DNA from: Thiopseudomonas denitrificans
Lineage (GTDB): Bacteria > Pseudomonadota > Gammaproteobacteria > Pseudomonadales > Pseudomonadaceae
Direction of reading: 5' to 3'
Assembly (NCBI RefSeq): GCF_002866065.1
Contig: NZ_LNJZ01000003.1
Location: 138,667-202,666 of the forward strand
DNA: 64,000 nucleotides
The notes under the pieces were generated by a model. That model saw only the letters and a program-made list of their open reading frames with translations, ran no database searches and had not been told where the DNA came from. A program made the translations under genes and the position numbers. Shown one piece after another: positions 1 through 64,000 of this stretch (positions are counted from its first letter, which is position 1; every line of letters starts with the position of its first letter).

Positions 1-621
1 AAGCGGGCTTATCAGCAGAATCCAAAGGTGGTGCAGCGCTGGCTGGATGAGGAATATCCGCTGATTGCCCAGCGTGCAAAGGTCGAAAACGCCGAAATCC
101 AGTGGGCTGACGAGACTGGAGTACGTAGCGACAGCCACGGTGGCCGCAGCTTTGCACCGGCAGGCAAGACACCAGTACGACTGGTTAGCGGTAGCCGGTT
201 TGCAACCAATATGATTTCTAGTGTTACCAACCGAGGTAAATTGCGCTTCATGATGTACCGGGAAACGATGACATCCCAGGTGTTGATTCGCTTTCTGGAT
301 CGCCTTGTTCGCGGCTCGGAAGGCAGAAAAATATTTCTGATTCTCGATAACCTGCGAGTGCACCACAGCAAGAAAGTCGCAGCTTGGGTCGAGGCCAGAA
401 AAGAGCAAATTGAGTTATTTTTTCTGCCCGCTTATGCGCCAGAGCTCAATCCAGACGAATACCTGAACGGCGACCTTAAACAACAGTTAAAAACTGGCAG
501 GGCTGCGCGTACGCAGGCTGAACTTGAAGAGCGGGTTCGTTCAATACTAAGGCGTATCCAGCGGAGGCCGGGACGAGTTTCTTCTTACTTCCGACACCCC
601 AAGATTGCTTATGCCGCCTGA
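1..621 (+). CDS. IS630-family transposase, C-terminal part (cut by window edge)
   Basis: The frame is open from base 1 to the TGA at 619-621, so the N-terminus (helix-turn-helix part) lies outside the window. The visible part is the DDE catalytic domain: WADETGVRSD carries the first Asp, LILDNLRVHHSK the second, and LNPDEYLNGDLK the final acidic residue, in the order and spacing usual for IS630/Tc1-type transposases. It catalyses cut-and-paste transposition of its own element at TA targets. No frameshift is visible in this part, so it may be intact. The 3' end is read on the opposite strand as the tail of a broken membrane-protein gene, which marks the insertion junction. Confidence 0.9.
   Translation, partial: KRAYQQNPKVVQRWLDEEYPLIAQRAKVENAEIQWADETGVRSDSHGGRSFAPAGKTPVRLVSGSRFATNMISSVTNRGKLRFMMYRETMTSQVLIRFLDRLVRGSEGRKIFLILDNLRVHHSKKVAAWVEARKEQIELFFLPAYAPELNPDEYLNGDLKQQLKTGRAARTQAELEERVRSILRRIQRRPGRVSSYFRHPKIAYAA
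1..621 (+). mobile_element. IS630-type insertion sequence, right part
   Basis: Defined by the transposase reading frame; the left end is outside the window. The right terminal repeat should lie just beyond 621, but I cannot fix its border because the partner repeat is not visible. The DNA becomes distinctly AT-rich immediately after 621, consistent with an element junction. Confidence 0.6.
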
Positions 622-1066
622 TATGGCCTATTTAATTGCCGAGGTAATATATCATTGTTAGTTTCTTCTAATTTTTTAACTGACTTAACTTCACTCCTTT
701 GTATTTTAATCTGATACATAACCGCAACAACCGGTATAAGTATAGTTACAGCACTTAAAGCCAACATCACCAGATAAAAAGCATAATCAACCGATATTCC
801 AAACGAATAGACTATACCAAAAAAAGACATGGTAATAATAAGCATCAGCACGCGCTCAAGACCCGCATTCACTCTTTTTGTAAGCTTATTTTTGGGTGCT
901 ATGGCTCCATACGGCTGAACTAGCCATGGTGAAATTGCTACAACTAACAGAATTAAAGACGAAATTAAAGAGCCAATCGAGAACTCTCGATAAAAAGAAG
1001 AGAAATGGCTAATATGGAAAGTAGAAAAGACGCTGTAAATTTAATTAAAAACCAAATTTTTTTCAT
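609..1066 (-). pseudogene. Frameshifted small membrane-protein gene, truncated by the IS
   Basis: An ATG at 1066 opens a hydrophobic reading frame (MKKIWFLIKFTASFLLS..., 33 codons) that stops at 965-967. A second frame, open from a stop at 1041-1043 down to 609, continues with further membrane segments (SLISSLILLVVAISPWL, then two more). Joining them near 970-990 by one frameshift gives a plausible protein of about 150 residues with roughly four transmembrane helices. The last residues (PYQAA) and the stop codon are provided by the end of the IS630 transposase gene, so the original C-terminus is probably lost. The DNA is much more AT-rich than its surroundings, suggesting horizontal acquisition. 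I do not recognise the family. An alternative is a short intact gene starting at the GTG at 872 (87 aa). Confidence 0.5.
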
Positions 1067-1290
1067 ATCATGAAATAACACCAAGAAATTGAGAGTAGAG
1101 TTTTTCTCGAGTAGCCGTACACATGTCCATGCCTAGCTTGGCCAGTACTTTCTGGGAGTACGTGCTTTTGTTGCTCTGCTGTAAAAGCAGGAACAGCATC
1201 GCTCACTATAGTTACTTCGTATCCCAGATCATGTGCATGCCGCATGGTTGACTCAACGCATACATGTAATGCCGGATTAGTCCATGGAGT
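1063..1290 (-). pseudogene. Remnant of an isochorismatase-like cysteine hydrolase
   Basis: The minus-strand frame contains HVCVESTMRHAHDLGYEV followed by TIVSDAVPAFTAEQQKHV. This resembles the C-terminal half of the isochorismatase/cysteine hydrolase family, where a conserved Cys sits in a CVxST-type motif before the (D/H)LGYxVTVVSDA strand. The segment lacks the family's N-terminal half and catalytic Asp/Lys, and the residues after KHV do not continue the family pattern. It is therefore a decayed gene end, next to the IS. Only the motif is strong evidence; the borders are approximate. Confidence 0.5.
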
Positions 1291-1370
1291 AGCAGCATCC
1301 TCTGTACTGCAAGCTATCTTGTTGTGGGGGCGAGCGCTCTAGGAACGCTGCGGTTTAGAAAGTAGAATCA

Positions 1371-1395
1371 AAAACCCGCTGAGCCAGCGGGTTTT
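1371..1395 (-). terminator. Rho-independent terminator of ilvD
   Basis: Inverted repeat AAAACCCGCT / AGCGGGTTTT with a 5-nt loop. On the minus strand the stem ends in a run of T's, placed about 35 bp after the ilvD stop. Confidence 0.8.
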
Positions 1396-1429
1396 GAGGG
1401 TTATCAGTCGAGCTTGAGTTCTTTTTGAG

Positions 1430-3265
1430 TTACCCCAACAGTTCCTTATTCCGCACCGCACCCTTATCGGCACTCGTGGCCAGCAGGGCGTAGGCCTTCA
1501 GCGCAGTGCTGACCTTGCGTGGGCGTTCCTTGGCCGGTTTCCAGCCTTTCTTGTCCTGTTCGATACGGCGGGCAGCCAGTTCCTCGTCGCTGACCTGCAG
1601 CTGGATGGTGCGGGCCGGGATGTCGATCAGAATATGATCGCCTTCCTGTACCAGGCCGATGGCACCGCCAGCGGCGGCTTCCGGTGAGGCGTGGCCGATG
1701 GAAAGACCGGAGGTGCCGCCGGAGAAGCGGCCGTCGGTCAGCAGCGCACATTCCTTGCCCAGACCCTTGGACTTCAGATAGCTGGTCGGGTAGAGCATTT
1801 CCTGCATGCCGGGGCCACCTTTCGGGCCTTCGTAGCGGATGATGACGATGTCACCGGGCTTCACTTCGTCGGCGAGGATGCCGCGTACCGCATCGTCCTG
1901 GCTTTCAAAGATTTTCGCCTTGCCATCGAACACCCAGATGGACGGGTCGACACCGGCGGTTTTCACCACGCAGCCGTCTTCGGCGATGTTGCCGTAGAGA
2001 ACGGCCAGACCACCTTCCTTGTTGTAGGCGTGTTCGACACTGCGGATACAGCCGTTTTCGCGGTCCAGATCCAGCGTTGGCCAGCGGGTGGCCTGGCTGA
2101 AGGCTGTCTGGGTGGGTACGCCGCCGGGGCCTGCCTTGTAGAACTCGTGCACGGCTTCGTCAGTGGTTTGGGTGATGTCCCACTTGGCGATGGCTTCAGC
2201 CATGGTCTTGCTGTGCACGGTGGGCAGGTCGGTGTGCAGCAGACCGCCGCGGGCCAGTTCGCCGAGAATGGCGAAGATGCCGCCGGCACGGTGCACGTCT
2301 TCCATGTGGTACTTCTCGATGTTGGGTGCGACCTTGCACAGCTCGGGTACCTTGCGTGACAGGCGGTCGATGTCACGCAGATCGAAGTCGACCTCGCCTT
2401 CCTGGGCTGCGGCCAGCAGGTGCAGGATGGTGTTGGTGGAGCCGCCCATGGCGATGTCCATGGTCATGGCGTTTTCAAACGCCTTGAAGTTGGCGATGTT
2501 GCGCGGCAGAACGGACTCGTCACCGTCCTTGTAGTAACGCTGGGTGATGTCGACGATGGTGCGGGCGGCTTCCAGGAACAGCTCTTCGCGGTCGGCGTGG
2601 GTGGCCAGTGTGGTGCCGTTGCCGGGCAGGCCCAGACCCATGGCTTCCACCAGGCAGTTCATCGAGTTGGCGGTGAACATGCCGGAGCAGCTGCCGCAGG
2701 TCGGGCAGGCGCTGCGCTCGATTTCGGCGACTTCTTCGTCGGTTGCGCAGTCTTCGGCGGCGATCACCATGGCATCGACCAGATTCAGCGGGTTGGCGGA
2801 CAGCTTGGACTTGCCAGACTCCATCGGACCGCCGGAGACGAATACCACCGGAATGTTCAGGCGCAGGGCTGCCATCAGCATGCCGGGGGTGATCTTGTCA
2901 CAGTTGGAAATGCACACCAGGGCGTCGGCGCAGTGGGCGTTGGCCATGTATTCCACCGAGTCGGCGATGATTTCGCGGCTGGGCAGTGAATACAGCATGC
3001 CGTCGTGACCCATGGCGATGCCGTCATCCACGGCGATGGTGTTGAATTCCTTGGCGACGCCGCCGGCCTTTTCGATCTCGCGCGCAACCAGCTGGCCCAT
3101 GTCCTTCAGGTGTACGTGACCAGGTACGAACTGGGTGAAGGAGTTGGCCACGGCAATGATGGGCTTTTTGAAGTCTTCGTCCTTCATGCCGGTGGCACGC
3201 CACAGGGCACGGGCGCCGGCCATGTTGCGGCCAAAGGTGGAGGTTTTCGAGCGATAGTCAGGCAT
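1430..3265 (-). CDS. ilvD: Dihydroxy-acid dehydratase
   Basis: Dehydrates 2,3-dihydroxy-isovalerate and 2,3-dihydroxy-3-methylvalerate to the 2-keto acids, the third common step of valine and isoleucine synthesis, in the cytosol. The protein is 611 aa, normal for the long IlvD type. Fe-S ligand region: C122 in [11 protein letters not shown] and the CPTCGSC cluster at 187-193; the [10 protein letters not shown] segment near the C-terminus is also typical. I placed the start at the ATG giving [10 protein letters not shown], which has an AGGAAG ribosome site and matches the family N-terminus. The frame is open a further 112 codons upstream but that part is not family-like. It is monocistronic with its own terminator. 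Confidence 0.97.
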
Positions 3266-3374
3266 GGCGACTTCCTGTAGTTCTGTTGATGTTAATGCGG
3301 GGATTCTACGCGTTGGCGGCATTCCGGGCAAAGGCTGGAAACCGGTGCCAGACCAGCGGGTTATTGGACCCTGC

Positions 3375-3914
3375 CTAAAAGGAAGAGCCTGGCTGTTGTA
3401 GAAACTCCAGCTCTTCAGCGGTGGAGCTGCGGCCAAGGATGGCGTTGCGGTGCGGATAGCGGCCGAAGCGGTCGATGATGGCCTTGTGTTGCAGGGCGGC
3501 ACGGTAGCAACCCGGAGTGGTATGAGCCTTGAACAGCGGCAGGGCCTGTTGCTGAATCCGTGCTGATTCGCTGTGCATGAAGGGCAGCAGCAGAAAATCA
3601 CGCTGCTCTACCTTTTCCAGTTGTTCCAGCGCCTGGGCGCGCAGGGCTTCCTGGCCGAGAACAAGAGCGACTGGGTCGGCGGCAAAGGCCAGTGGAGTAC
3701 CACGATGGATATTGCGGCTGAACTGGTCCAGCACGATGATTTCCGCCAGCCGTCCTTCTGCTGTATTGCGCCAGCTTTCAAGCTCGCCGCGCATGGCTTG
3801 CTGCAATAGCGGCGCAAAGCGGGTGCGGATGGTTTTATCCAGTGCTGCTGAAGCCTTGAACCACTGTGCGGGCTTGAGCTCTTCAAACCAGAAGTCGAGT
3901 ACCTGTTGTTGCAT
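3375..3914 (-). CDS. DUF924 family protein
   Basis: A 179-aa soluble protein of the DUF924 family (typical size 180-200 aa). The N-terminal [15 protein letters not shown], the central [19 protein letters not shown] and the C-terminal [18 protein letters not shown] segments are the conserved blocks of this family, predicted to be all-helical and TPR-like. No biochemical function is established as far as I know. It lies about 110 bp upstream of ilvD on the same strand and could be co-transcribed, but there is no functional link I can defend. Confidence 0.85.
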
Positions 3915-4059
3915 GACGTACCTGTGTACAAATATCCGGGTTGTTTATGCTACATGATAGCTGGCCGGGGGCACATGACCGGTAGCTATGGCGCCCTGCC
4001 ATCAGAACTTTATTGCCGGCCCAGAGTCGAACGACTTTCGCTGTTTTTGGATATTTATA

Positions 4060-4950
4060 ATGCGTATCTGGTTGATGGTGCCTTTGGTGCTGCTGCTTGG
4101 TGGTCTGGGCTATTACTTCGAGCTTGATGACCGTCTGCTGCAAACCTCGCGGGAGATGCGTACACCGCAGCAGGAGCGGGCTGCCAGCATCTGGCTGAAC
4201 CGCTATTCGGCCGATATCCAGGGCAAGCCGGTCGAGCGGCTGCTCAAGGCGGAAATCTCAGGCCTGACCTGGCATGCACCAAGCAATACATTGTTTACCA
4301 TCACCGGCAAGATTCCCAAGCTGGCGCAGCTCAGTCTGGAGGGTGAGCTGTTGCGCGAGATCGATCTGTTCGGAGTTGCCGATCCCGAGGGTATCGAGGC
4401 CTTGAGTGACGGCCGTTTTGCGCTGGTGGACGAGCGTCGCAGCAAGCTGGTGCTGTTCTCGCTGCCGGTTGAGGACAGGATTGACCTGACGAAAGCTTTG
4501 GCTGTTGATCTTGCCGTGCTGGACGACGCCTTTTTGTACCCGAAAAACAAGGGACTGGAAGGGCTGGCCTGGGATGCGGCCAATTCACGCTTTATCGTCG
4601 CCAAGGAGCGCGATCCGCATGCGCTCTATGCCATGGATTTTGATCTGGAGAAAAATCTGGCCGGGCCGCTGATCGAGCTGCCATCGGACGAGCTGTTCAT
4701 GCGTGATATTTCCGGGCTGGATTTGGATCGCCGGACTGGACATCTGCTGGTGCTGTCGGATGAATCGAAAATGTTGCTGGAACTGAATGAGCAGGAGGAG
4801 CCGGTCAGCTTTATGAGCCTGATGCTCGGTTTCAACGGGCTGACCAGCAGCATCAAGCAGGCCGAGGGCGTGGCCATGGACGATCAGGGCGTGATCTATA
4901 TTGTGGGCGAACCCAACCTGTTTTACCGCTTTGTGCCGGCGGCCGACTGA
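4060..4950 (+). CDS. SdiA-regulated domain protein, membrane-anchored beta-propeller
   Basis: A 296-aa protein with an N-terminal hydrophobic segment (MRIWLMVPLVLLLGGLGYYF) and a C-terminal domain of repeated beta strands: ISGLTWHAPSNTLFTITG, DPEGIEALSDGRFALVDE, GLEGLAWDAANSRFIVAKE and AEGVAMDDQGVIYIVGE. These blades match the SdiA-regulated (YjiK-like) propeller family. The anchor should place the propeller in the periplasm. The biochemical role is unknown. I prefer the ATG at 4060 over the upstream 3988 start because the 24 extra residues have no family character. No convincing Shine-Dalgarno is visible. It is divergent from the DUF924 gene. Confidence 0.8.
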   Translation: MRIWLMVPLVLLLGGLGYYFELDDRLLQTSREMRTPQQERAASIWLNRYSADIQGKPVERLLKAEISGLTWHAPSNTLFTITGKIPKLAQLSLEGELLREIDLFGVADPEGIEALSDGRFALVDERRSKLVLFSLPVEDRIDLTKALAVDLAVLDDAFLYPKNKGLEGLAWDAANSRFIVAKERDPHALYAMDFDLEKNLAGPLIELPSDELFMRDISGLDLDRRTGHLLVLSDESKMLLELNEQEEPVSFMSLMLGFNGLTSSIKQAEGVAMDDQGVIYIVGEPNLFYRFVPAAD

Positions 4951-5072
4951 ATACCGAACAGGCCAGGCAAACGGCGTATGGACTGATCAGGTGCGCGGAC
5001 TGTGCTGATCTTCCGGCAGCCGGTAATAAACCGGCGTAAACTGGCTCTGTTCCCGGCAAGGATTATGCGCTA

Positions 5073-6026
5073 ATGGATTCTCGTACATTGCTGAACTGGG
5101 TGGCAGCCGGAGTGCTGTCGCCACAATATCTTGAACAGGCGCTGGAGGTGGCGCAAACGCGACCTGATCGCGCACGCACGCTGGTGTTTCTCGACCGTTT
5201 GCTGCTGATCGGTGCGTTGTTGTCTGCTTGTAGTGGTGTGATTTTCTTTTTTGCCTATAACTGGGATGCCCTGAGCCGCCTGCAACGTTTTGCGCTGGCT
5301 CAGCTGCTGCTGGCGCTGCCTTTGCTGGTGCTGCTGCGTTATCCGTTGCAGCACTGGATCGCCCAGAGTGGAGTGTTTGCCAGTGCGTTGTTGCTGGGCG
5401 CTTTGCTGGCGCTGGTCGGGCAAACCTACCAGACCGGGGCGGATACCTTTGAGCTGTTTCTGCTCTGGGGTCTGTTACTGGTGCCCTGGGCGGTGCTGGG
5501 GCGCAATCTGGCGGTTGCCGGCCTGATCATGCTGCTGCTGAATGTGGCTCTGGTTCTGGCTTGCCAGACGTTCACCCAGCTGAGTCCTGACTTGCGCTTT
5601 GCCCTGCTGCTGGGCATGAACCTGCTGTTCTGGCTGCCGCTGGCGCGACTGGCCTGGCAGGACGGGAGGCCGCTCTGGCATCTCGCCAATACTCTGCTGG
5701 TACTGGTATTGCTGGTTATCGCTACCGGCTGGGCACTGCTGGCGGTGTTTGATAGTGGTGTGCGCATTCATCCCTGGCTGGGCCACCTGGCCTGGCTGGC
5801 CCTGATGACACTGCTGGTGGTGCTGTATGCCTGGCGCAGTTTTCAGCGTCAGCTCATGGTGCTGGTATTGTTGTCGCTGCTTGCCTGGCTGTCGCTGTGG
5901 GTGATCCGCTGGTTTGATAGCAACAATGTATTTGCGCTGTTTTTCCTGCAAGGGCTGCTGATACTGCTGGTGGCGCTGGGTGGTTATGCCTGGCTGAAAC
6001 CGAAGGGGGCGTCCCATGAGCAATGA
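5073..6026 (+). CDS. DUF2157 integral membrane protein
   Basis: A 317-aa polytopic protein. A cytosolic N-terminal segment (about residues 1-45, LLNWVAAGVLSPQYLEQAL) is followed by about ten hydrophobic helices, with the WDALSRLQRFALAQ segment after the first helix that typifies DUF2157. Its function is unknown. It overlaps the next gene by 11 bp and is the first gene of a three-gene operon with a DUF4401 protein and a GDYXXLXY protein, a set that recurs together in proteobacteria. Confidence 0.85.
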   Translation: MDSRTLLNWVAAGVLSPQYLEQALEVAQTRPDRARTLVFLDRLLLIGALLSACSGVIFFFAYNWDALSRLQRFALAQLLLALPLLVLLRYPLQHWIAQSGVFASALLLGALLALVGQTYQTGADTFELFLLWGLLLVPWAVLGRNLAVAGLIMLLLNVALVLACQTFTQLSPDLRFALLLGMNLLFWLPLARLAWQDGRPLWHLANTLLVLVLLVIATGWALLAVFDSGVRIHPWLGHLAWLALMTLLVVLYAWRSFQRQLMVLVLLSLLAWLSLWVIRWFDSNNVFALFFLQGLLILLVALGGYAWLKPKGASHEQ

Positions 6027-7089
6027 TGCACAACAGCTGTGGCAGGACCTGTCCGCACGGCAGCTGGTGCAGGGGCCGTTGACCCCGGCGCTGCAGCAGC
6101 CTTGGTATCTGCGGATGTTTCTAGCGGTTACTGCCTGGCTGGCGGCGCAATTTTTCTTGCTGTCGGTGGTGGCTATTCCGGGCACTGTGCTGTTTTTTCT
6201 CTCTTCCAGCCAGCTGCATCAGTCCATGGTGGTGTTGGGTTCCGTGTTGCTGGCGCTGGCCGCCTGGATCAGCCGGTTGCAGCGCTCGGTGTTCGTGCAC
6301 CAGCTGGCGGTGGCGGCAGCGCTGACCGGACAGGGACTGGTACTGGTGGGGCTGGCCTTGCTCGAACTGCCGGTAGCTTTGGCGCTGTTGATTGCTTTGG
6401 TGCAGGTTCCGGTGTTTCTGCTGGTGCGCGATACCTTTGTGCGCGGCCTGTGCGTGCCGGTTTTCGTGATTGCCCTGGCTTATGCGCTGGCCGGTTTTGC
6501 GGTAGAACACGAACAAACGCTGTTACTGCAGGGCGTATTGCCATTGCTGTTGGCGGTGACCGGCTGGCTGTATCTGGAGGAGGCCCGCCTGGCCTGTTGG
6601 CAGCAATGGATTCGCCCGCTCAAGCGCGGGCTGACATTGGCGCTCTGGGCCTGGCTGGTGTTGCAGCATACCGAACTGCTGGCGCTGGGCAGGGGTGGCC
6701 TATGGGCGCACAAGCCCCTGTTGCTGACTCTGGTGCTGGCCGGTTTTTTGGGCTGGCTGCTATTACGCAAGCTGCAGCAGCCAAGCGAGCGGTTATATGG
6801 CCTGGCGCTGGGTGTGCTGGTGGCCTGTGCCGGCTGGCAGATTCCCGGCGTAACGGTGACGGTGCTGTTGCTGGCACTGGCGTGGCTGCAGGGTCAACGT
6901 CTGTACTGGGGTGCAAACCTGGTGGTTCTGCTGGGCATGTTGCTGCTGTATTACTACAACCTGGAACAGACCCTGCTGGTCAAATCGATGATCCTGACAG
7001 GGCTGGCCGTTCTGCTGTTGGGGTTGCGCTTCTGGTTATTGCGTCTACCGGGGTTGAACAGGCCGGAAAAGGAGAGTGCTGATGCGTAA
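6016..7089 (+). CDS. DUF4401 integral membrane protein
   Basis: A 357-aa protein with about ten to twelve predicted transmembrane helices and a short cytosolic N-terminus (MSNDAQQLWQDLSARQLVQG) that resembles the DUF4401 family. Its ATG lies inside the 3' end of the DUF2157 gene and its TAA overlaps the ATG of the next gene, so the three are translationally coupled. The constant partnership suggests a membrane complex with the DUF2157 protein. No enzymatic motif is visible and no function is known to me. Confidence 0.8.
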   Translation: MSNDAQQLWQDLSARQLVQGPLTPALQQPWYLRMFLAVTAWLAAQFFLLSVVAIPGTVLFFLSSSQLHQSMVVLGSVLLALAAWISRLQRSVFVHQLAVAAALTGQGLVLVGLALLELPVALALLIALVQVPVFLLVRDTFVRGLCVPVFVIALAYALAGFAVEHEQTLLLQGVLPLLLAVTGWLYLEEARLACWQQWIRPLKRGLTLALWAWLVLQHTELLALGRGGLWAHKPLLLTLVLAGFLGWLLLRKLQQPSERLYGLALGVLVACAGWQIPGVTVTVLLLALAWLQGQRLYWGANLVVLLGMLLLYYYNLEQTLLVKSMILTGLAVLLLGLRFWLLRLPGLNRPEKESADA

Positions 7090-7636
7090 GGCAGGCATCG
7101 TTCTGGTCTTGCTGCTGGTGCTGGCCGGCATCAATTATTCCATCTTCCGTACCGAGCAGGTGCTGGAAAGCGGCCAGGAAGTGATTCTTGAGCTGGCACC
7201 TGTTGACCCGCGCTCGCTGATGCAGGGCGACTATATGGCACTGCGCTTTGCGCTCGGTAATGAAGTGCAGCGGGCCTTATGGAAGCAACGGGATGCTGCC
7301 GGAGAAAAGCCGGATGACAGCAGCATGCCGCCGCTGACCGGCCGGGTGGTGGTAGTCCTGGACAAGCAGGACGTGGCCCGTTTTGTGGCGCTGGATAGCG
7401 GGCAGACACTGGCTGCAGGGCAGCTGCGTCTAGAGTACCGCTTGCGTCATGGCAGCGTGCAGTTTGCCACCAATGCGTTTTTCTTCCAGGAAGGGAGCGG
7501 TCAGCAGTATGAAGCGGCCCGCTATGGCCTGTTCCGGGTCAGTGAAAGTGGCCAGCCCTATCTGACCCACATGCTGGATGAAAAGCTGGAAACCATCGGC
7601 AAGACACGAAACCTGACAGCTGGCGTCAAGGACTGA
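7082..7636 (+). CDS. GDYXXLXY domain protein
   Basis: A 184-aa protein with one N-terminal transmembrane helix (AGIVLVLLLVLAGINYSIF) and an extracytoplasmic domain. The name-giving motif is present as GDYMALRF at about residues 49-56, preceded by the LELAPVDPRSLMQ block. The start is the ATG at 7082, which follows an AAAGGAGAG ribosome site; a GTG six bases upstream is less well placed. It is the last gene of the DUF2157/DUF4401 operon and ends near a perfect 12-bp inverted repeat. The domain is a beta-rich fold of unknown role, probably periplasmic. Confidence 0.85.
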   Translation: MRKAGIVLVLLLVLAGINYSIFRTEQVLESGQEVILELAPVDPRSLMQGDYMALRFALGNEVQRALWKQRDAAGEKPDDSSMPPLTGRVVVVLDKQDVARFVALDSGQTLAAGQLRLEYRLRHGSVQFATNAFFFQEGSGQQYEAARYGLFRVSESGQPYLTHMLDEKLETIGKTRNLTAGVKD

Positions 7637-7650
7637 GGTCGGCTATGCAT

Positions 7651-7683
7651 GCCATATTGCCCGGTCAAGCGGGGCAATATGGC
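7651..7683. terminator. Perfect 12-bp hairpin between convergent genes
   Basis: GCCATATTGCCC and GGGCAATATGGC flank a 9-nt loop midway between the stops of the GDYXXLXY gene and rpiA. There is no strong T-run on either side, so it is a bidirectional terminator candidate only by position and stem strength. Confidence 0.55.
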
Positions 7684-7712
7684 AGAGCGTATCAGGACAT
7701 CAACGCTGCGTA

Positions 7713-8393
7713 TCAAGCGCGCTGATTGACGATGCGCTGTACGCCGTCTTTGGTGCCCAGCAGCAGCACATCGGCAGGGCGGGCGGCGAACAGGCCGTTG
7801 CAGACTACGCCGACAATGGCGTTGAGTTGCTCTTCCAGACCGCGCGGATCGGTGATCTGCATGTTGTGAATGTCGAGGATGACATTGCCGTTGTCGGTGA
7901 CCACACCGGTGCGGTAAACAGGATCGCCGCCCAGACGGACGATCTGACGGGCGACATGGCTGCGTGCCATGGGAATCACCTCGACCGGCAGCGGGAAGTT
8001 GCCGAGAAAATCCACCTTCTTGCTGTCATCGGCGATGCAGATGAAGGTTTTGGCCACGGCCGCGACAATCTTCTCGCGGGTTAGCGCCGCGCCGCCACCC
8101 TTGATCAGCTCCAGGTGCGGGTTGGTCTCGTCGGCACCGTCGATATAAAACTCGAGGCCGGCAACATTGTTCAGGTCGAACACCTCGATGCCATGGTTTT
8201 TCAGGCGCTCGGCGGTGGCTTCGGAGCTGGCCACGGCACCGGCAAAGTCATCCTTGTAGGCGGCCAGCGCATCGATGAAAAAGTTGGCGGTGGAGCCGGT
8301 GCCGACACCGATCACGGCATGCTTGTCCAGCCGGGGCAGGATTTCTTTCACGGCGGCTTGGGCAACGGCTTGTTTCAACTGGTCTTGGCTCAC
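7713..8393 (-). CDS. rpiA: Ribose-5-phosphate isomerase A
   Basis: Interconverts ribose 5-phosphate and ribulose 5-phosphate in the non-oxidative pentose phosphate pathway. At 226 aa it is of normal length. Family signatures are all present: [15 protein letters not shown] for phosphate binding, YIDGADE with the catalytic Asp, [11 protein letters not shown] with the catalytic Lys, and the FPLPVEV segment. It is divergent from ilvA with about 105 bp between starts, an arrangement conserved in pseudomonads. Confidence 0.97.
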
Positions 8394-8420
8394 ATCAGGC
8401 TCCGGATGGATGAATTTTGG

Positions 8421-8432
8421 CCATTATAATGG
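8421..8432. promoter_or_regulatory. Candidate divergent promoter core for rpiA/ilvA
   Basis: The palindrome CCATTATAATGG offers a TATAAT-like -10 hexamer on each strand, between two divergent genes. I see no clean -35 for either direction, so this is a weak call resting on position and symmetry. Confidence 0.35.
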
Positions 8433-8498
8433 TTGTGTGCGGGTCTGTAGAGTACACTCGGGACTACTGTCCATTGAACCCTACAAACTGGCTGTACC

Positions 8499-10013
8499 AT
8501 GCTCGAACATACCATCAAGAAAATCCTCAATGCCCGCATCTATGATGTGGCGGTAGAAACCCCCATCCATCCTGCACGACAACTGTCAGAGCGACTGGAC
8601 AACAATATTCTGCTCAAGCGTGAAGACCTGCAGCCGGTGTTCTCGTTCAAGATTCGTGGCGCCTACAACAAGATCATCCAGCTCAGCCAGGCCGAGCGCG
8701 AGCGTGGCGTGGTCACCGCATCGGCCGGCAACCATGCCCAGGGCGTGGCGCTGGCAGCGCAGTATCTGGGTATCCGCGCGACCATCGTGATGCCGAAGAC
8801 CACACCCGAGATCAAGATCGACGCGGTGCGCGCCCGTGGTGCCGAAGTGGTGCTGCATGGTGAGGCGTTTCCACAGGCGCTGGAGCTGTCGCTGCAGCTG
8901 GTGGAGGAAAAGGGTTATGTCTACATTCACCCCTATGACGATCCTGATGTCATTGCCGGCCAGGGCACCATCGCGATGGAAATTCTGCGTCAGCACCAGG
9001 GTGACCTGCATGCCATTTTCGTGCCCTGTGGCGGTGGCGGCCTGCTGGCCGGCATTGCCACCTACATCAAGTACCTGCGCCCCGAGATCAAGGTGATCGG
9101 CGTCGAGCCGAAAGACTCCAACTGCTTGCAGCAGGCCCTGCAGGCCGATGACCGCGTGGTACTGCCACAGGTCGGGCTGTTTGCAGATGGCGTGGCCGTC
9201 GGCCAGATCGGCAAGCACACCTTCGAGCTGTGCCGCCAGTATGTTGACGATGTGGTTACCGTGGACAACGACGAGATCTGCGCGGCAATCAAGGATATCT
9301 ACGACGATACCCGCTCGATCACCGAACCGGCCGGGGCGCTGGCGGTAGCCGGCATCAAGAAATACGTCTACAAGACCGGCATCAGCGGTCAGACCATGGT
9401 GGCGGTCGATTCCGGTGCCAACATCAACTTTGACCGCTTGCGCTATGTGGCCGAGCGGGCCGAGCTGGGCGAGCGTCGCGAGGCGATCATTGCCGTGACC
9501 ATCCCGGAAGAGCCGGGCAGCTTCAAGCGCTTCTGCGAGGCGCTGGGTACCCGGCAGATCACCGAATTCAACTACCGCTACCACACCAACGGGCAGGCGC
9601 ACATTTTCGTTGGCGTACAGACCCACCCGGATACCGATCCGCGCAAGGCATTGATTGCCGAGCTGCAGAATCAGGGCTTTCCGGTGCTGGACCTGACCCG
9701 CAACGAGCTGGCCAAGCTGCATATCCGCCACATGGTTGGTGGTCATGCCGATGCCGTTAACAACGAGCGGGTATTCCGTTTCGAGTTTCCCGAGCGTCCG
9801 GGTGCGCTGTTCAATTTCCTCAACCAGCTGGGCGGACGCTGGAACATCTCCATGTTCCATTACCGCAATCATGGTGCCGCCGATGCCCGGGTGCTGGCTG
9901 CGCTGCAGGTCAACGAGGAAGAGTACGCCGAGTTCGAACAGGCGTTGTCCACGCTGGGCTACCCGTTCTGGGAAGAGACCGACAACCCGGCCTACCAGCT
10001 GTTTTTAGCCTAA
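8499..10013 (+). CDS. ilvA: Threonine ammonia-lyase, biosynthetic
   Basis: PLP enzyme that converts threonine to 2-oxobutanoate, the first step of isoleucine synthesis. At 504 aa it matches the long biosynthetic form. The N-terminal catalytic domain has the PLP lysine in VFSFKIRGAYNK (K51), the SAGNHAQGVALAA loop and the glycine-rich CGGGGLLAG phosphate loop. The C-terminal third contains two ACT-like regulatory modules (IIAVTIPEEPGSFKRF and VFRFEFPERPGALFNF) that bind isoleucine and valine in the family. With ilvD at 1.4-3.3 kb it supplies the branched-chain pathway. Confidence 0.97.
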   Translation: MLEHTIKKILNARIYDVAVETPIHPARQLSERLDNNILLKREDLQPVFSFKIRGAYNKIIQLSQAERERGVVTASAGNHAQGVALAAQYLGIRATIVMPKTTPEIKIDAVRARGAEVVLHGEAFPQALELSLQLVEEKGYVYIHPYDDPDVIAGQGTIAMEILRQHQGDLHAIFVPCGGGGLLAGIATYIKYLRPEIKVIGVEPKDSNCLQQALQADDRVVLPQVGLFADGVAVGQIGKHTFELCRQYVDDVVTVDNDEICAAIKDIYDDTRSITEPAGALAVAGIKKYVYKTGISGQTMVAVDSGANINFDRLRYVAERAELGERREAIIAVTIPEEPGSFKRFCEALGTRQITEFNYRYHTNGQAHIFVGVQTHPDTDPRKALIAELQNQGFPVLDLTRNELAKLHIRHMVGGHADAVNNERVFRFEFPERPGALFNFLNQLGGRWNISMFHYRNHGAADARVLAALQVNEEEYAEFEQALSTLGYPFWEETDNPAYQLFLA

Positions 10014-10023
10014 GGAGCTGAGT

Positions 10024-10467
10024 GTGGAACATTATCTGACGGTTCGTATCCTGCATGGTGGTGTTGCAGTATTCCTGATGCTGGGACTGCTGGTGCATGC
10101 CGTGCTTCTGTGGCGCGCCCGCAATGCAAAAGCGGACGAGCTGCAACGCAAGCTGCAGCGTACCCGCCAAATCAGCCTGCCGCTGTTTGCCCTGCTGTGG
10201 CTGTCGCTGCCGGTCAGCGGCTGGTGGCTGACACACTGGGCGGCAATGCCGCTGGACCAGAAGTGGCTGCTGATCAGCATTCTGCTGTTGCCGCTGTTTG
10301 TGCCTTTCGGCTTTCTGCTGGCCGGAAATCTTGGCCGCTGGCAGCAATTGCTGGCGCAAAAACAACAGGCCAGCGGCAGGCAGCAGGTGTTTGCCCTGGT
10401 CTGGCTGCTGATCCTGCTGGCGCTGTTGCTGGGCACCAGCGCACTGATGGGGGCCAAGCCGGTCTAG
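10024..10467 (+). CDS. Small four-helix membrane protein
   Basis: A 147-aa protein with four predicted transmembrane helices (about 8-31, 48-69, 83-101 and 122-144), separated by a basic loop (RARNAKADELQRKLQRTRQ) and a Gln-rich loop. The start is GTG, chosen because AAGGAG lies eight bases upstream. It begins 10 bp after ilvA and is probably co-transcribed with it. The HGG motif in the first helix and overall layout recall DUF2269-type proteins, but I am not confident of the family. Function unknown. Confidence 0.6.
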   Translation: MEHYLTVRILHGGVAVFLMLGLLVHAVLLWRARNAKADELQRKLQRTRQISLPLFALLWLSLPVSGWWLTHWAAMPLDQKWLLISILLLPLFVPFGFLLAGNLGRWQQLLAQKQQASGRQQVFALVWLLILLALLLGTSALMGAKPV

Positions 10468-10673
10468 TGGGCTCCTTGTGCGGCAGGTGCTCTGCTTGCC
10501 GCTTTGCTTCTTCTGTTCGCCTGCACCTTGTGCCGTTTTGATGGTGCATGAAATACCGGGCCGCCTCTGGCTTGGTCGCTTGAGTTTGGCTGCTTCCCGG
10601 ATGCGCGCTGCACTGAGCGTCGCATGACAGGCCTGCATCAGCAAGATTCCCCTAAAGAAAGAGTAAATTGAAT

Positions 10674-10695
10674 ATCTGTGATGCAGGTCACAGAT
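10674..10695. promoter_or_regulatory. CRP/Vfr-type operator upstream of pelA
   Basis: ATCTGTGA-N6-TCACAGAT is a perfect 8-bp-arm palindrome containing TGTGA-N6-TCACA, the consensus of CRP and its Pseudomonas homologue Vfr. It lies about 285 bp upstream of the pelA start. The match is exact; which protein uses it is inferred. Confidence 0.7.
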
Positions 10696-10746
10696 TATGG
10701 CCAAATAGCATTAACTGTCAGCAGAAAAAGAGAGTAGAGTTATTTT

Positions 10747-10777
10747 GACACTACAGGAAGCAAAACTCCTGAGTGTC
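10747..10777. other. Bulged inverted repeat upstream of pelA
   Basis: GACACT-A-CAGGA and TCCTG-AGTGTC pair over 11 bp with one bulged A and an 8-nt loop. Its right arm overlaps the FleQ-like box by three bases. It could be an operator for a dimeric protein or a leader-RNA hairpin; without a mapped transcription start I cannot choose. Confidence 0.45.
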
Positions 10778-10788
10778 GCAAATTTGAC
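10775..10788 (+). promoter_or_regulatory. FleQ-like box upstream of pelA
   Basis: GTCGCAAATTTGAC fits the FleQ consensus GTCaNTAAAtTGAC in its outer GTC...TGAC and most of the AT core. FleQ represses or activates pel depending on c-di-GMP in P. aeruginosa. The site is about 190 bp from the pelA start codon. The assignment is by motif and context. Confidence 0.5.
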
Positions 10789-10978
10789 GTTCCGGGAAAT
10801 GTTCGCCAGTGGCGGACTCTTCCGTGAAACAGGCTGCTCACTGCTTCATTCATTTCAAGAACAGCTGTCATCAAGGTTCGCCAGGTAGTTTTGGGGAGAT
10901 TTGATGGAGGACAGGATGTCCATGCAGGGACGCTGTACAGAACATGTAAGTACCATTGCTTGAAGCAGGGTTATCAAA

Positions 10979-13738
10979 ATGAATGTGTGGTGTTCGTTCG
11001 GCACGCTGTGCCGGCTCGTGCTTGCCTGTCTGGCCGTCTTGCTGCCCACTGCAGCGCAGGCGCAGCCTGTGACCTCCAGCCTTGGCGATATCGCCTTCTA
11101 TTACGGCAATGACTTGCCGCTCGATGAGCTGCGGGCCTTTGATACCGTGGTCATCGACCCGGAACGGGTGGCCTTGCCGGACCTTTCCGGTACTCCGCGA
11201 ACTCGCTGGTTTGCCCGCGTAACCGTGCGCGCTGCGCACTGGCGACAGCACAAGGGCCAGGTTGACCGCTATGTTGCCGAACATGTGCAGCCGCTGGTGC
11301 AGGCAGGCTATCAGGGATTGTTGCTGGACGACCAGGGCGAACTCGCCGACAGCAGTCCGGACCGCATCCGGATGATGACCACGCTGGTGGACGAACTTGC
11401 TACCCGTTATCCGGGGCTGCCCCTGCTGGTGCGCAACCATGCGGACGTGGCGGAACAGCGGGCAGCCAGGCTATCGGGAGCGGTATTCGATTCTCTCTAT
11501 CACGGACGCCGCACATTTGGCGGCCTGATGGCGCGTGTGCCGGTCAAGGTGCGTGAGGCCGGGCTGGCGCGAGCCAGACAGCTGCAGGAGCAGCACGGGC
11601 TGACAGTGGTTGCCATCGACTATTGTGTCCCGGGCGACAGGACATGTCGTCAGCAACAGGCGCAGCAACTGCTGGCTGACGGTTTGCTGCCATACGTGAC
11701 CACGCCTGCTCTGGATGGCATAGGGCAGGGGCGTATCGAAGTCATGCCGCGCAAGGTTTTGCTGCTGCAGCTGCTGGAGCAGGGTCAGCCGCTGGATGAG
11801 ACCTTTGGTGTACTCAACCTGGCCATGCCGCTCAATTACCTGGGCTATGACATTGAATACGCTGACCTGCGCGATCCGCTGCCGTTGGGTATCACCAATG
11901 ACCGTTATGCCGGCATTGTGCTGGTTGGCAGCCTGGAGGTGCAAAACCCGCTGGCCTTGCAGAGCTGGTTGTTGCAGCGCATCGAGCAGGGGCTGAAGGT
12001 TGCCGTTTTCAATGATTTCGGCTTTGCCCTGAACATGCAGAATGGTCCTGCGCTGGATCTGGAATTCGTACCCGAGCAGCGGGTATTACTGGACAGGAAG
12101 CCTGAAATCCTGCTGCAGGATGAGCTGCTGGCCTTTGAGGTGGCGGTAAATCCTGATATCCGGGATGCGCTGGGTGTGCGCGTTGGCAGCCATAGCAAAC
12201 CGCTGCTGCGGCTGCAAAGTGATGATCATGTCTATGATGCGGCAGCCATTACGCCCTGGGGCGGTTTTGTCGTGGACAACAACACTGTGGTCTACCTGGA
12301 CAGCCTTGAGCAGCAACGCTGGGTCATTGATCCGATGCGCTTCCTGCAACAGGCGCTGCGACTGCCACAAATACCGGTCCCGGATGTCACCACCGAAAAT
12401 GGTCACCGCCTGTTCTTTACCCACGTTGATGGTGACGGTTTCCTGTCTTATGACGAGCTCAGCCACACTGGCGAGCGTCAGCAGTTCTGCAGTGCCATCC
12501 TCAAGGACCAGGTGTTCAAGCGTTATCCGGTACCCATGAGCATGTCGGTGATTGAAGCCGAGATGACCGAAATGGACAAGCGGGCCCGTCCGGAGCTGGA
12601 GCGCATTGCGCGCGGCATTTTTGCCCTGCCCAATGTCGAGCTGGCCAGCCATACCTATTCGCACCCCTACTTCTGGTCACATGTTGATCCGGATACCGGC
12701 ATCAAACTGGGCCCGGAGGAGCTGGGCGAGTGGTATACCGCAGGCACGTCATCGCTGGATATTCCCGGTTACGGGTTTGATATCGACAGGGAGATATCCG
12801 GCAGTATTGACTACATCAATCGTGAGCTGGCTCCGCCCGGCAAGCAGGTCAAGGCGATTTTCTGGTCGGGCGATGCCATTCCGCCACGTATCGGTTTACA
12901 GAAGGCCGCCGCAGCCGGAGTGCTGAACATCAATGCCGGTAACACCACCATTACCCGTTCCAGCAACACCTGGACCCAGATTGGCCCCTATGGCGTGGCC
13001 AAGGGCAAGACGGATGACGAGTACCAGGTGTATGCGGCGGTCATGAATGAAAACGTCTATACCAATGACTGGACCGGACCGTTTTATGGCTTCCGTCGGG
13101 CGCAGGAGACCTTTGAACTGACGGACCGGCCATTGCGTATCAAGCCGATCAACATCTATTACCACTCGTATTCGGCGTCCAAGCCGTCTTCCCTGAAAGC
13201 CCTGCACAGCCTGTTTGAATACAGCCTGGGCCAGGATGTATTGCCGATCTACACCACTGAATATATCCGGCGGGTGCTGGACTGGCGGCATGTGGTGGTG
13301 GCACGGACCGGGGATGGCTGGAAAGTGCGTAGTGGCCAGCATCTGCGGCAGTTGCGCTGGCCAGGACAGGGGGTTCCCGAACTGGCCACTGCCAGCGGCA
13401 TCACCGGCTATCTGCCCGGCCCGGGCGGACTCTATGTACACATGGCCGGTGATGAAGCCAGTTTCCGTATCGGTAGCGAACACAGTCGCGGGGTACCGCG
13501 CATCAGCCAGGCATCCGGTTTTGTCCGCAATGTGCAACGTGATGGCAACAGCCTGCAGTTCGATTTTGGCGGTTACTACCGTCCGCAGGTCCGGCTGGAA
13601 GAAGCCGGCCAGTGCCGGGTCCGGGTTGATGGCAAGCCGGTGCGACCGGTGGTGCAGGGCCGGTCGCTCCAGGTGCCGGTAGCAGGCAAGGCAGGACAGC
13701 AGGTGGATTACCACAAGGTACAGGTGGATTGTGAATAG
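10979..13738 (+). CDS. pelA: Pel polysaccharide deacetylase/hydrolase, hydrolase domain apparently degenerate
   Basis: Periplasmic protein of 919 aa with a signal peptide (cleavage near AQA, about residue 28). In the Pel system PelA deacetylates the GalNAc/GalN polymer and carries an N-terminal GH166-type hydrolase domain. The deacetylase domain looks intact: FTHVDGDGF with D484 and D486, and SHTYSHPYFW with H558 and H562. The hydrolase domain (about 35-250) does not. Where the paralogous lipoprotein at 23.7 kb has VSVGE, LNRGF and AFESLY, PelA has VTVRA (81-85), LVRNH (150-154) and VFDSLY (D171 in place of the Glu). It is also about 26 residues shorter before GLLLD (D117). This PelA is therefore probably deacetylase-only. 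Its last eight bases overlap pelB. Confidence 0.93.
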   Translation: MNVWCSFGTLCRLVLACLAVLLPTAAQAQPVTSSLGDIAFYYGNDLPLDELRAFDTVVIDPERVALPDLSGTPRTRWFARVTVRAAHWRQHKGQVDRYVAEHVQPLVQAGYQGLLLDDQGELADSSPDRIRMMTTLVDELATRYPGLPLLVRNHADVAEQRAARLSGAVFDSLYHGRRTFGGLMARVPVKVREAGLARARQLQEQHGLTVVAIDYCVPGDRTCRQQQAQQLLADGLLPYVTTPALDGIGQGRIEVMPRKVLLLQLLEQGQPLDETFGVLNLAMPLNYLGYDIEYADLRDPLPLGITNDRYAGIVLVGSLEVQNPLALQSWLLQRIEQGLKVAVFNDFGFALNMQNGPALDLEFVPEQRVLLDRKPEILLQDELLAFEVAVNPDIRDALGVRVGSHSKPLLRLQSDDHVYDAAAITPWGGFVVDNNTVVYLDSLEQQRWVIDPMRFLQQALRLPQIPVPDVTTENGHRLFFTHVDGDGFLSYDELSHTGERQQFCSAILKDQVFKRYPVPMSMSVIEAEMTEMDKRARPELERIARGIFALPNVELASHTYSHPYFWSHVDPDTGIKLGPEELGEWYTAGTSSLDIPGYGFDIDREISGSIDYINRELAPPGKQVKAIFWSGDAIPPRIGLQKAAAAGVLNINAGNTTITRSSNTWTQIGPYGVAKGKTDDEYQVYAAVMNENVYTNDWTGPFYGFRRAQETFELTDRPLRIKPINIYYHSYSASKPSSLKALHSLFEYSLGQDVLPIYTTEYIRRVLDWRHVVVARTGDGWKVRSGQHLRQLRWPGQGVPELATASGITGYLPGPGGLYVHMAGDEASFRIGSEHSRGVPRISQASGFVRNVQRDGNSLQFDFGGYYRPQVRLEEAGQCRVRVDGKPVRPVVQGRSLQVPVAGKAGQQVDYHKVQVDCE

Positions 13739-16700
13739 TCGACGCGAACAGTTAAGTCCTTTTGCCGTGGTACTGCTGCTGGGAGCGGTGGTACTGGTTG
13801 CCCTGGTGGCCGCTTTCCAGCATGACAGTTACCAGGATGACTACTATGACAACGAGCCGGCCTCCGAACTGACGGTGTCCTACCTGGAGGCATGGTTGCG
13901 TGTGCAGCCGGACTCCGTGCCCAGGCTGATGCTGCTTGGCGAGCAATACCTGAAGCTGAATCGCAGGGAGCAGGCGCTGGCGTTGGCAGGGCATATAGAG
14001 CAGCTTGACTCGGCTGATGAGGAAACGAAAAGGCAGGCACTGTATCTGCGTGTCAATGTCGCCCAGCAGCGGGCTTATGAACTGGATGTGCAGGACGAGC
14101 GCCGCCCGGAACGCATGGCGGTATTGCGCAGCGAGCTTGAACAGGCAACAGCCTATGCCTGGGCTCCGGCTCGCCAGGCGGCGTTGTCGGAAATGGCCTG
14201 GGCTGCCGGAGCCTACGACGTGGCTCTGCATTTTTATCGCCAGCTGGCCGGCAGTGATGCAGACAATGCGCTGGACTGGCACCAGCGTGCGGCAGAACTG
14301 GCGTTTGCCAGGCAGGAGTATGAGGAAGCTGCCGATAGCCTGTTTGCAGCGGTTGATCTTTCTGCCGAACTGCCACAAAAGCGGGAGCTTTTTCTGCGGG
14401 CACTGCAGGTACTTGAGTCGGGTGACCGGGCGGCACTGGCCTGTGAGCTGGCCGAGCAGCATATGACCGGGCTGGAGAATGATCGCCAGGTCATCATTTA
14501 TATGCTCAACCTGGCCCGCATGGCCAACCGTGGCGATTTGGTCGACAAATACGCCCGCCTGCTGGCCAGCCTGCTGGAGTTGAGCAGTAATGAACCTGTT
14601 GCCCCGGCTACGGGATGGTTGGCGCGGACCTACAGCCTGCCGGCCAGTGCTGCACGTGCCTTGCTGGCAGCACCGGCACGCTGGACGCATGCGGCCGCTG
14701 GTGCTGTCCGCTCCACTGACGCTTACCGCGGGCTGCAGGCCGGGCTCAGGGTTGCCGGCTGGCTGAGCGGCCGGCCGTTTGTAGCGGTTGCCAACGAACA
14801 GGTTGCTGTCGCGGAGCCGGCGATGCAGCCGGCAGAAACTCCGGTTACCGACAACGATTACGATCTGCTGTATCAGGTGTATGTGGAAAGCGGCAGCCTG
14901 ACCAAGGCCCGGGATATTGCCAAAAAAGCCCTGGCCAGGGGCATGCCCGCCCGGATCTGGGAGCCGCGCCTGGCCCAGGTGGCAGAGTGGGGGGGTGAGC
15001 CCGGGCTGGCATTGCAAGCATGGAGCCGCCATGCCGGGCTGACGGGTTCGGCAGAATCCTGGAGCCATGTGCGGCGTTTGAGCATCGGTCTGAATGATGA
15101 CGCACGCTACCTGCAGGCATTGCAGTTCGACATACGCAATACTCCGAACAATGCTGCGCTGTATGACGAGCTGGTGCTGGCCTATGAACGGCTGGGCGAG
15201 CCCGAGCGTGCCATGCAGTTCCTGCAGACGCAGGTCTCGGGTTCGCGCAGTACGGTGCTGTTGGGCCGTTATGCCGAACTGGCCGAGCGGGCCGGCCATG
15301 ACCAGCGGGCAGAAGAGCTCTATCATCGCCTGTGGCAGGTCGACACGGCCAGCAGGGCGCAGCATGTCACTGGTGTGGCACGCTTGCGCTACAAACAGGG
15401 CAAGGACGAAAGTGCCCTGCAGCTGATGCGCGAGCAGGCTGATTCGACAGCCGAAGCTGCTGATACGGCAGATTACTGGCGGCTTTATGCCGAGCTTGGC
15501 CGCCTGCTGCAAAGCAGCGAGGATACCAGTCGTGCCTATCGCAGTTTGCTGGCTACCGGCCAGGCAACTTCGGCAGATCTGGCCGGCATGACCTACTTCT
15601 TTCTGAACTCGCCCATGGATGCTGCCCGCATTGCGGAGATGAACCTGCAGCAGGGGGTCGATCCGCAGCGGGCAGTGGAAGCAGCTTTGCTCAACTATGC
15701 CGAACTCAGGGCCTGGAGCCGGGTTGGTGAAATCATGCGCGGGCTGAGCGGAGCTCAGCGTACGGGTTTTCAGCGTTCGGCCGCTGCCCTGATGGTCAAG
15801 GGCCGTTACCACCTCTATTTGCATCAGTGGAACGAAGCGGTAGCCAGCTTCCGTGATGCGGTGAACGCGGCGCCGGCCAGTGATGATGCAAGGATTTCCT
15901 ATTTGTGGGTGCTGGTTGAATACGGTACCGAAGCGGAGCTGCGCCAGCGCTTGTATCAATGGCGCCGGCTGGTCCGTCTGAATGCTGACTATCGTGAGGT
16001 GTTTGCCGCTGCGTATTTGCGCCTGGGGCAGACGGCACGTGCAATCCGGTTGATGCGCATGCAGCCGCCAGAGGTGACAAAAGACCCGCTATGGATCATG
16101 TCACTGGCCGATGCAGAGCAGCAGGGGGGCCATGATGAACTGGCCCAGCGTCTGTATCGCAACGCCTGGCGCGAACTGCATGCCAGGTTGCAGGGAGTGA
16201 ATGATGTGGCGGGTGCGCCGGTACCGGCGGATGTTCAGCTGGACTGGTGGCAGGCGCGTGGCGTTCTGGCCCAGCGGTTGCGTAATGCGGAAGTCACCAG
16301 TCGTGCCCTCAATCAGCTTTATGTACAGGATATGCGCCTGTCTGCCCCCGGTGTGCGCTATCAGTCACGCCTGGGTGACGTCAGCGGGATGCGTACGGCA
16401 GCCGAAGTCAGCGATGACGTGGCGGAGCAGGGCGTCAGCCCGTACAGCCTGCTGGCCGGTATCGGTATTTCGCTGGAACAGGAAGCCAATGACCGGGCGC
16501 GGATACTGCTCCGGCATCCGGCCGTGCGTGATTTGCCGGCCAGCGCCGACTATCAGATGAGCCTGGCACTGGCAGAGTCCGATACGACGGCTGCTGCCGA
16601 GCTGCTCGATTTGCGTCAGGGGCGCATCGCCTACTACAGCCAGGTTGCCGCACTGGGCGCCAACCGGCGTACCAGTGAGCAGGAAACCCTGCTGTTTGAG

Positions 16701-17696
16701 GGGCTGGACGTGACGCCGGGTGGTGATGCCATCCATGAGGACCTGACCCAGGTGATCTGGCCGGACAAGTCTGCGCTGGGTGTCAGTATGGGCCTGTGGC
16801 GCAGCGAAGCCATCAGCACTCACGAGCTGGACATGTTTGCCAGGCTCAAGCTGACCAACAGATACGGCATCACGCTACACGGCATCACCCGTCAGCAGAA
16901 AACCAGGCGCAAGCAGGATATCGTCTGGGTACCGTCAACGGATCGCGAGTACGAGCTCAGCATCCACGACCGCACGGTGGAGCATGATTTCACCCTGACG
17001 CTGGGCCAGCGCGACGGGTTCAGGTCCTTCGCCACCGGACGGATCTTTGCCGAGGTCAACCGGCACGGCACCTGGGTGCCATCGGCCACCCTGGGCTGGC
17101 GCCAGTACACCAGCCTGTCACCCTACCTGCAGGTTGCCGGCTATAAAAACATGCTGGACTTCGCCCTGTCGTGGCAGCCGGAAGACTCGCGCTGGTTTGC
17201 CAGCGCAAACGCCGAAGTGGCACGTTTCTACACGCAAAAGCATGATGCCATAGCCAGGGGGACCGAGTTCAACCAGGAGCTGGGCTACCGCATCTACCAT
17301 GCCTATCCGGACTGGAACGTACGGCTGGTGGCTGGCCAGGGCAATTACTCGGCCAGAGGCAAGAACAGGACGCACTCTGCCCTGACCCGCATGAACCCGG
17401 ACGGGGTGGCGCCTGCCAACAGCGAGCTGGTACCTGAGAACTTCCGCCGTTACGGCATCATGACCGGCTTTGGCAACAACGATGTAACCACGCGCAAGAG
17501 CTCCTGGAAGCCGTTTCTTGATGCAGGTTACATCCGTGACAACAAGAACGGCCACGGCCCGGCGTTCAGTGCCGGAATCGGCGGTCCGGTACTGGGTGGT
17601 GACCACCTGGTTCTGCAATATCTGCACGAAGCAACCGGTGCGCGTAACCGCCAGCGCACCAGCCAACTGCTTCTTTCCTACTATCTGAATTTCTAG
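13731..17696 (+). CDS. pelB: Pel export protein: TPR scaffold plus outer-membrane beta-barrel
   Basis: The outer-membrane exporter of Pel, 1321 aa against about 1190 in P. aeruginosa. A single N-terminal hydrophobic segment (SPFAVVLLLGAVVLVALVAAF) is followed by a long periplasmic alpha-helical region of TPR-type repeats (about 45-1000) that in the family holds PelA. The last roughly 300 residues are rich in alternating strands (LDMFARLKLTNRYGITLHGI and similar) and end in SYYLNF with a terminal Phe, typical of a porin-like barrel. The start is GTG at 13731, overlapping the pelA stop. The extra length lies in the helical region, so the scaffold has more repeats than the characterised protein. 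Confidence 0.92.
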   Translation: MNSRREQLSPFAVVLLLGAVVLVALVAAFQHDSYQDDYYDNEPASELTVSYLEAWLRVQPDSVPRLMLLGEQYLKLNRREQALALAGHIEQLDSADEETKRQALYLRVNVAQQRAYELDVQDERRPERMAVLRSELEQATAYAWAPARQAALSEMAWAAGAYDVALHFYRQLAGSDADNALDWHQRAAELAFARQEYEEAADSLFAAVDLSAELPQKRELFLRALQVLESGDRAALACELAEQHMTGLENDRQVIIYMLNLARMANRGDLVDKYARLLASLLELSSNEPVAPATGWLARTYSLPASAARALLAAPARWTHAAAGAVRSTDAYRGLQAGLRVAGWLSGRPFVAVANEQVAVAEPAMQPAETPVTDNDYDLLYQVYVESGSLTKARDIAKKALARGMPARIWEPRLAQVAEWGGEPGLALQAWSRHAGLTGSAESWSHVRRLSIGLNDDARYLQALQFDIRNTPNNAALYDELVLAYERLGEPERAMQFLQTQVSGSRSTVLLGRYAELAERAGHDQRAEELYHRLWQVDTASRAQHVTGVARLRYKQGKDESALQLMREQADSTAEAADTADYWRLYAELGRLLQSSEDTSRAYRSLLATGQATSADLAGMTYFFLNSPMDAARIAEMNLQQGVDPQRAVEAALLNYAELRAWSRVGEIMRGLSGAQRTGFQRSAAALMVKGRYHLYLHQWNEAVASFRDAVNAAPASDDARISYLWVLVEYGTEAELRQRLYQWRRLVRLNADYREVFAAAYLRLGQTARAIRLMRMQPPEVTKDPLWIMSLADAEQQGGHDELAQRLYRNAWRELHARLQGVNDVAGAPVPADVQLDWWQARGVLAQRLRNAEVTSRALNQLYVQDMRLSAPGVRYQSRLGDVSGMRTAAEVSDDVAEQGVSPYSLLAGIGISLEQEANDRARILLRHPAVRDLPASADYQMSLALAESDTTAAAELLDLRQGRIAYYSQVAALGANRRTSEQETLLFEGLDVTPGGDAIHEDLTQVIWPDKSALGVSMGLWRSEAISTHELDMFARLKLTNRYGITLHGITRQQKTRRKQDIVWVPSTDREYELSIHDRTVEHDFTLTLGQRDGFRSFATGRIFAEVNRHGTWVPSATLGWRQYTSLSPYLQVAGYKNMLDFALSWQPEDSRWFASANAEVARFYTQKHDAIARGTEFNQELGYRIYHAYPDWNVRLVAGQGNYSARGKNRTHSALTRMNPDGVAPANSELVPENFRRYGIMTGFGNNDVTTRKSSWKPFLDAGYIRDNKNGHGPAFSAGIGGPVLGGDHLVLQYLHEATGARNRQRTSQLLLSYYLNF

Positions 17697-17744
17697 CACA
17701 ACGCTTGAATGTATCCAGCTGTTCAAGAAAAACGGGAGAGCATC

Positions 17745-18278
17745 ATGAAACGTAAAATCATTTCTCGGGGCGTGGCCCTTGCCGTGCTGACCGGGCTGAG
17801 CGCCTGCTCGACACTGGACGTCGGGAAAAACCCGCGTCTGGACGACCTGACCAGCATTGCCGTCGTGCCGATGGTCAACTACACCGAAACCCCGGATGCC
17901 GGCCAGCGGGCCACCAGCATTGCCCAGAGCATCCTGCACCAGAAAGGTTTCACCGGGCTGTTTACCTATCAGCAGGAGCGTACCGGCAACGTGCTGATCA
18001 TGGACTCGGTCGAGCTGTCGGCTGCCGAGGGTCTCAAATGGGCGCGCAACACCGGCGCCAGCTATGCCCTGACCGGTGCCGTGGAAGAGTGGCGTTACAA
18101 GGTTGGTGTCGATGGCGAACCGGTGGCCGGGCTGACCTTCAACCTGGTTGACCTCAACAGCGGGAAAACCGTCTGGAGTGCCACCGGCAGCCGCAGCGGC
18201 TGGAGCCGTTCCGGTGTCTCCGGTGTCAGCCAGAAGCTGACCAACCAGCTGCTGGCACCATTGTCACCATCAAGATAA
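17745..18278 (+). CDS. pelC: Pel outer-membrane lipoprotein
   Basis: A 177-aa lipoprotein. The signal peptide ends in the lipobox LSAC (Cys at residue 20), without an Asp at +2, so sorting to the outer membrane is expected. In the family PelC forms a ring under the PelB barrel and guides the cationic polymer. The ALTGAVEEWRYKVG and TFNLVDLNSGKTVWSA strands are the conserved core. The start is the ATG at 17745, preceded by GGGAGAG; an upstream in-frame start at 17709 would hide the signal peptide. Confidence 0.9.
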   Translation: MKRKIISRGVALAVLTGLSACSTLDVGKNPRLDDLTSIAVVPMVNYTETPDAGQRATSIAQSILHQKGFTGLFTYQQERTGNVLIMDSVELSAAEGLKWARNTGASYALTGAVEEWRYKVGVDGEPVAGLTFNLVDLNSGKTVWSATGSRSGWSRSGVSGVSQKLTNQLLAPLSPSR

Positions 18279-18288
18279 GGAGTGCGTC

Positions 18289-19674
18289 ATGCAACCGGAA
18301 TCTTACGCGCCGGCACAGCCCCGGCGCACTACGGACGTGACACGTAGCGTCTGGCGACTTGGCCGGTTGCTGGCGCCTTCGGTCAAGTGGCCGGTGACCA
18401 TACTGGAAACATTGCTGGGCACCCTGCTGGTTGTGGGCTTCTGTTACTGGCTCAGGCCGGCAGATCCGTTGCTGACGGGGGCCGGTTTCCCGTGGATCTG
18501 GCTGGTACCGCTGGTGTTCGCGCTGCGTTACGGCAGCCTGTCGGGCCTGTTTTCCGGCATGCTGTTGCTGGGGGTCTGGTTCATGGTCATGGCTCCGGCT
18601 CCGGCTCCGGCTCCGGGCGGGGTGTTTCCGACCCTGTTCTTTGTCGGCGGTTTTCTGCTGACCATTGTTGCCGGTTACTTCAGCGATATCTGGTCAACAC
18701 GGATCAAGCACATGCAGGGGGTCAACGATTATGTCAGTGACCGCCTGTCGGTGCTGACCAGCAATCATTACCTGTTGCGCGTCTCCCATGAGCGCCTGGA
18801 GCAGGAGCTGCTGGCCCAGCCGTTCACGCTCCGGGATGCGGTGGGCTTTCTGCAAAGACAATCTGCGGTGCAGGGCATGGATGAGGCACTGCCGAACATG
18901 TCCAGCGTGCTGGAGTTCGTTGCCCTCAACTGCCAGCTGGAAACGGCTTCGGTTTACGCCGTGACCGGCGGACAACTTTCTGCGCAAGCGGTTGCCTCGA
19001 TTGGCAATGGCTGCCGGCTAAACCCGGACGACCCGATGCTGCGCGAGACGCTGGAACACAGGATGCTGGTCCACCTGCAGGAGCTGGATAGCCGGGAAAG
19101 CGAGTATCTGGCATGTGTGCCGATGAAGAACTCGCGGGACGAGCTCAGGGGTGTGCTGCTGATCCAGCGCATGCCTTTCCTGGCAGTGAGCAAGGACAAC
19201 CTGCAGTTGCTGATGACATTGCTTGGTTATTACATCAACGGGCTGGAAAGTGCCCACCTGATCGGCAGGGTGCAGCAGCATGTGCCGGGCTGTCCTGCTC
19301 CGGTCGCACTGGAGCTGGCACGTCTGGCGCAGTTGCAGTTCGAGACCGGTGTGCGCTCATCATTGCTGGTCATGGCGTTTCCGGCCAGTGGCGTGGCCGA
19401 GTCGCTCCATGACGAGATGGTGCGCCAGCAGCGATTGATGGACATGCTGTGGACTTTTTCCACTGAACGGGCGCGAATTGCAGTGATGCTGCTGCCGCTG
19501 GCCGGTAACAAGGGGGTGGACGGTTACCTGATGCGGCTGGATGACATCCTGATGCGGCAGTTCAATACCGGACTGGCCGGTGCGGGGGTCGCGGTACACG
19601 CTGCTCATATTGACAATAACCAGCCGGGAGAAGCCCTGGCCGGATTGCTGCGACGGTGTGAAGATCATGGTTAG
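18289..19674 (+). CDS. pelD: Pel inner-membrane c-di-GMP receptor
   Basis: Binds c-di-GMP and switches on Pel synthesis. The 461-aa protein has about four N-terminal transmembrane helices (40-135), a coiled linker, a GAF domain (about 175-320) and a degenerate GGDEF domain (about 325-461). The GGDEF motif itself is lost, as in all PelD, but the inhibitory-site motif RxxD is kept as RLMD (R382-D385), the residues that bind the dinucleotide in the family. An Ala-Pro run (APAPAPAPGG, from a GCTCCG hexanucleotide repeat) lies between two membrane helices. The gene follows pelC by 10 bp and overlaps pelE by 8 bp. Confidence 0.92.
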   Translation: MQPESYAPAQPRRTTDVTRSVWRLGRLLAPSVKWPVTILETLLGTLLVVGFCYWLRPADPLLTGAGFPWIWLVPLVFALRYGSLSGLFSGMLLLGVWFMVMAPAPAPAPGGVFPTLFFVGGFLLTIVAGYFSDIWSTRIKHMQGVNDYVSDRLSVLTSNHYLLRVSHERLEQELLAQPFTLRDAVGFLQRQSAVQGMDEALPNMSSVLEFVALNCQLETASVYAVTGGQLSAQAVASIGNGCRLNPDDPMLRETLEHRMLVHLQELDSRESEYLACVPMKNSRDELRGVLLIQRMPFLAVSKDNLQLLMTLLGYYINGLESAHLIGRVQQHVPGCPAPVALELARLAQLQFETGVRSSLLVMAFPASGVAESLHDEMVRQQRLMDMLWTFSTERARIAVMLLPLAGNKGVDGYLMRLDDILMRQFNTGLAGAGVAVHAAHIDNNQPGEALAGLLRRCEDHG

Positions 19675-20677
19675 GGCAATTTTTCTTGTCGCATTCTCGC
19701 TGCTGGCCATCCTGTTGCAGGTGGCGGCCATCATGGCACTGCGCGGCGCCGTTAGCGGCCTGGACCCGATGCTGGCGTTCCTGGCCTTGCAGGTGCTGGC
19801 ATCGCTGTCCCTGGTGCTGGTTGCCGGACCGGTGATCATGCGTCATTACCACCGGACCACAGGCTGGCTGTACCTGTATGTGTTTGTCGGCTGCCTGTTC
19901 ATGCCGGTGGTCGGGATGCTGGTGTTCTTCCTGTTGTGGCTGATGATCGCGTTGCTGGGCTACAGCTTTGTTCCGCTGGCTTCGGCCAACCGGATCGAGC
20001 CTCCCGGTTTTGTTGCCAGGCTGGTCCGGGGCATGGTCTATGGCGGCGGTACCCGGATCAGGGCGCGACTGGAAAATCCCGATAGCAGCGACAGTGATCG
20101 CATGGCCGCGATGACGGCCTTGCAGTCCATGCCGATCCACCTGACCGAGGAAGTGTTGCGCAACCTGTTGAGCGACCAAAAGGAAGAGCTGCGGCTGCTG
20201 GCCTATGGCCTGATGGACAGTGCCGAAAAAGGCATCATGGAGGAAATCGCCAGGACCCAGCAGAAGCTTGAGAAAAATGGCCTGGCCGGAAAGGAGGAGG
20301 GCTACCTGCATGCCCGGATGGCTCAGCTGTACTGGGAGCTGATCTATCAGCGGCTGGTTGCCGGTGATGTGTATCAGTATGTACTGGACAGGGTCATGGA
20401 GCATGCCCGTTTTGCTGTCAGCATTGACGAGGAAGAGGGGCAGATGTGGTACCTGCTGGCGCGCTGCTCTCTGCTCAGGAAACAACCGGAACAGGCTGCC
20501 CATTACCTCGGGCATGCTGCCAGACATGACTTCCCGCGTGAGCGCTTGTTGCCCTGGCAGGCCGAAGCGGCTTTCCTGCAGCGCAATTTCACCGATGTGC
20601 GCCGCCATCTGGCCAGCGTCGATTACAGCCTTGCAGCCGCCCAGCTGCAGCCCGGCATACGATTTTGGACGACATGA
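19667..20677 (+). CDS. pelE: Pel inner-membrane protein E
   Basis: A 336-aa protein with an N-terminal membrane part (about three helices: FLVAFSLLAILLQVAAIM, FLALQVLASLSLVLVAG and LYVFVGCLFMPVVGMLVFFLLW) and a C-terminal cytosolic helical domain with TPR-like repeats (about 130-336). In the family PelE interacts with PelD, PelF and PelG in the synthase complex. The start at 19667 overlaps the pelD stop. The frame is open 29 codons further upstream, but those only read pelD sequence in another frame. Confidence 0.88.
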   Translation: MVRAIFLVAFSLLAILLQVAAIMALRGAVSGLDPMLAFLALQVLASLSLVLVAGPVIMRHYHRTTGWLYLYVFVGCLFMPVVGMLVFFLLWLMIALLGYSFVPLASANRIEPPGFVARLVRGMVYGGGTRIRARLENPDSSDSDRMAAMTALQSMPIHLTEEVLRNLLSDQKEELRLLAYGLMDSAEKGIMEEIARTQQKLEKNGLAGKEEGYLHARMAQLYWELIYQRLVAGDVYQYVLDRVMEHARFAVSIDEEEGQMWYLLARCSLLRKQPEQAAHYLGHAARHDFPRERLLPWQAEAAFLQRNFTDVRRHLASVDYSLAAAQLQPGIRFWTT

Positions 20678-22212
20678 ATATGTTACAGCGAAAAGCCGAC
20701 ATGGTTGACGTGATGTTTCTGCTGGAGGGAACCTTTCCCTATGTTTACGGCGGGGTCTCGGCATGGGTCAACCAGATGATCAGGACCTTTCCCGACACCA
20801 GTTTCGGGATAGTATTTCTGGGTGGACGCAAACAGGATTATGCCGAGCCCCGCTATGAGCTGCCCGACAATGTCCTGCATTTCGAGGCACATTACATTCA
20901 TGAACAGGGTGCGGCGGTCGAGATCAGGGGCAGCAAGGGTGACCGCAAGGCATTTGCCAGCGTGGCCGACCTGCATGACCGTTTGCGCAGCGGGGACAGT
21001 CTGGATGATATCGGCGGCCTGATCCGTACCGTGCTGCCGATGATGAAGAAGGGCGGCAAACTGGACGAGCAGCAGTTTCTGCACAGCGAGGAGTCGTGGA
21101 AGCTGATCACCAACCGCTATGAGGAATACTCCACCGACCCGTCGTTCACCGATTATTTCTGGACCGTACGCATCATGCACAAGCCCTTGTGGCAGCTGGC
21201 CGAGCTGGCCATGAGCGTTCCCAAGGCCAGGGTTTACCATACGGTTTCCACCGGCTATGCCGGGTTCCTCGGGGCCTTGCTGCATTACCGGAGCGGTAGC
21301 CCGTTGCTGGTGTCCGAGCACGGCATCTACACCAAGGAGCGCAAGATCGACTTGTTGCAAAGCCGCTGGATTCAGGACAATCGCAGTATTTTCGAGAAAG
21401 ATATCTCTCGCTCCGGTTATTTCCAGGAGTTGTGGGTGCGGTTTTTCGAGAAGATGGGCCTGATGTGTTACCAGGCCGCAACCGAGATTGTTGCCCTGTA
21501 TGAGGGTAACCGTCAGCGGCAGATTGCCGACGGGGCGCCAGCGGAAAAAACCCGCTGCATTCCCAACGGTATTGATGTCGAGCGGCTGGCCGTGTTGCGC
21601 GAACAGCGGGAGCCCGGTATTCCGGCCGTGGTCGGCCTGATCGGCCGGGTGGTACCGATCAAGGATGTGAAAACCTTTATCCGCACCCTGTTTGTCGCGA
21701 AAAAGGAACTGCCTGACATTGAAGGCTGGATCATCGGCCCGGAAACCGAAGACCCGGCCTATGCGCGGGAATGCCACGAGCTGGTGGTGAGCCTGGGCAT
21801 GCAGGACAGCGTGCGTTTTCTAGGTTTTTGCCGTATCGAGGATGTCCTGCCCAAGCTTGGGTTGCTGGCGCTCAGCTCGATCAGTGAGGCGTTGCCGCTG
21901 GTCGTGCTGGAGGCCTTTGCCGCCGGTGTACCGGTCATCACCACCGATGTCGGCTCCTGCCGTCAGCTGCTCGAAGGCGGCAATGATGAAGACCGCGCCC
22001 TGGGCGCTGCCGGTGCCGTGGTGCCGATTGCCAGCCCGGAAGCCATGTCGGCTGCCATGGTTGAGCTGCTGACCGACAGTTTACGCTGGCGTGCGGCACA
22101 GCAGGCGGGCATTGCACGGGTCGAGCGGTTTTATCGCGACAGCCTGATACTGCAGGAATACTGCGAACTCTATCAGCAGCTGCTGGCACAAAGCCCGGAG
22201 CAGCCTGCCTGA
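20674..22212 (+). CDS. pelF: Pel glycosyltransferase (GT4)
   Basis: Cytosolic glycosyltransferase that polymerises the Pel chain from UDP-sugar. The protein is 512 aa. N-terminal blocks LLEGTFPYVYGGVSAWV and VSEHGIYTKERKIDL are specific to PelF. The GT-B C-terminal lobe has VGLIGRVVPIKDVKTFI and the EX7E-type nucleotide site SEALPLVVLEAFAAGVPVIT. I place the start at the ATG at 20674, whose ATGA overlaps the pelE stop; a TTG nine bases upstream and an ATG at 20680 are alternatives. Confidence 0.93.
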   Translation: MNMLQRKADMVDVMFLLEGTFPYVYGGVSAWVNQMIRTFPDTSFGIVFLGGRKQDYAEPRYELPDNVLHFEAHYIHEQGAAVEIRGSKGDRKAFASVADLHDRLRSGDSLDDIGGLIRTVLPMMKKGGKLDEQQFLHSEESWKLITNRYEEYSTDPSFTDYFWTVRIMHKPLWQLAELAMSVPKARVYHTVSTGYAGFLGALLHYRSGSPLLVSEHGIYTKERKIDLLQSRWIQDNRSIFEKDISRSGYFQELWVRFFEKMGLMCYQAATEIVALYEGNRQRQIADGAPAEKTRCIPNGIDVERLAVLREQREPGIPAVVGLIGRVVPIKDVKTFIRTLFVAKKELPDIEGWIIGPETEDPAYARECHELVVSLGMQDSVRFLGFCRIEDVLPKLGLLALSSISEALPLVVLEAFAAGVPVITTDVGSCRQLLEGGNDEDRALGAAGAVVPIASPEAMSAAMVELLTDSLRWRAAQQAGIARVERFYRDSLILQEYCELYQQLLAQSPEQPA

Positions 22213-22272
22213 CCCGCAGGCCCAAGACTATCGATATCCGGCATGACCGCCGGATCAGCAGGAGAATCAACA

Positions 22273-23658
22273 ATGGCCGGCTTGCACCTGCAATTGCAGA
22301 AGATATTGAGCAGAGACAGTTTCAGCAGCACCTTGTGGGCCTACATGTATGCGGGTATCAACAGCGCAGGGCCGCTGATCCTGTCCATTCTCGGGATTCT
22401 TGTCCTTGGCGGCATCAGCCTCTGGGCGGTCGACCGGCCGGTACATATCATCCAGTTCTATGTGTCCGTCACCTACCTGTTCGCCTGCAGCCTGGTGATT
22501 ACCGGTGCCGTGCAGCTGTATTTTACCCGCTATATTTCCGACCGGCTGTTTGACCGCTGTCAGGAGTGCATCCTGCCCAGTTTCAATGCTATCTGCCTGG
22601 TCACCACGGCCGTCACCGGCAGCCTTGGCCTGATACTGGCCTTCACCCTGTTCCGGCATGAGTCGGCGTTGTACCGCATGCTGATGCTGTCGGGATTTGT
22701 CATCCTCAGCAACATCTGGATCGGTGTCACCTTTCTGGCCAGCATCAAGCGCTATGGCACCATCATCAAGGGGTTCGTATTGGGCTATGCGGTGGTGCTG
22801 CTGGTCGCTTACATCCTGGCGGGCAAAGGCCTGAACGGTCTGCTGGCGGGCTTTGTCACCGGGCATTTTGTCCTGCTGCTGTTCCTGGCCCTGCTGATCC
22901 ACCGCGATTACGACTCGGAAACCTACATCTCGGCGGACATCTTTGACCGCAAGGCGTCCTATCCGGTCCTGATTCTGGTCGGCCTGTTTTTCAACGCGGG
23001 CGTCTGGGCGGACAAGTTCATGTTCTGGTTTTCCGAGGCGGGCCACCAGGTGATAGGCCCGCTACATGCCTCGGTGATTTACGATATTCCGGTATTCATT
23101 GCCTACCTGTGCATCATCCCGGGCATGGCAGTGCTGCTGCTGCGGGTGGAGACCGAGTTCATCCAGAAATATGACGCTTTCTATCATGCGGTACGCCAGG
23201 GCGGTGCTCTGGGCGAGATCCGCATGTGGCGCAACGACATGGTACTGGCCGCACGCAGCTGCATTTACGACATCTTCAAGGTACAGGCAATGGTGGTGCT
23301 GCTGATTTTCGCCTTCGGCGACAAGCTGCTCAATGCCATTGGCGTCTCCAGCCTGTATTTCCCGATGCTGAAGGTGGACGTGATCGGCGTCAGCCTGCAG
23401 ATGGTCCTGCTGGGGATCCTCAACTTCATGTTCTATCTGGACAAGCGCCGGCATGCCCTGCTGCTGACATTCCTGTTCATGTTTCTCAACATTGTCCTGA
23501 CCCGGGTTTCGCTGGAGCTGGGCCCGGCCTATTACGGTTACGGCTTCGGCGGTGCCTTGCTGCTGGATGTGCTGCTCGGCATGTTCCTGCTCAATGGCCG
23601 TTTCGAGCAGCTGGAGTACGAGGTGTACATGCTGCAAGACAACGCCGGCACGGCCTGA
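22273..23658 (+). CDS. pelG: Pel inner-membrane transporter of the polysaccharide-flippase type
   Basis: A 461-aa protein with about twelve transmembrane helices, the membrane component of the Pel synthase. The conserved N-terminus (LQKILSRDSFSSTLWAYMY) and the NAGVWADKFMFWFS helix are family marks. It is preceded by AGGAGAATCAACA, which fixes the start at 22273 rather than the open upstream codons. In the P. aeruginosa arrangement pelG is the last gene; here another gene starts five bases after its stop. Confidence 0.93.
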   Translation: MAGLHLQLQKILSRDSFSSTLWAYMYAGINSAGPLILSILGILVLGGISLWAVDRPVHIIQFYVSVTYLFACSLVITGAVQLYFTRYISDRLFDRCQECILPSFNAICLVTTAVTGSLGLILAFTLFRHESALYRMLMLSGFVILSNIWIGVTFLASIKRYGTIIKGFVLGYAVVLLVAYILAGKGLNGLLAGFVTGHFVLLLFLALLIHRDYDSETYISADIFDRKASYPVLILVGLFFNAGVWADKFMFWFSEAGHQVIGPLHASVIYDIPVFIAYLCIIPGMAVLLLRVETEFIQKYDAFYHAVRQGGALGEIRMWRNDMVLAARSCIYDIFKVQAMVVLLIFAFGDKLLNAIGVSSLYFPMLKVDVIGVSLQMVLLGILNFMFYLDKRRHALLLTFLFMFLNIVLTRVSLELGPAYYGYGFGGALLLDVLLGMFLLNGRFEQLEYEVYMLQDNAGTA

Positions 23659-23663
23659 GCGTC

Positions 23664-24530
23664 ATGAGTCTGGCCTTGTTCAAGTTTCTCGCCGGCAGTG
23701 CCCTGATCGCACTGGCGCTGGGCGGCTGCGTTTACCGCATGGCACAGCAAGAGCCTGCCGATACGGCGTCTGCGTTGCACAGTATTGCCTTCTACTATGG
23801 TGACCGCCCCGACTGGACAATGCTGGACAGCTATCAGATGGCAGTTCTGGAGCCAGAGCACGATTTTGACCTGTCAGGACGCGCCAACACGCAGTGGCTG
23901 GCCTATGTGAGTGTCGGCGAGGCACTGGAAAGCCGGGCGTATTATGCCGATATCCCGCAAGAACTGATCCTCGACCGCAACAGGATCTGGCGCTCCATGG
24001 TGATTGATGTCGCCCGCCCCGAATGGGCTGATTTTCTGCTGGAAAAAGTCTTCACGCCGATTGTCGAACAGGGCTATCAGGGTTTCTTTCTGGATACCCT
24101 GGATTCCTACCAGCTGGTGCATGGAAGCGGGGCGCGTGGCAATGCCAGTCGTGCCGGTCTGCAGCAGCTGATCCACCGTCTGAAACAGCGGTGGCCTGAG
24201 CACCATATCATCCTGAATCGTGGCTTCGAGCTGTTTCCTGCTGTGGCCGAAGATGTGTTCGCTCTGGCGTTCGAGTCCCTGTATCAGGGCTGGGACGAAG
24301 CGGCCGGCGAGTATGTCGAGGTATCACACAGGGACCGGGAATGGCTGTCGGCACAGGTCGGACATGCCCTGCAAACCCGCAAGATTCCCGTGATTGCCAT
24401 TGATTATTGCGACCCTTCCTCTCCTGATTGTACGTTGCGCACCCTGCGCAAAATCCGCGCCCGTGGCTGGGTGCCCTTTGTCGCCGATGGCGGCCTGGTA
24501 CAGCTGAACAGCCTGTCCGCCACCCACTGA
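23664..24530 (+). CDS. Lipoprotein with PelA-type glycoside hydrolase domain (eighth pel gene)
   Basis: A 288-aa protein whose signal peptide ends in the lipobox LGGC (C22). Residues 38-285 align end to end with the hydrolase domain of PelA in the same operon: HSIAFYYGDRP versus LGDIAFYYGND, IVEQGYQGFFLDTLDS versus LVQAGYQGLLLDDQGE, and VIAIDYCDPSS versus VVAIDYCVPGD. It keeps the residues expected for an active GH114/GH166 barrel: GE at 85-86, D144, NRG at 185-187, E204 in AFESLY, and D247. It starts 5 bp after pelG. I infer a lipid-anchored endo-acting Pel hydrolase, possibly for polymer trimming or release. Substrate and membrane side are not shown by sequence. Confidence 0.85.
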   Translation: MSLALFKFLAGSALIALALGGCVYRMAQQEPADTASALHSIAFYYGDRPDWTMLDSYQMAVLEPEHDFDLSGRANTQWLAYVSVGEALESRAYYADIPQELILDRNRIWRSMVIDVARPEWADFLLEKVFTPIVEQGYQGFFLDTLDSYQLVHGSGARGNASRAGLQQLIHRLKQRWPEHHIILNRGFELFPAVAEDVFALAFESLYQGWDEAAGEYVEVSHRDREWLSAQVGHALQTRKIPVIAIDYCDPSSPDCTLRTLRKIRARGWVPFVADGGLVQLNSLSATH

Positions 24531-24547
24531 ATCCTGCCGTGTTTCGC

Positions 24548-24568
24548 GGCCGGATCTTATCTCCGGCC
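24548..24568 (+). terminator. Hairpin after the pel operon
   Basis: GGCCGGA and TCCGGCC pair around a 7-nt loop, 17 bp after the last pel-operon stop. There is no T-run behind it, so termination is possible but not clear. Confidence 0.35.
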
Positions 24569-24603
24569 TGCAGGCCCCGTGAATGCTGGTTCTCGCTCCG
24601 GTC

Positions 24604-24617
24604 TTGATTTTGGTCAA
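24604..24617. promoter_or_regulatory. Anr/FNR-type box upstream of nrdD
   Basis: TTGAT-TTTG-GTCAA has one mismatch to the TTGAT-N4-ATCAA consensus of Anr/FNR. It lies about 90 bp upstream of the class III reductase, an enzyme that works only without oxygen. Confidence 0.65.
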
Positions 24618-24645
24618 TTCTTTCTGCAAGGCAAGCTCTTAATAT

Positions 24646-24692
24646 CCACCACATCTTGTGTTTAGAGTGTAGCGATACACCATATATTGTGT
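24646..24692. promoter_or_regulatory. Pair of NrdR boxes upstream of nrdD
   Basis: The distal copy of the pair is ACACCATATATTGTGT at 24677-24692, which fits the NrdR consensus acaCwAtATaTwGtgt at nearly every base. The first, at 24646-24661, is weaker (about 12 of 16). Their starts are exactly 31 bp apart, three helical turns, which is the spacing NrdR uses to repress ribonucleotide reductase genes. Confidence 0.75.
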
Positions 24693-24702
24693 AGGGATAA
24701 GC

Positions 24703-26442
24703 ATGACAAGCCAGCAGAATCAAGCCGCCACGCAGCACCAGCAGGTCGATGTGGCCTCGTCCATCAACGAATATCTGGAGCGCCAGGACTGGCGGGTCAA
24801 CGCCAATGCCAACCAGGGTTACTCACTGGGCGGGATGATTCTCAACGTGTCCGGCAAGGTGACGGCCAACTACTGGCTCAACGAGGTGTACAGCCCGGAA
24901 ATCGGTGCGGCACACCGCAACGCGGACCTGCACATCCATGATCTGGACATGCTGGCCGGCTATTGTGCGGGCTGGTCGCTGCGTACATTGCTCAACGAAG
25001 GCTTCAACGGCATTCCCGGCCGCGTTGAAGCCGGCCCGCCCAGGCACCTGAGCAGTGCTTTGGGCCAGATGGTCAACTTTCTCGGCACGCTGCAGAACGA
25101 GTGGGCCGGCGCCCAGGCGTTCAGCTCCTTTGATACCTACCTGGCGCCTTTTGTGCGCAAGGACCGGCTCGACTACCAGCAGGTGCGCCAGTACATCCAG
25201 GAATTCATCTACAACCTCAACGTGCCTTCACGCTGGGGTACGCAAACACCCTTCACCAACCTGACTTTCGACTGGGTCTGCCCGGAAGACCTGCGCGAGC
25301 AGATTCCCTATATCGGTGGCGTGGAAATGCCGTTCGCCTATGGCGACCTACAGGAAGAAATGGACCTGATCAACCGTGCCTATATCGAAGTGATGCAGGC
25401 CGGTGACGGGCTAGGCCGGGTGTTCACCTTCCCGATTCCGACCTACAACATCACTAAAGATTTCCCCTGGGACAGTGAAAACGCCGATCGGCTGTTTGCC
25501 ATGACTGCCCGCTACGGCCTGCCGTATTTCCAGAATTTCATCAACTCCGACATGGAGCCCAATCAGGTACGTTCCATGTGCTGCCGGCTGCAGCTGGACG
25601 TACGCGAGCTGCTCAAGCGTGGCGGTGGCCTGTTCGGTTCAGCCGAGCAGACCGGTTCGCTGGGTGTGGTGACCATCAACTGCGCCCGTCTGGGCTACCT
25701 GCACAAAAACGACCTGCCCGGCCTGTACGCCCGGCTGGACGAGCTGATGGACATGGCGCGTGACAGCCTCGAGGTCAAGCGCACTGTCATTCAGCAGCAT
25801 ATGGACAACGGGCTGTACCCCTATACCAAGCGCTATCTGGGCACCTTGCGTAACCACTTCTCCACCATCGGCGTGAACGGCATGCACGAAATGCTGCGTA
25901 ACCTGACCGGTGACCGCGAAGGCATGCATACGGAGTCGGGCCGTCAGCTGGCGCTGGAGGTGCTGGATCATATCCGTGCCAAAATGGTGCAGTACCAGGA
26001 AGAAACCGGCCATCTGTACAACCTTGAGGCAACCCCGGCCGAAGGCACCACCTACCGCTTTGCCAAGGAAGACCAGGTGCGTTTCCCGGATATCCTGCAG
26101 GCCGGCTACCCGGATGCCCCCTACTACACCAACAGCTCGCAGCTGCCGGTCGGCTATACCGACGATGCCTTTGAAGCGCTGCTATTGCAGGATGAGCTGC
26201 AATGCAAATATACCGGTGGCACTGTCTTGCACCTGTACATGAACGAACAGATTTCCTCGGTGGAAGCCTGCAAGAATCTGGTCAAGGCCTCTCTTGGCCG
26301 CTTCCGCCTGCCTTACCTGACCATTACCCCGACCTTTTCCATCTGCCCGGTGCATGGCTATCTGGCCGGCGAACATGAATTTTGTCCGCAGTGCGATGCG
26401 CAGCTGGAAGTCGAGCTGGAAAAAGAAGCTGCAACTGCATGA
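24703..26442 (+). CDS. nrdD: Anaerobic ribonucleotide reductase large part, without glycyl radical segment
   Basis: Class III reductase that makes dNTPs from NTPs without oxygen. The 579-aa product has the usual catalytic barrel (ADLHIHDLDMLAGYCAGWSL near the N-terminus, MCCRLQLD in the middle) and the zinc site CPVHGY...CPQC (C548, H551, C561, C564). It then stops after a short acidic tail. Typical NrdD continues directly into a C-terminal glycyl radical loop; that part is missing here and is found as a separate small gene at 26670. The separate gene has its own start and ribosome site. The pair presumably forms one enzyme activated by NrdG. Confidence 0.92.
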   Translation: MTSQQNQAATQHQQVDVASSINEYLERQDWRVNANANQGYSLGGMILNVSGKVTANYWLNEVYSPEIGAAHRNADLHIHDLDMLAGYCAGWSLRTLLNEGFNGIPGRVEAGPPRHLSSALGQMVNFLGTLQNEWAGAQAFSSFDTYLAPFVRKDRLDYQQVRQYIQEFIYNLNVPSRWGTQTPFTNLTFDWVCPEDLREQIPYIGGVEMPFAYGDLQEEMDLINRAYIEVMQAGDGLGRVFTFPIPTYNITKDFPWDSENADRLFAMTARYGLPYFQNFINSDMEPNQVRSMCCRLQLDVRELLKRGGGLFGSAEQTGSLGVVTINCARLGYLHKNDLPGLYARLDELMDMARDSLEVKRTVIQQHMDNGLYPYTKRYLGTLRNHFSTIGVNGMHEMLRNLTGDREGMHTESGRQLALEVLDHIRAKMVQYQEETGHLYNLEATPAEGTTYRFAKEDQVRFPDILQAGYPDAPYYTNSSQLPVGYTDDAFEALLLQDELQCKYTGGTVLHLYMNEQISSVEACKNLVKASLGRFRLPYLTITPTFSICPVHGYLAGEHEFCPQCDAQLEVELEKEAATA

Positions 26443-26534
26443 TATTAAATCTGAAAACACTGTGCATGCTTCAAGAATGGTTACACCAGTATTTTAAACT
26501 TGCTCCGTTGATTGCACGGAGTTTATAGCGCTAT

Positions 26535-26629
26535 CGGAGTCTGGGTATTGCAGGGCCTTGGCCGCCATGGATGGCGGCTTGGAGCTTACAAGGATGTACT
26601 TGCAGCGTCCCTGCAGTACCCAGACTCCG
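26535..26629 (-). repeat. Structured intergenic repeat, copy 1 (inside the split nrdD)
   Basis: A 95-bp element. Outer arms of 21 bp (26535-26555 and 26609-26629) pair with one mismatch. Inside is a perfect hairpin with arms GCCGCCAT / ATGGCGGC. A single-stranded block then follows that reads, on the minus strand, GACGCTGCAAGTACATCCTT and then GTAAGCTC. The same block and the same CCATCCATGG centre recur in copy 2 at 35.9 kb. It lies between the nrdD large ORF and the glycyl radical ORF, transcribed with them. Confidence 0.7.
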
Positions 26630-26669
26630 GTGGCGCAGACACAAGCCTCAACCATAAAAGGAAAGTAAA

Positions 26670-26822
26670 ATGAACACATCTAATCTCCCCGAAGAACGCC
26701 GCCAACGCTGCGAAGTCTGGACCCGCGTCATGGGTTACCACCGCCCGGTCAGCGCCTTCAACAAGGGCAAACAGTCCGAGCACCGCGAGCGTCAGCACTT
26801 CACCGAAAGCGCCAGCCGCTAA
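26670..26822 (+). CDS. nrdD: Separate glycyl radical subunit of anaerobic ribonucleotide reductase
   Basis: A 50-aa protein consisting almost entirely of the NrdD C-terminal glycyl radical segment: RCEVWTRVMGYHRPVSAF with the radical glycine at G22 (RVMGY), followed by NKGKQSEHRER. In ordinary NrdD this segment follows the zinc site in the same chain. Here it has its own ATG and a ribosome site (AAAGGAAAG), 227 bp after the large ORF, and ends 3 bp before nrdG. The logic resembles YfiD/GrcA, the free-standing glycyl radical domain that serves pyruvate formate-lyase. It is too short for most gene finders. I infer that it docks on the large chain and is activated by NrdG. Confidence 0.85.
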   Translation: MNTSNLPEERRQRCEVWTRVMGYHRPVSAFNKGKQSEHRERQHFTESASR

Positions 26823-26825
26823 ACC

Positions 26826-27515
26826 ATGCCCATCCAGATCGGCGGCATGGTGCCGCTGACCACCATCGACTACCCGGATCACCTGTCCTGTGTGCTGTTT
26901 TGCCAGGGTTGTGCCTGGCGCTGTCACTACTGTCACAACCCGGAGCTGATCGCTCCGGTCGGTGGCTCGACAGTTGATTGGGACGAGGTACTGGCCTTTC
27001 TGCACCGGCGCCAGGGCCTGTTGCAGGCCGTGGTGTTCAGCGGTGGCGAGGCCACATTGCAACCGGGCTTGCCGCTTGCCATGCAGCAGGTGCGCGAGCT
27101 GGGCTTCAAGGTCGGCTTGCATACTGCCGGCATCAAGCCGGCAGCGCTGGAGCGGGTGCTACCGCTGTGCGACTGGGTCGGCTTTGACGTCAAGGCGGCA
27201 CAGGGTCAGGTCGACGGTATCACGCAAATCATCGGCAGTGATGCCGCTAACTGGCGTAGCCTGGACCTGCTGCTGGCCAGCGGGGTGGCATACGAATGCC
27301 GTACCACCGTGCACTGGAACCTGCTGCAACCGGACGACCTGCGCCTGCTGGCCCGCCAGCTGCAACAAAGGGGGGCACGCACCTTCATCGTGCAGCCGGC
27401 CCGTGACGGCAAGATGCTGACGACGGATCTTGGCCGTCAGGATCTGCCATCCGGCCTGCCTGAACTATGGCAGGAACTGAACACAATGTTCGGGCACTTT
27501 GCTGTGCGCCATTAA
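26826..27515 (+). CDS. nrdG: Anaerobic ribonucleotide reductase activase
   Basis: Radical SAM activase that generates the glycyl radical on NrdD. The 229-aa protein has the CX3CX2C cluster motif near the N-terminus (C29, C33, C36 in QGCAWRCHYCHNPE), followed by the GGE segment VFSGGEATLQPG that contacts SAM. It starts 3 bp after the small glycyl radical gene, so the two are almost certainly translated together. This is the longer NrdG type common in pseudomonads. Confidence 0.93.
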   Translation: MPIQIGGMVPLTTIDYPDHLSCVLFCQGCAWRCHYCHNPELIAPVGGSTVDWDEVLAFLHRRQGLLQAVVFSGGEATLQPGLPLAMQQVRELGFKVGLHTAGIKPAALERVLPLCDWVGFDVKAAQGQVDGITQIIGSDAANWRSLDLLLASGVAYECRTTVHWNLLQPDDLRLLARQLQQRGARTFIVQPARDGKMLTTDLGRQDLPSGLPELWQELNTMFGHFAVRH

Positions 27516-27636
27516 CTGGCGTGATGGTTAGCCGGGCCATGCACCAGTACCACAAGGCCATAACACAAACTGGCAGTTTGTTGATTTCTGCCTGACACCG
27601 TACACTGGCTGCACAAAACAATCTCACATTCACTGG

Positions 27637-27668
27637 ACAGTATCGGTCGTGATAGCGGTCGATACTGT
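27637..27668. promoter_or_regulatory. Inverted repeat upstream of the MFS gene
   Basis: ACAGTATCG and CGATACTGT, nine perfect bases each, flank 14 bp and end 23 bp before the MFS start codon. Symmetry and position suggest an operator; the regulator is unknown. It could also act as a leader hairpin. Confidence 0.4.
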
Positions 27669-27691
27669 GTTTGGTCGTTCCTGGATTTGCC

Positions 27692-29002
27692 ATGTCCATT
27701 TTCAAGTCGTATCGCGGGTTGTATTTCGCCACTTTCCTGATGCTGTTGGGTACTGGTCTGCTTAGTACTTACCTGGCGTTGCATGTGGCCGAGCGGGCCA
27801 GCAGTGTCTGGGTTGGCGCGCTGATGACCTCGTTCTATCTGGGACTGGTTGGCGGCGGCAAGAAAGGGCACCGTCTGATTGCCCGGGTCGGACATATCCG
27901 TGCCTATGCAGCCGCGGCCGGCATTGTCTGTGCGGCCGCCATCATCCATGGCCTGACCGATAACCTGTGGCTCTGGCTGGTGCTGCGGATGCTGGTGGGT
28001 GTCGGCATGATGTGCATGTACATGGTGGTGGAGAGCTGGCTCAACGAACAAAGCACCAGCGAGAACCGTGGCAAGGTATTTTCCGGCTACATGATGGCCT
28101 CCTACCTCGGCATGGTGGTCGGCCAGTTGATGCTGGCGAGCTTGCCGGAGCTTGGCATCGAGCTGTTGTTGCTGGTGGCCCTGTGTTTTTCCCTGTGTCT
28201 GGTGCCGGTGGCCCTGACCCGGCGCATTCACCCCGAGCCGCTGACGCCGGCCTCGCTGTCCCCCCGCTATTTCTACCAGCAGGTACCCATGGCAATGTTC
28301 ACCACATTGCTGGCCGGTGCGGTGGTGGGTGCCTTCTACGGTCTGGCCCCCCTGTATGCCAGCCGTATCGGCATGGATACCCGGGATGTCGGCCTGTTCA
28401 TGGCGGCCTGCGTTGCCGCCGGTTTTCTGGTCCAGATGCCGCTGGGCCGCCTGTCGGACACCTTTGAACGGCCCAAGCTGATCCGCCTGCTGAGTGTGTT
28501 GCTGCTGCTGGTTGCCGCGCCGCTGGCGGTGGAAACGGTGTGGCCGCACTGGGTATTCTTTGTCGGTGGTGCAGCCACTTGTGCCTTTGTGTTCAGCCTG
28601 TATCCGCTGGCGGTGGCCTTTGCCAATGACAACATTGAGCCGGAAAAACGTGTTTCACTCGCGGCCGTGCTGCTGGCGGTATTCGGTGCCGGTGCCAGCA
28701 TGGGCCCCCTGCTGGTCGGCAGCCTGATGCGTGGCATGGGACCCAACATGCTGTTCGTGTTCTTCTGTGTCAGCGCCGGGCTGATCGCACTGCGTGTGCG
28801 CCCGCAGCTGAAGACGCCGGAAACCGAGGTGCCGGAAGAACCGGTCGAGCACCTGGCGATGCCCGACGGTCTGGCCAGCTCGCCGCTGGTGGTGGCGCTG
28901 GACCCGCGTATCGAGGAGGAACAGGTGCAGGAGCACATGGTGGAGATCCCGCTCGAAGACGGCCCCGACCTGGCTGCAGAAACCGAAGAGCAGCACTATT
29001 GA
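27692..29002 (+). CDS. MFS transporter
   Basis: A 436-aa protein with twelve predicted transmembrane helices and a 60-residue acidic cytosolic C-terminal tail (EEPVEHLAMPDG...TEEQHY). The layout with GGGKKGHRLIARVGHIR between helices 2 and 3, and VESWLNEQSTSENRGKVFS between helices 4 and 5, resembles the YcaD-like MFS group. The substrate is unknown. The start is the ATG at 27692, with MSIFKSYRGLYFATF as first residues; seven upstream codons are open from a GTG but not family-like. Confidence 0.85.
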   Translation: MSIFKSYRGLYFATFLMLLGTGLLSTYLALHVAERASSVWVGALMTSFYLGLVGGGKKGHRLIARVGHIRAYAAAAGIVCAAAIIHGLTDNLWLWLVLRMLVGVGMMCMYMVVESWLNEQSTSENRGKVFSGYMMASYLGMVVGQLMLASLPELGIELLLLVALCFSLCLVPVALTRRIHPEPLTPASLSPRYFYQQVPMAMFTTLLAGAVVGAFYGLAPLYASRIGMDTRDVGLFMAACVAAGFLVQMPLGRLSDTFERPKLIRLLSVLLLLVAAPLAVETVWPHWVFFVGGAATCAFVFSLYPLAVAFANDNIEPEKRVSLAAVLLAVFGAGASMGPLLVGSLMRGMGPNMLFVFFCVSAGLIALRVRPQLKTPETEVPEEPVEHLAMPDGLASSPLVVALDPRIEEEQVQEHMVEIPLEDGPDLAAETEEQHY

Positions 29003-29128
29003 CCAGAATATGGGCGTGACAAGGCTCGGGCTGTTTTCAGGCTATCAGGGATATCCGCTCGTGATCTGGTCGGCAGATGCTGTCCGGGCGTGTAGAATGA
29101 CCCACTTTGCCGGACAAGACAGGCTGGA

Positions 29129-29920
29129 TTGATTGTGGAATTGGTATTGTATTTAGTGGTTGGCGCGCTATCTGGTGTGTTGGCCGGACTGTTCGGAATC
29201 GGTGGCGGTCTGATCCTGGTACCGGTGCTGGTGTATAGCCTGACGGCGCAAGGAATCGGCGTCGATGTGTTGACTCACATTGCTGTGGGAACCTCGCTGA
29301 CAACTACCATATTTACCTCCGTCAACTCGGTGCTGGCGCACCAGAAGCACAAGGCGATCCTGTGGCACCTGGTACGACCGATCAGTATTGGTGTGCTCGG
29401 GGGGGCAGCGCTGGGAGCCATGACGGCCTCAATGATCCAGGGGCCGATGTTGCAAAAAATCATTGGCGTTTTTGCCCTGACGATGGCGGTGCAGATGGCC
29501 TTCAACCTGACCCCGAAAACCCGCAAGCCGCCGCCCGCATCGCCTGGTTTGCTGGCCGCCGGTGGCGTGATTGGCTGGGCCTCGGCGATTTTCGGTATTG
29601 CCGGCGGCTCGTTGACCGTGCCCTTCCTGGTCTGGCGCAGTACCGACATGAAAAAGGCGGTGGCCACATCCTCGGCGTGCGGCGTGCTCATTGCGCTGGC
29701 AGCGGCGGTGGGCTATGTGGTAACCGGCTGGCACGCCGAAGGACTGCCCGAGTGGAGTACCGGCTTTGTCTACTGGCCGGCTGTGGTTGGCATGGCCACC
29801 ACCTCAATGCTGTTCGCCCGCGTCGGTGCAAAACTGGCACACCGGCTTGATCCGTTGCTGCTCAAGCGCCTGTTTGCGCTGATGCTGGTGATCGTTGGTC
29901 TCAATTTCCTGCTTCAGTAA
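29129..29920 (+). CDS. TauE/SafE-family permease
   Basis: A 263-aa protein of the sulfite-exporter-like TauE/SafE family, with about eight transmembrane helices in two repeated halves. Each half opens with the family's glycine-rich motif (GLFGIGGGLILVP at about 20-33 and IFGIAGGSLTVPF at about 155-168). Members move small sulfur-containing or organic anions; the substrate here cannot be told. The start is either TTG at 29129 or GTG at 29135; neither has a strong ribosome site. It is followed by lgt after 9 bp. Confidence 0.85.
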   Translation: MIVELVLYLVVGALSGVLAGLFGIGGGLILVPVLVYSLTAQGIGVDVLTHIAVGTSLTTTIFTSVNSVLAHQKHKAILWHLVRPISIGVLGGAALGAMTASMIQGPMLQKIIGVFALTMAVQMAFNLTPKTRKPPPASPGLLAAGGVIGWASAIFGIAGGSLTVPFLVWRSTDMKKAVATSSACGVLIALAAAVGYVVTGWHAEGLPEWSTGFVYWPAVVGMATTSMLFARVGAKLAHRLDPLLLKRLFALMLVIVGLNFLLQ

Positions 29921-29929
29921 GGCACACGC

Positions 29930-30724
29930 ATGCTGCAATACCCTGCAATTGATCCGGTAGCCATTGCTGTCGGACCGCTGAAAATCCACTGGTACGGCCT
30001 GATGTATCTGGTCGGCATCGGTGCTGCCTGGTGGCTGGCCAAGCGCCGGCTGGCGCAGTTTGATCCAGCATGGACAAAAGATACCCTGTCCGACCTGGTG
30101 TTCTGGTGTGCGCTGGGCGTGATCGCCGGTGGTCGGCTGGGCTATGTGCTGTTCTATGACCTGGCGTCTTACATCGCCAATCCCGCTTTGGTGTTGCGCA
30201 TCTGGGAAGGCGGCATGTCCTTCCATGGCGGCTTTCTTGGCGTGCTGATCGCGGTGCTCTGGTTTGCCCGCAAGCATAAAAAGCCGTTCTGGGCGCTGAT
30301 GGACTTCATTGCGCCGCTGGTGCCGATCGGGCTGGGCGCGGGGCGTATCGGCAACTTCATCAATGCCGAGCTCTGGGGCAAGGTATCTGATGTGCCCTGG
30401 GCAATGATATTCCCGACCGACCCCATGCAGCTGCCGCGCCACCCGTCGCAGCTGTACCAGTTTGCGCTGGAGGGCGTGGCACTGTTTGTCATTCTCTGGC
30501 TGTATACGCGCAAACCAAGACCGACCATGGCGGTGTCCGGCCTGTTCGCCCTTTGTTACGGCGTATTCCGCTTTATCGTTGAATTTGTCCGTGTGCCGGA
30601 TGCCCAGCTGGGTTATCTGGCGTTCGACTGGCTGACCATGGGCCAGATCCTGTGCCTGCCGATGATGGCGGTGGGTATTTTCCTGATGGTTTTGGCGTAT
30701 AAGCGCCAGGAGCAGCCTGCATGA
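29930..30724 (+). CDS. lgt: Prolipoprotein diacylglyceryl transferase
   Basis: Inner-membrane enzyme that adds diacylglycerol to the lipobox cysteine of prelipoproteins, including PelC and the other lipoproteins in this window. The 264-aa protein has seven predicted helices and the family marks [13 protein letters not shown] and [15 protein letters not shown], including the conserved Arg and Asn. Its stop overlaps the thyA start (ATGA), an arrangement found in many proteobacteria. Confidence 0.96.
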
Positions 30725-31515
30725 AACAGTATCTCGACCTGATGCGCCATGTGCGCGACACCGGTACCGACAAGGCCGACCGTACCGGTACCGGCACCCG
30801 CAGCGTTTTCGGCTACCAGATGCGCTTTGACCTGGCCGACGGCTTTCCGCTGGTGACCACGAAAAAGTGCCATTTACGCTCGATCATTCACGAACTGCTA
30901 TGGTTCTTGCAGGGTGATACCAATATCAAATACCTGCAGGACAACGGCGTGCGCATCTGGGACGAATGGGCAGATGAAAACGGTGATCTGGGCCCGGTCT
31001 ATGGTTACCAGTGGCGCAACTGGCCGGCACCCAATGGCGAGTCCATCGACCAGATCAGCAAGCTGGTGCAGATGATCAAGGCCAACCCCGACTCGCGCCG
31101 CCTGATCGTCTCCGCCTGGAACCCTGCACTGGTCGATGACATGGCGCTGCCACCCTGTCACGCGCTGTTCCAGTTCTATGTTGCCGACGGCAAGCTCAGC
31201 TGCCAGCTCTACCAGCGCTCGGCCGACATCTTCCTTGGCGTGCCCTTTAATATCGCCAGCTATGCTTTGCTGACCCTGATGCTGGCGCAGGTATGCGACC
31301 TGCAACCGGGCGAATTCATCTGGAGCGGCGGCGACTGTCACCTGTATTCCAACCACATGGAGCAGGTGGAAGAACAGCTGTCACGCGAGCCTTTCTCGCT
31401 GCCGACGATGAAGATCAATCCAGACGTGAAGGATGTATTTGCCTTCCGTTTTGAGGACTTCGAGCTGTGTGACTATCAGGCACACCCGCACATCAAGGCA
31501 CCCGTAGCGGTTTGA
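30721..31515 (+). CDS. thyA: Thymidylate synthase
   Basis: Methylates dUMP to dTMP with methylene-tetrahydrofolate. At 264 aa it has exactly the length of E. coli ThyA. The catalytic cysteine is C146 in [12 protein letters not shown], with [17 protein letters not shown] for the phosphate-binding region and the usual C-terminus IKAPVAV. It is translationally coupled to lgt. Confidence 0.98.
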
Positions 31516-31649
31516 TTTTTCTTTATGCGGTATGCAGGGTGCTGACTGGTGACCGCGCTGCAGCTACGCAGCACCCTTAATGATGAGATCAACTTGGCTA
31601 CGCATAATCACCATGTTTTTAAAACCCGTTTTGTCTGCAGAGCGCTTTC

Positions 31650-32027
31650 ATGCTTAAACAGTTACGCCTTGTATTCCTCGCGCTTGCCTTCGGGTTTATC
31701 CCGCTGGATGGTCTGTTGGCGGCGGAATATCAGAATACTGATGTGCCTGTTTGTGAACGCTCCTGCCCCTCAACACCGCTTTTCGAACTGCAGCCTGCAG
31801 ATTCAAGCCCGCCCTCTTCACAATCGACATATCTCGACACTGCGCACGATACGGAACAATGTCCGGGCAATTGCCTGTACCAGCAATGTACCGGCTGTAG
31901 CGCTGCATTGAACAATCCAGGCCAGGCCAACTGGCCTGTAGCCCCCGGTCAGAATGCCGAAACGGATACCCGGCTTGTTACCAGCTTCAACAACCGGATC
32001 GAGCGTCCTCCACAACTGCTTTCATAA
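31650..32027 (+). CDS. Cys-rich exported protein of unknown function
   Basis: A 125-aa protein with a signal peptide (MLKQLRLVFLALAFGFIPLDGLLAAE, cleavage near residue 25). The mature part is Pro/Ser/Gln-rich and has six cysteines in three close groups: C35/C39 (CERSC), C71/C75 (CPGNC) and C80/C83 (CTGC). The spacing suits metal binding or disulfides. It lies about 120 bp upstream of a His-rich cupredoxin on the same strand, which hints at copper handling in the periplasm, but this is inference only. I do not recognise a family. Confidence 0.55.
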   Translation: MLKQLRLVFLALAFGFIPLDGLLAAEYQNTDVPVCERSCPSTPLFELQPADSSPPSSQSTYLDTAHDTEQCPGNCLYQQCTGCSAALNNPGQANWPVAPGQNAETDTRLVTSFNNRIERPPQLLS

Positions 32028-32148
32028 CCCCGCAGCGGCTTTGCCGCACCTTTGCTTGCTATCTAAAGCAACGCGCAAGGCGCTGGCCATGGATGGTCAT
32101 GCTTGAGCGCATCTGTATGAAAGTATCAGTTTTTAGTGGAGACACATC

Positions 32149-32634
32149 ATGAATTTCAAAACCGTCAGCCTCGCCCTGTCTGCAGCTTTTCTGTCCACCA
32201 GCCTGCTGGCCAACCCTGCTGAAGAAGCGCACGGTCATGATCACGAACATGGACATGCCGTCTCACCTGCCGGAGTGCCCGGCACCCCTGAGCAGGTCAG
32301 CCGGGTGATCAAGGTCGATGCCTACGACAGCATGGAGTTCAAACACGAGCCCATTGTTGTCGAGGACGGCGAAACCATCCGTTTCGAGATCACCAACCAT
32401 GGTGTTCTGACGCACGAGTTTGCCATTGGTGACAAGGAAGAGCACAAGGAGCATCAGATCATGATGCGGGAGATGCCGGACATGCAGCACGATGATCCCA
32501 ACGTGGTCACGCTGGAGCCTGGCGAAACCCGCAGCCTGGTCTGGACCTTTGCCAAGGCGGCCGATATAGAAGTTGCATGCAACATCCCCGGCCACTATGA
32601 GGGCGGCATGCGCAGCCAGGTTGAGATCAAGTAA
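32149..32634 (+). CDS. Periplasmic cupredoxin with His-rich N-terminus
   Basis: A 161-aa exported protein (signal peptide to about residue 22). After it comes a His-rich stretch, HGHDHEHGH (28-36). The C-terminal cupredoxin domain has the full type 1 copper ligand set: H89 in GVLTHEF, then C144, H149 and M154 in ACNIPGHYEGGM. A Met/His-rich loop (HQIMMREMPDMQHDD, about 102-116) could bind extra copper. Such proteins serve copper tolerance or electron transfer in the periplasm; the exact role is not shown. GTGGAG precedes the ATG at a normal distance. Confidence 0.85.
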   Translation: MNFKTVSLALSAAFLSTSLLANPAEEAHGHDHEHGHAVSPAGVPGTPEQVSRVIKVDAYDSMEFKHEPIVVEDGETIRFEITNHGVLTHEFAIGDKEEHKEHQIMMREMPDMQHDDPNVVTLEPGETRSLVWTFAKAADIEVACNIPGHYEGGMRSQVEIK

Positions 32635-32648
32635 CAGCTGAGCAGACC

Positions 32649-32685
32649 AGGTTCCGGTATCTGGGCACGCCAGCTACCGGAACCT
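32649..32685. terminator. Perfect 11-bp inverted repeat between convergent genes
   Basis: AGGTTCCGGTA and TACCGGAACCT flank 15 nt, between the cupredoxin stop and the antiporter stop. It is probably a bidirectional terminator, although no clear T-run follows. Confidence 0.55.
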
Positions 32686-32715
32686 CTCGCCAATATTCTC
32701 TGCAGTGCAGCCAGC

Positions 32716-33708
32716 TCAGGCTGTTGCGGGAATGGCGGTAGAAATCAGATACAGGGTATAGCCGCAGTAACAGATCAGCAGAAGCAGCCCTTTGAAACGT
32801 CCCAGGCTGCCCGCTTTGCGCAAACCAAAACCCAGTACCAGCAACGCCAGCGTCAAGCCGGCCATGACCGGAATATCGCGGCTCAGCACCTCGGCAGCAA
32901 CCGGCATCGGCCTGATGGTTCCGGCCAGGCCAACCACTATCAGGGTGTTGAACAGGTTCGAGCCCAGAATATTGCCCAGGACGATATCGTGTTCCTTCTT
33001 GCGGGCTGCGGCAATGGAGGATGCCAGCTCCGGCAGGGAAGTTCCTATCGCCACTATGGTCAGGCCGATCAGCAACTCGCTTACGCCAAAGCCGACAGCA
33101 ATCTTGACCGCGCCCCAGACCAGTACCTGGGAGCTGAGCACCAGCAGCACAAGACCGGCCACCAGCCAACCCAGGGCCACGCGAATCGTCATGCCGGTCG
33201 GATCGGAAGCCGGTTCGGTGGGTCGCAGCACAGTCGATCTCGAACGTAGTGAAATCAGTACGTTCCAGGCCATCAGCAGGCCGAATACGAGCAACAGTGC
33301 CACTGCTTCAAGGCGGCCAAGCCTGCCGTCCTGGATCAGCCAGAAGGTGAAGGCAGTCACCGCCAACAGGATCGGCAGCTCCTTGCGCAGTACCTGTCTG
33401 GATACGGTAATGGGATAGATCAGCGCAGATACACCAAGAATCAGCGCAATATTGGTGATATTGGAGCCATAGGCGTTACCCAGCGCGATATCCGGGCTGC
33501 CCTGCATCGCGGCCAGCACGGATACCGCCATTTCCGGTGCGGAGGTGCCAAAGCCGACCACCACCATGCCGACCAGCAATGGCGCCATACCGTAGTATTT
33601 TGCCGTTACTACAGCCCCATCAACAAAGCGGTCGGCACTCCAGACCATCAGGACCAGACTCAGAACAACAGCGATAAATGCGATCAACAAGGGCAGTACC
33701 CACAGCAA
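32716..33708 (-). CDS. Calcium/sodium antiporter (CaCA family)
   Basis: A 330-aa YrbG-like cation exchanger with about ten transmembrane helices in two inverted halves. The two alpha-repeats carry the family signature: VVVGFGTSAPEMAVSVLAA with GNAYGSNITNIALILG in the first half, and LTIVAIGTSLPELASSIAAA with GNILGSNLFNTLIVVG in the second, including the paired acidic residues. It exchanges Ca2+ (or K+) for Na+ or H+ across the inner membrane. The start appears to be TTG at 33708 with no strong ribosome site, so it is uncertain by a few codons. Confidence 0.9.
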   Translation of the reverse strand: MLWVLPLLIAFIAVVLSLVLMVWSADRFVDGAVVTAKYYGMAPLLVGMVVVGFGTSAPEMAVSVLAAMQGSPDIALGNAYGSNITNIALILGVSALIYPITVSRQVLRKELPILLAVTAFTFWLIQDGRLGRLEAVALLLVFGLLMAWNVLISLRSRSTVLRPTEPASDPTGMTIRVALGWLVAGLVLLVLSSQVLVWGAVKIAVGFGVSELLIGLTIVAIGTSLPELASSIAAARKKEHDIVLGNILGSNLFNTLIVVGLAGTIRPMPVAAEVLSRDIPVMAGLTLALLVLGFGLRKAGSLGRFKGLLLLICYCGYTLYLISTAIPATA

Positions 33709-33803
33709 AAAAACGGTGCCGTATTATGACAGGGCTGCCCTTTTCGCGCACCCTGTTTTCAGATTTTTACTGCAGCATGTCTGGCATGGGACATGCAACG
33801 GTA

Positions 33804-35036
<1,233 letters not shown>

Positions 35037-35858
35037 TTAGCAGTTTTGCCACTGTGCCTTGCGCTTTTCCAGAAAGGCGCTGACGCCTTCGGTGGTGTCC
35101 TGCGCATCGAACAGGTCGACGAACAGCTCACGTTCCAGTGGCAGCCAGTGGTCCGGCCCCTGTGTGCGCGCACCTTGGATCAGCGGCTTGATGGCGCGAA
35201 CCGCGACCGGGCTCTGGTTGCCGACTTTCTCCGCCAGTGCCAGCGCCGCATTCAGCGCCTCGCCCTTGGCAACCACTTCCTCGACCAGCCCGATGCGTTC
35301 GGCGGTGGCGGCATTGATGCGCTCGCCACAGAGCATCATGCGTTTGGCCCAGCCTTCGCCGACCAGCCAGGGCAGTTTCTGGGTGCCGCCAGCGCAGGGC
35401 AGCAGGCCGACAGTGGCTTCGGGCAAGGCCATCTGTGCCTGTTCTTCGGCAATGCGGATGTCACAGGCCAGAGCACACTCCAGTCCGCCGCCCATGGCAT
35501 AGCCATTGATGGCGGCGATGCTGACGCCGCGGTAGTTGCTCAGGGCTTCAAAGGCTGCGCCGAAGCGCTGAGCCATTTCCCGCGCCATGGCCTTGTCGCC
35601 ACTGGCAAACAAATTCAGGTCGGCACCGGCGCTGAAGAATTTCTCGCCAGCGCCGGTGATCACCAGGGCGTAGATATCATCGTCCTGGTTCAAATGCGCA
35701 ACCAGTTGTTCGATGCCGCGCAGCATGCCGGCGTCCCAGGTGTTGGCTGAGGGGTTGTTCAGGGTCAGCAGGGCGGTATGGCCGATTTTTTCCACTACCA
35801 GTTTGTTGCTCAGTTGCAGCTGTTGGGCGCTCTGATAGGTTTCCAGTTCTTGAGACAT
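35037..35858 (-). CDS. Enoyl-CoA hydratase/isomerase (crotonase)
   Basis: A 273-aa crotonase. The oxyanion-hole strand (FFSAGADLNLF), the GGGLECALACD turn and the catalytic-Glu region LPEATVGLLPCAGGTQ are intact, so hydratase activity on an enoyl-CoA is expected. It lies downstream of a thiolase, an SDR and an acyl-CoA synthetase on the same strand, fitting the hydration step of 2-methyl-branched acyl-CoA (isoleucine) or a related oxidation. The start at 35858 is fixed by GGAGAG ten bases upstream. It is separated from the thiolase by a 231-bp gap that holds a structured repeat. Confidence 0.9.
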   Translation of the reverse strand: MSQELETYQSAQQLQLSNKLVVEKIGHTALLTLNNPSANTWDAGMLRGIEQLVAHLNQDDDIYALVITGAGEKFFSAGADLNLFASGDKAMAREMAQRFGAAFEALSNYRGVSIAAINGYAMGGGLECALACDIRIAEEQAQMALPEATVGLLPCAGGTQKLPWLVGEGWAKRMMLCGERINAATAERIGLVEEVVAKGEALNAALALAEKVGNQSPVAVRAIKPLIQGARTQGPDHWLPLERELFVDLFDAQDTTEGVSAFLEKRKAQWQNC

Positions 35859-35900
35859 TGAAGCTCTCCTTGTTGTGAAAATAATATACATACAGCGTAG

Positions 35901-36002
35901 CGGTGTGATGTCTGTCGCGCAAAGACGCCGCGAGTACATCCTTGTAGGCTCTGTGCGACCATCCATGGTCGCACAAGCTTTGCGCTGACAGATATCACAC
36001 CG
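35901..36002 (+). repeat. Structured intergenic repeat, copy 2
   Basis: A 102-bp element. Outer arms 35901-35924 and 35978-36002 pair over about 23 bp with one mismatch and one bulge. The inner hairpin has arms GTGCGACC / GGTCGCAC around ATCCAT. Between arm and hairpin lies GACGCCGCGAGTACATCCTT then GTAGGCTC, identical to copy 1 at all but three positions. Arms and hairpin differ in sequence from copy 1 but keep their pairing. It lies between thiolase and crotonase and has the same orientation relative to transcription as copy 1. Confidence 0.7.
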
Positions 36003-36089
36003 TCCGGCCAATTTTGCGCAAATGGCCAGGCAAATCTGATTGATATGACGGTTCAGTTACAAGCTTAAAATCGCTATTGGGGCTTGGCT

Positions 36090-37289
36090 TTATACCTGAC
36101 AAAGCTCGATCGCCATGGCCGTCGCCTCGCCACCGCCGATGCAGACGGCGGCCACGCCGTAACGCTGCTTGCGCTGTTGCAGGGCGTTGATCAGGGTGAC
36201 CAGTATGCGGGCACCGGACGCGCCGATCGGGTGGCCCAGCGCACAGGCACCGCCATGGACGTTGACCCGTTCGGGATCCAGTTGCAGCTCCTGCATGGCA
36301 ATCAGGGTGACCACGGCGAAAGCTTCGTTGATTTCGAACAGGTCCACCTGCTCAAGGTTCCAGCCGGTACGCTGCATCAATGCATTGATGGCACCGACCG
36401 GAGCGGTGGTAAACAGGTGCGGCTCGGCGGCGTGGCTGCTGTGGCCATGCACAATGGCCAGCGGTTGCAGGCCGCGGATACGAGCCTCGCTCTGGCGCAT
36501 CAACACTAGCGCCGCAGCACCGTCAGAAATCGAGCTGGCGTTGGCCGCGGTGATGGTACCATCCTCGCGAAAGGCCGGGCGCAAGGCGCGAATCTTGGCC
36601 GGGTCTGCCCTGGGCGGCTGTTCGTCCTGGCTGACGCTAACCTCGCCGTTGCGGGATTTGACCGTGACCGGAGTGATTTCGCTGTCAAACACTCCGCTGT
36701 TGATCGCCTGGCAGGCACGCTGCAATGAGCGTTCGGCAAAGTCATCCTGCTGCTGGCGGCTGAAACCGTAGTCGGCGGCGCTGTCTTCGGCAAAGGTGCC
36801 CATCAGGCGCCCCTTGTCGTAGGCGTCTTCCAGTCCGTCGAGAAACATGTGGTCGCGTACCTGCTGGTGGCCCATGCGGTAACCCTGACGGGCCTTGTCC
36901 AGCAAATAGGGTGCGTTGCTCATGCTCTCCATGCCGCCGGCCACCACCACGCCAGCACTGCCGGCGAGCAGGGCGTCATGGGCCAGCATCACTGTCTGCA
37001 TGCCCGAACCGCACATCTTGTTGACTGTGGTACAGGGTGTGGCGGTTGAAAGCCCGGCCGCCAGTGCCGCCTGGCGCGCTGGGGCCTGGCCCAGACCGGC
37101 CGACAGCACGCAGCCGAAGAATGCTGCATCGACCGCTTCTGTTGGCACGCCGCTGCGCTGCACGGCGGCAGCGATTGCCTGCGCACCGAGTTGCGGCGCG
37201 CTCAGCGCGGACAGACTGCCCTGAAAGCCGCCCATGGGTGTGCGTGCCATGCCGACAATGACAACCGGGTCCTGAATCTTCATGGTCAT
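36090..37289 (-). CDS. Acetyl-CoA C-acyltransferase (thiolase)
   Basis: A 399-aa thiolase that cleaves a 3-oxoacyl-CoA with CoA. The nucleophilic Cys is in TTVNKMCGSGMQ, the GHPIGASGARI loop carries the catalytic His, and the second active-site segment is AAVCIGGGEATAM (the usual Cys is present). In this cluster the likely substrate is 2-methylacetoacetyl-CoA from isoleucine, giving acetyl-CoA and propionyl-CoA. Its ATG overlaps the stop of the SDR gene by four bases. Confidence 0.93.
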   Translation of the reverse strand: MTMKIQDPVVIVGMARTPMGGFQGSLSALSAPQLGAQAIAAAVQRSGVPTEAVDAAFFGCVLSAGLGQAPARQAALAAGLSTATPCTTVNKMCGSGMQTVMLAHDALLAGSAGVVVAGGMESMSNAPYLLDKARQGYRMGHQQVRDHMFLDGLEDAYDKGRLMGTFAEDSAADYGFSRQQQDDFAERSLQRACQAINSGVFDSEITPVTVKSRNGEVSVSQDEQPPRADPAKIRALRPAFREDGTITAANASSISDGAAALVLMRQSEARIRGLQPLAIVHGHSSHAAEPHLFTTAPVGAINALMQRTGWNLEQVDLFEINEAFAVVTLIAMQELQLDPERVNVHGGACALGHPIGASGARILVTLINALQQRKQRYGVAAVCIGGGEATAMAIELCQV

Positions 37290-38053
37290 TTGATTCCCAT
37301 CCGTAGCGCGCCGTCAAGGCGGATCACCTCGCCGTTGAGCATGCTGTTTTCGATGATGTGCTGCACCAGTGCAGCGTACTCGTCCGGGCGGCCCAGCCGG
37401 GGAGGAAAGGGAACGCCGGCGCACAGGCTGCGGCGTACTTCCTCGGTCATGCCGGCCATCATCGGGGTTTCAAAGATGCCCGGCGCAATGCACATGACCC
37501 GGATGCCGGCCCGGGCCAGCTCGCGTGCGGCCGGCAGGGTCAGGCTGGCAATCGCCCCCTTGGACGCGGCATAGGCAGCCTGCCCGAGCTGGCCGTCAAA
37601 GGCGGCCACCGAGGCAGTGTTGATGATCACGCCGCGCTCGCCGCCGGCGTCCGGAGGATTGTCGGCGATATGGCCGGCCACCAGTCGCAACAGGTTGAAG
37701 CTGCCGCCAACATTGACCTGCAATACCCGGTTGAACAGCTCCAGGCCATGCGGGCCATCGCGGCCGAGGATGCGGGCACCGGCAACGATGCCGGCGCAGT
37801 TGACCAGGCCATGCAGGGCACCGAAGTGTTCGCGAGCTTGCTGCAGTGCTTGCTGCGCCGCATCCGCGTCGCAGATGTCCAGTGTCAGACCCAGCGCATG
37901 CGCTCCGAGTGCATCAGCCTGCTCCGCTACCGCTTGCCGGTTGATGTCCAGCAGCACCACCTGTGCGCCCTGTTGCACCAGATGGCGGGCGGTAGCAGCA
38001 CCAAGTCCGGAGCCGGCGCCACTGACAACAAAGGAATGTTGGGCGATTTGCAT
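37286..38053 (-). CDS. Short-chain dehydrogenase, 3-hydroxyacyl-CoA type
   Basis: A 255-aa Rossmann-fold SDR. It has the cofactor motif SGAGSGLGAATARHL near residue 11, an Asp at the end of strand 2 (VVLLDINRQ) suggesting NAD, NCAGI after strand 4, and the catalytic Ser...YAASK. Its C-terminus and context resemble the type II 3-hydroxyacyl-CoA dehydrogenases (HSD17B10-like) that oxidise 2-methyl-3-hydroxybutyryl-CoA. The start at 38053 (MQIAQHSFVVSG) is chosen over the longer open frame because the Rossmann strand should begin near the N-terminus. Confidence 0.88.
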   Translation of the reverse strand: MQIAQHSFVVSGAGSGLGAATARHLVQQGAQVVLLDINRQAVAEQADALGAHALGLTLDICDADAAQQALQQAREHFGALHGLVNCAGIVAGARILGRDGPHGLELFNRVLQVNVGGSFNLLRLVAGHIADNPPDAGGERGVIINTASVAAFDGQLGQAAYAASKGAIASLTLPAARELARAGIRVMCIAPGIFETPMMAGMTEEVRRSLCAGVPFPPRLGRPDEYAALVQHIIENSMLNGEVIRLDGALRMGIK

Positions 38054-38063
38054 GCAGTTTTCC

Positions 38064-39746
38064 TTAGCCGTTGGCGGCCTGACGGGTCTGTTGTTCATTG
38101 GTCCGGTTGATTTCCTGCTGGCGCAGGATGAAACGTTGCACCTTGCCGCTGGGGGTCTTCGGCAACTCGTCCGGGAACTCGATTTCACGCGGGTAGGCGT
38201 GGGCGGCCAGGCGGTTGCGCACATGCAGGCGCAGCTCCTCGGCCAGCTCCGGCGTGCCCCGGTAGCCATCCTGCAGGATGATGAAGGCCTTGATGATCTC
38301 GGTGCGTTGCGGGTCCGGTTTGCCGACCACTGCGGCCTCGACCACGGCGGGATGCTCAAGCAGCGCGCTTTCCACATCGAAGGGGCCGACGCGATAACCG
38401 GAGGTGGTGATGACGTCATCGGAACGTCCGACAAAGCTGATGCTGCCGTCATCGTTGAGCTCGGCGGTGTCGCCGGTCAGGTAATAACGGCCACGGAACG
38501 CGGTGGTTTCCATGTCCTTGTAGCCCTGGAACCAGGTCATCGGCGACTGCTCCAGATCAACCGAGAGGATGCCCGGCTGGCCGGCGGGCAACTCGGTCAG
38601 GGTCTCTTCGTCGAGCACCACCACACGATGGCCGGGTGACGCATAGCCGGCCGCCCCCATGTGTACGGGATGCTCCAGGTTATGGTGATTGCACAGCACC
38701 ATGCCCAGCTCGGTCTGGCCATAGTGGTCGTTGATCTGCACGTCAAGGTTGTCGGCAAACCAGCGGATCACTTCCGGGTTGAGCGGCTCGCCGGCACTGC
38801 TGACCACGCGCAGCTGGTCTTTCCATTCGTGGGCGACCTTTTCACCGGCGGCGATCATCATGCGGAACACCGTGGGCGCGCCGGCCAGATTGTTGACCTT
38901 GTGCTTTTTCGCGATGGCCAGGCTGCGGTCGAGGTTGAAAATGCCGTCTACCGACAGCACCGGCACGCCCATCGACATCGGCCCGGTAATACCGAAGTAC
39001 AAACCATAGGCCCAGCCGGGGTCGGCCACGTTCCAGAACGAGTCATCCATGCGCAGGCCGACCGCGTCGATGGCGTAGCGCTGGAAAGCGACAATCGCCT
39101 TCAGTGGTACCTGCAGGGGCTTGGCCAACCCGGTGGTGCCGGAGGTGAACATCAGCAGGAAGGGATCGTCGCCACTGCGCATGACGGGGGCAAAGTCGGT
39201 GCTCTGCCCCGCCATTTCCTGCCAGAAGCTGAAGTCGCCACGGGCAATGCCGGTACCTTTGCGGCCGGCCACCGTCACCACGTCAGGGCAGTTGTCGACC
39301 TCTTCCAGCTTGGCGCGGTTGTTGGCATCGCTGACCACCAGCCGGGCACCCGAGGTGTGCAGCCGGTGCTCGATGGCTTTGGGGCCGAACGCGGTAAACA
39401 GCGGCTGATAGACAGCGCCGATACGCCAGGTACCGAGAATGGTGATCAGCAATTCGTGGCTGCGTGGCAGCAGGCCGGCAACCACATCCCCGGCACCAAT
39501 GCCCTGGCTGGCGAGGAAGTTGGCAAACTGCGCGGCCTGATCCTTGAGTTCGATGTAGCTGTGGATGCTGGACGTGCCGTCGGCATTTTCCTGCAGCAGG
39601 CCGATGCGGCCGGGCAGGGCATGGCGGTCACAGCATTCGTGACAGGCATTCATGGCATCGAGACTGCCGCTGATGGCATTGCGCACGGTGGCGGCGTAGT
39701 CGAAGGTTTTAAAAGCGTCGAAATAGTCGTGATTGACGGGGTTCAT
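38064..39746 (-). CDS. AMP-forming acyl-CoA synthetase
   Basis: A 560-aa member of the ANL family that activates a carboxylic acid to acyl-CoA via an acyl-adenylate. It has the P-loop-like LLMFTSGTTGLAKPLQVP, the YGQTELGMVL core motif, YYLTGDTAELNDDG and the C-terminal catalytic lysine in KTPSGKVQRF. The substrate is not determined; a short or branched acid (propionate, isobutyrate, 2-methylbutyrate) suits the cluster. AGGAG precedes the ATG at 39746. It is the first gene of the run synthetase-SDR-thiolase-crotonase. Confidence 0.9.
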   Translation of the reverse strand: MNPVNHDYFDAFKTFDYAATVRNAISGSLDAMNACHECCDRHALPGRIGLLQENADGTSSIHSYIELKDQAAQFANFLASQGIGAGDVVAGLLPRSHELLITILGTWRIGAVYQPLFTAFGPKAIEHRLHTSGARLVVSDANNRAKLEEVDNCPDVVTVAGRKGTGIARGDFSFWQEMAGQSTDFAPVMRSGDDPFLLMFTSGTTGLAKPLQVPLKAIVAFQRYAIDAVGLRMDDSFWNVADPGWAYGLYFGITGPMSMGVPVLSVDGIFNLDRSLAIAKKHKVNNLAGAPTVFRMMIAAGEKVAHEWKDQLRVVSSAGEPLNPEVIRWFADNLDVQINDHYGQTELGMVLCNHHNLEHPVHMGAAGYASPGHRVVVLDEETLTELPAGQPGILSVDLEQSPMTWFQGYKDMETTAFRGRYYLTGDTAELNDDGSISFVGRSDDVITTSGYRVGPFDVESALLEHPAVVEAAVVGKPDPQRTEIIKAFIILQDGYRGTPELAEELRLHVRNRLAAHAYPREIEFPDELPKTPSGKVQRFILRQQEINRTNEQQTRQAANG

Positions 39747-39865
39747 GGCTGACTCCTGGCAAATTATTATTGTTGACAGTGCAAGAGGTACGCCTTGATG
39801 GTCGGCTTGAAGCCAGAGACAAAACAATAGCCAAACCCATCAATCTGGTTGAGCGATTTGGACAA

Positions 39866-40918
39866 TCAGCTATTTTGACCCAGTACGGTCGAGCGGTAGA
39901 AGCCGGGCTGGATACCGGTCCACTTGCGGAAGGCCTTGTAGAACGAGCTGACATCGGCAAAACCGAGAATGGCAGCGATATCGACAAAGGTCTCATGCTC
40001 ATTGGCCAGCAACTGCAGGGCACGCGCTTTGCGCACGCTGTCCTTGATTGCCTGGAAACTTTGCCCTTCCTCGGCAAGACGGCGGCGCAGCGTGGCCACC
40101 GACATGCACAGCTGTTGCGCCATGGCCGGTGCATCAGGCCATGCGGCGGGCGTAATGGCACCGAGCAGCTGGCGAACCTGGCTGGTCAGACTGTGCGGGT
40201 CACGGTACTTGACCATGATGTTGTCGGGCGACTCGGCAATGAAACGCTGCAGCTCGTCCTCGCTGCGGCGGATCGGGCTGTCGAGGCTGTCACAGACAAA
40301 CAGCAGCCGGGATTGTTGACAGTTGTAGCGCAGGCTGTGGGTAAACATCACCCGGTAGTCTTCGTCCAGCTCCGGCGGCGGGCAGCGCGAATCGATGGCC
40401 AGGATCGGGATGCGCTGGTTGGCCAGCCAGCAGGTCAGGCCGTGGACATACATCCAGAAGGTGAAATAGGCAAAGGCCCGCTTGGGCTGTGGTTCGTTCT
40501 CGACAAATACGATTTGTGCCAGGTTCTGTTCCCGGTGCAGCACCGCGTGCATGTCGTCGAACACCAGTGACAAAAACTGCAGGCCGGCGGCAATGCCTTC
40601 GGCCAGGGTTGGCTGGCGCGCGGCGATCCGGCACATGAAGGCGAAGCTGCCCGGGCGCATGGCGCGGCTGTCCATCAGGCAGAATTCGTCCTGCAGAAAG
40701 TCGGCCAGCTGGCGCCAGAACTCGGCAAAGCGGGCCACCGGCAAACGCTGGCCGGAGGCCTGCTGCAGGATGTCCGCCGGCAAGCCGCAGCGCTCCAGCA
40801 GCGGCGGCACATGGAAGCCCTGCCGGTGTGCGACCTGCAACGACTGCTTGACCAGCTCGATGGAGACGGTGTTGCCGGTACCGCGTGGCGGCGCTGCGGC
40901 TGTCGTCACCTCAGCCAT
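39866..40918 (-). CDS. AraC-family regulator
   Basis: A 350-aa regulator with an N-terminal ligand domain of the OruR/arabinose-binding type (about 30-220) and a C-terminal AraC double HTH (about 255-345: MSVATLRRRLAEEGQSFQAIKD and FVDIAAILGFADVSSFYKAFRKW). It probably controls the acyl-CoA genes beside it and perhaps mmsAB, as the AraC protein MmsR does in P. aeruginosa. Its ATG overlaps the end of the LysR gene by eight bases, so the two regulators are co-expressed. The start MAEVTTAAAPP is inferred from this overlap. Confidence 0.88.
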   Translation of the reverse strand: MAEVTTAAAPPRGTGNTVSIELVKQSLQVAHRQGFHVPPLLERCGLPADILQQASGQRLPVARFAEFWRQLADFLQDEFCLMDSRAMRPGSFAFMCRIAARQPTLAEGIAAGLQFLSLVFDDMHAVLHREQNLAQIVFVENEPQPKRAFAYFTFWMYVHGLTCWLANQRIPILAIDSRCPPPELDEDYRVMFTHSLRYNCQQSRLLFVCDSLDSPIRRSEDELQRFIAESPDNIMVKYRDPHSLTSQVRQLLGAITPAAWPDAPAMAQQLCMSVATLRRRLAEEGQSFQAIKDSVRKARALQLLANEHETFVDIAAILGFADVSSFYKAFRKWTGIQPGFYRSTVLGQNS

Positions 40919-41810
40919 GCTCCGGCAGCAGGGTGGACTGCAACTGGGCCGCCTGCTCACGCAGGAAGTTCCAGGTGGTGCGCATGCGGGCGATGTCCTT
41001 CAGTTCGATCGGCATCAGCATCCAGAAGGTCCGGGTGAAGTGGATGGCATCCGGCAGCACCGGTACCAGTGCCCGGTTCTGGTCGGCGGCGAAGGCCGGC
41101 AGGATCGCCAGCCCGGCACCGGCAGCAACCATCTGCTGTTGGGCCAAAATGCTGGTGCTGCGCAGGGGCGTGCGCGCCGGTTTGACCACCTCGTCAAGGA
41201 ACAGCAGCTCCTTGCTGTAGAGCAGATCATCGACATAGGACACGAAGCTGTGCCCCTTCAGCTGCTCGCGCTGGTGGATGGGTGAGTGCTGCGCCAGATA
41301 ACCGTGGCTGGCGTACAGGCGCAGGCTGTAGTCGGTCAGGCGGGTGATGATGAAGGGGCCGCGTTCGGGCCGCTCCAGGGTGATCACGATATCGGCTTCG
41401 TTGCGCGACAGTTGCAGCGCGCGCGGAACCGCCAGCAGCTCGACCTTCAGGTCCGGGTGGCGCTGTGACAGCCGGGTCAGCTGGCTGGCCAGGATGGTGC
41501 TGCCATAGCCTTCGGTGGCACCGACGCGCACCAGGCCGGACAGCTGCTGGTCGCTGCCGGGTGTCAGTGACTGGGCAATGCCGACATAGGCGCTTTCCAT
41601 TGCTTCGACCTGCGGCAGCAGGTCCCGGCCGGCTTCGGTCAGCTTGTAGCCGTCGGGCTCGCGCAGGAACAGCGTCATGCCGAGTTTTTTCTCCAGTGCC
41701 TGCACTTTGCGCGAGACGGTGGTGTGGTCCACCTCCAGCCGGCGGGCGGCAATCACCAGGCGTCCGGCCCGTGCCAGCTCAAGAAAAAAACGCAGTTGGT
41801 CCCAGTCCAT
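40911..41810 (-). CDS. LysR-family regulator
   Basis: A 299-aa LysR protein with the N-terminal winged HTH (MDWDQLRFFLELARAGRLVI...TTVSRKVQALEKKLG) and a C-terminal periplasmic-binding-like effector domain (about 90-290). It is divergent from mmsA with 216 bp between starts, the normal geometry for a LysR protein regulating its divergent neighbour. It is co-transcribed with the AraC gene that follows. Confidence 0.92.
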   Translation of the reverse strand: MDWDQLRFFLELARAGRLVIAARRLEVDHTTVSRKVQALEKKLGMTLFLREPDGYKLTEAGRDLLPQVEAMESAYVGIAQSLTPGSDQQLSGLVRVGATEGYGSTILASQLTRLSQRHPDLKVELLAVPRALQLSRNEADIVITLERPERGPFIITRLTDYSLRLYASHGYLAQHSPIHQREQLKGHSFVSYVDDLLYSKELLFLDEVVKPARTPLRSTSILAQQQMVAAGAGLAILPAFAADQNRALVPVLPDAIHFTRTFWMLMPIELKDIARMRTTWNFLREQAAQLQSTLLPEHG

Positions 41811-41830
41811 TTGCTGTTCGCCTTAGGTCT

Positions 41831-41859
41831 AATCTGCAAAATTGCACAATGAATCTGCA
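41831..41859. promoter_or_regulatory. Direct repeat between the LysR gene and mmsA
   Basis: AATCTGCA occurs twice with starts 21 bp apart (two helical turns), a spacing typical of AraC-family sites. The first copy runs into TGCAA-AA-TTGCA, a small palindrome that could be part of a LysR site. Position is about 170-195 bp upstream of mmsA. Confidence 0.4.
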
Positions 41860-42026
41860 GTCATGTGGGTTGTTAATGATAAATTTGCACTGCTACATTG
41901 AAGCCGTACCCAAGCAGGGCGCACAAAACAAAAACAATTCTTGTGGGCGGCAAGCACGCGGCCTTCTTCAGACAAATCCGGCGGCACACCTGTCATGTAC
42001 CGGACAGCCGCACAGCGAGGTATACA

Positions 42027-43535
42027 ATGACTGCATCCAGTATTCCAACGGTCAAGCTACTCATCAATGGTGAGTTTGTCGAGTCCAAAACCAGCGAATG
42101 GCGCGAGGTGGTCAACCCGGCTACCCAGGAAGTTCTGGCCCGCGTACCCTTTGCTACCGCCGATGAAATCGAAGCGGCGATCGCCAGCGCGGCCGCAGCG
42201 TTCAAGACCTGGCGCAAGACGGCAATTGGTACCCGCGCACGGATTTTCCTCAAGTATCAGCAGCTGATCCGCGAGCACATGCCGGAGCTGGCGGCCACCC
42301 TGACCGCCGAACAGGGCAAGACCCTGGCCGATGCCGAAGGTGACGTATTCCGTGGCCTGGAGGTGGTCGAACACGCTGCCGGCATCGGCAACCTGCAGCT
42401 GGGCGAGCTGGCCAACAACGTGGCCGGTGGTGTCGATACCTACACCCTGCTGCAGCCGATTGGCGTCTGTGCCGGCATCACTCCATTCAACTTCCCGGCG
42501 ATGATTCCGCTGTGGATGTTCCCGATGGCGATTGCCACCGGTAATACCTTTGTGCTCAAGCCGTCCGAGCAGGACCCGATGGTGACCATGCGTCTGGCCG
42601 AACTGGCGCTGGAAGCGGGCATTCCCGCCGGCGTGCTCAACATCATCCACGGCGGCCCGGATGCGGTGAATGCGCTCTGTGACCACAAGGAGATCAAGGC
42701 GGTGTCTTTTGTCGGCTCGACCCATGTCGGCACGCACGTATACAACCGCGCCTCGCTCAATGGCAAGCGCGTGCAGTGCATGATGGGAGCCAAGAACCAC
42801 GCCATCATCATGCCCGATGCCAACAAGGAGCAGACCCTCAACGCCATTGCCGGTGCCGCCTTTGGTGCCGCAGGCCAGCGCTGTATGGCGCTGCCGGTGG
42901 TGATTCTGGTCGGCGAAAGCAAAAACTGGCTGCCGGAGCTGGTGGAGCGGGCGAAAACCCTCAGGGTCAACGCCGGCTGTGAGCCGGGCACCGATGTCGG
43001 ACCGGTCATTTCACGGGGCGCGCTGGCGCGCATTACCGACCTGATCGAGAGTGGTGTCAGCGAAGGTGCGACACTGGAGCTGGATGGCCGCAACCCGCAG
43101 GTGCCCGGCTATGAAAACGGCAACTTTGTCGCGCCGACGCTGTTCTCCGGTGTCACCACCGACATGCGTATCTACAACGAAGAGATCTTCGGGCCGGTGC
43201 TGTGCGTGATGACCGCCGACAGCATGGATGAGGCGATCGACATCATCAACCGCAACCCCAACGGCAACGGTACAGCCATCTTTACCCGCTCCGGCGCGGC
43301 AGCCCGCCGTTTCCAGGAAGACATCGATGTCGGCCAGGTCGGTATCAACCTGCCGATACCGGTGCCGGTGCCGATCTTCTCCTTTACCGGCTCCCGCGCT
43401 TCCAAGCTGGGTGATCTGGGCCCGTACGGCAAGCAGGTGGTGCAGTTCTACACCCAGACCAAAACGGTCACTGCCCGCTGGTTCGACGAAGACGCCGAAG
43501 CCGGAGCGCTCAATACCACCATCAGCCTTAAATAA
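42027..43535 (+). CDS. mmsA: Methylmalonate-semialdehyde dehydrogenase (CoA-acylating)
   Basis: Oxidises methylmalonate semialdehyde to propionyl-CoA in valine degradation (and malonate semialdehyde to acetyl-CoA). The 502-aa aldehyde dehydrogenase has the catalytic Cys C286 in [10 protein letters not shown], the NAD-binding GSTHVG and the MmsA-type NAxxGxxxFxxxNQ-equivalent region. The catalytic Glu of hydrolytic ALDHs is replaced by MMGAKNH, as in CoA-dependent family members. The start is the ATG at 42027 ([20 protein letters not shown]). mmsB follows after 75 bp containing a GC-rich hairpin. Confidence 0.95.
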
Positions 43536-43546
43536 GCAGACGCAGC

Positions 43547-43565
43547 CCGGCCCGTCGCGGGCCGG
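43547..43565 (+). other. GC-rich hairpin in the mmsA-mmsB gap
   Basis: CCGGCCCG and CGGGCCGG pair around a 3-nt loop, 11 bp after the mmsA stop. No T-run follows, so it may reduce expression or stabilise the upstream message rather than terminate it. Confidence 0.4.
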
Positions 43566-43610
43566 CTTGCCGTTCCGGACTCAAAACCAACAATAACGGA
43601 GTCACACCCC

Positions 43611-44501
43611 ATGCATATCGGATTTATCGGCCTCGGCCATATGGGTGGCCCGATGGCCGCCAACCTGCTCAAGGCAGGCCACCAACTGAGCGTTTTCGAC
43701 CTGTCTGCCGCAGCGGTAGAAGCACTGGTTGGCGCTGGTGCAACCGCCTGTGATTCGGTGGCAGCGCTGGCAACCGCCCGTCCCGAACTGGTGATCAGCA
43801 TGCTGCCGGCCGCCCCCCATGTGAAGTCCCTCTATCTGGGTGATGCAGGCCTGCTGTCGCTGTTGCAGCAGCCGACTCACCTGCTCGACTGTTCCACCAT
43901 CGACCCGCACAGTGCCCGTGAAGTCAGTGCCGCCGCCCGCCAGGCCGGTCACTACATGCTGGATGCGCCGGTTTCCGGCGGTACCGCCGGTGCCACGGCC
44001 GGTACCCTGACCTTCATGGTCGGTGGCAGCGCGGAGGAATTCGAGTTCGCCCGTCCGGTGCTGGCGGCGATGGGCAAGAACATCGTGCACTGTGGCGACA
44101 GCGGCAATGGCCAGGTGGCCAAGGTGGCCAACAACATGCTGCTCGGCATCTCGATGATCGGCGTTGCCGAAGCCATGGCGCTGGGTACCTCACTGGGCAT
44201 TGATGCCAAGGTGCTGGCCGGCATCATCAACACCTCCAGCGGACGCTGCTGGAGTTCGGAGGTCAACAACCCCTATCCGGATGTATTGGAGAATGTCCCG
44301 GCCAGTCGCGGCTATACTGGCGGCTTTGGCACCGACCTGATGCTCAAGGATCTGGGCCTGGCCACCGAGGCGGCGCGTCTGGCCAAGCAACCGGTGATTC
44401 TGGGCGCTGCTGCCCAGCAGCTGTATCAGGCGTTCAGCCTGCAGGGGCATGGCCAGCTGGATTTTTCCGCCATCATCAAGCTGTACACAAAACAGGAGTA
44501 A
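43611..44501 (+). CDS. mmsB: 3-hydroxyisobutyrate dehydrogenase
   Basis: Oxidises 3-hydroxyisobutyrate to methylmalonate semialdehyde, the substrate of MmsA. The 296-aa beta-hydroxyacid dehydrogenase has the N-terminal dinucleotide motif GFIGLGHMGGPMAANLL, the substrate-binding DAPVSGGTAGA and the catalytic Lys region NGQVAKVANNM. AATAACGGAG precedes the ATG. Confidence 0.96.
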   Translation: MHIGFIGLGHMGGPMAANLLKAGHQLSVFDLSAAAVEALVGAGATACDSVAALATARPELVISMLPAAPHVKSLYLGDAGLLSLLQQPTHLLDCSTIDPHSAREVSAAARQAGHYMLDAPVSGGTAGATAGTLTFMVGGSAEEFEFARPVLAAMGKNIVHCGDSGNGQVAKVANNMLLGISMIGVAEAMALGTSLGIDAKVLAGIINTSSGRCWSSEVNNPYPDVLENVPASRGYTGGFGTDLMLKDLGLATEAARLAKQPVILGAAAQQLYQAFSLQGHGQLDFSAIIKLYTKQE

Positions 44502-44505
44502 CGCC

Positions 44506-45585
44506 GTGACTGACATTCAGCCGTTGATTCTTGCCGAAGTCCGCAATCGGGTCGGACACCTCACCATCAATCGCCCGTCCGCCTACAACGCCATCAATCT
44601 CGAAGCGGTACGGCAGATCCAGAGCTGCCTCGAACAGTGGGCTACCGATGATAATGTGGTGGCGGTGGTGCTGCGCGGCAGCGGTGACAAGGCATTTTGT
44701 GCCGGTGGCGACATTCGCGAGCTATATGACAACCATCAGCAGGGCAGCCCGCTCAACGAAGCCTTCTTTCACGAAGAATACCGGCTGGACCAGCACATCC
44801 ATGACTACCCCAAGCCCCTGCTGGCGCTGGCCGAAGGGCTGGTGCTGGGCGGCGGCATGGGGCTGTTCCAGGGGGCGGCGTTCCGGGTGGTGACCGGCCA
44901 CGCGCGGCTGGGCATGCCGGAAGTCAGCATCGGCTACTTTCCGGACGTCGGTGGCAGCTATTTCCTGTCCCGTCTGGCCGGCGAGCTTGGCACTTATCTG
45001 GGCGTTACCGGCAACATGGTGGGTGCCGCAGATGCGCTCTATACCGGCCTGGCCGACTGGCTGATTGCCGACGAACAGGTGGCCGAGCTGGATCGTTGCC
45101 TGGACCAGATGGACTGGCAGCTGGCTCCACAACAGTCGATTCGCAGCCTGCTGGCAACCCTGGCCAGTCCGGTCGGTAAACAGGGCGAGCTGGAGCCGCT
45201 GCGCGGTGCGATTGACCGTCATTTCGCCTTTGACCGGGTGCCGGACATCCTGCAGTCGCTGGCCGGTGAACAGGACCCGTCCCTGACCGGCTGGGCGCAA
45301 GCCACCATCGACACCTTGCGTAGCCGCTCACCGCTGGCGATGGCCGCCACCCTGCAGTTGTTGCGGCATGGTCGCGGGCTGAGCCTGCAGCAATGCTTTG
45401 CCATGGAGCTGCAACTGGTCGCCCGCTGGTTCCAACAAGGTGACTTCATTGAAGGCGTTCGCGCCCTGATCGTGGATAAAGACAAGAACCCGCGCTGGAA
45501 ATACGGCAGCATCGAAGAAGTACCGCAAACGGAAGTTGATGCACTGTTTGCCGGTATCAGCCTGGCCGGCGCTCAAGGAGCATGA
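44506..45585 (+). CDS. 3-hydroxyisobutyryl-CoA hydrolase-like crotonase
   Basis: A 359-aa member of the HIBCH/ECH_2 branch, which hydrolyses 3-hydroxyisobutyryl-CoA to the free acid used by MmsB. Family marks are [46 protein letters not shown] and the C-terminal [19 protein letters not shown] that sets HIBCH apart from ordinary hydratases. The start is GTG at 44506, four bases after the mmsB stop. Its own stop overlaps the acyl-CoA dehydrogenase start region. Confidence 0.9.
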
Positions 45586-45587
45586 TC

Positions 45588-46742
45588 ATGCATGATATTG
45601 ACCTGACCGAAGAACAACGGATGATTCGCGACATGGCGCGCGACTTTGCCGCCGCCGAGCTGGCGCCCAATGCCGAGCGCTGGGAAAAGGAAGGCTGGCT
45701 GGACGACCAGGTGCTGCGCCAGATGGGTGAGCTGGGCCTGCTGGGCATGATGGTGCCGGAAGACTGGGGCGGCTCTTACATCGACTACACTTGTTATGCG
45801 TTGGCGGTGGAAGAAATCGCCCGTGGCTGTGCTGCCACCGGTGCGGTGATGAGTATTCACAGCTCGGTCGGTTGTGCGCCCCTGCTTAACTGGGGCAGCG
45901 AGGAGCAAAAACAGCAATGGCTGCCGGCGCTGGCCGCCGGTGAGGTGCTCAGCTGCTTCTGCCTGACCGAGCCGCAGGCCGGCTCCGAGGCCAACAACCT
46001 GCGTACCCGTGCCGTCGAGGATGGTGACCACTGGGTGATTAACGGCAGCAAGCAGTTTGTCAGCAACGCCAAGCGGGCCGGGCTGGCCATCGTATTTGCC
46101 GTTACCGACCCGGAGCTGGGCAAGAAGGGTCTGTCGGCCTTCCTGGTGCCCACCGACACGCCCGGCTTTGAAGTGGAACGCATGGAGCAGAAGATGGGGC
46201 TGAAGGCCTCGGATACCTGCGCGGTGACTTTGGTCAATTGTCGGGTGCCGAAAGAGAACATGCTCGGGCCGCGTGGCAAGGGTCTGGCGCTGGCGCTGTC
46301 CGGGCTGGAAGGTGGCCGGCTGGGCATTGCCGCCCAGTCGGTGGGCATTGCCCGTGCCGCCTTTGAGGCCGCGCTGAAATATGCCGGTGAGCGTGAGCAG
46401 TTCGGCAAGCCGATCCGTGAACACCAGAGCGTCGCCAACATGCTGGCCGACATGCATACGCAAATCAACGCCAGCCGGCTGATGGTGCTGCATGCGGCCA
46501 AGTTGCGCAGCGCCGGTCTGCCCTGCCTGTCGGAGGCTTCACAGGCCAAGCTGTTTGCCTCGGAAATGGCCGAACGGGTGTGCTCAATGGCGATCCAGGT
46601 GCATGGCGGTTATGGCTATCTGGAGGATTACGCAGTGGAACGGCACTACCGTGACGCAAGGATTACCCAGATCTATGAGGGCACCAGTGAAATCCAGCGC
46701 ATGCTGATTGCCCGTGAACTGGAGCATTATCCGTTGGCGTAG
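45588..46742 (+). CDS. Acyl-CoA dehydrogenase, probably isobutyryl-CoA dehydrogenase
   Basis: A 384-aa FAD enzyme. FAD-binding and active-site segments are present: [29 protein letters not shown], and the C-terminal [32 protein letters not shown] with Glu in YEGTS. Its place behind mmsA-mmsB-HIBCH indicates the isobutyryl-CoA to methacrylyl-CoA step of valine degradation. Two in-frame ATGs exist (45582 and 45588); AAGGAG at 45574-45579 is spaced correctly for 45588. Confidence 0.9.
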
Positions 46743-46766
46743 CGCGGGAATTGTGTCGCCGTACAG

Positions 46767-46810
46767 ACCTCCCGGGTCGTTTGCATTGAGCAGGCGGGCC
46801 GGGAGGTTTT
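46767..46810 (+). terminator. Terminator of the mms operon
   Basis: ACCTCCCGG and CCGGGAGGT pair around a 23-nt loop and are followed by TTTT, 25 bp after the acyl-CoA dehydrogenase stop. Confidence 0.6.
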
Positions 46811-46829
46811 GCGTAGTGTTGCCGGGCGT

Positions 46830-47579
46830 TCAGGGTTGCATCAGCTCTTGTCTGCCGGTTCGTGCCAGGCAATACACATCCACACGCCGGGCACCGGCTG
46901 CCAGTAATGTGCGGGCCAGTGCCGCGCAGGTGGCACCGGTGGTCAGTACATCGTCGACCAGTGCCAGATGGCGGCCAGCCACCTGTTGCGGTTGCATCAC
47001 CTGGAACGCATTGAGCATGTTGGCTTGCCGCTGCCGGGCATCCAGCCCCTGCTGGGTACGGGTATAGCGTACCCGGCGCACGGCGTTGTGCAAGACGGGC
47101 CGCTGCAATGGCTGGCCCAGCCACTGGGCGATCATCAGTGCCTGGTTGTAGCCACGCTGGCGCAAGCGCTGGCTGGCCAGCGGCACCGGTATCAGCGCCT
47201 CGGCCAGTTCCAGTCCTTCCTCCTGCTGCAAATAGGACAAATGGGCGATCAGCAGTTCGCTGAGCAGACGTCCTGCGGGCCAGTCTCTGGCGTATTTGAA
47301 GTTACCCACCAGCATGTTGACCGGAAAATCATAACGCCAGGCGCAGTACGCCTTGTGGAATGGTTGACGCTGTTGCTGGCAGGCAGCGCACTCATCATCC
47401 CCGGCGGCAATCGGCAGGGCGCAATGCCGGCATCCGTGTAACAGCCAGGGCAGGTCTTGCTGGCAGCCGCTGCAAATCGGCAATGGCTGATTGTCCGGCC
47501 GGCCCAGACAGAGCAGGCAATGGTCCGGCTGCAATAAAAAGTTGTAAACCTTTTGTATCCATAAAAGTTGACAGCGCAT
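46830..47579 (-). CDS. ComF-family phosphoribosyltransferase-like protein
   Basis: A 249-aa ComF/GntX-like protein. The N-terminal part has four CxxC pairs (C21/C24, C36/C39, C50/C53, C64/C67), probably a zinc-binding region. The C-terminal domain has the PRPP motif LALVDDVLTTGATC and the RGYNQA segment. Family members take part in DNA uptake or use of DNA as a nutrient; its role in pseudomonads is not settled. It is divergent from bioB with only 62 bp between starts, a conserved neighbourhood in Pseudomonas. Its first codons overlap a BirA-like operator. Confidence 0.9.
   Translation of the reverse strand: MRCQLLWIQKVYNFLLQPDHCLLCLGRPDNQPLPICSGCQQDLPWLLHGCRHCALPIAAGDDECAACQQQRQPFHKAYCAWRYDFPVNMLVGNFKYARDWPAGRLLSELLIAHLSYLQQEEGLELAEALIPVPLASQRLRQRGYNQALMIAQWLGQPLQRPVLHNAVRRVRYTRTQQGLDARQRQANMLNAFQVMQPQQVAGRHLALVDDVLTTGATCAALARTLLAAGARRVDVYCLARTGRQELMQP
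47542..47574. promoter_or_regulatory. BirA-type biotin operator in the 5' end of the comF gene
   Basis: TTGTAAACC-N15-AGTTGACAG. The first half matches the bacterial BirA consensus TTGTAAACC exactly; the second fits GGTTTACAA at six of nine bases with correct spacing. It lies 68-100 bp upstream of bioB and within codons 2-13 of the comF gene, so a bound BirA could affect both directions. Confidence 0.6.
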
Positions 47580-47641
47580 GATTCCTCCCTGAATATTGCG
47601 ACAACTTTGTGCAGTCTAGCAGCCATAAAAAGGAACAATCC

Positions 47642-48697
47642 ATGCAAGTTGCCCACGACCTTCGTCATGACTGGCGCCTCGACGAGGTGCTGGCCCTGTT
47701 CGACCTGCCATTCAATGATCTGCTGTTCCGGGCCCAGCTGGTACACCGGCAACATTTCGACGCCAACCGTGTGCAGGTCTCCACTCTGCTGTCGATCAAG
47801 ACCGGTGCCTGCCCCGAGGACTGCAAGTACTGCCCGCAGTCCGGTCACTACAACACAGGGCTGGACAAGCAGAAGCTGCTGGAAGTGCAAAAGGTGCTGG
47901 AGGAGGCGCAGCGCGCCAAGACACAGGGCTCGACCCGTTTCTGCATGGGCGCGGCCTGGAAACATCCGACTGCCAAGGACATGCCCTACGTGCTGGAGAT
48001 GGTCAAGGGCGTCAAGGCCATGGGCCTGGAAACCTGCATGACCCTGGGCCGGCTGGACGAGCAGCAGAGCCGCGAGCTGGCCGAGGCCGGACTGGACTAC
48101 TACAACCACAACCTGGACACCTCGCCCGAGTTCTACAGCCAGATCATCACCACCCGCACCTACGCCGAGCGCCTGCAAACGCTGGCTCACGTGCGCGATG
48201 CCGGTATGAAGATCTGTTCCGGCGGCATCCTCGGCATGGGCGAGTCACTGGCCGACCGTGCCAAGCTGCTGCTGGAGCTGGCCAACCTGCCGGAACACCC
48301 GCAGAGCGTACCGATCAACCAGCTGGTCAAGGTACAGGGCACGCCGCTGGCGGATGCCGAAGACGTCGATCCCTTTGATTTCATCCGCATGCTGGCGGTG
48401 GCGCGCATCATGATGCCGAAGAGCCATGTGCGCCTGTCGGCCGGACGCGAGCAGATGAGCGACGAGATGCAGGCGCTGGCCTTCATGGCAGGGGCCAACT
48501 CGATTTTCTACGGCGACAAGTTGCTGACCACCGACAACCCCGAAGCCGACCGTGACCGCCAGCTGTTTGCCCGCCTCGGCATCCAGCCCGAGCAGCGCCA
48601 GGAGCACGACGATGATGTGCACTATGCCGCGCTGGAGCAGGCGGTGCTGCAAAATCGCGGCAGCGAGCTGTTTTACGACGCCGCAGCAGCGCAGTAG
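47642..48697 (+). CDS. bioB: Biotin synthase
   Basis: Radical SAM enzyme inserting sulfur into dethiobiotin. The 351-aa protein has the CX3CX2C motif in [13 protein letters not shown] (C57, C61, C64) and the [2Fe-2S]-ligand regions CMTLGRLD and [20 protein letters not shown] precedes the ATG at 47642. It heads the bioB-F-H-C operon. Confidence 0.97.
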
Positions 48698-48699
48698 CC

Positions 48700-49866
48700 A
48701 TGGCGTTTGACCTTGCCGGCCGGCTGGCTGCCCAGCAGCAGGCACAACGCTATCGCCGCCATGTCTGTGTGCAGGGCCCGCAAGGGCCGTTGCTGCAGAT
48801 TGATGGCCGCGAATATCTGGCTTTTGCCTCCAATGACTATTTGGGGCTGGCCAGCCATCCGCAGGTGGTCGAAGCGCTGCAACAGGGTGCCGGGCGCTGG
48901 GGCGTGGGCGGTGGCTCGGCACATCTGGTCACCGGCCACATGCAGCCCCACGAAGAGCTGGCGCAGGCACTGGCGGACTGGACCGGTCGTGAAGCTGCAT
49001 TGTTGTTTGGCAGCGGTTATCAGGCGAATCTGGCGGTGCTGACCGCGCTGCTGCAAGCTGGCGATCACTTGCTGCACGACCGTCTCAATCATGCTTCGCT
49101 GCTGGATGGCGGCCGTCTGTCGGGTGCCCGTTTCCAGCGCTATCTGCACAATGACATGACCAGTCTGGCTGGTCACCTGGCCCGCTGCCAGGGCGACACA
49201 ATGATTGCCACCGATGGCGTATTCAGCATGGATGGCGACCTGGCTCCGCTACCTGATATTTGCACACTGGCCGGCCAGCATGGAGCCTGGGTGATGGTGG
49301 ATGACGCCCACGGCATCGGTGTGCTGGGTGAAAGCGGTGCCGGCACGCTGGAGCATTACGGACTGGATGCACGGCAGGTGCCGGTATTGATGGGCACGCT
49401 GGGCAAGGCGCTGGGCACCTCCGGGGCCTTTGTTGCCGGCAGCCGCGAGCTGATTGAAAGCCTGATCCAGTTTGCCCGGCCCTACATCTACACCACCAGC
49501 AGCTCGCCGGCGGTAGCCTGTGCCACATTGGCCAGTGTGCGATTGGCCCGCGAGGACAATGATCGCAGGGCACATCTACAAGAGCTGATCCGGTTGTTCC
49601 GCCACGAGGCCGCCTTGCTGGGCTTGCCACTGGTCGACAGCCCGACCGCCATCCAGCCGTTGCTGGTCGGCGACAGTGGCCGCGCCCTGGCCATGTCGCA
49701 GCGTTTGCGCGAGCTGGGTATCTGGGTTACCGCCATCCGTCCGCCGACAGTGCCGGAAGGTGGCGCCCGTCTACGCATCACATTGACCGCCGGCCATAGC
49801 CGGGAGCAAGTGGAGCAGTTGCTGACGGCTTTGGAGCAGGTGCACGGGGAGTTTGCCAATGTGTAG
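48700..49866 (+). CDS. bioF: 8-amino-7-oxononanoate synthase
   Basis: PLP enzyme that condenses pimeloyl-ACP (or -CoA) with alanine. The 388-aa protein has the family fold with [13 protein letters not shown], the [14 protein letters not shown] segment, [11 protein letters not shown], and the PLP lysine K236 in [14 protein letters not shown]. It starts 2 bp after bioB. The stop codon lies inside the left arm of a REP-like palindrome. Confidence 0.96.
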
Positions 49867-49933
49867 GTGCGAATTTATTCGCACAAATATGGACCACACC
49901 GGATCATGGTGTGCGAATGAATTCGCACCTACA
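49862..49933. repeat. REP-like palindrome between bioF and bioH
   Basis: Two 23-bp inverted units (49862-49884 and 49911-49933, core GGTGCGAATTNATTCGCAC) differ by one base and flank 26 bp. Each unit is itself a small palindrome around GTGCGAA / TTCGCAC. This resembles the REP sequences that Pseudomonas carries in pairs between genes. No REP-associated transposase is in the window. Confidence 0.75.
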
Positions 49934-49964
49934 GGTTCGGACGTATATCTGCTGAGAGTGAGTG

Positions 49965-50669
49965 ATGAAGGTTAGCCTGCTACCCGGCTGGGGTTTGGGC
50001 TTGGCTCCGTTGCAGCCGCTGGCCGACTACCTCTCGAACAAGCACGAAGTACAGCTGCTGCCACTACCGGAATGCACCACAGCGGAACAGGCGCTGGACG
50101 AACTGGATGCGCAAATACCGGCAGACAGCTGGCTGATCGGCTGGTCGCTGGGCGGCATGCTGGCCACCGCACTGGCACACAGACGTGGTAACAGCTGCCC
50201 GGGACTGGTTACGCTGGCCAGCAATGCCTGCTTCGTTGCCCGCAACGACTGGCCTCATGCCATGCCGCAGCGGGAGTTCAACAATTTCAGCCGCCGCGCT
50301 GCACGCGACTGGAGCGGTACCCTCAAAGGCTTTCAGCAGCTGTGCCTGCATGGCGGTCAAATTGAGGCTGTGCCGGCAGAGCTGTCAGCTACCGCCTCGA
50401 CTGATACCGAAAGCCGGCTCGCCAGCCTGTCCTGGCTGGCGCAGCTGGACAACCGTACCGCCATTGCCGAGCTGCAGTGCCGGCAGCTGCATGTGCTGGC
50501 AGAAGCTGATGCACTGGTACTAGTCGGTGTGACGCATGACCTGCAGTTATTGAATCCTCAAGCGCAGGTGTGCAGCTGGCCGGGCAGTCATGCCTTTGTA
50601 CTCACGGACCACCGTGAGCTGGCCGCCGCAGTGCATGCTTTCATGACAGGGGGTGCGGTAAATGGCTGA
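49965..50669 (+). CDS. bioH: Pimeloyl-ACP methyl ester carboxylesterase
   Basis: Alpha/beta hydrolase that removes the methyl ester from pimeloyl-ACP methyl ester, ending the BioC/BioH route. The 234-aa protein has the nucleophile elbow GWSLGG (S61), the LLPGWGLG oxyanion loop near the N-terminus and a C-terminal His in WPGSHAFVLTD. It is diverged from E. coli BioH; the assignment leans on position between bioF and bioC. The start is ATG at 49965, with GAGAG upstream; GTG at 49962 is also possible. Confidence 0.85.
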   Translation: MKVSLLPGWGLGLAPLQPLADYLSNKHEVQLLPLPECTTAEQALDELDAQIPADSWLIGWSLGGMLATALAHRRGNSCPGLVTLASNACFVARNDWPHAMPQREFNNFSRRAARDWSGTLKGFQQLCLHGGQIEAVPAELSATASTDTESRLASLSWLAQLDNRTAIAELQCRQLHVLAEADALVLVGVTHDLQLLNPQAQVCSWPGSHAFVLTDHRELAAAVHAFMTGGAVNG

Positions 50670-51444
50670 GCCCTGCATCAATCCGGTGGCGCGGGCGTTC
50701 TCGGCAGCCGCGCACAGCTATGACAGCGAGGCTGCCCTGCAACGGGAGGTGGGCCTCCGGTTGCTGGAGCAGTTGCCCTCCATGCTGCAGGTCGACAGCT
50801 GGCTGGATCTGGGCTGCGGCACCGGCTATTTCTGCCAGCAGTTGCAGCAGCGTTTTCCCGACGCACAGGGTACCGGTCTGGATATTGCTCCGGGCATGCT
50901 GCAGCAGGCACGTGCCCTGCGGCCCGGTCCCGATTATCTCTGTGCTGATGCTGCCGCTGTACCGCTGGCCGCACAATCACAGGATCTGGTATTCAGCAGC
51001 CTGGCATTGCAGTGGTGTGAGGACTTTGCTTCGATATTAGCTGAAGCCGGGCGGATCTTGCGGCCCGGCGGGGTGCTGGCCTTCAGCAGTCTGGCCAGCG
51101 GTACCCTGTACGAACTCGGGTTGAGCTGGCAGGCGGCCGGCAGCACCGGCCGGGTCAACCGGTTTCGTACGCAGGATGATTACCGGCAGCACTGCGCGAA
51201 CAGCGGGCTGCAGACATTACAGCTGGAGTGTCGGCCCCATGTGCAGCATTACGCCGATGTGCGCGCGGTTACCCGCCATCTGCGCGGCATAGGTGCCCAG
51301 CACCTGCAACAGGGCGAGCGCCCTGGCCTGCTTGGGCGTAATGCCTACCAGCGACTGCTGCACAGCTATGAGCAGCTGCGCCAGCCGGCCGGGTTGCCGG
51401 TTACCTGGCAAGTGGTCTACGGCGTGTTGCGCAAGCCGGCATGA
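50662..51444 (+). CDS. bioC: Malonyl-ACP O-methyltransferase
   Basis: SAM-dependent methyltransferase that primes pimelate synthesis by methylating malonyl-ACP. The 260-aa class I methyltransferase has LDLGCGTGYF (motif I), GLDIAPGMLQQA and LVFSSLALQWCEDF, the latter typical of BioC. Its start overlaps bioH by eight bases. In P. aeruginosa bioD follows; here the next gene is a convergent chemotaxis transducer. Confidence 0.92.
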   Translation: MAEPCINPVARAFSAAAHSYDSEAALQREVGLRLLEQLPSMLQVDSWLDLGCGTGYFCQQLQQRFPDAQGTGLDIAPGMLQQARALRPGPDYLCADAAAVPLAAQSQDLVFSSLALQWCEDFASILAEAGRILRPGGVLAFSSLASGTLYELGLSWQAAGSTGRVNRFRTQDDYRQHCANSGLQTLQLECRPHVQHYADVRAVTRHLRGIGAQHLQQGERPGLLGRNAYQRLLHSYEQLRQPAGLPVTWQVVYGVLRKPA

Positions 51445-51509
51445 CAGGCGGCGTATGGCTGTGCCGCCGGTTGCGGAGTCATTCGCAGCCATCCCGCATC
51501 AGCAAAAGC

Positions 51510-53060
51510 CTATGACGCGCTGGTACGAAAGGCGGCCAGGTTGTTTTTCAGCTGGGCAAATTCCTGCATCAGTGCGCTGATATTGTGATCGACACTGAGG
51601 CTGGCGCTCCTGCTTTCCAGCGCCGTTTCGCGCACGTACCCGGCCTGGACCAGCAGTTCGCCGATTTCGGCCTGCTGTTCCCGGGATGCCTGGATGATGT
51701 CGTCACCAAGGCGGGTCATCTGCTGCAGAATGCCATCGATTTCGACAAAATACTCAATGGCCTGGCGTGCATGTTGCAGGTTGCCCTGGGCCTGTCCGGC
51801 ACTTTGTTCCATGGTGGTCACCGAGTCTTGCGAGATGGCATGCAGGCGGTGAATGATGTCGCCGATGCTTTGCGTGGCCTGGGCCGAGCGGGTGGCCAGG
51901 GTGCGCACTTCGTCCGCGACGACGGCAAAACCACGGCCTTGCTCGCCGGCACGGGCGGCTTCAATGGCGGCATTGAGTGCCAGCAGGTTGGTCTGTTCGG
52001 CAATGCTGCGGACATCGTCAAGAATGCTCATGGCGGCAGCGCAGTCGGCCGCCAGGCTCTGGATCAGTTCTGAAGTGTTGTCCAGGGTTGTGCTGAGCTG
52101 GCTCAGGCTTTGCTCCGAGCTGGAAATGATCCGGCTGCCGGCCTGTTGGCGTTCGGCAGCCTGGCGAATGGCCGTTACGGTTTCATCAATGGCCTGGTAC
52201 ACCGTTTCGGACATGCGTGAAATCGAGGTCAGGGACGTATGGATCTGGCTGGCCGCTTCCTGGTTGCTGTCGACCTGACGGGTCAGCAGTTGCATGTCCT
52301 GGCCGGTCTGCTGCAACAGCAGGGTCGAGTCGCGCTCGGCCTGCAGGGTGCGTTGCAGGGCCTGGTCCATGCTGCCCAGCACGCGGTCAAACAGGGCCAA
52401 TAGCGGGTTGTTGCGGTGCCGTGCGTCGATGCGCGCACCCAGGTCCAGACTGTCTTGTTTGTCATTGATTGCGGACAGGGTGCTGAGCAGGTTTTGTGAA
52501 ACCTCAAGCAGGTGACGGGCCAGGCTGACCATGTAGATCAGTACGGCTGACTCGATGACCACATAAAACGCATGCACGGCGACAATCGTCCAGGAATGGT
52601 GATGTTCCGGAAACAGGTAAATCGGATAGCCGGCCATCTGCAGCATGTGGATGCTGACGTGCAGTACTGCTGCGGTAGCGGCTGCCGCAACGACCGGACG
52701 CCAGTCAAGATAGGCGAACAGCGCGGCAATGAAGACGAAATAGCCGAAGTGGCCCTCGATCATGCCGTGCAGCTGGTGGACATGCAGGCTGACAAAGAAC
52801 ATCAGGACAATACCCGAACCGATGGACGATACCCTGTATGAGGCTTGCCATAGCAGCAGGCTGTTGATTGCGGTCAGGGCACCGCCAATGGTCAGGGCCA
52901 GCAGCCAGGTCTGGTGCACGCCGGCATACAGCCACGACATGGCCCAGGCCAGCAGTGTCATGATCCACAGTGTCTTGCCAATGTGCTTCTGGTAGTTGGC
53001 AATAATGCCAAGCAAACGGTTGTTGGATGATTCGGGAATGGGGGCACTCGCGTTTTGCAT
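51510..53060 (-). CDS. Methyl-accepting chemotaxis protein with six-helix membrane domain
   Basis: A 516-aa transducer. The N-terminal half has six predicted transmembrane helices (about 30-185) without a large periplasmic loop, so it may sense a signal in or near the membrane. A cytosolic coiled coil leads to the conserved signalling hairpin [21 protein letters not shown] and [19 protein letters not shown] (about 345-395), which binds CheA/CheW. No obvious HAMP domain is seen. The ligand is unknown. It is convergent with bioC, at the place where bioD might be expected. Confidence 0.9.
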
Positions 53061-53312
53061 TTCAGGATGTCTCGATGACGTCAGCAGGGAGGTGTGGGTA
53101 AGGGAGCGTTGCCTTTATCGGCAGGTACGCCGAAAAATGAACGGGCCAGCTGCTTGGTGATGGTCTGGCGGTTTGTCTGGGGCTGTGGAAGGGCACGGCT
53201 GGTGCAGCTACCCGTGGCAGGCATGGGTATTGTGTCAGTCTCGCGCCACTGCCGGGCAGCGCATGGATGCAAGAGTTCTTGTTTTCCGGCCAGCAGGCCG
53301 TTGGCATGGCTT

Positions 53313-53717
53313 CTAGCGTTGCATCACCAGATTGTTGAAGAGCAGGTCATCAACCAGCGGCAGGCCTTCCTCTTGTTGTAGCACCTGCTGAACACGCAGC
53401 AGCGCGTCCCTGCGGATCGCTTCCTTGCCTTCGATGGTGGCAAAGTCCTCTTCGGTTTTTTGTGCAAACAGCAGGATCAGCTGATCGCGGATCAGCGGCT
53501 CGTGCATTTCCACTTTCGCCTTGTTGTCATTGCTCACGCGCAAGGCGATGTCGGCCTTGTAGTACTTGAGTTTTTTGCTGCCCGGGTCGTAATTTCCCAC
53601 CAGCGGAGGTACCAGGGTGATGTAGTTGACCGGAGCAGCTTCATTGGCCCTGGCTGCCGGCATTTGCAGAAGGCATGCCAGCAGCAGGACGGACAACAGG
53701 AATGACATTTTTTGCAT
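53313..53717 (-). CDS. FliL-like exported protein
   Basis: A 134-aa protein with an N-terminal signal peptide or anchor (MSFLLSVLLLACLLQMPAARA) and a FliL-type domain: YITLVPPLVGNY, LKYYKADIALRVSN, then EPLIRDQLILLFAQKTEEDF and a C-terminal LLRVQQVLQQEEG...LLFNNLVMQR. FliL stabilises the flagellar stator, but no other flagellar gene is nearby, and the signal sequence looks cleavable. It may be a stand-alone FliL paralogue of the kind found in pseudomonads. The start is the ATG at 53717, with GGAG at a usable distance. Confidence 0.85.
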   Translation of the reverse strand: MQKMSFLLSVLLLACLLQMPAARANEAAPVNYITLVPPLVGNYDPGSKKLKYYKADIALRVSNDNKAKVEMHEPLIRDQLILLFAQKTEEDFATIEGKEAIRRDALLRVQQVLQQEEGLPLVDDLLFNNLVMQR

Positions 53718-54026
53718 GGGCAGGACTCCAGAAGGGCGCGCGACGGCAGTACGGATGCCGTCCGGTATATCGGTACGGTCAAGTCTACCGCAGTATGCGA
53801 CCTTGGTTGTAGGAAAGTCGAAGCTGATTGTGGTTGCACGGATGCCGAGCCCCTGAATCCACAATGGTTAGCTGGAAAACCAAGTAATTGCTGTGCATAA
53901 ATGCACGGCTGGTCTGCGTGATCAACGGGTTTTAGTGCAGAAATCTAGTCCATAGACTCAAACCTGACTGCCCGTCCACACCTCGCACGGGCAACACAAT
54001 AACAAGATCAATTGCAGGTGTTTCCT

Positions 54027-55331
54027 ATGCTTACCCTGAGCTATCTCGGCTTGCTGGCCGGTCTGGTTTTACTGGTCATCCTGACCATGCGCGGTGTCAA
54101 CATCATCTTTGCGGCAGTGCTCTGCGCCATCATTGTGGCGTTGACCAGCAGCATGCATCTGGGCACCGCCATGCTCGACTACTACATGAAAGGCTTTACC
54201 GGCTTCTTCACCACCTGGTTTCCGGCCCTGCTGCTCGGTGCGATTTTCGGCCGGTTGATGGATGACAGTGGTGCGGCACTGGCGATTGCCAACAAGTCGA
54301 AACAGGTGCTGGGTGCCCGGCGGGCGATCATGGCGGTAGTGGGGGCGGGGGCCATCCTGACCTATGGTGGTGTCAGCGTGTTTGTGGTCGGTTTCACCCT
54401 GTATCCGATTGCCTTCGAACTGTTCCGCAGTGCCAACATTCCGCACAGGTTTATTCCGGCGGCCATTATCTTCGGCTCGATTTCCTTCACCATGGTGTCG
54501 CCCGGCTCGCCGGAAATCCAGAACCTGATTCCTACCACTCACTTCGGCACCACGGCCACTGCCGGCGGCATCATCGGTGTCCTGATGAGCCTGCTGATCA
54601 TGGCGCTGGGCGGCATCTGCCTGAAAATCATGGCGGACCGTGCCAAGGCTCGCGGCGAAGGCTTTGACTTGCCGGCCGATTATGGTGCCGTGGCCAGCAC
54701 CGGTACTACCCTGGTCGGTTTCTGGCCTTCGGTGGTACCGCTGGTGATTCTGGTGGGTGGCTTCAACCTGCTCAGCCTGTATATTCCGGTGATCGAGGCC
54801 CTGTTGGTGGCGATGCTGGCCAGCCTGCTGGCGGGCTATGGTATGTTTCACAAACAGATGACCAGGCCCGGCCAGATGATCAGCACGGGTACCGAAAATG
54901 CGCTGGTCGCCATTTCCAACACCTGTGCCGTGGTCGGCTTTGGCGCGGTGGCGTCGAAGTCGCCGGCTTTTGCCAGCATTGTTGCCGTGCTGACCGACCT
55001 GCCCGGCCTGGAGTATGCCGGCCTGGCGGTGGCAGTGACCGTGATTGCCGGCATTACCGGTTCGGCATCCGGTGGTCTGGGTATTGCCCTGCCGATCCTG
55101 GCCCCGATCTACCAGGGCATGGGGCTGGACAATGGTGCCATGCACCGGATCTCCGCGATCGCTTCCGGTGGTCTGGATTCGCTGCCGCACAACGGCTACG
55201 TGGTCACCACCATCCGTGCCATCTGTAAGGAAACCCACCAGCGGGCCTACCCCGGCGTGCTGGTGGTCAGTGTACTGGTACCGCTGCCGGTGCTGGCGCT
55301 GACGGTAATCCTCTACAGCATCTTTACCTGA
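54027..55331 (+). CDS. GntP-family permease
   Basis: A 434-aa inner-membrane transporter with about twelve helices. Family segments include the TTWFPALLLGAIFGRLMDDSG and FTMVSPGSPEIQNLIPT loops and the GASGGLG-like GSASGGLGIALPI re-entrant stretch. GntP proteins take up gluconate or related hydroxy acids; the substrate cannot be named from context. The start is the ATG at 54027 (MLTLSYLGLLAGLVLLVIL). It is monocistronic with a clear terminator. Confidence 0.88.
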   Translation: MLTLSYLGLLAGLVLLVILTMRGVNIIFAAVLCAIIVALTSSMHLGTAMLDYYMKGFTGFFTTWFPALLLGAIFGRLMDDSGAALAIANKSKQVLGARRAIMAVVGAGAILTYGGVSVFVVGFTLYPIAFELFRSANIPHRFIPAAIIFGSISFTMVSPGSPEIQNLIPTTHFGTTATAGGIIGVLMSLLIMALGGICLKIMADRAKARGEGFDLPADYGAVASTGTTLVGFWPSVVPLVILVGGFNLLSLYIPVIEALLVAMLASLLAGYGMFHKQMTRPGQMISTGTENALVAISNTCAVVGFGAVASKSPAFASIVAVLTDLPGLEYAGLAVAVTVIAGITGSASGGLGIALPILAPIYQGMGLDNGAMHRISAIASGGLDSLPHNGYVVTTIRAICKETHQRAYPGVLVVSVLVPLPVLALTVILYSIFT

Positions 55332-55344
55332 GTGCAACAGTGAC

Positions 55345-55370
55345 AACACCCGGCCTCGCCGGGTGTTTCC
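55345..55370 (+). terminator. Terminator of the GntP gene
   Basis: AACACCCGGC and GCCGGGTGTT pair perfectly around a CTC loop, 13 bp after the stop, followed by a short T/C tract. Confidence 0.75.
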
Positions 55371-55461
55371 GTTTGGCGACGGCAACAGCAGGACAAGTCC
55401 GGCCAGCCGGCAGATGGCGTATAATGCCGCCTCCGCAAAGTTACCGGCCCCTGCCTGACCG

Positions 55462-56031
55462 ATGTTCTGGATCGAATCCCTTGCCGCTGTCCTTGGTGCG
55501 CTGTCCGTCTGGCTGATGACGCGCCAGAAGCCTGTTGCCTGGCCCGTCGGGCTGGTGATGGTGCTGCTGTATATCGGCATTTTTTATGATGCGCGGCTGT
55601 ATTCGGAAATGCTGTTGCAGATGATCTATGCGGTGCTGCAGGGCTATGGCTGGTGGCGCTGGTTACGTGGCGGCACGCAGCACAGGCCCCTGCCGGTCAC
55701 AGTATTGCCGGCGCTGCGGGTGGTACGTGACCTGGGGGTTGCAGTGCTGATTAGCCTGGTGCTGGGTGTGTTGATGAGCCGCTACACCGATGCCAACCTG
55801 CCCTGGCTGGATGCCGCCCTGACCGGCTTCAGCCTGGCCGGCCAGTACTGGATGGCCAACAAGCGCCTGCAGTGCTGGCCGCTGTGGCTGGTGCTGGATG
55901 TGGTCTATGTCGGCATGTTCCTGTCGGTCGGGCTGCACATGACCGCGCTGCTGTATCTGGTATTCACCGGGCTGGCCGCCTATGGCTGGTGGCAGTGGAG
56001 CCGCCCGCAACAGCAGGCGGCCACGGCATGA
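55462..56031 (+). CDS. pnuC: Nicotinamide riboside transporter
   Basis: A 189-aa PnuC with seven predicted helices. The conserved first part (LAAVLGALSVWLMTRQKPVAWPVGLV) and the WWRW motif that lines the substrate path are present. It carries nicotinamide riboside, trapped by phosphorylation by the next gene's product, with which it shares an ATGA overlap. A TATAAT at 55420-55425 could be the -10 element, but I see no fitting -35. Confidence 0.93.
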   Translation: MFWIESLAAVLGALSVWLMTRQKPVAWPVGLVMVLLYIGIFYDARLYSEMLLQMIYAVLQGYGWWRWLRGGTQHRPLPVTVLPALRVVRDLGVAVLISLVLGVLMSRYTDANLPWLDAALTGFSLAGQYWMANKRLQCWPLWLVLDVVYVGMFLSVGLHMTALLYLVFTGLAAYGWWQWSRPQQQAATA

Positions 56032-56546
56032 AGGTGGTGGTGCTGACCGGCCCCGAGTCCGCCGGCAAGAGCAGCCTTTGTACCGCGCTGGCGCAGCGTT
56101 TCGGGGCACCGGTGGTGCGCGAATATGTGCGTGAATACATCGAGCTGCACCAGCGCGATACCTGTTATGCCGATGTCGAGATCATTGCCCGTGAACAATG
56201 GCGGCGCGAGCAGGAGGCCCGTGCCTTGCAGCCGCCGCTACTGCTGCTGGACACCCACCTGCTCAGCAACCGGCAGTGGAGTCTGGCCCTGTTTGGCCAA
56301 AGCCCGGGCTGGATCGATCAGCTGTTGCAGCAGCAACACTACGATGCGGTATTTTTGCTCAGCCCCGACGGCCTGCCCTGGCAAGCCGATGGCCAGCGCT
56401 GCCAGCCGGAACTGGCCACACGCCAGGCCTTCCATACCGGACTGGAACACTGGCTGGTGCAGCACCGCCAGCCGCTGGTACATGCGGGTGGCAGCTGGGC
56501 GGACCGGCTCGGGCAAATCGGGCAGGCGATAGCCGCCCTGCCATGA
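56028..56546 (+). CDS. NadR-type nicotinamide riboside kinase
   Basis: A 172-aa ATPase with the P-loop GPESAGKSS at residues 8-16, the VVREYVREYI segment and LLLLDTHLLS as Walker B, matching the C-terminal RNK domain of NadR. It lacks the HTH and the NMN adenylyltransferase domain of full NadR, so it is probably only a kinase giving NMN. Gene coupling to pnuC supports the salvage role. The open frame upstream of 56028 reads pnuC in another frame. Confidence 0.9.
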   Translation: MKVVVLTGPESAGKSSLCTALAQRFGAPVVREYVREYIELHQRDTCYADVEIIAREQWRREQEARALQPPLLLLDTHLLSNRQWSLALFGQSPGWIDQLLQQQHYDAVFLLSPDGLPWQADGQRCQPELATRQAFHTGLEHWLVQHRQPLVHAGGSWADRLGQIGQAIAALP

Positions 56547-56565
56547 TCGAGCGCAGGCTGCGCGT

Positions 56566-56583
56566 CTGTCATCAAACCGTCAT
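56566..56583 (+). promoter_or_regulatory. PhoB box upstream of the porin gene
   Basis: CTGTCAT-CAAA-CCGTCAT: two 7-bp PhoB half-sites with four bases between, differing from the ideal direct repeat at one base. It ends about 100 bp upstream of the porin start. Confidence 0.65.
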
Positions 56584-56683
56584 CAGACGGTAACAGCCCT
56601 GCCATGATGGGCCACTAGTATCCCCGGCAACCACAGCAAACAAGACAAACGCTGTGTCCTGTCCAACACAAGGGGATACTTAA

Positions 56684-57766
56684 ATGGCTATCAAGCTCAA
56701 TGCAATCAAGCCCGCAGGGCGTTATCTGACTGTGCCGGCGACGGCGCTGGCACTGGCGGTTTCCACTCAGGCCATGGCCGATGTGACCATCTACGGTCGC
56801 GCCCATGTTTCGGTCGACTATCTGGATGATGGTGCCGATTACTCGAAGGCCAACCTGTCCAGCAACTCCTCGCGCCTGGGCTTCAAGGGCAGCCACGAGA
56901 TCAATCCAGACCTGACCGCTTTTTTCCAGATCGAGCAGCAGATCAACTTCACCACCGGCAGCAATGACGGTGACAGCGCCAGCTTCAGTACCCGAGATAC
57001 CTTTGTCGGCCTGCGCGGCAACTTTGGTGCCATCCAGATGGGCCGCTTTGACAGCCCGTTCAAAACGGCACGTGGTCCGGCCAACCTGTTTGGCGACCAG
57101 GTCGGTGACATGCGCAACCTGACCCGCGTCGGCAATGCCCGCTTTGACGAGCGCTACGACAACACGCTGCAATACACGTCACCGGAGTACAACGGCTTCA
57201 GCATGAAGCTGGCGTATTCGGTCTATGAAGGCCAGGCAGCCACAGAAGAGGATGACAGCAGCAATGCCGGCAGCCTGTCGCTCAACTACGCCAAAGGCCC
57301 GCTGGCTGCTGCGCTGGCCTACGAAACGGTGGGTGCGGACAACAGTCGTGGCAAGCGTAACGGCTTGCGGCTGGCCGGCTCCTACAAGGTCATGGATGAC
57401 CTGAAACTGGTCGGTTTTTACCAGAGCACCGACTACAAGTCCGGCAACAGCGCATTGCGCAAGCAGCTGTCGTCCGACACTTACGGGCTAGGCGGTGAGT
57501 ACATGCTGGGCAAGAACACCGCGCTCAAGGCGATGTGGATGACCCGTGATGCGGATGATTCCGACTATGGTGCCGACATGTGGGTGGTGGGCGTCGAGCA
57601 CAAACTGGACAAGGCAGTGCGGGTCTATGCCAACTATGCCTTTATGGACAATGACAAACACTCGAAGCTGGCCCCTTGGGCACAGGCACGCAGTGCCAAG
57701 CCGGGTGTTGCCGCAACAGGTACCGAAGCGGCAGGACTGTCGGTCGGACTGCGTTACGACTTCTGA
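56684..57766 (+). CDS. Outer-membrane porin (Gram-negative general porin type)
   Basis: A 360-aa precursor with a signal peptide cleaved near MADVTIYG (about residue 32). The mature part reads as a 16-strand barrel: VTIYGRAHVSVDYL, SSRLGFKGSHEINPDLTAFFQIEQQ, RDTFVGLRGNFGAIQMGRFDSP, a loop 3 with acidic and aromatic residues, and the terminal GLSVGLRYDF ending in Phe. It belongs to the general trimeric porins rather than OprP, yet a Pho box lies upstream, so it may be a phosphate-starvation porin. AAGGGGAT precedes the ATG and a terminator follows. Confidence 0.93.
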   Translation: MAIKLNAIKPAGRYLTVPATALALAVSTQAMADVTIYGRAHVSVDYLDDGADYSKANLSSNSSRLGFKGSHEINPDLTAFFQIEQQINFTTGSNDGDSASFSTRDTFVGLRGNFGAIQMGRFDSPFKTARGPANLFGDQVGDMRNLTRVGNARFDERYDNTLQYTSPEYNGFSMKLAYSVYEGQAATEEDDSSNAGSLSLNYAKGPLAAALAYETVGADNSRGKRNGLRLAGSYKVMDDLKLVGFYQSTDYKSGNSALRKQLSSDTYGLGGEYMLGKNTALKAMWMTRDADDSDYGADMWVVGVEHKLDKAVRVYANYAFMDNDKHSKLAPWAQARSAKPGVAATGTEAAGLSVGLRYDF

Positions 57767-57784
57767 CGGCTGTTGCAGCATCAC

Positions 57785-57811
57785 AACGCCAGCCTCGTGC
57801 TGGCGTTTTTG
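57785..57811 (+). terminator. Terminator of the porin gene
   Basis: AACGCCAGC and GCTGGCGTT around CTCGT, followed by TTT, 18 bp after the porin stop. Confidence 0.85.
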
Positions 57812-58003
57812 CATTTGTGCGGTACGGCTGAGCCTGTCCGCAAGCCGGTACTGGAGAGGTCCATGCCGGAAAAGCCTTCCGCGCCGTCTGCCGGCGCATC
57901 ACTTCAGGCCAGAATGGCTCCTGTAGCAGCAGGGCCGGGCAGTTGTCTCATCGGGGCGTGCTCGTGCAAACGATGAATCACCGGGACACCGATACGACCG
58001 CAT

Positions 58004-58027
58004 AAAAAACCCGGCACATGGCCGGGT
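58004..58027 (-). terminator. Terminator of the DUF2057 gene
   Basis: ACCCGGC and GCCGGGT around a 5-nt loop; on the minus strand the stem runs into TTTTTT. It lies 33 bp after the gene's stop. Confidence 0.8.
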
Positions 58028-58059
58028 GAACCCTAACACAGGGCAAGGAGCAATTGGGA

Positions 58060-58719
58060 TCAGTCTGCGGCCCAGCGCAGGAAGCTGGTGCGGCCCTGTT
58101 CGTCCAGCATCAGCCAGAGGTGTTGCAGGGTGGTCAGGGTTGCATTGTCATTGGGCAGCGTGGCCGTTGTCGGCAGCGCTGGTGTGGCCAGTGGCTCCAC
58201 GGTGTTGCGCGGGCTCTGCGCGGGACCATCACCGGCCAGCAGGTTCAGCACGGAAGTCTGTTCGGTGGTAACCTCACCGGCAACCCGCTCGCCTGTGCCG
58301 CTGTTTTCAGCCCAGCCGGTAAAGGACAATCGCTGATTGCGGGCGTCCTCCAGGGTTTGCGGTGCGGCAAAGCCCAGCGTCCAGACATCGCCGGCCTTGC
58401 CATTGATGCTGAATACCGCGCTGTTGCTGCGCACCACTTCGTGCGACAGGCCACCGTCAATATCAAAGATGTTCTTGTAATAGGCGCTGACACGGTACTT
58501 GCCCGGCTGCAGCTGCAATTGGCGTGGCTGGTTGCCAGTCATCCGGTTGGCGGCGGGTACCGGCTGGCCGTTGATGTGCAGGATCTCCAGTGCCGGCGGC
58601 ACATCCAGGGTGACCAGCTGTGTCACCGGCTGGCTGCTGCCGGAATACAGCTGGACAGGGCCGCTCTGGGCACAGGCGCTGAGCAGCCCGGCAGCGGCAA
58701 GGGTAAACAGGGGGCGCAT
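58060..58719 (-). CDS. DUF2057 family lipoprotein
   Basis: A 219-aa predicted lipoprotein with lipobox LSAC (C16). The domain resembles DUF2057 (YccT-like): LDVPPALEILHINGQPV near the start and QPGKYRVSAYYKNIFD(I)D in the middle, a beta-rich fold of unknown role. Family members are usually just exported; here a Cys suggests anchoring. It is monocistronic with a strong terminator. Confidence 0.75.
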   Translation of the reverse strand: MRPLFTLAAAGLLSACAQSGPVQLYSGSSQPVTQLVTLDVPPALEILHINGQPVPAANRMTGNQPRQLQLQPGKYRVSAYYKNIFDIDGGLSHEVVRSNSAVFSINGKAGDVWTLGFAAPQTLEDARNQRLSFTGWAENSGTGERVAGEVTTEQTSVLNLLAGDGPAQSPRNTVEPLATPALPTTATLPNDNATLTTLQHLWLMLDEQGRTSFLRWAAD

Positions 58720-58831
58720 ACAACTCTCTCCATCAGGGGAAAACGGGAAGGGCCGCTCCCGTAGTCAGGCCCTTCTATGGCAGAGAATTAGTCTAGATGG
58801 TGCAGGTTGCAGTTTTGTGACAGGGCCTGTG

Positions 58832-59857
58832 TCAGGCCCAGGCCATGCACTTGCCCAGCACGCGCAGATGGCCGCTTTCACCCAGTTGCGGGGTGGTCAG
58901 CGAGGGCATGCGCAGGCTCAGGCACATGTCATCGATTTCCACCTCGATCAGCGTGTGATCGCCACGGAACGAGCGGCGGGTGACCCAGGCCGGTACGCCC
59001 TTGCAGTTCTGGCACCACTGGAATTGCTCCGGACGCACCATCACGGTAGCGTTGTGGCAACTGGGTACCGGACAGCTGCTATAGAGCGGAATCACCCCCA
59101 GCGCACTGCGGATACCGCCTTCGGCACACTCGCCGGGCATGAAGATGGCGTCGCCGGTGAGGCGGGCCACGGTTTCACTGGCCGGTTGCCAGTAAATGGT
59201 TTCCGGTGGTGCGCACTGCATGATCTGGCCCTTCATCATCACCGCCAGCTGGTCGGAGACGGCAAAGGCCTCGCCGGGGTCGTGGGTGACCAGAATGGCG
59301 GTGGTGCCGGTCTTGCGCAGCAGCGCGATGACGTCCTCGCACATGCTGCGGCGCAGTTCCAGGTCCAGTGCGTTGAACGGCTCGTCCAGCAGCACCAGTT
59401 GCGGATCGGGCGCCAGCGCGCGACCGAGCGCCACCCGCTGCTGCTGTCCGCCGGACAATTCATGCGGGTAACGGTGACCGAAATCTTGCAGGCCGATCAG
59501 TTCCAGCACCTCGGCGACCCGCTGCTTGCGGTTGGCACACTTGGGCAGGCCGTAGGCCAGGTTGCCCTCTACCGTTAGGTGCGGAAACAGCGCACCTTCC
59601 TGGGGTACATAGCCGATGCGGCGGCGTTCTGGCGGTACAAATACCGAAGAGGACGCCATCAGCTTCTGGCCAAAATGGATGCTGCCCTCATCCACCGGAT
59701 CGAAGCCGGCAATCAGCCGCAGCAATGTGGTCTTGCCACAACCTGATGGACCCAGCAACGCCAGCACTGAGCCCTGTTCCAGCTCAAGGTCGATGCCCTT
59801 GAGCACCTCGACCGGGCCAAAGCTCTTGTGGATGTTGTCGATACGGATATGGCTCAT
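58832..59857 (-). CDS. Iron(III) ABC transporter, ATP-binding subunit
   Basis: A 341-aa FbpC-type ATPase with Walker A GPSGCGKTT (36-44), signature LSGGQQQR, Walker B LVLLDEP and the switch His in VTHD, followed by a TOBE-type regulatory domain (about 240-341) with several Cys. It powers ferric iron import by the permease next to it. The gene starts one base after the permease stop, the third of three co-transcribed genes. Confidence 0.93.
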   Translation of the reverse strand: MSHIRIDNIHKSFGPVEVLKGIDLELEQGSVLALLGPSGCGKTTLLRLIAGFDPVDEGSIHFGQKLMASSSVFVPPERRRIGYVPQEGALFPHLTVEGNLAYGLPKCANRKQRVAEVLELIGLQDFGHRYPHELSGGQQQRVALGRALAPDPQLVLLDEPFNALDLELRRSMCEDVIALLRKTGTTAILVTHDPGEAFAVSDQLAVMMKGQIMQCAPPETIYWQPASETVARLTGDAIFMPGECAEGGIRSALGVIPLYSSCPVPSCHNATVMVRPEQFQWCQNCKGVPAWVTRRSFRGDHTLIEVEIDDMCLSLRMPSLTTPQLGESGHLRVLGKCMAWA

Positions 59858-59858
59858 G

Positions 59859-61409
59859 TCAGTTTCCTTGACGCAGCATGCGCTGGGTGAAGATCCACAC
59901 TGGCAGGATGGAAATCACCACCAGCAGGGCGGCAAAGGGTGCCGCAGCGGCAAACTCGCCGTCCGAGGTATAGGACCAGACCTGGGTCGCCAGTGTGGTG
60001 GTGCCGGTGGGTGCCAGCATCAGGGTGGCGGTCAGCTCGCGGGCCATTTCCAGCATCATCAGCGCCAGCGCCGCACCTATGCCGGGGGCGATATTCGGCA
60101 GGATGACGGTGACAAATACATGGAACGGCCGCTTGCCCAGGCTGCGGCCGATATTTTCCAGATTGTTCGGCAACAGCTCGATGGAGGCGCGCAGCGACGA
60201 CTGGGCCAGTGGCAAAAACAGAATGGCATAGGCGGCCAGCACGACAAAAATGGTCTGGTAAGCAAAGGGCACCACGCGGATGGCGAGGAACACCAGCGCC
60301 AGCGCCACCACCACGCCGGGCAGGCCGTGCACTATATAGGGCAGGCGTTCGGCCAGGCGTGCCAGCAGACCGCGCTGGCGCACCGCCAGCATCACCAGCG
60401 GAATCGCCATCAGGCTGGTGAACAGCGCACCGCTGCCGGCCAGCGTCAGCGTGCCCTGAATCGCGGGCCAGATTTTTTCGTAGCCGACACCCACAGAAGC
60501 GCCGGTCAACAGCCAGTAGCCGAGCATGACAAAGGGCACGCCCAGCGCCAGCGCGAACAGCACAATAAAGCCGAGCAATACAGGAATCGTCCAGACACCC
60601 AGTTGCACCGGTTGCGCCTGGCGGGCACTGCCCTTGCCGACACGGGCCACATTGCGCCCGCCACGCAGACGGATCTCGGCCCGGATCAGCGGAATACAGA
60701 GCACGATCAGCACCATCGACTGCATCGCCGCCGCCGAGCTGTTGAACTGCAGCTCGTAGCTTTCAAAAATGGCAGTGGTGAAGGTCTGTACGCGCAGCAG
60801 CGCCAGTGCGCCGAACTCGGCAAACATGTGGGTGCCGACCAGCAATGCGCCGCCGCCCAGTGCCGGAATCAGCTGTGGCAGCAAGGCAGAAAAGAAGGTA
60901 CGCCAGGGGCCCTTGCCCAGCGAACGCGACACGTCCTCGAAGCCGGGGTCGGTATTGCGCAGGGAGGCGGCCACCGGCAGATACACCAGCGGATACTTGG
61001 CCAACGCCAGAATGAGAATGGCACCGGCCATATTTTGGAACATGGAATCAATCGACGACCAGGCATAGCTGGCGACAAACGCCGGTACCACCAGCGGCAA
61101 ACCGGCCACCACCCGCAGCCAGTTGCGGCCGGGCAGATTGCTGCGCTCCACACACCAGGCCACCGACAGGCCGAACACCACCGCCAGCGAAGTGACACCA
61201 CCGGCCAGAATCAGTGTGTTGAGCAGCAGCTCCAGGTTGCGCGCACGAAAAAGCTCAGCCCAGGCACCATGGGCGCCCAGCTGAGCTGTACGAATGAAGA
61301 TATAGATGACCGGCAGCACCACCAGGGTGACTGGAATCAGTGCCGCCCAGACCATCCAGGACTGGCGCAGCGGGTTGCGCCTGCCAGTCCGGATTGCGGA
61401 TGCGATCAA
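59859..61409 (-). CDS. Iron(III) ABC transporter, permease subunit
   Basis: A 516-aa FbpB/SfuB-type permease, a fusion of two six-helix halves, each with an EAA loop (SLGKGPWRTFFSALLPQLIPALGGG and SLGKRPFHVFVTVILPNIAPGIGAA) that contacts the ATPase. Its ATG overlaps the stop of the binding-protein gene by four bases. It lies in the inner membrane. Confidence 0.93.
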   Translation of the reverse strand: MIASAIRTGRRNPLRQSWMVWAALIPVTLVVLPVIYIFIRTAQLGAHGAWAELFRARNLELLLNTLILAGGVTSLAVVFGLSVAWCVERSNLPGRNWLRVVAGLPLVVPAFVASYAWSSIDSMFQNMAGAILILALAKYPLVYLPVAASLRNTDPGFEDVSRSLGKGPWRTFFSALLPQLIPALGGGALLVGTHMFAEFGALALLRVQTFTTAIFESYELQFNSSAAAMQSMVLIVLCIPLIRAEIRLRGGRNVARVGKGSARQAQPVQLGVWTIPVLLGFIVLFALALGVPFVMLGYWLLTGASVGVGYEKIWPAIQGTLTLAGSGALFTSLMAIPLVMLAVRQRGLLARLAERLPYIVHGLPGVVVALALVFLAIRVVPFAYQTIFVVLAAYAILFLPLAQSSLRASIELLPNNLENIGRSLGKRPFHVFVTVILPNIAPGIGAALALMMLEMARELTATLMLAPTGTTTLATQVWSYTSDGEFAAAAPFAALLVVISILPVWIFTQRMLRQGN

Positions 61410-62437
61410 GCCAGGCCAGCCTCCCGGCGCAGTTGCAGGGCCTCGTCAGCGCCACCCAGGTTGGCCGGGTTAACGGCAGGTGGTTGCAGCTCGTCAAACG
61501 GCTTGATGTCGAAGGTGGACTCGACCGCAGGGTTCATCGGCCACTCGGCAACACCGCCGGCATAGACCTTCTGGCCCTCGATGCTGGTCATGAAGGCGAC
61601 CAGTTTCTGGGCGGCGTCCATGTTCTTGGCGGTTTTCAGCACGCCAGCGGCGGATACGGTGATCAGCGCGCCCGGGTCCTGCGGGCCGGAGAAGTGCAGG
61701 CGTGACTTCATGTTGTCCACGCCCTGCTCACGCGCGACGATGTACCAGTAGTAGTTGTTGACTAGCGCGGTGGCGATTTCGCCGCGCTCCACGGCACGCA
61801 TGGCGGCCATGTTGTTGTTGTAGATGCGGCCGTATTTCTTCAGGCCCTTGAGCCAGTCTAGCGCGGCATCACGGCCTAGCAGATGCTTGATGGCGACGAT
61901 CTGCTGCTGGAAAGCGCCACTGGTAGGCACGAAGGCCACACGGTCTTTCCAGGCTTCGGTGGCCATGTCCATGACGGAGGCAGGCAGCTCGCTTTCGTCG
62001 ATCAGGTCAGGGTTGAATACGGTGACACGGCAGCGCGCGGTGATGCCGGTCCAGGTACCGTCGGTGGCGCGGTAGGTTTCGCGCACCTGGTCCAGGGTTG
62101 CCTGTGGCAGCTGGGCTAGCATGTTGCGCTCGGCCAGCGCGGCTACGGGAGGGCTTTCTTCGGAGTAGAACACGTCGGCGGGCGAGCGCTTGCCCTCTTC
62201 AATGATCTGGTTGGCCAGCTGGATACTGTTGCCGGTACGGATCTTTACCTGGATGCCGGTGGCCTTGGTGAAGGCGTCGACAATGGCCTGGGTGGTTTTT
62301 TCATGCTGGCCGCTGTACAGGGTCAGGGTTTGCACTTCGGCAGCGTTGGCCAGGTTCAGGGCGGGCATGCCCATCATCAGGCCGCCACCGACCAGCAGGC
62401 TGTTGCGCAAAAATGTACGGCGATTGAAATCAGTCAT
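61406..62437 (-). CDS. Iron(III) ABC transporter, substrate-binding protein
   Basis: A 343-aa periplasmic binding protein of the FbpA/FutA type. The N-terminus [19 protein letters not shown] looks like a twin-arginine signal (RRTFLR). The mature protein opens with [19 protein letters not shown] and contains [11 protein letters not shown], whose paired tyrosines bind ferric iron in the family. It is the first gene of the three-gene operon and has a Fur-type box about 37 bp upstream of the start. Confidence 0.93.
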
Positions 62438-62473
62438 GGAATGGGCCTCCGTAAAAAGTGTGCGCAGGGTAAC

Positions 62474-62492
62474 ACAAATGAGAACAATTATC
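62474..62492. promoter_or_regulatory. Fur box upstream of the iron transporter
   Basis: The 19-bp sequence ACAAATGAGAACAATTATC matches 13 of 19 positions of the palindromic Fur consensus. It lies between 37 and 55 bp upstream of the binding-protein gene, where repression under iron sufficiency would be expected. Confidence 0.6.
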
Positions 62493-62630
62493 TTTGTGGT
62501 AGTACAAGGAAATCTGTAAATAGTGTAAGGCCTGATCTGGCCGCCAGCCTGCTGTCGTGTTACGGAAAGAAGGTGGCCTGGGCAAAGAAGCGCCCGGAAA
62601 AAGCTGCAGTGCCCAATGCCGAAAATTGTG

Positions 62631-62636
62631 TATAAT
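62631..62636 (+). promoter_or_regulatory. -10 element of the tRNA-Arg promoter
   Basis: TATAAT nine bases before the mature tRNA 5' end. No good -35 is seen at the proper distance. Confidence 0.5.
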
Positions 62637-62645
62637 GCGCGCCAC

Positions 62646-62722
62646 GCACTCGTAGCTCAGCTGGATAGAGTACTGCCCTCCGAAGGCAGGGGTCGTGGGT
62701 TCGAATCCCGCCGAGTGCGCCA
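62646..62722 (+). tRNA. tRNA-Arg (anticodon CCG)
   Basis: A complete 77-nt cloverleaf. The acceptor GCACTCG pairs with CGAGTGC, discriminator G, encoded CCA. The D-loop region is TAGCTCAGCTGGATAGAG, the anticodon stem CTGCC/GGCAG holds loop CTCCGAA with anticodon CCG, and the T arm is GTGGG-TTCGAAT-CCCGC. It reads the CGG codon. Confidence 0.97.
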
Positions 62723-62817
62723 TTCTTGCTTGTATATCAGTCGGTTACAGTTTAAAGGTCAGCTGATATTGCTCCCGAAAAGTGTTGCTGATGCCTTGCA
62801 AGGCGTCTGGGCACAGT

Positions 62818-64000
62818 CTAGCGGTTACGCTTTTCCCGGTACATGACCTGATCGGCGCGGGCCAGCAAGGCAGTGCTGCTTTCACCATCATCAGGAAACA
62901 GGGCGTAACCTATACTGACGCCCACCTGCAGCTGCTGGTCCCTGAACGCGTATGGCTGCTCAATGCGCTGACGAATTTTCTCGGCCAGATGCGTAACGGC
63001 GCTGCGGTCGCCGGCTTCTTCGGCCACTACGACAAACTCGTCACCGCCCAGGCGCACCGCCACATCCGTATCGCGCAGCAGTTCGTGCAAGCGCTCGCCG
63101 ACTTGCTGAAGCACCACATCGCCGGCAGCGTGGCCCCACGTATCATTGACCGGCTTGAAGTCATTCAGGTCCAGCAGGAACACACAGCCGGCCTGGCCGC
63201 TCCTGTGGCTGCGGGCCAGTGCCCGTGTCAGTACATCTTCCAGTCTCAGGCGGTTGCCCAGGCCGGTCAGGCTGTCCGTGTGTGCCATGTCGTGCAAGGT
63301 TGCCTGTTGCTGTTTGAGCTGGGTAATGACGTCGTACAGTTCCTGCATCAGGTCATCATAGGCATGCATGACCTGGCCAAGCTCGTTGTCTTGTGTGGCA
63401 GCGGCACCTGCGCTAACCAGCGGGCTGTCCGTGCGGTTCTTGTTCTGCTCGATGATGATCTGGAAGCGCTGCAACGGATTGCTGATCAGGCGGCGGAAAA
63501 TCAGCAGCGTAATGCACAGCATGCTGGCCAGCAGGGCCGCCAGCAACATCAGGTAACGCCAGAAATTATCAGCCAGTCCGGTCTGGATGGACTGTGATTT
63601 GAACAGTACTTCCAGGGTGCCGACATAAAAACCGCGTCCTTTTTCGTCCAGGTATTCCAGCGTAAAAACTTCCACGGAGTCCGGGTTGTCTGCGAGCTGC
63701 GCATCGCCGGCCTGCAAGATCTGTTCGCGGCATGCTTCATTGATCTGCACCCAGGCAATGCCGGTTTGGTACATCATGGCGACCAAAATGCCTTCCACGG
63801 TGTTGTTGTCACAGTCCCAGAGCGGCTTTACCAGCGCTTCACGGTAAGACTGCAGCATGCTTTCTTTCTGCAGGGCAAGATCGCTTTGCTGCTGGCTCCA
63901 GGTAATCCAGACGGTACCCAGCCCGGCCAGCATGAATGCCAGCAGTACGGGGAAAGTCAGCGACAGCACAAACTGCCGGAACAGGGTGCTGCTGCGCGTG
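62818..64000 (-). CDS. Membrane-bound diguanylate cyclase (GGDEF), cut by window edge
   Basis: The frame is open to base 64000, so the start may lie outside; an in-frame GTG at 63969 would give 383 aa. It has an N-terminal membrane helix, a periplasmic sensor part (about 110 residues, LQKESMLQSYREALVKPLWDC...), a second helix (FWRYLMLLAALLASMLCITLLIF), a HAMP-like linker and a GGDEF domain. The active-site motif is intact (VRLGGDEFVV), and RDTD five residues before it is the inhibitory c-di-GMP site. It should make c-di-GMP, the signal read by PelD and FleQ, though no specific link to pel is shown. Confidence 0.92.
   Translation of the reverse strand, partial: TRSSTLFRQFVLSLTFPVLLAFMLAGLGTVWITWSQQQSDLALQKESMLQSYREALVKPLWDCDNNTVEGILVAMMYQTGIAWVQINEACREQILQAGDAQLADNPDSVEVFTLEYLDEKGRGFYVGTLEVLFKSQSIQTGLADNFWRYLMLLAALLASMLCITLLIFRRLISNPLQRFQIIIEQNKNRTDSPLVSAGAAATQDNELGQVMHAYDDLMQELYDVITQLKQQQATLHDMAHTDSLTGLGNRLRLEDVLTRALARSHRSGQAGCVFLLDLNDFKPVNDTWGHAAGDVVLQQVGERLHELLRDTDVAVRLGGDEFVVVAEEAGDRSAVTHLAEKIRQRIEQPYAFRDQQLQVGVSIGYALFPDDGESSTALLARADQVMYREKRNR

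Follow-up and report, generated by a model that had tools for sequence, protein, structure and literature searches.

The window, a stretch of 64,000 nucleotides of Thiopseudomonas denitrificans DNA, carries a complete pelABCDEFG operon on the + strand (10979-23658), with all seven genes in order on a single strand, and an eighth gene immediately beyond it (23664-24530). As an earlier note on this DNA had placed it, the eighth gene follows pelG closely, its ATG lying 5 nt past the pelG stop codon (23656-23658), and a search for a terminator-like site between the two genes found none. We call the product of the eighth gene LipH. The features of the locus are:

10468..24602, no strand assigned: inserted segment with the pel operon; in congeners the DUF2269 gene is followed directly by nrdD
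10979..13738, + strand: pelA, 919 aa, with a degenerate hydrolase barrel, a mixed domain, an intact CE21-type deacetylase and a beta-rich C-terminus (phmmer to 9CGY; AlphaFold2 model)
11078..11740, + strand: degenerate hydrolase domain of PelA, residues 34-254 (VIA to 5TCB; catalytic positions lost)
11327..11329, + strand: codon of PelA D117, the kept equivalent of P. aeruginosa D160
11489..11491, + strand: codon of PelA D171, which replaces catalytic E218
12398..13294, + strand: deacetylase domain of PelA, about residues 474-772 (seven residues intact)
13731..17696, + strand: pelB, TPR repeats and a C-terminal beta barrel (PF13429, PF24604)
17709..18278, + strand: pelC, outer-membrane lipoprotein, LpoB-like (similar by blastp to the PelC ORFs of further pel operons; LpoB match weak and under the Pfam cut-off)
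18289..19674, + strand: pelD, GGDEF c-di-GMP receptor (PF16963)
19580..20677, + strand: pelE (place in the operon, and blastp against PelE ORFs in relatives)
20665..22212, + strand: pelF, glycosyltransferase (NF038011, above cut-off)
22243..23658, + strand: pelG, exporter (PF16933)
23664..24530, + strand: LipH, stand-alone PelA-type (GH166) hydrolase, predicted lipoprotein
24093..24095, + strand: codon of LipH D144, the equivalent of P. aeruginosa D160
24273..24275, + strand: codon of LipH E204, the equivalent of catalytic E218

Overall, PelA of this operon has the same four-domain architecture as P. aeruginosa PelA (GH166 and CE21; 5TCB, and 9CGY from P. thermotolerans). It matches full-length 9CGY with a phmmer E of 1.4e-119, and its AlphaFold2 model (pLDDT 86.5, pTM 0.89) superposes on that structure with a VIA Z of 43.9 and 2.5 A over 798 residues. 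The hydrolase barrel is folded in the model (VIA Z 23.8, 2.5 A, 216 residues of 5TCB), but the GH166 active site, with the GE and NRG motifs, is gone. At the P. aeruginosa positions, E218 has become D171, N199-R200-G201 reads R-N-H, W224 is R, and E101 is absent together with about 30 residues deleted after strand beta-3; only the D160 equivalent is kept, as D117. Most of these losses, including Asp for the catalytic Glu and a shortening before D117 put at about 26 residues, had been read from the letters alone, and a proper alignment leaves that reading essentially unchanged, with every catalytic residue except the D160 equivalent still missing. GH166 and GH191 enzymes carry a beta-3 insertion with a loop over the active site (PMC12054363), and the deletion in PelA appears to coincide with it. 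We regard it as very improbable that PelA is still a weak hydrolase, working through D117 and D171, to which LipH merely adds: the D160 equivalent is retained and the exchange of Glu for Asp is conservative, but the beta-3 loop that covers the active site is missing, neither the GE nor the NRG motif survives, and relatives also show A, G or P at position 218.

The deacetylase part of the same protein is intact. H482, D484, D486, H558, H562, E691 and H729 match the P. aeruginosa residues H526, D528, D530, H600, H604, E723 and H761 (PMC12022489), and all seven are invariant in the 73 aligned PelA proteins. A frameshifted or pseudogenized pelA is rejected on the assembled sequence, whose frame runs without a stop and with these residues in place.

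LipH (288 aa) has one domain behind a signal peptide. Among solved structures it matches the P. aeruginosa PelA hydrolase 5TCB best (residues 39-278, phmmer E 1.2e-40, against 1.6e-4 for the GH191 enzyme TM1410), and Foldseek gives the same order, with E values of 4.6e-24 for 5TCB, 1e-15 for GH191 and 1e-10 for the GH114 enzyme Ega3. The superposition on 5TCB that the earlier note had called for, here done for both proteins, places the LipH model (AlphaFold2, pLDDT 86.5) at a VIA Z of 29.9 with 2.1 A over 245 residues, and the other two families follow with Z of 25.2 and 20.5. Thus by sequence and by fold LipH is nearer the PelA hydrolase than GH114 or GH191, and its fold and residues are the same as those of the P. 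aeruginosa PelA hydrolase. The residues listed for it beforehand, G85-E86, D144, N185-R186-G187, E204 and D247, are all present and are invariant in 22-24 stand-alone relatives; the catalytic D160 and E218 equivalents and the GE and NRG motifs together score six of six in LipH and in 23 relatives. The phylogeny puts LipH with PelA hydrolase domains and, within the tree, beside G1214 and G1238 (support 95), and membership of a distant GH114 clade with other substrates, which had been named as a finding that would refute the proposal, is rejected by sequence, fold and tree. LipH is accordingly best described as a complete PelA-type (GH166) hydrolase, with a predicted retaining endo-alpha-1,4-N-acetylgalactosaminidase activity.

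It is highly probable, in our view, that the two activities usually fused in PelA sit on two proteins here, with PelA supplying the deacetylase and a dead barrel and LipH the active hydrolase. In this the operon departs from P. aeruginosa: PelA lacks the hydrolase site, which a separate protein provides. The separation of activities proposed in the earlier note is supported in these respects: the hydrolase site is lost in one protein and present in the other, the deacetylase site is intact, and the arrangement recurs across a clade.

Within the family of the window, a match was found in 24 other genomes of 148, every one in a long, PelA-sized frame, and the other Pel-bearing members have an intact PelA and no extra gene, which rejects an origin of the split within this family. 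The family includes P. aeruginosa-like PelA. An order-wide search with the deacetylase part only found PelA in 24 of 391 genomes, all also with an intact hydrolase, and the PelA of the window is the only degenerate one in that search. Fused PelA hydrolase domains of relatives keep E218, D160 and NRG in 77 of 77 cases, in a set collected by similarity to the intact enzyme. On the sequence evidence, chance is excluded as the cause of the residue losses in the PelA described here.

The picture is different in the family f230, which is probably Burkholderiaceae, because records of Paraburkholderia, Burkholderia and Cupriavidus fall among its sequences. PelA is present in 55 of its 170 sampled genomes, and 54 of these could be classed, G1331 being too fragmentary. 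A degenerate PelA alone occurs in 19 genomes, and all 19 have a stand-alone intact hydrolase; an intact PelA alone occurs in 21 and an intact PelA with a second, degenerate one in 13, and the stand-alone hydrolase is found in none of either (0/21 and 0/13). The remaining genome, G1330, has a degenerate PelA, the stand-alone hydrolase and a second, intact PelA, while G1321 has a stand-alone hydrolase with no PelA deacetylase detected. Fisher's test on this co-occurrence gives p 3e-15, with genomes that are not independent and few separate evolutionary events behind the pattern. The separation is equally clear in the residues: at six positions (E101, D160, N199, R200, G201 and E218) the 37 intact fused PelA proteins and the 24 stand-alone hydrolases score 6/6, and the 36 degenerate PelA proteins score 0-3.

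A survey of pelG neighbours, also proposed beforehand, places the stand-alone gene 3' of pelG on the same strand in 17 of 20 genomes (about 1.3 kb away in two), 5' of pelA in two and unlinked in one. The same operon is carried by a plasmid of Paraburkholderia graminis PHS1, where the gene bears the annotation 'endo alpha-1,4 polygalactosaminidase'. On a replicon (plasmid) of Burkholderia cenocepacia, pelA-G is followed by the stand-alone hydrolase, an operon of the same type. At the level of sequence, then, we consider confirmed a conserved operon type, common to a clade, that combines a dead PelA hydrolase site with a separate intact hydrolase. The linkage also bears on the substrate. GH114, GH135 and GH191 enzymes act on several galactosamine polymers (PMC12054363), and LipH might likewise act on a polymer other than the Pel of its own operon. 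We think this improbable: the stand-alone hydrolases group with PelA hydrolase domains and not with the distant stand-alone clade, they are pel-linked in 19 of 20 genomes, and they are present where PelA has lost its own site.

The lipid anchor does not share this conservation. The LipH signal peptide ends in LGGC, with C22 as the lipobox Cys and Val, not Asp, at +2, which by pattern fits an outer-membrane lipoprotein. The lipobox is clear in LipH alone, with weaker candidates in G1224 and G1254, and the signal peptides of the other stand-alone hydrolases apparently end, by pattern, in ordinary cleavage sites. The description of a lipid-anchored hydrolase therefore holds for LipH and perhaps two others and fails for the rest; outer-membrane anchoring would be a local feature of LipH and, not being conserved in the group, is not essential to the arrangement.

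The history of the operon can be followed in some detail. In a tree of the deacetylase part, the PelA of the window falls inside a group of 23 degenerate PelA proteins (support 100), away from the PelA of its own family and nearest G1214, G1238 and G1185 at 56% identity; LipH groups with the first two of these, as noted above. In the congeners G006 and G037, which have no pel genes at this site, rpiA, ilvA, the DUF2269 gene and nrdD lie one after another. In the window eight genes separate the DUF2269 gene from nrdD, with homology to the congener L295 resuming at about 24603. Since the operon lies inside the degenerate group and the site is empty in congeners, the eight genes were probably acquired as one block; loss in the congeners is less likely. 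One-off decay in this species is ruled out, because a clade of 23 shares the degenerate PelA. The split did not arise in this species, and the operon seems to have arrived complete.

Degenerate domains fall into three groups on the deacetylase tree, two of them, one genus with 12 and G1318, beside intact PelA. A single clade is rejected (AU p 0.0002); the hydrolase-domain tree joins the three, a joining made doubtful by long branches. Intact PelA hydrolase domains from other genera are the partners with which the stand-alone hydrolases group, and an AU test does not reject one origin for all of these copies (p 0.168). LipH and the PelA of its own operon match weakly, with 27% identity over 129-276. 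A simple duplication of that PelA domain, the origin first suggested, is not favoured by these sequences: an AU test weakly rejects (p 0.023) a grouping of the stand-alone hydrolases with g572, the intact sister lineage of the degenerate PelA. It is conceivable, though we lean away from it, that the stand-alone gene was copied in place from the ancestral PelA of its own operon and not from another pel locus. Its position in the same operon and the compatibility with one origin speak for such a copy; the g572 result speaks against it, as does the grouping with the intact PelA of g452/g568, which is not rejected (p 0.363).

Regardless of where the stand-alone gene came from, the dead barrel has been kept. 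In close pairs from the operon group, dN/dS (NG86) is 0.15-0.30 for the degenerate domain, 0.03-0.11 for the deacetylase part and the rest of PelA, and 0.07-0.17 for the stand-alone hydrolase, values that indicate a domain under relaxed selection yet still constrained. Tyr96 is replaced by Arg in 33 of the 36 degenerate domains and Asp160 is kept as Asp or Glu in all 36, so that an Arg-Asp salt bridge plugging the old pocket is possible. One may ask whether the barrel is a pseudoenzyme that has taken on another task, for instance binding or guiding Pel, and whether R80 (for Tyr96) fills the pocket. This pattern of residues, the persistence of purifying selection with dN/dS well below 1 and the high confidence of the model are all consistent with it. 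Against it, selection on the barrel is about 2-4 times looser than on the remainder of PelA in most pairs, and the need to fold, for a domain joined to an essential enzyme, would be constraint enough. We hold a pseudoenzyme role to be possible and somewhat doubtful; it would add to the split of activities and does not contradict it.

Activity, substrate, place in the cell, regulation and any advantage of the split are matters of inference, along the following lines. The gene after pelG would encode an active endo-alpha-1,4-N-acetylgalactosaminidase that reaches the periplasm as its own protein, while PelA would deacetylate the chain on the PelB scaffold. The free hydrolase would cut Pel, setting chain length and releasing the secreted form, and in this species its lipid anchor would keep it at the outer membrane next to PelC and PelB. 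Two related enzymes speak for such a role: the P. aeruginosa PelA hydrolase is the source of secreted low-molecular-weight Pel, and adherent biomass rises when it is lost (PMC9894940); the separate B. cereus PelAH disrupts Pel biofilms, and its deletion also raises adherent biomass (PMC7112168). When PelA and PelB no longer interact in P. aeruginosa, deacetylation is proposed to fall and hydrolysis potentially to rise (PMC12022489), a coupling that a separate hydrolase may remove. Only tentatively do we extend the split to a fuller picture, in which a hydrolase freed from PelA, free or membrane-anchored, is joined by a dead barrel acting as a polymer-handling pseudoenzyme, and cutting is uncoupled from deacetylation and export by PelA-PelB.

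The arrangement has partial precedents, and the earlier view that no eighth pel gene of this kind was known needs correction, since one has been listed. Pel cluster 1 of Burkholderia terrae BS001 was written 'pelABCDEFGA' in 2014 and put down to duplication and reshuffling (PMC4122924). With eight genes and a pelA-like gene after pelG, as here, it is very probably this operon type, judging from the published gene listing; the paper gives the eighth gene no interpretation and no residue, domain or functional analysis. A separate hydrolase gene was likewise already known in Gram-positive pelDEA_DAFG loci as pelAH, for example B. cereus BCE_5582 (PMC7112168). There too hydrolase and deacetylase are on different genes, with the hydrolase in or beside the pel locus, but the Gram-positive PelA has no hydrolase domain at all, whereas the PelA of the window retains the barrel as a dead domain within a Gram-negative seven-gene operon. 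Four further genomes (G163, G289, G676 and G830) also have two genes for the two activities, with the hydrolase gene directly upstream of a deacetylase-only PelA of about 800 aa; they differ in that the hydrolase belongs to a distant clade (28% identity) and PelA lacks the hydrolase domain. We found no description of a dead-hydrolase PelA paired with a separate hydrolase in the searched literature that is open without subscription.

A 2025 study reports that the hydrolase and deacetylase active sites are conserved in PelA homologs across phyla (PMC12022489), to which the degenerate-PelA group forms a clear exception. Hydrolase activity is not implied by the presence of a full-length pelA. The group is a natural experiment on why both activities are usually fused, it makes Pel hydrolysis and deacetylation separable for study in Gram-negative bacteria, and its stand-alone intact hydrolases are possible biofilm-dispersing enzymes. 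Separate periplasmic polymer-cutting enzymes, hydrolases or lyases, are also found in other exopolysaccharide operons, namely BcsZ, AlgL and PslG. These three are unrelated enzymes, and none is known to have a dead copy fused to a modifying enzyme.

Hydrolase and PelA are also separated in a different form, in which a gene for a hydrolase of about 290 aa, belonging to a distant clade, lies directly upstream of a gene for a PelA of about 800 aa that is without a hydrolase domain. This pair of genes occupies the following positions in the loci compared:

L097, 4101-7496
L098, 9194-12467
L100, 6786-10132
L103, 12211-15341

A second PelA, which is degenerate (hydrolase active site lost, deacetylase site kept), is encoded at two loci from genomes of genus g572 in which an intact pel operon is present too; other pel genes were not detected near it:

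L214, 8576-11470
L216, 12982-15858

Stand-alone or additional hydrolases occur elsewhere as well. At locus L286 (genome G1321) a stand-alone hydrolase adjoins pelB, with pelDEFG running in the opposite orientation, and a search of the genome found no PelA deacetylase. Genome G875 has an additional stand-alone PelA-type hydrolase (L105, 9029-9943), about 370 kb from its intact pel operon. In G886, contig C1 (17919-24255; L114, L128-L130) carries two near-identical PelA hydrolase matches; the 5.6 kb that separate them hold broken hydrolase-like fragments.

PelB is encoded by two consecutive ORFs in an Alcanivorax record and in family f44 (L049, L108-L111). Downstream of the eight-gene operon of Paraburkholderia graminis lie galE and glmS (L196, 16807-19713), whose products make the UDP-sugar precursors. 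In the window, a perfect CRP/Vfr-type palindrome, TGTGATGCAGGTCACA, lies at 10677-10692, about 290 nt upstream of the pelA start; it is the single perfect occurrence across the 64 kb, against a chance expectation of 0.07.
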